Shown here: positions 1-35,748 of the stretch, piece by piece
Position numbering within the stretch: position 1 is the first letter of the stretch
Layout of the letters: each line of letters starts with the position of its first letter
NCBI GenBank assembly: GCA_031265105.1
Contig: JAISDC010000238.1
Location: 1-35,748 of the forward strand
Source: Verrucomicrobiales bacterium
GTDB lineage: Bacteria > Verrucomicrobiota > Verrucomicrobiia > Methylacidiphilales > JAAUTS01
Direction of reading: 5' to 3'
DNA: 35,748 nt
The notes under the pieces: generated by a model
Seen by the model: only the letters and a program-made list of their open reading frames with translations
Told to the model about the DNA's origin: nothing
Database searches by the model: none
Translations under genes and position numbers: made by a program

Positions 1-1
1 T

Positions 2-595
2 GAACTCAACTCCTACTACGGCGGCCTTTACGCCACGTGGTTACACTCCAGCGGCTTCTATATAGATGCCACCTTCAAGGCTGCCAGTGTCGATAACGAC
101 CTAAAAGCCCCCTACGGCACCAATCAACTCACCGCCAACTACAGCGACGTGAACCTCGGTGGCAGCATCGAAATCGGTAATAAGTTCACCTTCAGCGATG
201 CTTGGTTTATTGAGCCACAACTCCAAGTGAACTACCTCCACATCCTCGCCGAGGATTACACCGCCGGCCACATGAACCTCAAAGCCCAAGACCTCGACGC
301 CCTGCAATTCCGCATCGGCAGCCTCTTCGGCAGAACCATCAACCTCACCAACGGCGGCGCGTTACAACCCTACGTGAAAATCAGCGGCGTCGAAACCATC
401 AGCAGCGGCGGCACCATCAGAAACGGCTATCAATCCACCCGCGCCAACACTGACGGCGCCAGAGCCGAGTTAGGCGGCGGCCTCATCTGGCAACTCGACA
501 CCAACAACCAACTCCATCTCGACTACGAGGCGAGCTTCGGCGACAAGTACGACAAACCCTGGGGCCTAACAGCGGGCTACCGCCACCAGTTCTAA
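2..595 (+). CDS. Autotransporter outer-membrane beta-barrel, C-terminal part (5' truncated)
   Basis: The open frame enters from the left edge in frame 2 and stops at 593-595. About 197 residues are visible. They alternate polar and aromatic or aliphatic residues in short strands separated by Gly/Asn/Asp-rich turns, and the protein ends in GYRHQF, a terminal aromatic residue as expected for the last strand of an outer-membrane barrel recognised by BAM. Segments such as GLYATWLHSSGFYID and GARAELGGGLIWQLD resemble the autotransporter beta-domain (Pfam Autotransporter family). The passenger lies outside the window, so its function is unknown. A palindromic repeat follows 10 bases after the stop. 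Another beta-helix surface protein begins at 33807, so this genome probably carries several such proteins. Confidence 0.8.
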   Translation, partial: ELNSYYGGLYATWLHSSGFYIDATFKAASVDNDLKAPYGTNQLTANYSDVNLGGSIEIGNKFTFSDAWFIEPQLQVNYLHILAEDYTAGHMNLKAQDLDALQFRIGSLFGRTINLTNGGALQPYVKISGVETISSGGTIRNGYQSTRANTDGARAELGGGLIWQLDTNNQLHLDYEASFGDKYDKPWGLTAGYRHQF

Positions 596-604
596 AAGCA
601 CATT

Positions 605-668
605 CAACGCAGAGACGCGGAGAGTTAATTCAATTTAAAAAACTCCGCGTCTCCGCGCCTCCGCGGTT
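605..668. repeat. Palindromic intergenic repeat, GCAGAGACGCGGAG family
   Basis: Imperfect inverted repeat. The left arm near 606-622 (AACGCAGAGACGCGGAG) pairs with a right arm near 642-668 (CTCCGCGTCTCCGCG and so on) around an AT-rich centre. It lies between two converging genes, so its hairpin could terminate transcription from both sides. A related element is at about 7680-7763. Confidence 0.7.
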
Positions 669-677
669 AATCATACT

Positions 678-3600
678 TCAAGGGGAAAACTGCCGGTTTT
701 CAACGATGCGCCAGCGGTAGAAGGTATCCAGCGCGGGCATCGCCAACGGGTCTGCCGCGTAATCGGGAATGGCGGTGGCGTTCGGGTCGATGAAGCGTTC
801 GATGGTGGTGGAACCCCGATATTCAGCGGTAATCGTGGCGCGGTTCTCATCCCACTGGCCGGCCGGCGCCGGTGCCGCCTTCAACCGCTGGACGCGAAAA
901 TGCACCGTGTAGGTGTTGGATTTGGTTGTCAGGCGCGGAATCATCGTGGTATAGGGGCGCTCCCGCATGTTATCACCGGTCAGACGATGGTTCGCCCAGA
1001 AGGCCGGCATCGTGTCAACGGATTGGCCCTGCGGCACCAGCCATAGGTCGCATAACTCGGTGGGTGACAGGAACAGGCGGCCGGTGTTCTCAGCGGCCGC
1101 GAAGCGGGTGTCAAATTGCGTCAGGGTTTCCTCCGCGTCAATCGCCAGCCGGTAGGAGGCGCTGACGGTGGTCTGGCATTTGTAGATGCTGCCCGCGTTG
1201 GTTGGCACGGCCGCGATTTTTTCGGTGTTCAGCAGCGCCAGCAAGCCGGTTTTGCGCGTGAGGTACGCAAACGGCTCGATGGCGTAGTTCATGTTGATTT
1301 TGCCCGCGGTGGCGAAGGGCTCGCTGATGGCGTAGGGTTGCACGGTCGGCATCCAGAACAAGTCCATGAGCAAATGATCCGGCGCCAGGGCGCTGTTCGT
1401 GTCGGGATGATCGGGTTGTTTGCGGAAGAGCAGCGTGCGCCAGGCATGGTCAGCGGGATTGGCAATGCCGGACTGGTATCTTTGCACGTGCGTCGGCAGG
1501 GAACCGAACATGCCCGGCCCGGCGATGATGCGGTTGGGGCTGAAGAAGCTTTCGGAATTAACCTCATTCTTGCGGTCCACGCTGTAATAGGGAATGTCCG
1601 CACTGTCAGCGCCCGACCAGACGTGGATGTCGCCCTCGTCCGGTTTGTTGATAAAGGGGCCGTCCGGCAGATCGCTCATGGGGTTGTCGAAGTCGCCGTT
1701 TTGCGTGACAGTCGCCACGATGGCGGCATTGTCATTGCGAAAATCCGGCCGGAAGCGGTCAATGCCGCCATAGACATAACCAATCGCGCCGGTGGTCACG
1801 AAATGCCGCCGCCATTTCCCGCCGCCCGCCACATGGTCAGCGGCTTGCGCGCCCGAACTCAACGTGTGCATCAGCGCGTTGGCCGCGCCGCCGGCGTTCC
1901 AGTCGCCCAGCGGGGTGAAGACTTGCGCGGGCACTTCCTTCAGGGCGGCAACCAGGCGATAATCGCCGTGCGACGGCACCATCGAGCGGACCACATCCGT
2001 GTAATCCGGGTTGTTGCCACCCCCGCCCCGGATTAATGAGCCGGACAAAACGTCCTCGTTTTTTACTAAAGCGACCAGCCCCGCAGGCGAAATCCCCCAG
2101 CTATTCGGGGACGTGGTGACGCCGTATAACCGGCCGCCGGAGGCATCCCCCGGCATGGGTGACCGCTGGCTGAATGCCCACCAATGCGAGGCTTTATTGG
2201 CCCCGGCCCCGCTGTCGTCGGTGACCACGAGGTTGGGAATGGGCAGGGCGCTGGCGGCGGGCGGCGTGATATGAATCGTCTGCAATGTTTGCCACGCCGA
2301 GCCATCGGCCGAGCTTTCAAAGGTCACCGTCAACGGGCCGGCCCCAAAGGCCATGGTGGCGGCGGTCGTGGCGCTGACGGTCACCGGCAGGCTGATGAAC
2401 GGATAGACGCTGGTGGGGCGTCTGTTGTCATCTCCGTCCCAGGCCAGCGGCGAGCGGCGCGGGTAATATTCCTGGCCCATAAAAGCCCGATAGTCAAACG
2501 GCCCGCCGTTGGACCGAAAATGAATCCCGCCGCGATTGAAGCCGGTATTATCCAGCGCCGTCAGGGAAGCGAGGTCCTGGGCAAACAGGGGCTGACCGTC
2601 AAGGGTCAGGCTCGCCAGTCCACTGATGTTGACGCGAAAATTTTTGGGTTGGATGGGGACATACCCCACTGAGGGTGAAAACATTTCGAAATGAATCGCC
2701 ATTTGCACCCGCCGTTCCATTCGAGCGGGATCCAGTTTTTGCTCCAGGGTCCGGTTGCCCGCGGTTGGCGCGGCCGGGTCGAATTTGTTGCTGCCCTTCA
2801 GACCGTCAGCGTTCGGCACCTCCGCCGGGTCAACCGAATCGGCCGTGCAAATAAAGTGGAAGGCCAGCTCGGACAGCGTCACGGCGCGCCCGAAGCCGCG
2901 CCGCCCGGATATTTCCAAAGGCACCACGTAGCCGTAACCGGCAATGTCAAAATTGTCAGTGGTGAAGGAATGGCCCGGCGCCAATCGGGAGTCATACAGG
3001 TTGGTGGAGCGAATGTAATCCCAAATCTCCAGCAGAATCTGCTCGGTGTCGTCTTGAAATTTCGCGCTAAGGCTGACGCCAAAACCGGGAATATCGCGCG
3101 CCGCCAAATCCCGGAGATAGGAGTATATTTCCATGTTACGCTCAATCGTCGCGTCCTCCGTCGGACTGAGGTTGTTCTGGCGCTGAAAGTAGTACGGTCG
3201 CGCGGAAACCGTGGAGCAGAAGGCAATGGTCTGGTCGAAAGGAGTGCGGCCGGCAGGATTGACGGCAAGCGGCCAACAGGCGATCCGGGGCAGATTGAAT
3301 AAATTCAACTCAGGGGCGCGGCTGGTCGTCGTGAGAAAAAATTTGAGCTTTTGCAACCGGTCGCGATCCATGCCGCTGGCGGTCATCCGCTCCGTTTGGT
3401 CGGAAATGAACGAGCACTCGTCAATGCTGGCCAGGAGCGGCTTGTTGGCGACTTGTCCGTTCGCGAGCGCCGCCGTCATTTTGTAGGTTTCCTTGGCGCC
3501 TTGCTCGGAACCGCCCCACTGATAGCGCGGCGTAAGCTCCGCGAGGATTTGCTCATCGGTGAGATCCGGAAATACGGTTTTTAAATCCGTCATCGCGGGA

Positions 3601-4574
3601 TGCCCCGGATAGCGCTGGAATTCCCCGTTCAACGGCTGGCGCGTGGCGAAATTGCGCTCCTCCGGGGTGTCGAAATGCGGGGTGTCCCAGTAAGATCCGG
3701 CCCCGGCGGTATTGAGATTGATCTTGCAAGTGTCATCGTCAGTCCAAAACGCGATGCGCCCGATGACCGGATTGGCTTGGTTCGCCCCGCTGATGGTGAT
3801 GGTGGTTCCTGAAACAGCGGGTGCCACGATTTGTCCTCCCTGCAAAATATAGAGCCATCTCACCGGCATGGGCGCCGGCTGACTGACGGTCGCGCCCGGC
3901 GCGTCAGCAATGGCGATGCCCGCGATCCGTTTTGCGGGATTTTCATCCAGGGCCGCGGAAGGGTCGAAAATGGGAAAGGTGGTCGTGGTCGCCGCTCCTC
4001 TGACCACCGTCACCGGGGAATTCAGATCCGTCCAGACCGCGCGGGCATCCGCCCAGTCCGGCGGCGGCTCATCCTCAGCGGCGATGGCCGACGGATCCGT
4101 CACCGTCAGCGTCGCCGCGGAATAAAGTTTGTAGGCCGTATCAAACGCGCCGGAGCGGGAGTATGTGCGAATCATCCCCGGCTGCGACACCCAGGCGACT
4201 TCATTGCCCCTGGTGGTGGCGTGGTTAATCTGGGTTTCCACCAGGTTGACGGCGTTGTCCGCCAGCTGACGGGTCTCGGCATTGGCGAGAAAGATGGCTG
4301 AGGAACTCAACTCGGTCCGCACCATGCTTAGAAAGGCGACCACCAGTCCGACGATCAACACGGTAACGCACAGAACGGTGACCAACGCCACCCCGGAGCG
4401 GTTCTTAGCTTCATTAACGCAAAGGGACAAAGAATTTTTTACAAGGAGAGCATGGAGGAATTGGAGGAGGGGCTGTTGATTGAAACTAACCTTTCTCCAA
4501 TAACTCCATGCTCTCTTTGTAAAAAAACCTTCGCGCCTTGGTCCCTTTGCGCCTTGGTGTCGGTTCGTTGTCAT
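678..4574 (-). CDS. Verru_Chthon cassette protein A (large pseudopilin-like protein)
   Basis: A protein of 1298 residues with one hydrophobic segment near 62-80 (begins GVALVTVLCVTVLIVG), placed as in PilX/GspK-type minor pseudopilins, followed by a long Ser/Thr/Asn-rich exported region. Size, this segment and position as the last gene of a B-C-D-A set match the family named Verru_Chthon cassette protein A in Verrucomicrobia. Its biological role is unknown. The start at 4574 overlaps the stop of gene D by ATGA, like the other junctions of the operon. Residues ~5-55 are encoded by a dispersed nested palindrome (4408-4562), so the N-terminus appears to be a repeat insertion kept in frame ahead of the export segment. 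A downstream non-ATG start is possible. Four copies of the CGCTGACGGT 10-mer lie in this gene. Confidence 0.85.
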   Translation of the reverse strand: MTTNRHQGAKGPRREGFFTKRAWSYWRKVSFNQQPLLQFLHALLVKNSLSLCVNEAKNRSGVALVTVLCVTVLIVGLVVAFLSMVRTELSSSAIFLANAETRQLADNAVNLVETQINHATTRGNEVAWVSQPGMIRTYSRSGAFDTAYKLYSAATLTVTDPSAIAAEDEPPPDWADARAVWTDLNSPVTVVRGAATTTTFPIFDPSAALDENPAKRIAGIAIADAPGATVSQPAPMPVRWLYILQGGQIVAPAVSGTTITISGANQANPVIGRIAFWTDDDTCKINLNTAGAGSYWDTPHFDTPEERNFATRQPLNGEFQRYPGHPAMTDLKTVFPDLTDEQILAELTPRYQWGGSEQGAKETYKMTAALANGQVANKPLLASIDECSFISDQTERMTASGMDRDRLQKLKFFLTTTSRAPELNLFNLPRIACWPLAVNPAGRTPFDQTIAFCSTVSARPYYFQRQNNLSPTEDATIERNMEIYSYLRDLAARDIPGFGVSLSAKFQDDTEQILLEIWDYIRSTNLYDSRLAPGHSFTTDNFDIAGYGYVVPLEISGRRGFGRAVTLSELAFHFICTADSVDPAEVPNADGLKGSNKFDPAAPTAGNRTLEQKLDPARMERRVQMAIHFEMFSPSVGYVPIQPKNFRVNISGLASLTLDGQPLFAQDLASLTALDNTGFNRGGIHFRSNGGPFDYRAFMGQEYYPRRSPLAWDGDDNRRPTSVYPFISLPVTVSATTAATMAFGAGPLTVTFESSADGSAWQTLQTIHITPPAASALPIPNLVVTDDSGAGANKASHWWAFSQRSPMPGDASGGRLYGVTTSPNSWGISPAGLVALVKNEDVLSGSLIRGGGGNNPDYTDVVRSMVPSHGDYRLVAALKEVPAQVFTPLGDWNAGGAANALMHTLSSGAQAADHVAGGGKWRRHFVTTGAIGYVYGGIDRFRPDFRNDNAAIVATVTQNGDFDNPMSDLPDGPFINKPDEGDIHVWSGADSADIPYYSVDRKNEVNSESFFSPNRIIAGPGMFGSLPTHVQRYQSGIANPADHAWRTLLFRKQPDHPDTNSALAPDHLLMDLFWMPTVQPYAISEPFATAGKINMNYAIEPFAYLTRKTGLLALLNTEKIAAVPTNAGSIYKCQTTVSASYRLAIDAEETLTQFDTRFAAAENTGRLFLSPTELCDLWLVPQGQSVDTMPAFWANHRLTGDNMRERPYTTMIPRLTTKSNTYTVHFRVQRLKAAPAPAGQWDENRATITAEYRGSTTIERFIDPNATAIPDYAADPLAMPALDTFYRWRIVENRQFSP
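4408..4562. repeat. Nested palindromic repeat inside the Verru_Chthon A reading frame
   Basis: The outer arm begins AGCTTCATTAACGCAAAGGG near 4410, and its partner is the CCTTGGTCCCTTTGCGCC segment near 4538-4555. Inside it a second palindrome runs from GAGAGCATGGAGGAATTGGA to its approximate complement CTCCAATAACTCCATGCTCTC. The same nested arrangement occurs at 19978-20163. This copy lies within the first ~55 codons of protein A, at a length that keeps the frame open. Confidence 0.8.
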
Positions 4575-5194
4575 AGGCTGAAGATGCGAATTTCGCCGGT
4601 GGCCAGATTGACGTAAATTGACCGAAAATTACTGGGTGCTGTGGCAGCGGTGATTTTGCGGACGGGCACAATAGTGAAAAAAGCGTCCTGGGGGCTGTTC
4701 AAACCTTCCAAGGTGCCATCAGCCAGATAGGTGATGGCGATATAGGGGCAGTCCTTCCCCAGGACGGTCATGGTGCCATCTACCAGATTAGGAATATTTA
4801 ACAGGGGCGAGAGGGTGCTGGTTTCAGAGATTGCCGTGGAATCGGGCAACTGCGTTGGCCGGTTGAGCGGAATCATGGCGCCCGTGTCATCTTTGGCAAT
4901 CCACGGCTGGATAATCTGCAAAATGCGCGAGCCTTGCCGAGTGGAGGTCTTGATGAACCGAATTTCCACCCGGCGGTTTTTGGCCATGGCGTTTTCCCTG
5001 GCGAGAATCACGGCGTCGGCTACTTGCAAGCCGGCCCGTTCCATCGCCATCCGCTGCGTGCCGGAGGTAATCGCCGGCACGCCGATGGCCAGGAGGCTGA
5101 CCATGATGGCGACGACGACAATCAGCTCGACCAGCGTGAAAGCGGTGGCGCGTTGCTCGCCTGGCGGACATGAATTGCGCGGCGTGGCGGTCAT
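4571..5194 (-). CDS. Verru_Chthon cassette protein D (GspH-like pseudopilin)
   Basis: About 207 residues. A class III (prepilin-type) leader ends in AFTLVELIVVVAIMVSLLAI, with Phe+1 and Glu+5 as required by prepilin peptidase. The motif that follows (LQVADAVILARENAMAKNRRVEIRF) is typical of GspH/FimT-like minor pseudopilins and of Verru_Chthon protein D. The next upstream start, at 5206, would give four more residues. I prefer 5194 because it gives the same ATGA overlap with the preceding gene C as at the other junctions. The protein is probably assembled with its neighbours in the inner membrane by a type II secretion or type IV pilus-like machine. No such machine is encoded in this window, and no function has been shown. 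Confidence 0.85.
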   Translation of the reverse strand: MTATPRNSCPPGEQRATAFTLVELIVVVAIMVSLLAIGVPAITSGTQRMAMERAGLQVADAVILARENAMAKNRRVEIRFIKTSTRQGSRILQIIQPWIAKDDTGAMIPLNRPTQLPDSTAISETSTLSPLLNIPNLVDGTMTVLGKDCPYIAITYLADGTLEGLNSPQDAFFTIVPVRKITAATAPSNFRSIYVNLATGEIRIFSL

Positions 5195-6213
5195 TGTTTC
5201 GTCCATTTGGATTCCCGGAGCGGCACGGTGTTGGTAAATATCCGGTAGCTAATCCGCGCCGCGTTCAACCGCTCTTCCAACGTCGCGAGATCGGCGGCGT
5301 AGGCGGCAGGCTCCGCGCGTTCAAACAACTGCTTGAAGCAAGCGGTGACGATGCCGGGCGGCGCCGCGGCATCCGGCAGCCGATCCGCCGAGACTTTATC
5401 AATGGCGACCAGCGTGACCGCGACGAGCGGCGGCTGTTGATGCGCGGTAATCGGCGCCGCGGCGGAATTCGCGTCCTGGCGGGAATCGTAGGTATAGTCA
5501 TCTGTCAGACTCAGGCCGCCGGCCTCCTCCTCCATTGACAGCCGCGGCCAGAACAGCACAAAAATCACGTTCTCGGCAATCACCGTGGAATTGGCCGTCA
5601 AATCCCTTTTGAACCATTCGCTGTCGGTGGTGCCATACACCGCCAAATCTTCCGAAGGTTCCAAATACTGCATGAGTCGAAACCGGTTGCGATCCATCGC
5701 CGCCAAAAAAGGCGGCAGATTGGCATCCATGCCGTAGGTGACATAGTACCCCGTCGCGTTCAGCAAGCTGTCCATGCCCTCGTGGCCCGGCTGATTGGAT
5801 TTTCCCAGCCTGGCCTGGAAGAAGATGGCGTTGCCCTGGCCAAAATTATTATCCGGCGGCGGCTCGATCACGAAATGGAGATCGGACTTGCGAATGTAGA
5901 AAGTTGGGCTGGTCGGATTGTCATAGTCCCCATAGACATTGAGCGTGGCCTGGCTGAGGCGCCGGTTGATCAGGTCGAAAGCAAAACGCGCGGAGCGAAA
6001 GGAGTCGATTTTGTTTCTGGCATTTTGCCAAATTGAACTGGTCTGGCTGACGACCGTCAACAGCAGGGTCAACAGAATCAGGAAGACGCTCATGCTCACC
6101 AACAGTTCGATTAGCGTGAAGCCGGGGAAAACTCGTCGCACTCTCGGACCTGACCGGCCGAAAATCATGGTGGCATGAGGAAAAATGTACATTGCGGAAA
6201 TGGTTTGCGTCAC
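5191..6213 (-). CDS. Verru_Chthon cassette protein C (PilW/GspJ-like pseudopilin)
   Basis: 340 residues. The prepilin-type segment GFTLIELLVSMSVFLILLTL begins at about residue 31, then comes the conserved block TSSIWQNARNKIDSFRSARF with FDLINRRLSQATLNVYGDYD shortly after it. That AR-AFD-SQATLN signature is characteristic of Verru_Chthon protein C. The rest is a soluble domain with alternating strands. The start ATG overlaps the stop of gene B by ATGA, so translational coupling is likely. An alternative start at internal Met 8 or 16 is possible, because the leader is long for a pseudopilin. Confidence 0.85.
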   Translation of the reverse strand: MTQTISAMYIFPHATMIFGRSGPRVRRVFPGFTLIELLVSMSVFLILLTLLLTVVSQTSSIWQNARNKIDSFRSARFAFDLINRRLSQATLNVYGDYDNPTSPTFYIRKSDLHFVIEPPPDNNFGQGNAIFFQARLGKSNQPGHEGMDSLLNATGYYVTYGMDANLPPFLAAMDRNRFRLMQYLEPSEDLAVYGTTDSEWFKRDLTANSTVIAENVIFVLFWPRLSMEEEAGGLSLTDDYTYDSRQDANSAAAPITAHQQPPLVAVTLVAIDKVSADRLPDAAAPPGIVTACFKQLFERAEPAAYAADLATLEERLNAARISYRIFTNTVPLRESKWTKQ

Positions 6214-6737
6214 GATTTCGGCACCATAATCGTGCTTCTCGAACTGGACACAGGCGAATTGGTGCCCGGAATGAGAACCGAGATGACAATTTCGAGGGTT
6301 TGCACGGAGGAAGCCGAAAGGTCGCTTGGCGCGCCGGGATAGGAAGTGGCAATCGGCAAGAGGGTCGCGCTAAAAAAAGCCTCGCCAACCGAGGACACCT
6401 CGCGGCCCGTCCGGTCAAAGAACAGGGGCGAACTATCGACAAAACCACTCAACTCATTGAACGGCGTGGTTTGCACCGTGGACGAAACCTTGTTCAGGAT
6501 CTGGGCGGTAATCACGCTGTCCGTCGCCGCTTTCGTCGCGTTCAGCCCGACTGACATCAAGGCCACCGAGGAAAGGACCGACACCGCGACAATGCCGATG
6601 ACCAACGAAACTTCAACCAGGGTAAACGCCGAAGTGGCAAATGAATGCCGGAGCAAAGCACGCAAAAACCGGGGGCAAGGGAAATTGCCAAAATACCCAG
6701 GAAAGAAATTCCCCGATGATAAATTTTCCGATGACAT
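6210..6737 (-). CDS. Verru_Chthon cassette protein B (PilV/GspI-like pseudopilin), first gene of the operon
   Basis: 175 residues. Leader of ~35 residues, then SAFTLVEVSLVIGIVAVSVL (prepilin cleavage site with Phe+1 and Glu+5, and hydrophobic helix), then NATKAATDSVITAQILNKVS, as in Verru_Chthon protein B. It is the first gene of a four-gene set B-C-D-A transcribed on the minus strand. The AT-rich 200 bases upstream, shared with the divergent lyxose isomerase gene, presumably hold its promoter. The sequence TTAATTTATCA lies 4 bases before its ATG and recurs ahead of two other genes in the window. Confidence 0.85.
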   Translation of the reverse strand: MSSENLSSGNFFPGYFGNFPCPRFLRALLRHSFATSAFTLVEVSLVIGIVAVSVLSSVALMSVGLNATKAATDSVITAQILNKVSSTVQTTPFNELSGFVDSSPLFFDRTGREVSSVGEAFFSATLLPIATSYPGAPSDLSASSVQTLEIVISVLIPGTNSPVSSSRSTIMVPKS

Positions 6738-6741
6738 ATCT

Positions 6742-6752
6742 GATAAATTAAA
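6742..6752 (-). promoter_or_regulatory. TTAATTTATCA site before Verru_Chthon B
   Basis: Read on the minus strand, TTAATTTATCA ends 4 bases before the ATG at 6737. The same 11-mer occurs 8 bases before the lyxose isomerase ATG and 10 bases before the GntR regulator ATG, in the same orientation towards the gene. It is a candidate operator or conserved leader element. Confidence 0.35.
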
Positions 6753-6889
6753 TTGATTCGCTTGCTTGTAACAATTAATATCTGAATTGGCAAGCGGATA
6801 ATTGATTTCTCACCATTATCATAGGCATAAAAAATCGCGCTCTTATGCCCATTTTAAGGGTAATCACCCGCGATAGACATAATCATTTA

Positions 6890-6917
6890 TTGACAAAATA
6901 GATTAATTTAGTATTCT
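6890..6917 (+). promoter_or_regulatory. Sigma70-type promoter of the lyxose isomerase gene
   Basis: TTGACA at 6890-6895, a 16-base spacer and TATTCT at 6912-6917, set in AT-rich DNA 19 bases ahead of the ATG at 6936. The -10 box overlaps the CTTAATTTATCA site (6916-6927), so a protein bound there would compete with RNA polymerase. Confidence 0.55.
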
Positions 6918-6927
6918 TAATTTATCA
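6916..6927 (+). promoter_or_regulatory. CTTAATTTATCA site, candidate operator of the GntR regulator
   Basis: This 12-mer is repeated exactly, and in the same orientation relative to the gene, upstream of the GntR regulator gene (8467-8478, minus strand). Sharing between a sugar isomerase and an adjacent GntR regulator suggests a common operator. It is not the canonical FadR-type palindrome, so this is only a candidate. Confidence 0.4.
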
Positions 6928-6935
6928 AAAATATT

Positions 6936-7670
6936 ATGAATAAACCAAACTCCTGCCTAACCCGCTCCCAAATCAACCGCTTGATTGACGATTCCCTAAC
7001 CATTCTGCGCCAAGCTGGATTTCACCTGCCACCCTTCGCCACCTGGACGTCAACACAATGGGAGAACGCCGGGCCGGAATGGAACTCGGCCCGACGGGCA
7101 CGGCTCGGCTGGGATGTGACGGACTTCGGCCTCGGTCGATTCCAGCACGTTGGCCGCGTGTTGTTCACCTTGCGCAACGGCAGCGCCAAATCCGGGGACA
7201 AACCCTATGCGGAAAAAATCATCGTGGGCCGTCACGGTCAGCGGGCGCCCGCGCATTATCACCAGTCCAAAACCGAGGACATCATCAATCGCGGCGGCGG
7301 CGAGGTGGTGCTCAAGCTGGATCCGCCGGTAGAAACACGCTACCAGTCGGCGGTGTTCCGCGACGGTTGCGCGCTGCCCGTGACGCCCGGCACACTCATT
7401 CGCCTGCAACCGGGCGAAAGCCTTTGTCTCCCGGCGGGTATCATCCATCAGTTCTGGGGCGAGGAAACGCTGCCGGGCAAGACGCCGCTCATCGGCGAGG
7501 TGTCCAGCTTTTGCGACGACGTAAATGATAATGTGTTCTTCGACGAAGTCGCCCGCTTCGTCACCATCAGCGAGGATGAACCCGCGCGTTACTGCCTGTG
7601 CAACGAGTTGCCGGACTACGCGCCAACCGAGCCAGCCCTCGTCCCGGCGGCACTGGAATTGCAATCATAA
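6936..7670 (+). CDS. D-lyxose ketol-isomerase family cupin
   Basis: 244 residues, usual length for the D-lyxose isomerase family (cupin fold; interconverts D-lyxose and D-xylulose, often also D-mannose and D-fructose). The metal site is recognisable as HYHQSKTEDIINRGGG, giving two His, a Lys and a Glu, with a later His in LPAGIIHQFWGEE. The N-terminal helical part (RSQINRLIDDSLTILRQAGF) also fits. The protein is cytoplasmic and has no signal peptide. A good promoter precedes it. A GntR regulator lies convergent just downstream and is the likely controller, so a sugar-catabolic role is inferred. No kinase or transporter for the product is present in the window. Confidence 0.9.
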   Translation: MNKPNSCLTRSQINRLIDDSLTILRQAGFHLPPFATWTSTQWENAGPEWNSARRARLGWDVTDFGLGRFQHVGRVLFTLRNGSAKSGDKPYAEKIIVGRHGQRAPAHYHQSKTEDIINRGGGEVVLKLDPPVETRYQSAVFRDGCALPVTPGTLIRLQPGESLCLPAGIIHQFWGEETLPGKTPLIGEVSSFCDDVNDNVFFDEVARFVTISEDEPARYCLCNELPDYAPTEPALVPAALELQS

Positions 7671-7679
7671 ATTTCACCG

Positions 7680-7763
7680 CCGAGACGCGGAGTTTTTTAA
7701 TCCGCAGATTACGCAGATTAAAAAAACATACTTTGCGCCTTCGCGTCTTCGTGGCCGGAGTTT
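7680..7763. repeat. Palindromic intergenic repeat between convergent genes
   Basis: ACCGCCGAGACGCGGAG on the left and CTTTGCGCCTTCGCGTCTTC on the right form an imperfect outer palindrome. It encloses a smaller one, AATCCGCAGATTACGCAGATT, between runs of T and A. It fills the gap between the isomerase and GntR genes and may act as a two-way terminator. Confidence 0.6.
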
Positions 7764-7781
7764 TAACGATTCACCCCGAAA

Positions 7782-8456
7782 TCACAGAGCCTCCAGCCGG
7801 CGAAATACTTTTTCCAAGTGCTCGCCGCCGTAGCGGATGTGCTCGCGGGCCGCGAGGTCGGCGTGATCCGGGTCGCCGCTGAGGATGCTGCGCAGGAAAC
7901 TTTGATGCCAATCCGCCGGCACCGGAAACATCGAGGCGTTCACCGCGCTGTACAACATGATATGGCGGAACCACACGCGATCGAGTTCCTGCACAATCGC
8001 CTCCGAGCCGCATTCCATCGCCAGCGAGCGGTGAAAATCCGTATGGGCCTCCGTGATTTCCGCCTGATATTGCTCGTGCTTGACCGACATCATGGCGTCA
8101 ACGGCAGCGGCCTTTTTCATCAATTCCTCCGCCGGCAACTCCCCGGCGCGCTCCGCGCACAGACGGGCCACCTCCGACTCCAGAGCCTGACGCAACAGGA
8201 GTTCCCCTTTGATTTGCTTTTGGGTAAAGGCGGAAACCCGCGAGCCGTACATCGGCTCACTTTCCACCAAGCCGTCGTTCTCCAGCTTCCACAATGCTTC
8301 GGCCACCGCGATGGCGCTGGTGCCGTAACGCTGCCCCAGCGTCCGCCGCACCAGCCGGGTGCCGGGTTTCAAGCTGCCGCAAATAATCTCGTCGCGAATG
8401 GAACGATAGACTTTCCCGGATTGGGTTTGAAATTTGGCACCAGTTTCAGCGGACAT
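7782..8456 (-). CDS. GntR-family transcription regulator, FadR/FCD subfamily
   Basis: 224 residues. The N-terminal winged helix-turn-helix (residues ~12-75) contains IRDEIICGSLKPGTRLVRRT and IAVAEALWKLENDGLVESE, the usual GntR pattern. The helical C-terminal FCD-type ligand domain carries DFHRSLAMECGSEAIVQ and a late His in REHIRYGGEHLEKVF, consistent with a metal-assisted sugar-acid or sugar pocket. It is convergent with the lyxose isomerase gene. Both genes have CTTAATTTATCA shortly before the ATG, so it probably regulates itself and the isomerase. The effector cannot be deduced from sequence. Confidence 0.9.
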   Translation of the reverse strand: MSAETGAKFQTQSGKVYRSIRDEIICGSLKPGTRLVRRTLGQRYGTSAIAVAEALWKLENDGLVESEPMYGSRVSAFTQKQIKGELLLRQALESEVARLCAERAGELPAEELMKKAAAVDAMMSVKHEQYQAEITEAHTDFHRSLAMECGSEAIVQELDRVWFRHIMLYSAVNASMFPVPADWHQSFLRSILSGDPDHADLAAREHIRYGGEHLEKVFRRLEAL

Positions 8457-8466
8457 TTTTCAATTA

Positions 8467-8478
8467 TGATAAATTAAG
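8467..8478 (-). promoter_or_regulatory. CTTAATTTATCA site before the GntR gene
   Basis: Exact copy, on the minus strand, of the 12-mer overlapping the lyxose isomerase promoter. It ends 10 bases ahead of the GntR ATG. This is consistent with autoregulation. Confidence 0.4.
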
Positions 8479-8573
8479 ATTATTAGGCAAGCCATGAGTT
8501 TCCGGCAAACCGGATAATTTCATCTTCTCTCCCAATTCCTGGCGCGTGTCAGGCAACTGTTAACACCTTCAAC

Positions 8574-8599
8574 GCGGAGCCGCGGCAGCGCGGCTCCGC
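8574..8599 (-). terminator. Perfect 11-bp stem hairpin after the PEP-CTERM gene
   Basis: GCGGAGCCGCG, a 4-base loop, then CGCGGCTCCGC. It lies 15 bases past the stop of the PEP-CTERM gene on the minus strand. There is no T-run, so it may terminate weakly or protect the 3' end of the mRNA. Confidence 0.5.
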
Positions 8600-8613
8600 G
8601 GCTCCAGGCCGGG

Positions 8614-9936
8614 TTACAATCGGACTTGGCGACGGCGATAGATTGTCAGGCCGATCACGCCCAGGCCCGCGCCCAACAAGAACCAGGTGGACGGTTCCGG
8701 CACGGCGCTGGCGTTGAAGGTCAATTGACTCCCTTCTACGCTGAAGCTGCCTTGCAGGTCGGCGGACAGGTTGGTGGCGCTGAATTGGTCTTCGCTGATG
8801 GTGCCGCCGGTGACGGTCGCGTCGCTCCAGTCGAGTACTTGATAATTCCCGGTCTCGGTCAGGTTGCTGAAGTCGATGATGATGCCGTCGCCGATGGTGA
8901 TGCTGTCGGTGACCAGCAGTCCGTTGGTGTAACCGAGGATGGCACCACTGTCCAAGGTCAGGTTGTCCAAGGTACCGCCGCCGTGGAAGAGGGCGCCGGC
9001 GCCGAGGGTCAGGTTGATTTCGCTGTCGGCAGTGCGGGTGACGTTGCCGACGAGTTTGGTGCCCGCGTCGCTGAGGGTGATGCCAATGACCGCGCCGGTG
9101 GTGCCGCTGACGTTGCCGGTGATGACCGTGCCGTTGCTGCCGCTGAGGGTGAGCGTGGCGGCTTGGATGACGCGGATGTTGCCGGTGATGGTGTTGTGAT
9201 TCAGGTTCACCGTGGCGGTGCCGTTGGATCGGAAATCAAGCGCGTTCGCACCGGCACCAGTGACGCTGATGTTAGCGTCGGTCAGCGTCAGGGTAGAGGT
9301 ATTTAGGCTAGTGGTGATATTGATACACACGCCATGGGCGTCAATTCCCGTCGTCTCAATGTTCACGTTGCTTACCGTGCCACTGCCGGCCTCGAGGAAA
9401 ACAATCCCCGGCGCGCTGCGGCCTTTGGTGCTGATGTTGGCGCCGGTCAGCGTCAGGGTGGTGGCGGCAGCTTCCACCCGCACACCGTAGCTGCCATATC
9501 CTTCTGACTTAATGGTCACGTTGTTCAAGGTGCCGCTGCTGGCGTTGATGAGGTAAACCCCATGCCCGAAGCTGCCGCTGGTGGTGATGCTGCCGCCGGT
9601 GAGGGACAGGCTGGCACCGTTGTCAATATAGGCGCCATTGCCGATAGCGGTGTCGAGGGGGGTGGCAGCACTGTTGGTGGCGCTGAGGGTGATGTTGGTG
9701 CCGGTGTAGGTGACGCCGCTGGTGGTGACGTTCAGGGCCGACCGGGTGATGGTGTCGCTGTCGTCGTAGGATTTTCCCGACTCGGCGGTGTCTTGGGTGA
9801 TGTCGATGCTGGCGGCAAAGACATTCAACGCGGAGGCGCAAAGTAGCAACGCGCAAATACACGCGCGTTCCAGTGACTTTAGCGGAGCGGAACAAAGGGC
9901 GCCGAGGAGTAGGATTGATTTTAGTTTGGTATTCAT
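8614..9936 (-). CDS. PEP-CTERM sorted beta-helix surface protein
   Basis: About 440 residues from the Met at 9936. An upstream in-frame ATG at 9987 exists, but the signal peptide starts at MNTKLKSILLLGALC, so I prefer 9936. The signal sequence is unusually long, with a second hydrophobic stretch at CICALLLCASALNVFA. The body is made of short Thr/Ser/Gly/Asn-rich repeats (SLTLTGGSIT, HGVYLI, TLTLTGANIST) typical of a right-handed beta-helix. The C-terminus is a textbook PEP-CTERM sorting signal: VPEPSTWFLLGAG, a transmembrane helix, then IYRRRQVRL. Exosortase would cleave there. The repeats resemble those of the protein starting at 33807, which points to a shared passenger type with different anchors. 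Confidence 0.9.
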   Translation of the reverse strand: MNTKLKSILLLGALCSAPLKSLERACICALLLCASALNVFAASIDITQDTAESGKSYDDSDTITRSALNVTTSGVTYTGTNITLSATNSAATPLDTAIGNGAYIDNGASLSLTGGSITTSGSFGHGVYLINASSGTLNNVTIKSEGYGSYGVRVEAAATTLTLTGANISTKGRSAPGIVFLEAGSGTVSNVNIETTGIDAHGVCINITTSLNTSTLTLTDANISVTGAGANALDFRSNGTATVNLNHNTITGNIRVIQAATLTLSGSNGTVITGNVSGTTGAVIGITLSDAGTKLVGNVTRTADSEINLTLGAGALFHGGGTLDNLTLDSGAILGYTNGLLVTDSITIGDGIIIDFSNLTETGNYQVLDWSDATVTGGTISEDQFSATNLSADLQGSFSVEGSQLTFNASAVPEPSTWFLLGAGLGVIGLTIYRRRQVRL

Positions 9937-9978
9937 GTTGGTGGGTTCTATTGGGTTATTTCTGTTTGGTTGGTTGAA

Positions 9979-10056
9979 TGGCCACAAAAAACACAGAAAG
10001 CACAGAAAACAGCAGGTTTAACAAAGTTTTGTGTGTTCTGTGTTTTTTTGTGGCCA
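9979..10056. repeat. Palindromic repeat, GGCCACAAAAAACACAGA family
   Basis: TGGCCACAAAAAACACAGAA on the left pairs with TTCTGTGTTTTTTTGTGGCCA on the right. A second copy is nested inside another repeat at about 33623-33706. It lies between the PEP-CTERM gene start and a stretch at 10057-10245 with no recognisable gene. Confidence 0.8.
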
Positions 10057-10245
10057 ATTTTGCTTCGGTTGGTTTGGACGCAAAAAAGGTACGCACCTTT
10101 CGGGAAAAAGTACGGATGAATCCGGGAACCCACCCCGTCTCCCCACTCCGCGCCGCTGACGCTGGCGAGTGGTATCCTACCACATGGGGAATGAAACGGG
10201 TAGATTTTGGCCGCGAAATTAGAAAATCAGGGCAAACTTCACGCC

Positions 10246-10365
10246 GTGAGCGCGTGAGCGCGTGAGCGCGTGAGCGCGTGAGCGCGTGAGCGCGTGAGCG
10301 CGTGAGCGCGTGAGCGCGGTGTACTTACGTTATGACTTATCTTGCTCATCTTCAGCGGGTTAGCG
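10246..10365. repeat. 8-bp tandem repeat (GTGAGCGC x9) with a conserved flank
   Basis: Nine exact copies of GTGAGCGC at 10246-10317, then a flank containing GTGTACTTACGTTATGACTT and GCTCATCTTCAGCGGGTTAG. The flank and a four-unit version of the tandem repeat recur in reverse orientation at 32382-32453. The unit number differs (9 against 4), as expected of a variable tandem repeat. The rest of 9937-10500 holds only repeats and no supported gene. Confidence 0.85.
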
Positions 10366-10400
10366 GGAGTTTACTTTGGCTTAGGCTACTAGGCTTTCTC

Positions 10401-10425
10401 GGTAGGTAGTAGGTAGTAGTTAGCA
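10401..10425. repeat. Dispersed GGTAGGTAGTAGGTAGTAG element
   Basis: A 25-base segment that recurs inverted at 18665-18689 with about two mismatches. It is short and of unknown nature. Both copies lie in gene-free, repeat-rich DNA. Confidence 0.5.
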
Positions 10426-10500
10426 GTAGTTTTTCCCGATAACGGGATGGGATGATATGGAATCTGTCTGCCTGGCGCAAGGTTTTTTTTAATTTTTTTT

Positions 10501-10579
10501 AACCACGGATGGACACTGATGAACACGGATAAAAAAACAATAAAAACAATCCGTGTTCATCGGTGTCCATCCGTGGTTA
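10501..10579. repeat. Palindromic repeat, ACCACGGATGGACACTGATG family
   Basis: Near-perfect inverted repeat. AACCACGGATGGACACTGAT and AACACGGAT on the left are mirrored by ATCCGTGTTCATCGGTGTCC and ATCCGTGGTT on the right, around an A-rich loop. It abuts the remnant of a sugar-kinase gene and may mark the deletion point that removed the rest. Confidence 0.85.
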
Positions 10580-10731
10580 AACATCGTCACTGCCGGCAGC
10601 GCGGCGCGCAAGTCCCTCAAGGCCGCGCGGGCAACCGGCGAGCGTTGCGCCTGCGCGCCGCCGATGCATTCACGGTCGGCAAAGCAGTCCCAGAGAATTT
10701 CACCGAACGTCAAAATCGCGGGCACGCTCAT
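10580..10731 (-). pseudogene. Remnant of a PfkB-type carbohydrate kinase
   Basis: The ATG at 10731 follows the stop of the M55 peptidase gene directly (TAAATG), as for a coupled downstream gene. The first residues, ILTFGEILWDCFADRECIGG, match the start of PfkB-family sugar kinases, where a GGA motif follows the opening strand. After IGGAQ the similarity stops, and the frame runs on for about 25 Ala/Arg-rich residues into the 10501-10579 palindrome, where it ends. A full kinase would need about 300 residues, so this is a truncated fossil. The identification rests on a short segment. Confidence 0.5.
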
Positions 10732-11568
10732 TTATTTTTTAAGTTTGGCGAGCGTTTCGTCCTTGATGTTCCAATAATCCGCCCAGGCGGCGGTCACACT
10801 GTCAGCGCGCAACAGCACGGTCTCGTCGTCCTGCCAGCGCACCGTCGTATTTTGCCGCAAACAATCCCGGTACGGCCCGGCAAACAAGGAGACGGTCAGC
10901 TTGATATCCGCGCCGAACAGCAAGGGCCTGGCCGTCGTCCCGTCTTGCGCCACGCGACGGGCCGCGTCATGAATCTCCTGTCGCACGGCGGCGCCGTTAC
11001 GGCAGCGCCCGCACTGCAACCCCATCCCGTCCTTGACCACCACGGTCGCCACGCCGGGAATCAGCGCGCTGGCTTCCTCCGCTCCGTGACGGTCGCCGAT
11101 GTACAGCGTCAGCGGGACGCCCGCTTCCCCGGCAATCGCCGCCTCCACGCCGATTTCCCCGACCAGGGTTCCGTTGATATGAATCGCTCGGATGTCCGGT
11201 TCGTAAGTGTGCGACAAAATCCCGTCCCGCACGCCGGTCATCGCGTGATAACCTTGCAATACCAGCCCGCTGACCGTGGCGTCCAAGCCGCCCGGCCAGT
11301 CTTTTCGATAAGGCGGCTTGCCGCGAATGACGGACGCCTGGCGCGGCAGCAAGGCCGGATCAATATTCAGCCCGTAATAATGCTCGTCATAAATTTCCAC
11401 ACCGTCAGCGCCGCCGTCCGCCAAACCGGACACCAGCGCGGTAAGTTCCTCGTGTAACCAGCGGCGGGCGCCCTCGTAAGTCGCCGTGCCCGGAATTACT
11501 TCCGACCAACTGACGACTCCGTAAAGTCCCTCCATATCCGAACGCACCGCGAATTTTTTAACAGTCAT
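10732..11568 (-). CDS. M55-family D-aminopeptidase (DppA-like)
   Basis: 278 residues from the Met in MTVKKFAVRSDMEG. The longer frame to 11736 would run into the divergent gene and adds nothing recognisable. All DppA zinc ligands are visible: Asp and Glu in SDMEG, His in IYDEHYYG, His in QGYHAMTG and Glu in LVGEIG. The catalytic His is likely the one in ILSHTYEPD. The DppA fold forms a self-compartmentalising ring that trims D-amino-acid peptides, for example from peptidoglycan. There is no signal peptide, so it is cytoplasmic. It is divergent from the dGTPase gene with about 166 bases between the starts. CTGATAAATCAA at 11587-11598 resembles the TTAATTTATCA sites seen elsewhere. Confidence 0.88.
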   Translation of the reverse strand: MTVKKFAVRSDMEGLYGVVSWSEVIPGTATYEGARRWLHEELTALVSGLADGGADGVEIYDEHYYGLNIDPALLPRQASVIRGKPPYRKDWPGGLDATVSGLVLQGYHAMTGVRDGILSHTYEPDIRAIHINGTLVGEIGVEAAIAGEAGVPLTLYIGDRHGAEEASALIPGVATVVVKDGMGLQCGRCRNGAAVRQEIHDAARRVAQDGTTARPLLFGADIKLTVSLFAGPYRDCLRQNTTVRWQDDETVLLRADSVTAAWADYWNIKDETLAKLKK

Positions 11569-11734
11569 GCCGGAATTATGATTTGCCTGATAAATCAAGC
11601 AAACTGTTTTTACGAACAATTTATCAATTCCCCTTGACGGCGCGGCGTCGGGGGTGTCCAGCGTTCTCCGTTTCACGCTATCACCGGAAAATTTTGCATT
11701 TTGCTTTTCCAGCCGCGCCCTTAACATCGGTCGC

Positions 11735-12859
11735 ATGGGATTGCGAACACGCCAACAATGGGAACAAAAAGAACGCGACTGGCTGGCGCCCTACGCCCAG
11801 TTCAGCGGCGACAGCCTGGGCCGGCAACACGCCGAACCGCCGCATCCGTTCCGCCCGGAATATCAGCGCGACCGCGACCGCATCATCCACAGCTCGGCCT
11901 TTCGCCGCCTCGAATACAAAACCCAGGTCGTGCTCAGCGGCACCGGCGACCACTTCCGCACCCGGCTCACCCACACCATTGAAGTCGCCGCCATCTCCCG
12001 CACCGCCGCGCGCGCCCTCGCGCTCAATGAGGATTTGGCCGAGGCCATCGCCCTCGCGCACGACTTGGGCCACTCGCCCTTCGGTCACGCCGGCGAATAC
12101 ACGCTAAACCAGCTCATGAAAGACCACGGCGGCTTCGAGCACAACCGCCAGAGCTTGCGCGTGGTGGACGAACTGGAGATGAAATACCCCGAATTCAACG
12201 GCCTCAACCTCTCCTGGGAAACCCGCGAAGGCATCTCCAAGCACGTCGCCATCGCGTCCACCAACTACGCGCAACCCAGCCTGGAGGCCCAAATCGCTGA
12301 CAGTGCCGATGAAATTGCCTACTCCTGCAACGACCTGGACGACGCGCTGGAGCACTGCCTCATCGCCCCCGAAGAATTGAAGGACATCGTCCTCTGGAAC
12401 ATGCTGGCGGAGCGCGTGAACCAGCAGTACTCCAAGCTGGAATTCACCCGCCGCCGCCGCTACCTCGTCCGCTGCCTGATCGACCACCTGGTTGAAGACC
12501 TGTGCCAGCAATCCGTCGCCAACCTCGAAGCGGCCGGCATCCGGACCGCCCGCGACGCGCGGCAGACGCCACAGCGACTGATTGGCTTCTCCCCGGTCAC
12601 CCGCGCCAACCTCCAGAACCTGCGCGATTTCCTGCAGGAACACTTTTATTATCACCCCAGCATCAGCCGCGTCAACCAGCGCACCAGCATGGCGCTGCAA
12701 CGCCTGTTCGAGTTTTACTGCCAGCATCAGCGTCTCATCGGCCACCAGGCGGCGCTGCGCATCAAAAAGGAAGGCCCGGCCCGCGCCGTCTGCGATTATC
12801 TCTCCGGCATGACCGACGGGTACGCGCTAAAGATGTATGACAAATACGTTGGGAATTGA
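11735..12859 (+). CDS. dgt: Deoxyguanosinetriphosphate triphosphohydrolase-like protein (HD domain)
   Basis: 374 residues starting at MGLRTRQQWEQ. An earlier in-frame start at 11654 would lie in the divergent promoter region. The HD phosphohydrolase signature is complete: FRTRLTHTIEVAAISRTAA, then AEAIALAHDLGHSPFGHAGE, and a later metal Asp in QIADSADEIAYSCNDLDDAL. The opening RDRDRIIHSSAFRRLEYKTQV is typical of bacterial dGTPases, which split dNTPs into deoxynucleoside and tripolyphosphate. It is followed by rsmD after 27 bases on the same strand. Confidence 0.93.
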   Translation: MGLRTRQQWEQKERDWLAPYAQFSGDSLGRQHAEPPHPFRPEYQRDRDRIIHSSAFRRLEYKTQVVLSGTGDHFRTRLTHTIEVAAISRTAARALALNEDLAEAIALAHDLGHSPFGHAGEYTLNQLMKDHGGFEHNRQSLRVVDELEMKYPEFNGLNLSWETREGISKHVAIASTNYAQPSLEAQIADSADEIAYSCNDLDDALEHCLIAPEELKDIVLWNMLAERVNQQYSKLEFTRRRRYLVRCLIDHLVEDLCQQSVANLEAAGIRTARDARQTPQRLIGFSPVTRANLQNLRDFLQEHFYYHPSISRVNQRTSMALQRLFEFYCQHQRLIGHQAALRIKKEGPARAVCDYLSGMTDGYALKMYDKYVGN

Positions 12860-12886
12860 TGATTTAGCTTAATTCTTAAATCCCTC

Positions 12887-13450
12887 ATGTCTTTTCGCGT
12901 CATCACCGGCAGCGCCGGGGGCTTGCGGCTCAAAGTGCCGCCGCAATTCCATTCCCGCCCCACCCAGGACCGGGTCAAGCAGGCGATTTTTTCCAGCCTC
13001 GGCGCGCGCGTGCCGGGGGCGCGGGTGCTCGATTTGTATGCCGGCACCGGCGCGCTGGGCATCGAGGCGCTCAGCCGCGGCGCTGACGGTGCGACGTTTG
13101 TCGAAAGCAGGGCGCCGTATTGCGCTACCATCAGCGAGAATCTGGCTTACTGCAAGCTCACCGGCAACGTCGTCCGGCAGGACGCGGCCGCGTTCGTGCA
13201 AGCGTGCGCGACGCAATTCGACCTCATCTTCGCCGACCCGCCTTACGCGAAAGAGCGCCGCGACCTCGCCGGCGACGAGGTGGTCCGCGCCATCGCGCCG
13301 TTGCTGGCCGCTGACGGTGTGCTGGTCTGGGAGCACGACCGCCGGAACGAATGGCGCTCACTGGCAGCGGGGCTGACCTTGTTGAAAACCGCCACCTACG
13401 GGGAAACGGCGGTGAGTTATTTAGGATTGAAGATTTTTAATAAACCCTAA
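12887..13450 (+). CDS. rsmD: 16S rRNA (guanine966-N2)-methyltransferase RsmD
   Basis: 187 residues, normal length. SAM-binding motif I is VLDLYAGTGALGIEALSRGA, and the amino-methyltransferase motif IV is LIFADPPYAK (DPPY). The start MSFRVITGSAGGLRLKVP with the RPTQDRVKQAIFSSL block is typical of RsmD. The product methylates G966 of 16S rRNA in the assembled 30S subunit. Its last 14 bases overlap the convergent hflX gene end to end. It contains two copies of the CGCTGACGGT 10-mer. Confidence 0.93.
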   Translation: MSFRVITGSAGGLRLKVPPQFHSRPTQDRVKQAIFSSLGARVPGARVLDLYAGTGALGIEALSRGADGATFVESRAPYCATISENLAYCKLTGNVVRQDAAAFVQACATQFDLIFADPPYAKERRDLAGDEVVRAIAPLLAADGVLVWEHDRRNEWRSLAAGLTLLKTATYGETAVSYLGLKIFNKP

Positions 13451-14711
13451 AGCCCGCATATTCCCGTAACAGCCGATTCGACAACAACACGCTGAGCTTC
13501 ACCTCATCGCCCACATACTCGGTGGCCAGAATCTTCGCGTGGCGGTGCAGGCGGGCGACGGCCGCTGACGCTGACTGCGGCAATAACAACTCGACCACCT
13601 GCGTGCGGTCGGCCACCAGCCCCGCCATGCGGTGCAGCAACTCGTCCATCCCCTCGCCCGTTTTCACCGAGACACACACCGCGTCGGGGAACCGCGCCAG
13701 CAGCGCCTTCCGCTGGGCGACATCGTGCAATCGGTCGATTTTGTTCAACACGGTAATCGTGCGCTTGCGGTCCGCGCCCAGTTCCTCCAGCACCGTCAGC
13801 GTCGTTTGATAACACTCCGCCACCTGCGGATGACTGCCATCCAGCAGGTGCAGCAAAAAATCCGCCAGCACGGATTCCTCCAGCGTGGCCTTGAACGCCT
13901 CCACCAGCCGGTGCGGCAGCTTGCGCACGAAACCGACGGTGTCGGTCAGCAGCAGCGGCTGGTTGTTCGGCAGCGCGACGCGGCGGGTGGTGGTGTCCAG
14001 CGTGGCGAACAACTTGTCTTCCACCAGCACGTCGGCGCCGGTCAGGCGCTTCAGCAGCGAGGATTTGCCCGCGTTGGTATAGCCGACGATGGCGGCGTTC
14101 GGCACCGGCACCCGCTGGCGCTCCTTGCGCTGCGTGGCGCGGCGCTGATGCACCTCAACCAACTCGCGCTTCACCCGGTCGAGCTGCGCGCGCATCAGCC
14201 GGCGGTCGATTTCCAACTGCGTTTCCCCCTCGCCCTTGCCGCCGATGCCGCCCGCCTGCTGGCCGAAGTGACTCCACGCGCGGGTCAGGCGCGGCAGGGA
14301 ATATTCGAGCCGCGCCGCCTGCACCTGCAATTTCGCCTCGCGCGTGCGCGCCCGCCGGCCGAAAATATCCAGAATGACCTCCTGGCGGTCAATCACCGTG
14401 ATGCCGGCCAGCGTCTCCCAGTTGCGCTGCTGCGCGGGCGACAGTTCATTGTCAAAAATAATCACCTCGGCCTGATTGTCAGCGGCCTGCCGGCAGATTT
14501 CCTCCGCCTTGCCGCTGCCGGCGAACAACCGCGCCTGCGGCCGGCGGACCAACACTGTCATTTGGCCGACCACGGGGATGCCGAGGGTGGCGGTGAGTTC
14601 GCCCAACTCCGCCAGCAAACTCTCGGTGCCCGCCCGCTCGGCGGGGTCCGTGTACATGGCCACCAGCAGCGCCCGCTCGACCATTTTGGGCCGTTCCTTG
14701 ATTTCAAACAT
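13437..14711 (-). CDS. hflX: GTPase HflX
   Basis: 424 residues, full length. The N-terminal HflX domain has LLAELGELTATLGI, and SGKAEEI is in the nucleotide-binding part. The glycine-rich GGIGGKGEGETQLEIDRRLM signature comes next. The G domain has G1 GYTNAGKSS, G3 DTVGFVRKLPH, G4 NKID and G5 SVKTGEG. HflX binds the 50S subunit and rescues stalled or hibernating ribosomes. The gene stands alone on the minus strand and overlaps rsmD tail to tail. The next gene (14804) is divergent, and the gap holds a short GGATAAA triplication. Confidence 0.95.
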   Translation of the reverse strand: MFEIKERPKMVERALLVAMYTDPAERAGTESLLAELGELTATLGIPVVGQMTVLVRRPQARLFAGSGKAEEICRQAADNQAEVIIFDNELSPAQQRNWETLAGITVIDRQEVILDIFGRRARTREAKLQVQAARLEYSLPRLTRAWSHFGQQAGGIGGKGEGETQLEIDRRLMRAQLDRVKRELVEVHQRRATQRKERQRVPVPNAAIVGYTNAGKSSLLKRLTGADVLVEDKLFATLDTTTRRVALPNNQPLLLTDTVGFVRKLPHRLVEAFKATLEESVLADFLLHLLDGSHPQVAECYQTTLTVLEELGADRKRTITVLNKIDRLHDVAQRKALLARFPDAVCVSVKTGEGMDELLHRMAGLVADRTQVVELLLPQSASAAVARLHRHAKILATEYVGDEVKLSVLLSNRLLREYAGFRVY

Positions 14712-14734
14712 GCGGACAAGATACCGGCCGGAGG

Positions 14735-14790
14735 ATAAAGGATAAAGGATAAAGGGGCCGGATTCGTCCTTTATCCCCCGGCCATTATCC
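14735..14790. repeat. Short GGATAAA triplication in an imperfect palindrome
   Basis: GGATAAAGGATAAAGGATAAA, flanked by GGCCGG and followed by TCCTTTATCCCCCGGCC. It lies between the divergent hflX and DUF192 genes, where their promoters must also be. It may be a small member of the palindromic repeat set. Confidence 0.45.
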
Positions 14791-14803
14791 GTTACGCTTG
14801 CCC

Positions 14804-15274
14804 ATGATGAAATGTCCGGCTGAAGGATTGCCGCTGTTGCTGGCCTTGGCGTTGCTGGCCGCCTGCCGCCAGGCCAACCCGCCGCAACCGCTCGAATCCG
14901 CCACGCTGACGGTCGAACGGTTCACTGTCAGCGCGGAAATCGCCGACACGCCGCCGACCATGACCCGCGGCCTGATGTTTCGCGATGCGCTGCCGCCCGA
15001 CCACGGCATGTTGTTTGTGTTCGAGCGGCCCCGGCGGGCCAGTTTCTGGATGCGCAACACCAGGATTCCCCTGTCCGTCGCCTACCTCGACGCGGACGGG
15101 CGCATTCTGGAAATTCACGATTTATTCCCCCACGACGAAACTCCCGTCCCGTCCTACAGCGACCAAGTGGCCTACGCGCTGGAAATGAACCGGGGCTGGT
15201 TTGCGCGCCACGGCATCACCCCCGGCATGACCGTCAGCGGCGGCCCCATTCCCGCCCCGACCGCGGAACCGTGA
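14804..15274 (+). CDS. DUF192-family lipoprotein
   Basis: About 156 residues from the ATG at 14804. A hydrophobic signal sequence ends in LLAACRQ, a plausible lipobox, so this is probably a lipoprotein. The DUF192 core is clear: TPPTMTRGLMFRDALPPDHG, MLFVFERPRRASFWMRNTRI, PLSVAYLDADGRILEIHDL. The C-terminal YALEMNRGWFARHGITPGM is also diagnostic. DUF192 proteins are small secreted beta-barrels whose function is not known. The gene is convergent with the HAD gene, with a hairpin between them, and contains two copies of the CGCTGACGGT 10-mer. Confidence 0.88.
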   Translation: MMKCPAEGLPLLLALALLAACRQANPPQPLESATLTVERFTVSAEIADTPPTMTRGLMFRDALPPDHGMLFVFERPRRASFWMRNTRIPLSVAYLDADGRILEIHDLFPHDETPVPSYSDQVAYALEMNRGWFARHGITPGMTVSGGPIPAPTAEP

Positions 15275-15278
15275 AAAC

Positions 15279-15297
15279 CCGGCGCCCGGCGCGCCGG
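15279..15297. terminator. GC-rich hairpin between two convergent genes
   Basis: CCGGCGC, a 5-base loop, then GCGCCGG, in the 25-base gap between the DUF192 and HAD genes. There is no T-run on either side, so it is a weak terminator candidate that would serve both directions. Confidence 0.4.
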
Positions 15298-15299
15298 CG

Positions 15300-15911
15300 T
15301 CAGGCGTCGGGCGTGGGGCGCGACGGCACCAACACCACCCGCATCCCCGCCGCTTTGGCGCCCTCGATGCCGGGGATGGCGTCCTCAAAGACCAAACAAT
15401 CGGCCGGCGCGACGCGCATTAATTGCGCCGCGCGCAGGAACATGTCGGGCGCCGGCTTGCCGTGCGCGACCAGGTCGGGGGTGACGATGCGGTCCTGGAA
15501 AATCTCCGCCAGGCCGATGAGTTGCAACGTGCGCCGCACGATGTGGGGGAAGCCGCCGGAGGCGACGCTGACCGGCCGGCCGGCGGCCGCGGCGCGCCGG
15601 GCGAAGTCGCACACCGGCCGGATGGGTTCGACGCGCGTCAACAGCCGCTCGAAGAGCGCTTCCTTGTGCGCGGCGAGTTCCTCGCAGGCGTAGTCCGTGC
15701 CGTATTCCCGGTTGAGTTGGGCGATGATGCCGGCGGCGGCCACCCCGCCCAGGCGGTAAAACCGGTCCTCGGTGAAATCGAACGGCGCCCGGTAATCCTT
15801 GAACGCCCGCGCCCAGGCGCGGTAATGCGCCGGCATGGTATCGGCCAGCGTGCCGTCGCAATCGAAGATGTAACCGGCGAAGTCGCCGGGCGGGATGGTT
15901 AGTTGCAGCAT
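15300..15911 (-). CDS. HAD-superfamily phosphatase / beta-phosphoglucomutase-like
   Basis: 203 residues. Motif I is YIFDCDGTLADTMPAHYRAW, with nucleophile Asp and general acid Asp. Motif II is SVASGGFPHIVRRTL, the motif III Lys is in AHGKPAPDMFLRAA, and motif IV is CLVFEDAIPGIEGAKAAGM. The helical cap between motifs I and II and the final pattern place it in subfamily IA with beta-phosphoglucomutases and small sugar-phosphate phosphatases. The exact substrate cannot be read from sequence. It is cytoplasmic and transcribed alone on the minus strand, convergent with the DUF192 gene and divergent from murI. Confidence 0.88.
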   Translation of the reverse strand: MLQLTIPPGDFAGYIFDCDGTLADTMPAHYRAWARAFKDYRAPFDFTEDRFYRLGGVAAAGIIAQLNREYGTDYACEELAAHKEALFERLLTRVEPIRPVCDFARRAAAAGRPVSVASGGFPHIVRRTLQLIGLAEIFQDRIVTPDLVAHGKPAPDMFLRAAQLMRVAPADCLVFEDAIPGIEGAKAAGMRVVLVPSRPTPDA

Positions 15912-15947
15912 GTGTTGATTACAAATGACCGGCGGGGAGATGGCGAT

Positions 15948-16015
15948 AGTTTTTTAAGTTTATTTGCCTGGCCGCGTCGCGCGGCCCCGCGCCGCCCCAG
16001 CCAACTTAAAAAACT
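15948..16015. repeat. Inverted repeat in the HAD-murI intergenic region
   Basis: AGTTTTTTAAGTT (15948-15960) and AACTTAAAAAACT (16003-16015) are a perfect 13-base inverted pair. They enclose a GC-rich centre containing GGCCGCG and CGCGGCC. It lies between divergent genes, so it is a dispersed palindrome or a regulatory hairpin rather than a terminator. Confidence 0.65.
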
Positions 16016-16051
16016 GTCGTCCCCCGCCCGCCGGTTATATAATGACCGGTC

Positions 16052-16849
16052 ATGGACAACCGACCCCTGGGCATCTTCGATTCCGGCATCGGCGGGCTGA
16101 CCGTCGCGCGCGCGCTGCGCGAGTTATTGCCGCGCGAACGGTTAATCTACCTCGGCGACACGGCGCGCGTGCCCTACGGCAACAAATCACCCGGCACGAT
16201 TATCCGTTACGCGCGGGAAATCGCCCGCTTTCTGCTCGCCCGGCAGGTGAAGGGCCTCATCGTCGCCTGCAACACCGCCTCGGCCTACGCGCTGCGGACA
16301 CTCCAGGCGGAACTGCCCGTCCCGGTGTTCGGCGTCATCGCGCCCGGCGTCAGCGCCGCGCTGGCGGCGACGCGCAACAACCGCATCGGCATCATCGGCA
16401 CCACCGGCACGATTAACAGCCGGGCCTACCAGCAAGCGCTGCGGGCGCGGCGGCCGGGCCTGGCGCTGACGGCGCGCGCCGCGCCGCTGCTGGTGCCGTT
16501 GATTGAGGAAGGGTGGCTGCGCCATCCCGCCACCCGCGCGGTGCTGGCGGAATACACCGGGCGCTTCCGCCAGGCGCGCGTGGACACGCTGGTGCTGGCG
16601 TGCACGCATTACCCCTTGCTGAAGGAGTTGTTAACCGAACTGTTGGGGGACGCGGTCACGCTGGTGGATTCGGCCGAAACCTGCGCCCGCCAGGTGCGCG
16701 ACGCGCTGACGCGGGCGGACCAACTCCGCGCGACCCCGCGCCGGGCGCCGCTGGAAGTGTGCCTGACCGACCAGTCCGCGCATTTCAAGGCGGTGGGGGA
16801 ACGGTTCCTGCGCGAGCAATTGCGGCAGGTAAAGGTGGTGGCATTTTAG
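16052..16849 (+). CDS. murI: Glutamate racemase
   Basis: 265 residues. The substrate-binding opening is GIFDSGIGGLTVARALRELL. The two catalytic cysteines lie in LIVACNTASAYAL and VLACTHYPLL, each with the expected neighbouring Thr, and GDTARVPYG is also typical. The enzyme makes D-glutamate for peptidoglycan. The gene is cytoplasmic and monocistronic. Its TAG stop runs directly into the end of a palindromic repeat (AGCTTCATTAACGC), suggesting the repeat inserted at the stop codon. Confidence 0.95.
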   Translation: MDNRPLGIFDSGIGGLTVARALRELLPRERLIYLGDTARVPYGNKSPGTIIRYAREIARFLLARQVKGLIVACNTASAYALRTLQAELPVPVFGVIAPGVSAALAATRNNRIGIIGTTGTINSRAYQQALRARRPGLALTARAAPLLVPLIEEGWLRHPATRAVLAEYTGRFRQARVDTLVLACTHYPLLKELLTELLGDAVTLVDSAETCARQVRDALTRADQLRATPRRAPLEVCLTDQSAHFKAVGERFLREQLRQVKVVAF

Positions 16850-16935
16850 CTTCATTAACGCAAAGGCGCGAAGGAACAAAGGCGCAAAGTTTTTTTTTAC
16901 AGGGAGAGCATGGAGAACGTGGAGGTTGTTAAAAA
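16847..16935. repeat. Half element of the AGCTTCATTAACGC family
   Basis: Begins TAGCTTCATTAACGCAAAGG at the murI stop, passes through the internal GAGAGCATGGAGAACGTGGA block and a T-rich stretch, and then stops without a matching right arm. The whole 16850-17173 gap consists of repeats. No gene is supported in it. Confidence 0.75.
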
Positions 16936-16946
16936 AACTGCGCCAG

Positions 16947-17040
16947 CCCTGGGAGCGCCGTCGTCCCCGACGGCTGGTTCACCTGCCAGGGTTAGTCTGC
17001 CGGCAAGATGCCGGCGCTCCCAGTGATGCCGGCGCTCAGT
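16947..17040. repeat. CTGGGAGCGCCG family repeat
   Basis: Starts CCCTGGGAGCGCCGTCGTCC. It contains GACGGCTGGTTCACCTGCC and GTTAGTCTGCCGGCAAGATG and ends GCCGGCGCTCCCAG, so its ends are mutually inverted, with hairpins GTCGTCCCCGACGGC and GCCGGCAAGATGCCGGC inside. A partial copy of the end follows. Further copies lie at 18443-18745. Confidence 0.8.
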
Positions 17041-17045
17041 TTACT

Positions 17046-17163
17046 TAAAGCTACATTAACGCAAAGGAACAAAGGAACAAAGGCGCAAAGTTTCTTTTGA
17101 TTGGTTGCTAATAAACAAAAAATCCTTCGCGCCTTTGTCCCTTTGCGCCTTTGCGTTAATGAA
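17046..17163. repeat. Complete AGCTTCATTAACGC-ended palindrome
   Basis: Left end AGCTACATTAACGCAAAGG, right end CCTTTGCGTTAATGAAGCT. The arms are built of short variants of CGCAAAGG, AACAAAGG and CGCGAAGG words. It lies just past the stop of the 17174-17929 gene. Confidence 0.85.
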
Positions 17164-17173
17164 GCTGGCTGCT

Positions 17174-17929
17174 TCAAACACTCTCGACGGTCAGGTGTTC
17201 GGTGCGGCGTTCGGTGACGATTAGTTTCTCGCTGGGCGCGCCGTAGGGCTGGTCTTTGACCAGGCCGCGGACTTGATATTCGCGGGTCTCCGGTTGGTCG
17301 GCGAGCGCTTGCGGGTCCGCCCACGGGAAGTGGGAGGCGATGTAGTTCGCGACTTTGCCACCGTTGATGCGCCGGTCGATGCTGAACATGCTGAAGCCGC
17401 CTTTGTGCAGGCGCAGTTCCAAATGTTGACCGTCGGCGGTTTTGTCGGCGCGCAATTGGAAGTCGTGATTCACCAAGTTGTCGCCGGGGGTGAGCGGGAC
17501 GAGGCCGCAGATGACATTGAGGTCGGCGGTCCATTTGGGGTCGGCCTGCAAGGCGGGGATGAGGACTTTGGTCAGCCAGGGGAGCAAGCCTTCGAGATAA
17601 ATCGTGGCGGTGCCGGTGAGCAGCGCGGTGCCGGCGGCATCCAGCTTGGGCATGGTGAGGCGGTTGGTGTAATTGCCGCGCGGGTAGCCCTCCATGAACT
17701 CGCGATAGGCGGCGGTCATGGCGGCGGAGAGGCGGCGCACGTCGAGCAGGGCGTCGTTGATTTTGACCAACTGCTCGCGCCGGGCATTGGCCTGGTCGAA
17801 CAGCTCCTTGGGGACGCTGGTGAAGGTGGCTTGGTTGTTATATACGTACTCCAGCAGGTTCAACGCCCAATGGTAGCGGGCGTCGGCGGTGGTGGGGACG
17901 TATGATGCGAATTGGTGGTGGGTATTCAT
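17174..17929 (-). CDS. Uncharacterised 251-aa protein next to a 21-bp palindrome array
   Basis: I do not recognise a named family. Residues ~15-125 are mostly helical. Residues ~165-240 are beta-rich and end in EYQVRGLVKDQPYG and PSEKLIV (217-238), like the last strands of a fibronectin type III fold. There is no signal peptide. It is colinear with the 249-aa protein at 32836: both have D-x-N-x-(L/I)-x-G followed by P-x-TP near residues 135-148, and a final YG-x-P-x-(S/T)-EK-x-IV ending at residue 238. AAAGGA lies 7 bases before the ATG, a good ribosome site. A 22-unit array of 21-bp palindromes lies immediately upstream, with its open frame ending 3 bases before this ATG. Function unknown. 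Confidence 0.75.
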   Translation of the reverse strand: MNTHHQFASYVPTTADARYHWALNLLEYVYNNQATFTSVPKELFDQANARREQLVKINDALLDVRRLSAAMTAAYREFMEGYPRGNYTNRLTMPKLDAAGTALLTGTATIYLEGLLPWLTKVLIPALQADPKWTADLNVICGLVPLTPGDNLVNHDFQLRADKTADGQHLELRLHKGGFSMFSIDRRINGGKVANYIASHFPWADPQALADQPETREYQVRGLVKDQPYGAPSEKLIVTERRTEHLTVESV

Positions 17930-17932
17930 AAT

Positions 17933-18475
17933 TTAATCCTTTCGAGTAATAGCGTAAAGGGAACTGGCCGGCGCGTCAAGTGCGCTGGCAAATAAAAGTG
18001 GTGAGTTTTCCAGGCCAAACGGCGCACGGGAAGGCAGCACCAGTGCGCGGGAGCTTGTTTTCAGTGCGCGGAATAGCGTTTTCAGTGAACTGAATGTCAT
18101 AACCAGTGAACTGAAAATCAGCACCAGTGCACTGCACGGCGTTTTCAGTGCACTGGTAAGCATAATCAGCGCACTGAAAATCATCACCAGTGCGCGGGAA
18201 ATGAATTTCAGTGCACCGGTAAGCGCCGGCAGTGCACTGGTAACGATTTTCCGTGAGCTTAAAACGCTATGCAGTGCGCTGATAATGAATTTCAGTGCAC
18301 TGAAAACGATATGCAGCGCACTGGTTATGATTTTTAGTTCACTGGTTATGATGTTCAGTTCACTGGCAGCGGTTTTCCGTGCGCCGAAAATGAGGCGCCG
18401 CGCACTGGTAACGCTGGCTAACCGGTACGCGACAGCGAGGTACTGGGAGCGCCGGCTTCCAGCCGGCTGGTTCAC
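17933..18475 (-). CDS. Doubtful heptad-repeat ORF read through the palindrome array
   Basis: The 180-codon frame runs the length of the 21-bp array and stops 3 bases before the ATG of the 251-aa protein. Its body is a seven-residue repeat of the type SALKIIT, SALHIVF, SALKFII. Because each unit is palindromic and 21 bp long, the opposite strand also gives a SAL-type heptad frame (18201-18488), so openness alone is not evidence of translation. Its first residues come from a dispersed repeat. If translated, it would be a hydrophobic leader coupled to the downstream gene. I list it because of its placement, not because I think it likely to be a protein. Confidence 0.25.
   Translation of the reverse strand: MNQPAGSRRSQYLAVAYRLASVTSARRLIFGARKTAASELNIITSELKIITSALHIVFSALKFIISALHSVLSSRKIVTSALPALTGALKFISRALVMIFSALIMLTSALKTPCSALVLIFSSLVMTFSSLKTLFRALKTSSRALVLPSRAPFGLENSPLLFASALDAPASSLYAITRKD
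17957..18428. repeat. Array of about 22 palindromic units with exact 21-bp period (core CAGTGCACTG)
   Basis: Units begin at 17957 and every 21 bases up to 18398, with no indel. Each is a 10-base palindrome (consensus CAGTGCACTG, variants CAGTGAACTG, CAGTGCGCGG, CAGCGCACTG, CAGTTCACTG) followed by an 11-base variable, mostly AT-rich spacer. The outer units are the most degenerate. The period is two turns of B-DNA, so all palindromes face the same side, and it is also a whole number of codons. The array starts 28 bases upstream of the 251-aa gene. It is too short-periodic for CRISPR. Confidence 0.9.
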
Positions 18476-18745
18476 CGGTGAGGGTTAGTCTGCCGGCAAG
18501 GATGCCGGCGCTCCCAGTTTAGACCCCGGCGGCAGCCCTGGGAGCGCCGTCGTCCCCGACGGCCTGGCGCGGCGCGCCGTGTCGCTACGTAGTCGGCATG
18601 AGGTGGGTCGGGGTTTGGCAGGGGCCGTCGGGGACGACGGCGCTCCCAGGCGCTCCCAGGAATATGCTATCTACTACCTACTATCTACCAGCCGGCTGGT
18701 TCACCTGCCAAGGTTAGTCTGCCGGCAAGATGCCGGCGCTCCCAG
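18443..18745. repeat. Cluster of CTGGGAGCGCCG family repeats
   Basis: Three elements. 18443-18517 runs from CTGGGAGCGCCGGCTTCC to GCCGGCGCTCCCAG. 18536-18660 has arms CCCTGGGAGCGCCGTCGTCC and GGACGACGGCGCTCCCAGG. 18690-18745 is a right half ending GCCGGCGCTCCCAG. The GGTAGATAGTAG element (inverted, 18665-18689) sits between the last two. Together with the array, these fill the whole 17930-18764 gap. Confidence 0.8.
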
Positions 18746-18764
18746 TGCTGACGCGGTTAACCCC

Positions 18765-19973
18765 TCATTCCAAGCCAACCGTCGCCGGCGCCCCCGCCAC
18801 GCACAGGCTCTCGAAATGCAGCTCCTGCCCCTTCTCCAGTTGCGGGATAATTTCGACGGTGTGCTCCTGGTCGGCGGCCAGGCCCTCCGCCAGGTACTCG
18901 ACGTAACGCCAACTGCCGACTTTGTTCCCCGCGTCGTAAGTCTTCGGCGCCCCGCCGTCGATGACCACCTGGTACTTGCCGCTTTTGACGGTGGACTCGC
19001 CGTACAGGATGATGTTCTGCCCGCGCACTTTGAATTTCAACGCCGGCGGCTGATGCTCACCGTCAGCGTTGGTCGCGGCAGCCACCTCGTCCAGCCAGCG
19101 CGAGGGGGTGAAGTCGAAGCAAAAGCCGGTGCGGTCCGCCAAGTGCCGCGTCCAGCCCGCCGGCAGGCCGGGCAAGTCGAGCAAGCGCGCGCGGTTGACG
19201 GTCATATAAGTGTCCGCGTACAACATCGACGCCGGCAACTTGGCGACCGTCTTCGCGTCAATCGCCGCCAGCAGCGCGGCCCAGCCGGCCTCGGCATACA
19301 GCGCGTAGCCGCGGCTGCCGCAATGCGTCCCCTGGCCCGGCACGTCCCACAGCGTGTCGGGCGTCTCCTGCCCCGCCGCGACGCGCTGTTGCGCCAGCGC
19401 CACGGCGTCGCCGACCGGCAGGTTATACTCCGCGGCGATTTGCTTGTGCAGCGGATCGAGCGGGCGGACGCGCGTGTTGTTAGGCTCCACGTCCGGCTTG
19501 ACCGGGAAAATCATCACCACCACCGGCACGCCCCGCTGCACCAGGCGGCGGATGCCGGCCTCGTAAGACGCCATGCGCTGCGGGTCCGGCTCGCTGTAGC
19601 AGCCGTCGTTGACGGTGTATTCGTAAAACACCAAATCGGGCTGCCGCGCCAGCACATCGCGCTCCAGCCGGAACGCGCCGAGTTGCGAGCCGGTGCCGCC
19701 GATGGCCGCGTCCCAGAAGTCAAAGTACGCCGCGCGGTAATGCTTGCGCAGCCGCTCCGCGATTTTCGCGCGGTAACTGTCATGCGTCGGGTCCGTCGCC
19801 TGCGACCCCCAGGTGAGGCTGCCGCCGAAAAACACCACGTTTAATTCCCCGCCCGCCCTCGCCTTTTGGTCAAACGCCGCGAACGACGCGTCTGCCGCTG
19901 ACGCCGCCGCCAGCCCGCTGATACTCATTGTGATTGCCATAAAGCCTGCCTGCCATTGTTGTTTGGTGGTCAT
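18765..19973 (-). CDS. Secreted SGNH/GDSL hydrolase with C-terminal beta domain
   Basis: 402 residues from the Met in MTTKQQWQAGF. A longer frame to 20045 would only add codons from a repeat. Signal peptide MAITMSISGLAAASAADA. SGNH blocks: Ser in VVFFGGSLTWGSQA, Gly in AIGGTGSQLGAFR, Asn in YEYTVNDGCY and His in GQGTHCGSRGYALYAEAG. The last ~150 residues (RGQNIILYGESTVKSGKYQV and onward) form a beta-rich module, perhaps a carbohydrate-binding or jelly-roll accessory domain. It is likely a polysaccharide deacetylase or esterase outside the cytoplasm. It lies with another SGNH protein and a glycoside-hydrolase-like gene on the same strand. Confidence 0.85.
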   Translation of the reverse strand: MTTKQQWQAGFMAITMSISGLAAASAADASFAAFDQKARAGGELNVVFFGGSLTWGSQATDPTHDSYRAKIAERLRKHYRAAYFDFWDAAIGGTGSQLGAFRLERDVLARQPDLVFYEYTVNDGCYSEPDPQRMASYEAGIRRLVQRGVPVVVMIFPVKPDVEPNNTRVRPLDPLHKQIAAEYNLPVGDAVALAQQRVAAGQETPDTLWDVPGQGTHCGSRGYALYAEAGWAALLAAIDAKTVAKLPASMLYADTYMTVNRARLLDLPGLPAGWTRHLADRTGFCFDFTPSRWLDEVAAATNADGEHQPPALKFKVRGQNIILYGESTVKSGKYQVVIDGGAPKTYDAGNKVGSWRYVEYLAEGLAADQEHTVEIIPQLEKGQELHFESLCVAGAPATVGLE

Positions 19974-19977
19974 ATGA

Positions 19978-20163
19978 TTAGCTACATTAACGCAAAGGCG
20001 CGGAGGAGCAAAGGCGCAAAGAAGTTTTTTTAACAGGGAGAACATGGAGGAATTGGAGGGGGCTGTTAATTGTAGCTAACCTTCCTCCAATAACTCCATG
20101 CTCTCTTTGTAAAAAAAATCTTCGCGTCTTTGCTCCTTTGCGCCTTTGCGTTAATGAAGCTGT
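19978..20163. repeat. Complete nested palindrome, AGCTTCATTAACGC family
   Basis: The outer ends are AGCTACATTAACGCAAAGGC and GCCTTTGCGTTAATGAAGCT. Nested inside is GGGAGAACATGGAGGAATTG with its complement-like partner CCAATAACTCCATGCTCTC. It has the same architecture as 4408-4562, with both ends intact. Confidence 0.88.
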
Positions 20164-20171
20164 TTTGGAAT

Positions 20172-21572
20172 CTAGGGAATAATCTGGCGGCTGGCCCCGG
20201 CGAGCAACTCCAGCCAGCGCTCATAAGCCTGCCGGTTATAAGCTCGCAACAACGGGACGCTGCCAGCGGGCGCGGTGCCGTCGGGATTGAGGAAGGCCGG
20301 GCCGAGGTCGAGGTAGCGGATGGTTTCACCGTCAGCGAGCTTGGCGAGGAGTTCGTTGTATTCCCGGACGCGGGCGCGCGACGGGTCGGCCGGCGTCGCG
20401 CCCAGGGGGAGCGCGGCGAGGAGCAGGATTTTACTGTCGGGCGCCTTGGCGCGGATGGTGTTGACGATGGCCCGCTGGTAAGCGACCAGTTCGCTGACCG
20501 TGAGCTGATCCTCCTGCAACGCCTGTTGCGTCTGGAGCACAATCAGCCGGGGGTGAAGACCGTCGAGGGCGCCGTTCTCAACCTGCCAGTAAATGTTCGC
20601 CGGCCGGTTGCCGACGATGGCGAAATTCAGCGCGCCGCAGGGGGCGAAGTGTTGCTGGAACAATTCCGGCAGGCGGTCGAAGGCGACGAGGTCTTCATCG
20701 CCGAGCAACAGCAGCCGGCACCTTTCCCGGTACGCGGGCGGCGTGGCGCGGAGGCGCTGGTGGCGGGACAGCCAGTCGTTGCGCGCCGTCGCCGTGGCGG
20801 GCGCGAGGTCGGCCGGCACCGGCCCCGGCGCGGGCGGCGGCGGGACGCCGGGCACTGGCGCGAGGGTGAGCCACTCTTCGACGATGGGTTGGAGGTTGGC
20901 CTGCCAGATGGCGAAGCCGGCCGGTTCGTTGGGATGGACTTTGTCGGTGAAAATGGCGGGCGGCAACTTGCCGTCGGGGCCGAGGAACCGGTCGCCGAAG
21001 TCGATATACTTAACCATCTGGCCGTCGTCGAGTTTGGCGAGGAGGGCGTTGGTCTGGAGGATTTTCGGCGCCAGGGCGGGCTGATCCTCGCGCGGGAAAA
21101 TCCCCTGCACCAGGACGCGGGCGGCGGGGAGTTTTTCGCGCAGATACTTGACGATGGCCCAGACGCCGTAGGCCACGGCCTCGGGTTCGCTGTTGCCGAG
21201 GTTGTTGGTGCCGATGAGCAGGATGACCATCCTGGGATGCAGCGGGTCGAGCGCGCCGTGCTGGAGCCGCCAGAGCACGTGCTCGGTGCGGTCGGAGGAA
21301 ATGCCGAGGTTGATGGCGCCGATGGGCGCGTAGTAAGCGGCCCAGATTTGCTCGCCGGGCCGGCTGGTCCAGCGGGCGGTGATGGAGTCGCCGACGAAGA
21401 CGATTTGGATTTTATCGGCGCGCGCCTGGGCGTCCCGAACCATGCCGCCGTGGATGTCATCGACCCAGTGATTGGGCATGACCGGGACGAGGTCCGCGGC
21501 GCGGGCGGCCGCGCCAAAACCGATGACCGCGATGATTAACGAGGACAGACGACGGGTGTTGATGATTTGCAT
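20172..21572 (-). CDS. Secreted tandem SGNH protein; second domain apparently inactive
   Basis: 466 residues. Signal peptide to about residue 25 (SLIIAVIGFGAAARAADL). First SGNH domain, ~50-240, with Ser in VFVGDSITARW, Gly in NLGISSDRTEHVLWRL, the Asn motif IGTNNLGN and the Asp-His pair in DKVHPNEPAGF: an intact platelet-activating-factor-acetylhydrolase-like esterase. A Pro/Ala-rich linker (~243-270) leads to a second copy of the same fold (~285-466), recognisable by VENGALDGLHPRLIVLQ, NELLAKLADGETIRYLDLG and FLNPDG. There the Ser is replaced (LLGDEDL), GTNN is lost (LQTQQA), and the His of the Asp-His pair is missing. This appears to be a duplication with one dead half, perhaps kept for binding substrate. 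Confidence 0.85.
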   Translation of the reverse strand: MQIINTRRLSSLIIAVIGFGAAARAADLVPVMPNHWVDDIHGGMVRDAQARADKIQIVFVGDSITARWTSRPGEQIWAAYYAPIGAINLGISSDRTEHVLWRLQHGALDPLHPRMVILLIGTNNLGNSEPEAVAYGVWAIVKYLREKLPAARVLVQGIFPREDQPALAPKILQTNALLAKLDDGQMVKYIDFGDRFLGPDGKLPPAIFTDKVHPNEPAGFAIWQANLQPIVEEWLTLAPVPGVPPPPAPGPVPADLAPATATARNDWLSRHQRLRATPPAYRERCRLLLLGDEDLVAFDRLPELFQQHFAPCGALNFAIVGNRPANIYWQVENGALDGLHPRLIVLQTQQALQEDQLTVSELVAYQRAIVNTIRAKAPDSKILLLAALPLGATPADPSRARVREYNELLAKLADGETIRYLDLGPAFLNPDGTAPAGSVPLLRAYNRQAYERWLELLAGASRQIIP

Positions 21573-21590
21573 AAGGGCGGTTTTTTTGGA

Positions 21591-21779
21591 TTAGCTACAT
21601 TAACGCAAAGGCGCTAAGGAGCAAAGGCGCAAAGGTTTTTTTTGTTTTGGTTTTAAATTAACAAAAAATTCTTCGCGCCTTTGCTCCTTAGCACCTTTGC
21701 GTTAATGAAGCTTGTAGCTAACCCAAAAAATCCTTCGCGCCTTTGCCCCTTTGCGCCTTTGCGTTAATGAAGCTCTGTA
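21591..21779. repeat. One complete and one partial AGCTTCATTAACGC-ended palindrome
   Basis: 21591-21716 has both ends (AGCTACATTAACGCAAAGGC and GCACCTTTGCGTTAATGAAGCT). 21717-21779 repeats the right half and ends TTAATGAAGCTCTGTAGCTA. The end of the partial copy supplies the last codons and stop of the glycoside-hydrolase-like gene. Confidence 0.85.
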
Positions 21780-23977
21780 GCTAAAAAAACTTCCCGCCAC
21801 GCCGCGTCGCCGCTGACGGTGAGTTCACCATCAGCGCCCAATTCCACCAGCGCGACGGTGCCGCCGGTGAACTCCAGCGTCCGCCCGCCGACGGTGAGCA
21901 AGCCGTCCAGCGTCCGCTGCTCGCGCGCGACCGCCACCACGAATTGCCGGCTGCCCCGCTGATAGTGCCGCCACAAAATCGTGTCCGCACAACAACGCAC
22001 CGGCGACACCGTCAGCGGCGTCAGCAAGTCCAGCAACCGCTCGCGCGGGTCGAGGTCCGTGAGCCATTGCACATTGCCGCGCCGATTGCGGACGCGGTGC
22101 CGCTCGCCCTCGACGGATTGCGCCACCCGCTCACCGTCAGCGAGCGGATAAGTCACATCCAGCCGCTGCGCGCGATATTCCGGCAGCCGCGCGCCCGCCT
22201 CAATGCCCCGCAAATACTCGCCAATCGTGACCGGCGGCATCTCCAGCAACGCCGCGAACTCCGCCGCCAGCGGCTCCCCGTCCGTGTCAAACGCCGGCGG
22301 CGGGCCGGTGAAAATCACGTGGCCACCGTTATTGGCGAAGTTCCACACCGTCGTCCACGCCGCCCGCGGCAACGCCACCGCGTAAGGCAACACCAGCGCG
22401 CGATACGCGCCCAGCCTGGTGACCAATTGCCCGCCGCTGACCGAGGCGTCCGCCAGCAAGCGGCTGTCCACCCAGTCGAACGCCACATTGCGCTGCATGA
22501 ACAAGTGCGCCGTGTTCAGGCAAAACGCCTTGTGCGCGCCGGCGAGACAGTTGCGATTGACCGCGCACACCCCCTCCCAGCCGTGCCAAATGGCGAGGTC
22601 CGCCGACGGTGTCACCCGGCCCAGCCGCCGCGCCAGTTCCCGGTGCCGGCGCATGGCGCTGACGGTCTCCTCCCACGTGTAGTGCGCCGGGAACAGCGCG
22701 GTGTCGGCCGCCGCGCCGTACCAGATGTTGAACCAGGTGATGTCCATCAGCGTCATCAGCCGCGCGTTATAGGCGGTCAGCGAGTTGGTGGGCTTGGCGT
22801 GCCAGGTGTTGACCTCCGCCTCGCCGCTGGCCGTGAGCCGCGCCAGCGACGACGCCAGCGTGTAAGCGTAACTCACCGACGGCGGGTCCCACCAGCAACA
22901 GTCGGTGTAACCCGCGTCCATGTTGTCATTGAGCCGGAAATAATCCACCGCCCCGGCGCGATAATCCGTCTGCGACCCCTCGCCGTGCCAGGTGTGATGC
23001 GTGCCGAGCAACAGGTCGGCGCCCCACAACTCGCGCGCCTTTTGAAACAAGCGCCGCTGCGCCTCAAACAACCCCTCGTTCAAAGTTTCATAATAATGCA
23101 GCCGCACCGTCAGCGTCTCCGCGTCCACCCGCGGACTGTCGAGCAAATGCAGCTTCATCCCCAGCGCATAACCGTGCCGCCGCGCAAACGCCTGGGCGAA
23201 CGCCGCGCCGTAATAGTAACTCTGCCAGTCGCCGCCGAAGCCCGGCTCATCCCAGCCGACCCCGTCCAGCGGCACCTCGCGGTAACATTCCAGCAACTCA
23301 TCATAATAACGCCAGCAGTCCGGCGACCAAAAATCCACCGCGCGGTAATCGGAGAACCGCGCGTAAATCACCAGCCGCCGCCCGTCACCGTCAGCGGCGG
23401 CGACGCTGCCGGTGAGCCGCGCGTAGTGCCGCCCCAGGCGCGGCCGGCCCTCGGTATAATACTGCTCGCTGACCGTGAAGCCGGTGTCGTAACTTTCATC
23501 CTCATAACTGACCCGGCACTGCAAATCCGCCAACCGCCGCGCCTGGCGGTCGTCACCGTCAGCGACCAAAAACGCCGCCTCGACCCCAAGAAAATCCGCC
23601 TGCCCCGTGCTCACGTTCGGCACCGGAATCCGCGCCTCGAACCGCCCGTTCACCGTCAGCGCCTCCCCGCGTACCAGCCGGACATACATCGCGCCGGGGA
23701 ATTGCTCCCCCATATCGCGCCCCACCGGCAGCGGGTGCGGCTCGCAATCGAGCACGATTTTCATCCCGCGCGCGTGAGCCGCCGCCGCGAGCCGGCGCAC
23801 CGCGCTGACCGTGACCGGCGAGCGATGGGTGAAATTGGTATTGCGCAACATCACCCGGACAATGCCATAACCGGCATCGTGCAAATCCGCAATGGCAGCC
23901 TCCAGTTTGTCGGGAGAAAATAATAACGTCTCATTCAACCAGAGACCCATGCTTTGTTGTTTGTCACGTCCGGCCAT
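21764..23977 (-). CDS. Putative glycoside hydrolase (TIM barrel, beta-galactosidase-like architecture)
   Basis: 737 residues, no signal peptide. The N-terminal part reads as an (alpha/beta)8 barrel: GYGIVRVMLRNTNFTHR, GMKIVLDCEPHPLPVGRDMG, then LDGVGWDEPGFGGDW with an acidic pair in a likely active-site position, and LLLGTHHTWHGEG. From ~500 on, YRALVLPYAVALPRAAWTTV and FANNGGHVIFTGPPPAF resemble the amidotransferase-like trimerisation domain of GH42-type enzymes, and a beta domain ends the chain. I cannot assign a CAZy family. Its neighbours are two secreted SGNH hydrolases, fitting polysaccharide use. The last residues (VFLATELH) and stop come from a repeat. The gene carries eight copies of the CGCTGACGGT 10-mer, the densest in the window. 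Confidence 0.65.
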   Translation of the reverse strand: MAGRDKQQSMGLWLNETLLFSPDKLEAAIADLHDAGYGIVRVMLRNTNFTHRSPVTVSAVRRLAAAAHARGMKIVLDCEPHPLPVGRDMGEQFPGAMYVRLVRGEALTVNGRFEARIPVPNVSTGQADFLGVEAAFLVADGDDRQARRLADLQCRVSYEDESYDTGFTVSEQYYTEGRPRLGRHYARLTGSVAAADGDGRRLVIYARFSDYRAVDFWSPDCWRYYDELLECYREVPLDGVGWDEPGFGGDWQSYYYGAAFAQAFARRHGYALGMKLHLLDSPRVDAETLTVRLHYYETLNEGLFEAQRRLFQKARELWGADLLLGTHHTWHGEGSQTDYRAGAVDYFRLNDNMDAGYTDCCWWDPPSVSYAYTLASSLARLTASGEAEVNTWHAKPTNSLTAYNARLMTLMDITWFNIWYGAAADTALFPAHYTWEETVSAMRRHRELARRLGRVTPSADLAIWHGWEGVCAVNRNCLAGAHKAFCLNTAHLFMQRNVAFDWVDSRLLADASVSGGQLVTRLGAYRALVLPYAVALPRAAWTTVWNFANNGGHVIFTGPPPAFDTDGEPLAAEFAALLEMPPVTIGEYLRGIEAGARLPEYRAQRLDVTYPLADGERVAQSVEGERHRVRNRRGNVQWLTDLDPRERLLDLLTPLTVSPVRCCADTILWRHYQRGSRQFVVAVAREQRTLDGLLTVGGRTLEFTGGTVALVELGADGELTVSGDAAWREVFLATELH

Positions 23978-24029
23978 AAAGGGCGCAATCTATGAAACCC
24001 GCCCCCGATTGCAAGTCATTATTGCAAAT

Positions 24030-24164
24030 AACTCAAAGCTCAAAACTCAAAGCGCAAAACCACAACTGATTAACGCAAAACTAGCTGACGCCTGGGACTA
24101 ACGCCGCAGGCGCGTTTTGCGTTTTGCCTTGTGGTTTTGAGTTATGAGTTTTGAGCTTTGAGTT
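24030..24164. repeat. Nested palindrome, AACTCAAAGCTCAAAACTC family
   Basis: The outer arms are AACTCAAAGCTCAAAACTCA with AAAACCACAA, and TTGTGGTTTTGAGTTATGAG with TTTGAGCTTTGAGTT. They enclose a second palindrome whose arms contain TTAACGCAAAACTAG and GGCGCGTTTTGCG. A copy without the inner element is at 31174-31247. The right arm covers the last codons of the methyltransferase gene. Confidence 0.85.
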
Positions 24165-25227
24165 CCCTAACGCACCCCGCCACGCACTCGAAGTGCGCGG
24201 TTTGCGGGAACAAATCGACCGGCAGGAAATACTGCGGCACCCAGCGCGGCACCAGCGCCTTGAGGTCGCGCGCCAAGGTCGCGGGATTGCAGGAAACATA
24301 CACCATAGCGCGGGCCGGACAAGCGGCCAGCCAGTCCCGCATGGCAGCGCTCAACCCTTCCCTGGGAGGATCAAGCAGCAATACCGCCCGCGTCAGGTCA
24401 CCGTCAGCGGCCAGTTGCGGCAACACGGTCTCGCAATCGCCCGCGCGCAATTCCACGCTGGCCGGCAAGCTCCGGCGCGCCTCGGCCACCAGCCGCGCGT
24501 CCGCCTCAATCATGCTGACCCGCGTCCCGGTGACGGCCAGCGGCACGGTAAAAAAGCCCGCGCCGCCGTAACATTCGATTATCCAGGCCGGTTGCAAATC
24601 CAGGCAACAGGCCGCGACCGCGGCGCGAAACTCGGCCAGCAAAAATTTGTTCGCCTGATAAAAACCCGTCGCCGGCAAGGCGGCCTCCCGCAGCGAGTAA
24701 TGCGCCCGCCGTCCCGGATGCGCGCGCAAATACCGCAACTTGGCGTTCACCTCGTCCGAGGCCAGCGGACACTCCTGAATATCCAGCAGCCGGCCGTCCC
24801 CGGCACGAAACCCAATCACCCGGCCCTGTTGATGCACGCTGATGCGGTTGCGATAGCCGTAAGCGCGCGGCGCGGCCAGCCAGGGCCGCGTCTCCGTCAG
24901 CGCCAGGCCGCCGATGCGCGCCAGCACCTCCCGCAACTGCCCGGTCTTTACCGCCAGTTGGGTTGGATAATCCAGATGCTGATACTGGCAGCCGCCGCAC
25001 ACACCGAAATATTGGCACCGCGGCTGACAGCGACCCGCGCCGGCCTGCAACAACTCGGTGATGGCCGCCCGGACAAAGCGGCCGGAGTTTTTCACCACGC
25101 GCGCCCGCAACCGGTCGCCGCTGGCGGCAAACGGCACGAACACCACCTGCCCGTTGTGCCGCGCCACGCCGTCGCCGCCGAACGCCACGTCGGTAATCTC
25201 CAGCTCAATCAAATCGTCAATTTTCAT
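24142..25227 (-). CDS. TrmA/RlmD-family rRNA (uracil-C5)-methyltransferase
   Basis: About 361 residues from MKIDDLIELEIT; two further Met codons lie just upstream. N-terminal TRAM domain (EITDVAFGGDGVARHNGQVV). The iron-sulphur cysteines are C-x-P-x-C-x-YFGVCGGCQYQHL. SAM binding is around YGGAGFFTVPLA, followed by DPPREGLSA. The catalytic Cys is in VYVSCNPATLARD, and the final DLFPQTAHFECVA is diagnostic. These enzymes make m5U in 23S rRNA (RlmD or RlmCD) or tRNA. The cluster favours an RlmD-type enzyme, but the target cannot be fixed from sequence. The C-terminal residues after CVAGCV are repeat-derived. Seventeen bases upstream is the terminator of the preceding gene. Confidence 0.9.
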   Translation of the reverse strand: MKIDDLIELEITDVAFGGDGVARHNGQVVFVPFAASGDRLRARVVKNSGRFVRAAITELLQAGAGRCQPRCQYFGVCGGCQYQHLDYPTQLAVKTGQLREVLARIGGLALTETRPWLAAPRAYGYRNRISVHQQGRVIGFRAGDGRLLDIQECPLASDEVNAKLRYLRAHPGRRAHYSLREAALPATGFYQANKFLLAEFRAAVAACCLDLQPAWIIECYGGAGFFTVPLAVTGTRVSMIEADARLVAEARRSLPASVELRAGDCETVLPQLAADGDLTRAVLLLDPPREGLSAAMRDWLAACPARAMVYVSCNPATLARDLKALVPRWVPQYFLPVDLFPQTAHFECVAGCVRELKAQNS

Positions 25228-25243
25228 CATCATCGCCACCAAC

Positions 25244-25272
25244 AAAAAACCCGCCTCACAAGGAAGCGGGTT
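25244..25272 (-). terminator. Rho-independent terminator of the TIGR04073-type gene
   Basis: On the minus strand AACCCGCTTC pairs over 10 bases, with one G-T wobble, with GAGGCGGGTT around a short loop, followed by a run of T. It lies 22 bases past the stop at 25294 and ahead of the methyltransferase gene. It is the clearest intrinsic terminator in the window. Confidence 0.85.
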
Positions 25273-25293
25273 GTGCCTGACCGGAGGCCAAAA

Positions 25294-25653
25294 TCAATAC
25301 CAATTGTCGTACAAATCCGCCGGCGGATAGGCGTTCACGTTGCCGCTGTCATAAGCGGCGGACTTGATGCCGTCCACCCCGAACGGCGAGGTGACGATTT
25401 CCGCGACACCGACGCCAACATCCATGATCATGCGACCGGCGCCCTGCACCAATCCCTTGGTGGTGCCGACCGTCGGGCCTTCCGCCTGGGTCAGCATATA
25501 GGTGGAATCAAACAATTCCGCCGGCGCCAGAATCACGTTCGCCAAGCCTTGTCCCAGGCGGTCATAAAACGTGGGTTTCTTCGGCATGGTCAAATCAGCA
25601 TGCGCCATGGAAAATGTCATTACCAACGCCAGAGTTATCAATAATTGTTTCAT
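25294..25653 (-). CDS. Exosortase-system-associated protein, TIGR04073-type
   Basis: 119 residues from MKQLLITLALVMTFSMAHA, a signal peptide. The mature part, FYDRLGQGLANVILAPAELF, then GPTVGTTKGLVQGAGRMIMD and GVGVAEIVTSPFGV, matches the small family found with exosortase/PEP-CTERM systems: an RLGxGLxN block, a Gly-rich middle and an E-(V/I)-VT-x-P end. The function of the family is unknown. Its presence fits the PEP-CTERM protein at 8614-9936, although no exosortase gene lies in the window. It is divergent from the VWA gene and ends in its own terminator. Confidence 0.75.
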   Translation of the reverse strand: MKQLLITLALVMTFSMAHADLTMPKKPTFYDRLGQGLANVILAPAELFDSTYMLTQAEGPTVGTTKGLVQGAGRMIMDVGVGVAEIVTSPFGVDGIKSAAYDSGNVNAYPPADLYDNWY

Positions 25654-25791
25654 CTCGGCCTTTCTACGCATTTCCTATGAACAAGGCAAGCGAAAGTTCA
25701 AAATATTTTTGCGATTTTCAGGCGTGACCCGCCGCGGTAATCTTTTTTCAATCACCCCATGACCTCTTGGTAAAAAAACGAATCAGCGCCT

Positions 25792-26850
25792 ATGAATCAT
25801 CTAACCGTGACGCTGTTGGTGCTGGTGCCGGCGCTGCTGGTGGCGGTGTGGTTGCTCGACCGGCTCGGTCGGATGTTGCGCCGGCACACGCGCCGGCAGC
25901 GACGGCGTCAGCGGCGGCGGCAACTGTTGTTCATCCGCCAGCGGGCGCAATTGCGTGACTGGCTGACGGCGCGCTGGCAGGCCAGCGGCGGGCGGCCGTG
26001 CAACAGTTGGCTGTGCAAAAAAGTCTGGCAGGTGTGGCTGGTCTCACTGCTCGCGCATCTCGCGGCGCTGACGGTGCTGGGCCTGTCGCTGCGCTACGCG
26101 CCGCCGCCGCCGGGCAATTCGTTCGGCGCGGTGACGGAGCAGGCCGCCCCGCCGCTGCTGCTGGACGACGACGACGCGCCAGACGCGCCGGATGCCGCCG
26201 ACCGTGACATCGCGCCGGCAGCGCCTGACCGTCTGCCCGGCGACGCGCTGTCCTCGCTCAGTGTCAGCAACCACGCCGCCGCGCTGTTCACGCTGCCCGT
26301 CACCGCCAACGTCAGCGCCGGCGCCGGCCTGGCGGCGGTTTTTGGTCGCGACAGCGGCGGCCGGCCCGGCCCCAAGGGCCTGCAAATTCCCACCCTGAAT
26401 CTGGGCGGCATGGAAGTGCCGACCGACGTGGCGGTGGTCTGCGACCTCAGCGGCAGCATGGAGATTTATCTCAAGGCCATCACCGCGCAAATCCAGGAAC
26501 AGTTTCCCGGCCTGCCGGTGTTTTACGCGGAAAATTCGCGCGGCGAGTTCGGCAAAAAAACCAAGCCGGCCCCTTCGCAATGGCACCGCGAGTTGTCGAG
26601 TTACGAAAATTTATACACCGCCATCCGCGCCGCCACGCGCGGCTCCTCCCGCGTCGCCGGCGTGTATGTGATGAGCGACTTGCAGGATGGCGACGTGCCG
26701 GCGGACACTGAAAAATTGCTGGAGGAATTAACCCGCCGCCGCCTGAAACTTTATCTCTGCTACCCGGCGACACTGCCCTACAGCGGCTTCCAGCCGTTGC
26801 TCGACTACGCGCGCGCGACCGGCGGCGTGGAAAAATTCCGCCGCCGCTGA
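25792..26850 (+). CDS. Membrane-anchored VWA-domain protein
   Basis: 352 residues. N-terminal membrane helix (TVTLLVLVPALLVAVWLL), a very basic segment (RRHTRRQRRRQRRRQLL), and a second helix around residues 80-100 (VWLVSLLAHLAALTVLGLSL). An Asp/Ala/Pro-rich linker follows. From ~210, a von Willebrand factor A-like domain has the MIDAS start VAVVCDLSGSMEIYL (D-x-S-x-S) and VYVMSDLQDGD for the late acidic loop. The helix pair orients the VWA domain to one side of the inner membrane. Such solitary VWA proteins are usually adaptors, and nothing here shows the partner. It is convergent with the sulfatase gene, and a hairpin lies between them. Confidence 0.8.
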   Translation: MNHLTVTLLVLVPALLVAVWLLDRLGRMLRRHTRRQRRRQRRRQLLFIRQRAQLRDWLTARWQASGGRPCNSWLCKKVWQVWLVSLLAHLAALTVLGLSLRYAPPPPGNSFGAVTEQAAPPLLLDDDDAPDAPDAADRDIAPAAPDRLPGDALSSLSVSNHAAALFTLPVTANVSAGAGLAAVFGRDSGGRPGPKGLQIPTLNLGGMEVPTDVAVVCDLSGSMEIYLKAITAQIQEQFPGLPVFYAENSRGEFGKKTKPAPSQWHRELSSYENLYTAIRAATRGSSRVAGVYVMSDLQDGDVPADTEKLLEELTRRRLKLYLCYPATLPYSGFQPLLDYARATGGVEKFRRR

Positions 26851-26860
26851 GCCACGCGCG

Positions 26861-26876
26861 TCACGGTCAGCGTGAC
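26861..26876. terminator. Small hairpin between convergent genes
   Basis: GTCACG and CGTGAC with loop GTCAG lie between the VWA and sulfatase stops. The hairpin contains GGTCAGCG, close to the abundant 10-mer, as uptake sequences in Neisseria often occur in terminator hairpins. Weak evidence for termination. Confidence 0.35.
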
Positions 26877-26877
26877 C

Positions 26878-28698
26878 CTATTCGTAAAATTGCCGCATCT
26901 CCATCAGGGCTGATTTTAACACCTTCGGGGGCAGATTGGCCGCCGGCCTGGAATAAGCCAAATCCCAGCCCTGATTCAAGCCGTATTTATCCAGCACAAA
27001 CACTTCATCGCCAACCATGATGGCCGTCTTCGCATAGCTGGCCATGATGACATACGGACGTTCGCTTGGGTCAAACAAGTCCAGGCCGGTGCTGAAATCC
27101 GCCGCGGGATTACGGCAGCCCAGCGCTTGTTTCATCAAGGTCGGCGCCACATCAAGGTGCGTGGTCCGGTGCGCGTAACGGGCCGGTTGCCGGCCGGGCC
27201 AGAACACGAGCAACGGCGTCTGGGTCTCGTATTTGGAAAAATTGATATTGTGCCCCCAGCTATTGGTGCGCGAGTCGTTGATTTCCTGCGCGTGGTCGCC
27301 GCTGACGATGACAATCGTATTGTCCAACAACTGCCGCTGCTCCAGGGCGGCGAAGACTTGGTCCAGTTGCGCATCGAGATGCCAGGCGGAGTTTTTGTAC
27401 AGGTTGACAATCGGCCCCGGGTCGGTGTCGTTGGTCAGGGCGAAATAATTGATTACCTGCAAATCAGTGGGAAACGGCCGCTCCCCGCCCTCCGGCAGGG
27501 CATAGGAGTGTAGCGCGTCGTAAAACAAAAAGCCGAAAAACGGCGTGGCGCGGTTGCGCCCGGCCAGAAAATCCAGAAACCCGTTTTGCGCGTCCAGATC
27601 GCGCGCCACCGCGCTGTGCCCCCTGGATGTCAGGCGCAGATTGTTCACGCCGGCAAACACCGTGCGGTTGAACTCCGGCGAGGTCAGGTTGGACGAGGCG
27701 AAAATGGCCGCTTCATAACCGTGCCGGGCCATGGCGTCCATGAGCACCGGCTCCTGGTTGGCGGCCAAAAAGGAGTGCCAGTAAGTAGCGGGAATACCGT
27801 AAAAGAACGAAAACACCCCGCAGCGGGTGGCGTTGCCGCCGCTGTAATGCTGGTCGAACACGACCGCGTTCCTGGCGCGCCGGTACAAACGGGGCATGGT
27901 TTCCTCGTTAAAGGCATCCGGCCGCCAGGCGTCCAGCAGAATGATCAGGATGTTAGGCTTTGGCGGCGCGGCGTCATAGGTGAGCGGGGCCAGCGGGTAC
28001 TTCAATCGCCCGGAAACCTGCCGCCGCGCTGACTGCTCATTGCCCGTCACTCCCAGCTTCCGCAACAATTTACCGGCTGACAATACCTGCAAATAAGGAA
28101 TCGCCTCGGCGCGGGTCAGCACCGGCGCGTAGCCGTAATGTTTGGCGAAGATGAAAATCAGATTGTAAGCGGGCACGCACCCGACGGAAAAGGCGATGAA
28201 CAGCAACAGCGGCTTGCGGCGGCAGCGCGGCGCCAATTTCACGCAGGCGATTTCCAGCGCGACAATGGCCGCCGGCACGCCGACCAGCACCAGCCACATG
28301 GTGATGTTCAGCGGCACCAGTTCACTGCCTGCCGGCGACAGGAACAAACCCAGCAAGGCGGGGTTCAAATGCGTCCGGTAATAAACGAACACAAAGACAT
28401 CCAATGCCAGCGTCGTGAGCAACAGCGAACCCGCCGTTACCGCCACGACCTTGGCAATCCTCGCGCCGCACAGCCGGGCCAAGGCCAGCAACACAAACAG
28501 CAGCATGGCAATGAGGGCAAAATGTCCGCACGCGGCGGTGACGGAAAACAGCAGACCCCAGACATCGGCTTCAATGCCGCAAACCTTGAAACAGATGATC
28601 ATCGCCAATATGGCGGCCAGCGCGTTGCAACAGCAAAAGGCGGCGAGATTTTTACCAACAGTGGCAGGACTATGGGCGGTCATGCGATTCTTCACCAT
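26878..28698 (-). CDS. PbgA/YejM-like inner-membrane sulfatase-fold protein
   Basis: 606 residues. Five hydrophobic helices lie in the first ~200 residues (for example LAAFCCCNALAAILAMIICF, GHFALIAMLLFVLLALARLC, NITMWLVLVGVPAAIVALEI), then a YPLAPL linker and a periplasmic alkaline-phosphatase-fold domain. The domain has PNILIILLDAWRPDAF, SGGNATRCGVFSFFYGIPAT, IVIVSGDHAQEI and a metal-type His in WGHN. The SGGNATRCG...FYG block is like PbgA/YejM (LapC), which senses lipopolysaccharide and controls LpxC in enterobacteria. Whether it has that role here is inference. Metal ligands appear largely present. It starts 12 bases after the S41-like gene and is last in a purD-led operon. Confidence 0.8.
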   Translation of the reverse strand: MVKNRMTAHSPATVGKNLAAFCCCNALAAILAMIICFKVCGIEADVWGLLFSVTAACGHFALIAMLLFVLLALARLCGARIAKVVAVTAGSLLLTTLALDVFVFVYYRTHLNPALLGLFLSPAGSELVPLNITMWLVLVGVPAAIVALEIACVKLAPRCRRKPLLLFIAFSVGCVPAYNLIFIFAKHYGYAPVLTRAEAIPYLQVLSAGKLLRKLGVTGNEQSARRQVSGRLKYPLAPLTYDAAPPKPNILIILLDAWRPDAFNEETMPRLYRRARNAVVFDQHYSGGNATRCGVFSFFYGIPATYWHSFLAANQEPVLMDAMARHGYEAAIFASSNLTSPEFNRTVFAGVNNLRLTSRGHSAVARDLDAQNGFLDFLAGRNRATPFFGFLFYDALHSYALPEGGERPFPTDLQVINYFALTNDTDPGPIVNLYKNSAWHLDAQLDQVFAALEQRQLLDNTIVIVSGDHAQEINDSRTNSWGHNINFSKYETQTPLLVFWPGRQPARYAHRTTHLDVAPTLMKQALGCRNPAADFSTGLDLFDPSERPYVIMASYAKTAIMVGDEVFVLDKYGLNQGWDLAYSRPAANLPPKVLKSALMEMRQFYE

Positions 28699-28710
28699 GC
28701 CGGTTCCCGC

Positions 28711-29868
28711 TCATTTTCCATAACGGCTCAGCGCGATTCCCGTCAGGATGTCATTGGCAGCGTTCAACATGACATCATGCGGCGCCTGACGGTCAGTCAG
28801 GCTGTGGTCCAGCGGCAAGTCCAGTTCCTCGCGCTCCCGCAGCATTTCCCGGTCGGGCACCGGCACCGCGGCGACCTGCCGGATGCCGTACTGGTAAGCG
28901 CCATCATAACCGGCCCGGTCAGCGGCGGCGGTCACGCTCACCGCGAGGTCCGGCACCAGCGGCGTGCCTAGCAAATTGGTGCCGTCAAAGCCGCTGATGC
29001 GCGCGGTCGCCAGCCGGAGAAACCGCCCGCTCTTCAGCCGGGTTTCGGTGAACAACCCGCCCTCGCCCGCCGTGTCGGCGCCGACCAGCAGCGCCGCGCC
29101 TTTTTGCCGCAACACCAGCGCCAGCGCCTCCGCCGCGCCGCGGGTGCCGCGATTGACCAGCGCCAAGACGGGAAAATCCTGCTTCAAGCCCAACGGCTGC
29201 CGCTGCGACCGAAACATCTGCTGGGAAAAATTCAGCCCCTCGACGGTGAACAGCACATCCTGCGGCGGCACGAACAGCCCCGCCACCGCCGCCGCGCCGG
29301 CCAGGTCGTTGCCGGCGCGAAAGTTGCGCAAGTCAATAATCAACCCGCGCGGATTGCCCGCCAGCAGCGGCTCCCATTGCTTCAGCAACCGGTCCAGCTC
29401 GCGCGGGGAAAAATCCGCCGGCCGCCAGTAAATCACGTTTTGCGGCGTCAGCGTCTGCAAGATGGTTTTGTGTTTCGGGTCGGGCGTCAGCACCGCCGTC
29501 TCGCTGAGCATGGCCTTGTCGCCGAACTTGGGGAACAACTCTTCCAGCGTGGCCGGCGTCAGCGGCTGGCTGATCAACACCGGCGCGTCAATGAATTGCG
29601 TCCTGAGCAAATCAATGATTTCCGCCGCCTCCTCCGGGCGCGGCGTCAGCGCCTGCTCCGGCGCGGCGACCGGGGTTTGCGCATACGGGTCCGGCTCCAG
29701 CACGGCGCTGCCGGGCACCTTCGGCGGCAGCGGCGGGGGTTGGTTGGGCGCGGCGGCGATTGCGGCCGGCCTGAGCTGCGGCCGGGTCAGGATAAAGTAA
29801 CCGGTCACCACCGCCCCGGCGGCAAACGACACGCTGACTAGCAAAAATCCACGCAAGATGGCCCACAT
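28711..29868 (-). CDS. S41 (C-terminal processing peptidase)-like protein, apparently inactive
   Basis: 385 residues from MWAILRGFLLVSVSF; the longer frame would overlap purD. An N-terminal membrane anchor (FLLVSVSFAAGAVVTGYFIL), a Pro-rich linker, then an S41 fold: GLIIDLRNFRAGNDLAGA, FPVLALVNRGTRGAAEALAL, ALLVGADTAGEGGLF. In active S41 enzymes the nucleophile Ser lies in a (D/N)-x-G-S-A-S-A-S-E block and the general base Lys in G-x-T-x-G-K-G. Here the aligned positions are Gly (RGTRGAAE) and Glu (TAGEGG), so proteolysis is unlikely. No PDZ domain is evident. It lies 22 bases after purD and 12 before the sulfatase, so it is probably cotranscribed. Confidence 0.8.
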   Translation of the reverse strand: MWAILRGFLLVSVSFAAGAVVTGYFILTRPQLRPAAIAAAPNQPPPLPPKVPGSAVLEPDPYAQTPVAAPEQALTPRPEEAAEIIDLLRTQFIDAPVLISQPLTPATLEELFPKFGDKAMLSETAVLTPDPKHKTILQTLTPQNVIYWRPADFSPRELDRLLKQWEPLLAGNPRGLIIDLRNFRAGNDLAGAAAVAGLFVPPQDVLFTVEGLNFSQQMFRSQRQPLGLKQDFPVLALVNRGTRGAAEALALVLRQKGAALLVGADTAGEGGLFTETRLKSGRFLRLATARISGFDGTNLLGTPLVPDLAVSVTAAADRAGYDGAYQYGIRQVAAVPVPDREMLREREELDLPLDHSLTDRQAPHDVMLNAANDILTGIALSRYGK

Positions 29869-29890
29869 AACACTCGCCTTCGCCCCGAAC

Positions 29891-31168
29891 TTACGCGCCG
29901 CGCGCCGGCAAATCGAGCGCTTTTTTGCCGATGTCCAGACGATATTGCATGCCGTCAAAACGGATGTCCGCGGCGAGTTGGTAAGCCTGCCGCCGCGCCT
30001 CGCGCAAGTCAGGCCCGACGCCGGTCGCCGCCAGCACGCGACCGCCGCTGACGCTCACCGCCCCGTCAGCGCCGCGCGTCGTGCCCGCGTGGAACAGCAG
30101 CGGCGACGCGCCGGGCAAGCCGTGGATGACTTGCCCCGTGACCGGTTTTTCAGGATAGCCCGGCGCGGCCAGCACCACCGTCAGCGCGCTGCCTTGTTGC
30201 AACTCGAAGTGCAAGCGACCGACGCGCCGCTCCACCGTCGCCAGCAACAAATCCAGCAGCGGCGTCGCCAGCAGCGGCAGCAACACCTCGGTCTCCGGGT
30301 CGCCGAAACGGCAGTTGAATTCCAGCACCTTCGGCCCCTGCGGCGTCAGCATCAGCCCCGCGTACAACACGCCGCGATAGTCGATGCCGGCGTCGCGCAA
30401 CGCCTTGATAACCGGGCGGATGACGGTTTGCTCAATGGTCGCCAGCATGGCGTCGCTGACGATGGGCGCGGGGGCGTAGGCGCCCATGCCGCCGGTGTTC
30501 GGCCCCTCGTCGTTGTCGCGGATACGCTTGTGGTCCTGCGCGGTGGGCAGCAGCACGTAGTCCGCGCCGTCAGTGACCGCGTGAATGGACGCCTCCTGCC
30601 CTGGCAAAAATTCCTCAATCAGCACGCTGTCGCCCGCCGCGCCGAAGACTTTTTGCGCCATGATTTGCTCCAGCGCGGCGTCAGCCTCGGCGAGCGACTG
30701 CGCGATGATGACGCCCTTGCCCGCCGCCAGCCCGTCGGCCTTGATGACCAGCGGGTAAGGTTGCGCCGCGCAACAGGCGCGCGCCGCCGCGAGGTCGGTG
30801 AAGCGCCAACTGTCAGCGGTGGGAACGCCGGCTTTGCGTAACAGTTCCTTGGTGAAAATTTTGCTCGCCTCCAGTCGCGCGCCGGACTTGCCGGGGCCGA
30901 ACGCCGGCACGCCGACAGCCGCCAAGTCGTCCGCCAGGCCCGCGCACAGCGGCGCTTCCGGACCGATGACGACAAGGTCGGGCCGCTGACGCTGGCACCA
31001 CGCGACCAAGCCGGCGCGGTCGGTCACCGGCAGCGGCACATTTTCACCGAGCGCGGCCGTGCCCGCGTTGCCCGGCGCGAACCACAGTTGCTTGACGCGC
31101 CGGTCTTGTGACAAGGCCCAGCCGATGGCGTGTTCGCGGCCGCCACTGCCGACTATTAGGAGGGTCAT
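29891..31168 (-). CDS. purD: Phosphoribosylamine-glycine ligase
   Basis: 425 residues from MTLLIVGSGGREHAIGW; another Met sits just upstream. The N-terminal domain has RVKQLWFAPGNAGTAALGEN and VVIGPEAPLCAGL. The ATP-grasp part has YPLVIKADGLAAGKGVIIA, LIEEFLPGQEASIHAVTDG and QDHKRIRDNDEGPNTGGMGA. The C-terminal YRGVLYAGLMLTPQGPKVLE and FNCRFGDPETEVLLP complete the match. The enzyme joins glycine to phosphoribosylamine in purine synthesis. The start lies at the edge of a palindromic repeat (31174-31247), which separates it from the MBL-like gene, so the promoter must be in or before that repeat. Confidence 0.96.
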   Translation of the reverse strand: MTLLIVGSGGREHAIGWALSQDRRVKQLWFAPGNAGTAALGENVPLPVTDRAGLVAWCQRQRPDLVVIGPEAPLCAGLADDLAAVGVPAFGPGKSGARLEASKIFTKELLRKAGVPTADSWRFTDLAAARACCAAQPYPLVIKADGLAAGKGVIIAQSLAEADAALEQIMAQKVFGAAGDSVLIEEFLPGQEASIHAVTDGADYVLLPTAQDHKRIRDNDEGPNTGGMGAYAPAPIVSDAMLATIEQTVIRPVIKALRDAGIDYRGVLYAGLMLTPQGPKVLEFNCRFGDPETEVLLPLLATPLLDLLLATVERRVGRLHFELQQGSALTVVLAAPGYPEKPVTGQVIHGLPGASPLLFHAGTTRGADGAVSVSGGRVLAATGVGPDLREARRQAYQLAADIRFDGMQYRLDIGKKALDLPARGA

Positions 31169-31173
31169 CATAA

Positions 31174-31247
31174 AACTCAAAGCTCAAAACTCATAACTCA
31201 AAACCACAACTCGTTAACTCATTAAGTTTTGAGTTATGAGATTTGAG
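31174..31247. repeat. Palindromic repeat, AACTCAAAGCTCAAAACTC family
   Basis: AAACTCAAAGCTCAAAACTC with ATAACTCAAAACCACAACTC on the left, AGTTTTGAGTTATGAGATTT with GAGT on the right. It occupies the whole gap between the MBL-like gene stop and the purD start. Confidence 0.85.
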
Positions 31248-31251
31248 TCCT

Positions 31252-32100
31252 TCATGGTGTCGGATAAATCAACAAGGTGGTTTCCTTGGGGAGGTTTTCA
31301 TGGGTGAAGACGTAGTTGCCGGACGTCAGCTTGACGCGCGGACACGACGCCGATTCCGGGGCGGATAAAAATTCGTCGAGCGTGCGCAACTGCGGGAACA
31401 CCGCCGCTGACGCTGACGTGCGGTAGAGGACGGGCACAACCCACTTGGGCCGCAGTTGCGTCACGATGCGCCACAAATCCGCCACGCTCAGCGCCGGGTC
31501 GCCCACCGGCAGGAAGACCACATCCGCGCGGCCGAGTTCCCGCGCCTGACGCGCGTCCGGCGGTCGCCCGATGGCGCCCAGCACGGCGAAGGTCACGCGG
31601 TCCAGCTCCAGCAAGTAAGCCGTGTTGCCGCGCGAACTGCGCGTGTCCGCGCCGTCGCGATACGTCGCCACGCCGCGAAACTGAATGCCGTTGGCATTGT
31701 TCACCCCCAGGCCAGTCAGGCTGCGGAATACTTGCGGCAGACCCGCGAACTCCTCGTTGGCGGACAAATCCACCGCTTCCGTGCCGATTAATATGATGTC
31801 CGCCGGCAAACCGGTCGGGAACGGATAGCCGATGCTCGGCTGCTGGGGAAACGGATTGCAGGCGATGCGCACGCCGCTGGAAGTGGTCAGGTAAAGAAAG
31901 CCGTGACCGTAGAAGCGGACCTCCGTGCCTGCCGCCGGTGCCTGGTCAACCGGCTGGTCGGCCACCGCCGCGGCAGTTCCGGACAGCTCGGCGGGCCGGG
32001 GTTGCACCGCGTTGGCATCGGATCGCATCAAGCTGGTTGTGGCCGCCAGCCCCGGCAGCGCCAGACCGCCGCAAGCCAGCAATAATAATAAACCTCGCAT
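31252..32100 (-). CDS. Exported MBL-fold (UlaG-like) protein lacking the metal ligands
   Basis: 282 residues. Signal peptide LLLLLACGGLALPGLA. The rest is colinear with UlaG/YtkL-type metallo-beta-lactamase-fold hydrolases: VRFYGHGFLYLTTSSGVRIA, PSIGYPFPTGLPADIILIG, GIQFRGVATYRDGAD, RGNTAYLLELDRVTFAVLG, RADVVFLPVG and LRPKWVVPVLYRT. In active members the strand after ADI ends in H-x-H-x-D-H. Here it is T-E-A-V-D-L. The His of the YHD motif is Arg, HLGDLG is VLGAIG, and the final P-x-HY has lost its His. No metal site remains, so it should be a binding or scaffold protein. It lies upstream of purD, separated by a repeat. Confidence 0.8.
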   Translation of the reverse strand: MRGLLLLLACGGLALPGLAATTSLMRSDANAVQPRPAELSGTAAAVADQPVDQAPAAGTEVRFYGHGFLYLTTSSGVRIACNPFPQQPSIGYPFPTGLPADIILIGTEAVDLSANEEFAGLPQVFRSLTGLGVNNANGIQFRGVATYRDGADTRSSRGNTAYLLELDRVTFAVLGAIGRPPDARQARELGRADVVFLPVGDPALSVADLWRIVTQLRPKWVVPVLYRTSASAAVFPQLRTLDEFLSAPESASCPRVKLTSGNYVFTHENLPKETTLLIYPTP

Positions 32101-32223
32101 GTGGCGCTAACTATGCCGCCTGAACCCCAAATGACAAACCTTGAATTTAAGATTTGAGATTTAACTTGAGGCGGCGTGTCACCATCCCCCTGCGATGACG
32201 AACATGATCCGTGCCAAAGAAAA

Positions 32224-32300
32224 TTTTCACCACGAAGACACCAAGGCCCCAAGGATTTTTAAAAACAAAACTTCGTGCCTTGGTGTCTTCGTGGTGAAAA
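32224..32300. repeat. Palindromic repeat, TTCACCACGAAGACACCAAGG family
   Basis: TTTTCACCACGAAGACACCA on the left, TGGTGTCTTCGTGGTGAAAA on the right, loop of about 35 bases. A strong hairpin in the gene-free region 32101-32835, which otherwise holds the tandem repeat and array below and no supported gene before 32836. Confidence 0.88.
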
Positions 32301-32381
32301 AAAAACAAAAAAACCCTTGCGCAAGACCGACAGATTCCATATCGTCCCCTCGTCAAATCGTCAAATTGCGTTAATAAAACT

Positions 32382-32453
32382 CGCTAAAGATGAGAACGAT
32401 AAGTCATAAAGTAAGTACACCGCGCTCACGCGCTCACGCGCTCATGCGCTCAT
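32382..32453. repeat. 8-bp tandem repeat (GCGCTCAC/T x4) with a conserved flank, inverted copy
   Basis: The flank CGCTAAAGATGAGAACGATA with AGTCATAAAGTAAGTACACC is followed by four units GCGCTCAC/GCGCTCAT. It is the reverse complement of the element at 10246-10365, which has nine units. The two flanks are nearly identical except for a short indel. It lies about 75 bases before the second 21-bp array. Confidence 0.85.
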
Positions 32454-32513
32454 TATGACTACTGCCCCGATACTCTAATTTCCCCGCCGAGTTTTGCCTT
32501 CTCCATTCCCCAT

Positions 32514-32801
32514 GTGGTAAAACCTTGGCGACAGTCTCTAACCTCTCCACGTCAGCGACCATTCTCACGGCAGGAGCAGTGCTTCCTACCTCGTGAGAGA
32601 CGTTTCGCACCCTGTGAAGTGCATTTCTCACCCCGAGAGATAGGCTTCTCTCCCCGTGAGATGCACGTCTCACCCCGAGAGATACGCTTCTCCCCTCGTG
32701 AGATTCCCGTCTCACGTCGAGAGATGCACGTCTCACAGCAAGAGATACGCCTCTCACCGCATGAGAACCCACACCTTCGGCGGTCATCCCGCCACTCTTA
32801 A
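32514..32801 (+). CDS. Doubtful heptad-repeat ORF read through the second array
   Basis: The 95-codon frame covers the array and stops 34 bases before the 249-aa gene. The core is a seven-residue repeat of the type FSPREIG, FSPREMH, VSPREIR. The minus strand is also open over the array (32434-32946, with VRRASLD-type heptads). As with the first array, a stop-free 21-bp palindromic unit stays open automatically, so translation is not implied. Listed for its placement. Confidence 0.2.
   Translation: MVKPWRQSLTSPRQRPFSRQEQCFLPRERRFAPCEVHFSPREIGFSPREMHVSPREIRFSPREIPVSRREMHVSQQEIRLSPHENPHLRRSSRHS
32530..32781. repeat. Array of about 12 palindromic units with exact 21-bp period (core GTGAGATGCACGTCTCAC)
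   Basis: Units start at 32530 and every 21 bases to 32761, without indels. The best unit (32656) is an 18-base palindrome, GTGAGATGCACGTCTCAC, plus a 3-base spacer. GTGAGA and GAGAGA starts alternate in the centre, and the outer units are degenerate. The core is unrelated to CAGTGCACTG, but period, palindromic character and position just upstream of a paralogous gene are the same as in the array at 17957-18428. Confidence 0.88.
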
Positions 32802-32835
32802 CCCTAAACCCAAACCATAAACCGAAAGTACCCAT

Positions 32836-33585
32836 ATGAATCGAACCGTAATCCATAACGTCAGCGTCAAAAAATACATCCACAAAACCTGGGACGGTAT
32901 TTATGACTTCTTCAACCAATACAGCGGCAACCTCGTCAATGTCCAAACCAAGACCGACCCCGGCCTCGCCGACGCCGACATTGCCAATGTTAAAGAAACC
33001 AACACCGCCTACGGCCAGTTAAACCAAGCCATCGTCGAGACCGAAAAACTCCTTACCGCCCTGCGCGCCTTGCGGGTACAACTCCTCACCCAGCAAAACC
33101 TCGATCCTGTCCACGTCCCCGTCATCCAATACCTCGTTGACCTATTAACTTCCATCGAAGGCAAACGCGGCGGCCTGCTCTGGCAAGAAGACCGCCTCAC
33201 CGACCGCATCTTCCGCAGCCCCAAGTGCACCCAGGAAGACTACAACCTGCTCGGCATCAACTACCAACCGACCCCAAAACCCGACCCCGCCAAATCCATC
33301 GGCCGCATCTACCCCACCTTCACCGGTGGCAGCGTAACAGTACATTGGACCCTCCCGCGCGGCCTCAGCGATTCCCGCGTCAGCCGCAGCATCAACCACG
33401 AAACTCCAGTGGTACTTTACCAAGGCAGCGAGAACCACCTCATCGACACCCACCCCGTCGCCCATCAAGCCCAAGTCTGGGCCTACACCCTCGAACCCCT
33501 CCTCCACGGCCAACTCTACGGCAAACCCATAACAGAAAAAATCATCGTCGGCACCGACATCGCCATCGAGGAAGAGAAAATCTAA
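32836..33585 (+). CDS. Uncharacterised 249-aa protein next to a 21-bp palindrome array (paralogue of 17174-17929)
   Basis: No named family recognised. Residues ~10-125 are helical (QLNQAIVETEKLLTALRALR, VIQYLVDLLTSIEGKRGGLL). A linker has EDYNLLGINYQPTP (134-147). The beta-rich end (~160-240) has GGSVTVHWTLPRG and VWAYTLEPLLHGQLYG, then P-x-TEKIIV, ending at residue 238. The order and spacing of these blocks match the 251-aa protein at 17174-17929. Overall identity is low, so they are distant paralogues. There is no signal peptide and no clear ribosome site before the ATG. The last unit of the second array ends about 55 bases upstream. A nested repeat follows the stop. Function unknown; the fibronectin-III-like reading of the C-terminus is inference. 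Confidence 0.75.
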   Translation: MNRTVIHNVSVKKYIHKTWDGIYDFFNQYSGNLVNVQTKTDPGLADADIANVKETNTAYGQLNQAIVETEKLLTALRALRVQLLTQQNLDPVHVPVIQYLVDLLTSIEGKRGGLLWQEDRLTDRIFRSPKCTQEDYNLLGINYQPTPKPDPAKSIGRIYPTFTGGSVTVHWTLPRGLSDSRVSRSINHETPVVLYQGSENHLIDTHPVAHQAQVWAYTLEPLLHGQLYGKPITEKIIVGTDIAIEEEKI

Positions 33586-33590
33586 CCAGC

Positions 33591-33765
33591 CTCATTAACG
33601 CAAAGACGCCAAGGAACAAAGAACATGGCCACAAAAAAACACAGAACCCACAAAATTTCGTTAACCCCGTTTCTTTCTGTGCTTTTTGTGTTTTCTTGTG
33701 GCCATTAAACACGATTAAAAAAATCTTCGCGCCTTTGTCCCTTGGTTCCTTTGCGTTAATACAGC
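33591..33765. repeat. Repeat within a repeat: GGCCACAAAAAA element inside an AACGCAAAG palindrome
   Basis: The outer arms are CCTCATTAACGCAAAGACGC and GTTCCTTTGCGTTAATACAG. Between them sits a complete copy of the family seen at 9979-10056 (ATGGCCACAAAAAAACACAG to TTTGTGTTTTCTTGTGGCCA). Two families nested one in the other show that these sequences move or are copied independently. Confidence 0.88.
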
Positions 33766-33806
33766 TCAAAAAAACTAATCACAAACCAACAACAGAAAGA
33801 ACCAAC

Positions 33807-35748
33807 ATGAACCCCAAACTAAAACTATTAATCCTCAGCGCTCTCAGCGTCTCCGCGTTGAATGTGCTCGCGCAAAATCTCGTCGTCACCTCCGACACCA
33901 CCGTCAGCGGCACCCATTACGAGAACCCCGTCACTAGCTACGCCGCCCTCACCAACAGCAGCACCTGGACCTTTACCGGCAGCGACGTCACCCTGACCGG
34001 CACCGCCGCCAGCGGCAACGGACGCCTCGGCGTGAACTTCACCGGCGGCGGCAAACTCGACCTCACCGACAGCGCGATCAACGCCAACCTCTACGGCATC
34101 CAGCTCACCAACACCTCCGCCGCCACGTTGGCCAATGTGGTCATCAACAGCGGCAGTCTTAACAACGGGTACGGCGTCACCCTGACCACTTCCTCCACAC
34201 TGACCATGACCGGCGGCACCATCACCACCGGCACCACCAACGCCTACGGCATCAACGCGACCAATGCCAGCCGTGTCACCTTGCAGGACGGCACCGTGAT
34301 CCGCTCCTACTCCCACGGCATCAACCTCAGCGGCACCTCCGTGCTCGAACCCTACCACGCCGACATCATCACGCAAAACGGCTACGGCCTCTACCTCACC
34401 ACCTCCTCCACCGCCACCGTCATCGGCGGCACCATCACCACCGGCGCGGCAGGCGTGGGCGCCTCCAGCAGGAGCCAGGTGAATTTGCAGGATGTAACGA
34501 TTAAATCCTACGGCGTTGGGATCAATATCACCGGCACCTCCACCGCTACCTTGAACAATATCAGTGTCACTAGTCAAAATAATGGCATTTCAGCGACCGC
34601 GCTTAGCAAAGTTAGCGGCTCGAATTGGGCGATTGAACTTTCAGCCGATGGCACCAGAGGTGTCGCGGCTGGCGGCACCGCCACCATTATAGCCAGTGAT
34701 ATCCGCGTCACTAACAGCGGTTCGCGGGCTTATGGTATATTTGCCAACGGCGGCGGACGGTTTGACTTGACCAATGTGCAAGTGTCCATGTCCGGTTCAT
34801 TGGGGTCTGGTGTGGTGCTGGATGGATATGATACTTCCGGGACGATTAGCCATGGCACCGTCACCACTTCAGGGTTTATGGGGCATGGGGTTTACCTGAG
34901 CTATAACCATAGCACTGAGCTTTATTTGCTTGATGTGAACGTGGTGGCCACCGGTGAACGAGCGCATGGAATAAAAATGAACTCCACCACCAGTGCCTTT
35001 CATACGTTGGTAATAGACGGTGGTTCTATCACCTCACAGCAAGCCAACGCATTATCGGTGAATGACGACAGTGTGGATATTGGTGATGCGGAGGTTTTGG
35101 TCACGCGTAGCGGCACCTATGATGTTACCATCCGCGGTGGGGCAACCCTGAACGGGGCTGACGCGGCCATCGCGATCAACAAGGTCACCGGCACGGATAG
35201 CTCTGGCAATCTGGTGGAAGTGGTGGACAAGGAAACCTCGGTGGTGATCCGTGTCGAAGAGCAAGCCACGATTAATGGGAACCTTACCGTTGCCGGCGGC
35301 ACCAATACCAACGTGGATGTGTCATTGTCAGATTCCACGCTGACCGGCAACACCAATGCCAACGATGACAGCACGCTGAACTTCACCGGTAGCAATGGCA
35401 GCACCATCAGTGGCAATGTGACTGGTAACGGTAACGCCACCATAGATGTCACCATCAGCGATCCTGGCAGTAGCCTCACCGGCGACATCGCACAAAACGA
35501 CGATGCAACCGTGACCATCACCCTCGACAACCACTCCACTGGCACCGGCGGCTTCAACGGTGGCAACCTCATCACCGGCGGCGACAGCGCGTGGACTTTT
35601 GACAAGGACAGCCACGGCAACTACGGCGAGAATAATGGCACTTGGAACATCGGCGATTACGAAGTCATCTTCGACAACATGACCCACACCGGCACTGTCA
35701 ACATTAACGTGAATAGCGACACCGGCGCAGGCGGCTCCATCACCGTCA
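33807..35748 (+). CDS. Beta-helix surface protein, probably an autotransporter (3' truncated)
   Basis: The frame is open from the ATG at 33807 to the right edge, 647 codons. Signal peptide MNPKLKLLILSALSVSALNV ending near LAQN. The mature part is a long series of Thr/Ser/Asn/Gly-rich beta-helix turns (for example STLTMTGGTITTG, HGINLSG, NNGISATA, GTVTTSGFMGHGVYL). The last compares with GSITTSGSFGHGVYL in the PEP-CTERM protein, so the two share passenger repeats. Towards the edge the repeats change to short NGNLTV/GNVTGNG-type elements. The C-terminal anchor is outside the window. By analogy with the barrel at 2-595, an autotransporter domain is likely but unproven. One copy of the CGCTGACGGT 10-mer lies near the start. 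Confidence 0.8.
   Translation, partial: MNPKLKLLILSALSVSALNVLAQNLVVTSDTTVSGTHYENPVTSYAALTNSSTWTFTGSDVTLTGTAASGNGRLGVNFTGGGKLDLTDSAINANLYGIQLTNTSAATLANVVINSGSLNNGYGVTLTTSSTLTMTGGTITTGTTNAYGINATNASRVTLQDGTVIRSYSHGINLSGTSVLEPYHADIITQNGYGLYLTTSSTATVIGGTITTGAAGVGASSRSQVNLQDVTIKSYGVGINITGTSTATLNNISVTSQNNGISATALSKVSGSNWAIELSADGTRGVAAGGTATIIASDIRVTNSGSRAYGIFANGGGRFDLTNVQVSMSGSLGSGVVLDGYDTSGTISHGTVTTSGFMGHGVYLSYNHSTELYLLDVNVVATGERAHGIKMNSTTSAFHTLVIDGGSITSQQANALSVNDDSVDIGDAEVLVTRSGTYDVTIRGGATLNGADAAIAINKVTGTDSSGNLVEVVDKETSVVIRVEEQATINGNLTVAGGTNTNVDVSLSDSTLTGNTNANDDSTLNFTGSNGSTISGNVTGNGNATIDVTISDPGSSLTGDIAQNDDATVTITLDNHSTGTGGFNGGNLITGGDSAWTFDKDSHGNYGENNGTWNIGDYEVIFDNMTHTGTVNINVNSDTGAGGSITV

Follow-up and report, generated by a model that had tools for sequence, protein, structure and literature searches.

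In-frame dispersed palindrome in the putative leader of a Verru_Chthon cassette protein A gene and other repeats in related genes

In this study, we report that a Verru_Chthon cassette protein A gene (A1) of a Verrucomicrobiales bacterium carries a dispersed palindromic repeat in frame directly behind its start, within an analysed stretch of 35,748 nucleotides (the window). The insert is real and is one instance of a recurrent pattern, since unrelated repeats entered the same leader in at least three other A genes, each independently. The explanation that we prefer, with a probability of roughly 0.7 judged from sequence, is that a non-coding, dispersed composite palindrome was inserted in frame after the A1 start and is tolerated in a removable leader. 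The palindrome would have entered behind the ATGA-coupled AUG and ahead of the class III (prepilin) signal, and would be translated as a net-positive extension of the leader peptide of about 54 residues. The leader would stay in the cytoplasm, prepilin peptidase would cut after the conserved Gly, the mature protein would be unchanged, and only the open, in-frame state of the insert would be kept by selection. Junk DNA is thus tolerated in the leader probably because the leader peptide is cut off and discarded; we infer both the cleavage of A and its role as the cause of tolerance.

The A1 gene encodes 1298 aa on the minus strand. Its ATG overlaps the stop codon of the D gene as ATGA, and profile searches placed Verru_Chthon B, C and D genes upstream. 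The match to TIGR02600 (Verru_Chthon_A) is a full-length family match (E 2.8e-273, 910 bits against a curated cut-off of 332) that joins residues 61-1298 to profile positions 1-1296. Residues 60-132 also matched the GspK profile NF037980 at E 4.9e-5, under its curated cut-off, making A1 GspK-like at its N-terminus. A search of protein A against Pfam added no information, and the Verru_Chthon cassette was not found by name in the literature searched.

A preliminary description of the window had placed a nested palindromic repeat of about 50 codons at 4408-4562, in the start of the A gene. The repeat is present within a few bases of those positions, and its length was revised to 54 codons: the insert occupies 162 nt (4399-4560, minus strand), in frame, between the coupled start and the prepilin-type segment. 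As had been claimed, the A frame stays open through it, without stops from 678 to 4574. Because the TIGR02600 alignment begins at residue 61, the inserted residues, which include the repeat-coded peptides EGFFTK and VSFNQQPLLQFLHALLVK, lie outside the family; the insert is also ahead of the export segment, so processing would still be possible, as the same description had proposed. That segment has the features of a class III signal, RSG/VALVTVLCVTVLIVGLVVAFL with Gly at -1 and then a run of about 20 hydrophobic residues, and lacks Glu5, as in GspK. A direct repeat, GAACCG, borders the insert. Taking away one repeat unit leaves ATG ACA ACG AAC CGC TCC GGG GTG (MTTNRSGVALV), giving MTTNRSGVALVTV, the usual kind of start in the Verru_Chthon A family. 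Coordinates of the features are collected in Table 1.

Table 1. Features of A1, its insert and related repeat copies (window positions)
Feature	Position	Strand	Evidence
A1, Verru_Chthon cassette protein A	678..4574	-	TIGR02600, GspK NF037980
N-terminal leader, residues 1-60, about 54 from the insert	4395..4574	-	outside TIGR02600 profile
Nested palindromic element, 156 nt (162 with one flanking direct-repeat copy)	4405..4560	-	inverted arms, fold, dispersed matches
Outer arm, complete terminus AGCTTCATTAACGC and CGCAAAGG-type octamers	4407..4432	-	terminus/octamer matches
Opposite outer arm, variant terminus ACACCAAGGCGCAAAGGGACCAAGGCGCGAAG	4529..4560	-	inverted-repeat detection
Inner core palindrome TTTTTTTACAAAGAGAGCATGGAG...CTCCATGCTCTCCTTGTAAAAAA, also alone elsewhere in genome	4433..4528	-	core-only copies
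GAACCG, upstream copy, possible target-site duplication	4561..4566	-	read from sequence
GAACCG, downstream copy	4399..4404	-	read from sequence
Prepilin-type segment G/VALVTVLCVTVLIVGLVVAFL, predicted cleavage after Gly	4326..4394	-	profile; rule from PMC10191384
Verru_Chthon cassette protein D	4571..5206	-	TIGR02596, E 2.9e-22
Full intergenic copy of the composite element	19980..20161	-	terminus and core matches
Outer-arm palindrome without inner core	17049..17166		window repeat scan
Outer-arm repeats without core, second right arm in tandem	21593..21774		window repeat scan
Half copy, one outer arm and part of core	16848..16915		terminus and core matches

The composite nested palindrome of the A1 insert was designated family I. 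Its inverted arms (4422-4471/4490-4539) are 50 nt long and 80% complementary, a second pair lies at 4418-4432/4537-4551, and the A-sense strand has a predicted folding energy of -77.2 kcal/mol (z -6.8 relative to shuffled sequences). The arms consist of CGCAAAGG-type octamers with a AGCTTCATTAACGC end, and a second palindrome, based on GAGAGCATGGAG, forms the core. Core-only and arms-only copies both occur elsewhere in the genome, and the element is therefore composite. Full copies end in the terminal inverted repeats AGCTTCATTAACGC...GCGTTAATGAAGCT, one end being variant in the A1 copy. That parts of the repeat recur elsewhere, as first proposed, was borne out in the window by 12 matches to AGCTTCATTAACGC with up to 2 mismatches (0.23 expected) and five to GAGAGCATGGAG (0.14 expected). 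Across the genome of the window (G000), at least 93 stretches matching the A1 element were found from the best 40 of 257 candidates, and TTAACGCAAAGRMRC had 180 sites against five for a reversed control. The A1 copy is the only full-size family I copy inside a gene in 264 kb. Matches to eukaryotic microRNA precursors in Rfam were dismissed, as all were below gathering scores and reflect only the long hairpin. The window also holds an array of CGTGAGCG octamers (10245-10326) and arrayed CAGTGCACTG-like units of about 21 nt that form a 178-nt inverted repeat (18017-18409).

Family I stretches were found in G002 (44), a sister species and the closest of the 40 genomes searched, and in G003 (28, spanning essentially only the inner core, 4433-4528), and were essentially absent from the others; G001, of the same genus, had none. 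The A1 insert itself is common to G000 and G002 at 92% identity, with 9 additional nt in G002 and the frame kept. The preliminary description had suggested comparing the A start with relatives free of the repeat, and these have short leaders: the A1 orthologue of G001 has a leader of 17 residues, and for 49 other A genes of the order whose leader starts with ATG the median is 16 and the maximum 39. Counted in the same way, as the distance between the motif and its nearest ATG, the A1 leader has 60 residues in G000 and 63 in G002. Conservation of the inserted residues among relatives, which would have spoken against a repeat insertion, was not seen, the residues being absent from every examined relative other than G002, where they evolve nearly freely.

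Leaders made of repeat DNA, 60-159 residues long and drawn from at least three families, occur in three A paralogues of G000 and in one A gene of a third species. In A2 (G000:C209, G002:C56), the leader of 65 and 61 residues, respectively, is coded by an unrelated TTCCAAATTCCAA palindrome (fold z -5.4), which is itself dispersed. The A3 leader (G000:C114, 141 aa; G002:C202, 154 aa) is a TTCCAAATTCCAA palindrome with a third palindrome nested inside it. The fourth case, G003:C84, has 159 open codons, in which a full copy and a half copy of the third family lie together with other repeats, and its sister gene in G001 (C15) has a 16-aa leader and an ATGA start. In a tree of the mature proteins, each long-leader gene had a short-leader gene as its sister (leaders of 17, 13 and 16 aa), at support that was full or nearly so, the exception being the divergent A3, the placement of which was unsure; the closest repeat-free homologues have leaders of 13-17 residues. 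TIGR02532 identified 16 prepilin genes in the genome, none of them with an in-frame repeat. At one prepilin locus (L165, G000:C69, prepilin at 2347-2409), a TTCCAAATTCCAA palindrome stands immediately before the ATG, outside the reading frame.

The strongest of the rival explanations, which we nonetheless regard as unlikely, is that the repeat is a 5' untranslated insertion, with translation of A starting behind the repeat and a frame that is open by chance. Di Nocera and colleagues read many REPs at 5' ends in this way (PMC3733652). In G000 A1 an in-frame TTG lies 10 codons ahead of the motif, and a family I copy upstream of a neighbouring gene (G000:C220, L227 11245-11358) has changed by 8 nt, with ATGs directly behind it. 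In G002 A1, no in-frame ATG, GTG or TTG lies between the repeat and the motif, the only such codon being the upstream ATG, and a GTG or TTG start within the hydrophobic segment would cost the cleavage site. Moreover, the length changes between G000 and G002 in the three leaders (9, 12 and 39 nt) are all multiples of 3, as against three of 13 other orthologous copies with a modest length change (Fisher p 0.036, from three leader loci), and all three pairs are stop-free over 60-154 codons. Full-size family I copies are seldom open by chance: across 25 of them in 543 kb, 7 of 150 strand-frames were stop-free, two of the seven belonging to the A1 copy. One alignment splits the 9 nt gained in G002 A1 into +1 within an A run and +8 from an octamer, either of which alone would break the frame; an alternative alignment shows a single 9-nt gap.

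Initiation after the repeat is therefore unlikely, given the lack of an in-frame start there in G002 and the length changes in multiples of three, and evidence for a start downstream of the repeat, which the preliminary description had named as a point against itself, was not found. Translation of A1 would then begin at the upstream AUG. The genome also appears to translate such DNA, since repeats in tgt, purL and a CoA-enzyme-activase gene are beyond rescue by a downstream start. Pooled over the three leaders, pN/pS was 0.74 (44 nonsynonymous and 17 synonymous changes) against 0.14 for the mature parts (80.5 and 188.5; Fisher p 1.6e-9); the near-neutral value of the leaders taken alone would fit an untranslated stretch as well. 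Comparison of the two species thus indicates that selection guards the frame of the leader and not its peptide sequence.

The in-frame repeats in these other genes belong to families II and III. In tgt, the tRNA-guanine transglycosylase gene, a TTCCAAATTCCAA-family palindrome lies in frame mid-gene and splits the profile matches in two (L243:13886-13948, G000:C218); the stretch is of equal length in G002. In purL, the gene of phosphoribosylformylglycinamidine synthase, a TTCCAAATTCCAA-family repeat stands in frame ahead of YGKPDRI (L241:11944-12005, G000:C45). The activase gene (1528 aa; L242:10952-11092, G000:C2) holds an in-frame ACCCCGTC...CACCCCTTCACGGAAGGGG palindrome. Two repeat families also lie in an open frame before the putative lipoprotein signal of a NodT-type efflux outer-membrane protein (L244:1660-1911, G000:C271), another cleavable N-terminus, the start site of which is ambiguous. 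At L230:2720-2961 (G000:C287), in-frame repeats follow a URO-D domain as a possible C-terminal extension.

It was also considered, and judged very improbable, that the element is a regulatory hairpin, retained because it lowers or uncouples the translation of A relative to D. A strong hairpin just inside the A1 gene, as described at first, is indeed predicted, and different hairpin families occur at this position in paralogues. The suggestion that it uncouples A from D found no support: the predicted openness of the start region (-18 to +15) is nearly equal with the element (0.51), with the element removed in silico (0.60) and in G002 (0.59). The hairpin starts about 30 nt downstream of the AUG, outside the footprint of an initiating ribosome. 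The pairing of the two core arms has decayed in G002 A1, and relatives do without the element. A terminator was rejected, as a T run precedes the left arm and an A run follows the right arm, which is the wrong order, and no terminator-like site was found in the insert. Least credible of all is that the leader acquired a protein function, such as targeting or the binding of a chaperone, and was selected as a new domain. In its favour, long positive leaders recur in A genes only and are not seen among the genome's other prepilins; against it stand the unrelated peptides coded by the different repeat families and the leader pN/pS.

Toleration in a cleaved leader, the preferred reading, draws on what is known of class III leaders, which remain cytoplasmic under the positive-inside rule and are cleaved behind their last Gly (PMC10191384). 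The leaders described here are net positive (11 K+R and 2 D+E in A1), and each genome has one prepilin peptidase gene. A frame that is guarded while the sequence is free is what a cleaved leader predicts. Against this reading, the A motif lacks Glu5, and 60-159 residues far exceed the 8-18 aa reported for leaders of S. sanguinis (PMC6497953). Whether prepilin leaders are a safe harbour for selfish palindromes, in which insertions would be translated and then removed by prepilin peptidase, and on which several unrelated families would have converged, seems to us evenly balanced. If they are, a proteolytic step would neutralise intragenic repeat DNA. In-frame coding palindromes are best known in Rickettsia, where the reason for tolerance by the protein is hard to see; here tolerance would have a simple, testable cause, seen again in several genes, repeat families and species, for which the repeat-free sister genes act as controls. 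These genes also provide natural variants with which to explore the length and the arbitrariness that a prepilin leader allows, and serve as a warning for annotation, in which trimming the starts of such genes would be wrong.

Rickettsia palindromic elements (RPEs) are of about 100-150 bp, form several families and lie in frame in genes, where they are translated, N-terminal cases being reported as expressed in vivo (PMC3733652, PMC10969869). A dispersed palindrome of such a size is present here, and, with all repeat families taken together, in-frame copies are found in unrelated genes (A1-A3, the conserved enzyme genes tgt and purL, and the activase gene). Here, however, the host belongs to another bacterial phylum, the family I copies share no reading frame (7 of 150 strand-frames open), and the inserts are concentrated repeatedly in one cleavable leader. 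By analogy of features, the insert may be said to work like RPEs; it is not classed as an RPE because family I lacks the conserved coding peptide that characterises RPEs.

Like the GTAG/CGTC-tagged REPs, in which Opitutus terrae, also of the Verrucomicrobia, is rich, the repeats are dispersed palindromes, some of them in ORFs, in genomes with Y1 transposase genes; they differ in being about 90-180 nt long with full-copy ends in AGCT, in place of a GTAG/CGTC stem-loop of 20-40 bp. Size, long inverted ends, non-coding nature and a possible 6-nt target duplication (GAACCG) recall a MITE, but ends and arm lengths vary among copies, and neither a consistent target duplication nor an autonomous partner was found, Y1 transposases being the only ones examined. 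Class III signal peptides and GspK-type minor pseudopilins share with A1 the Gly-ending leader, the hydrophobic helix without Glu5 and a prepilin peptidase gene, but the repeat-DNA leaders have 60-159 residues, where the median for this family is 16.

Y1/RAYT-like transposase genes (L245-L256) are present in the repeat-bearing G000, G002 and G003, and none was found in the repeat-free G001. Mobility driven by RAYT remains a correlation, since none of the Y1 transposase genes examined has a family I-III copy beside it. At least one of the genes, in G002 (C19, L246), adjoins another, GC-rich palindrome. No empty site with a clear target duplication was found between 543 kb of G000 and 773 kb of G002. 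At several intergenic sites the sister species carry different palindrome families (among them L096:680-796 vs L082:3670-3827; L109:6689-6908 vs L085:5085-5305), which suggests replacement or turnover of palindromes at fixed spots.
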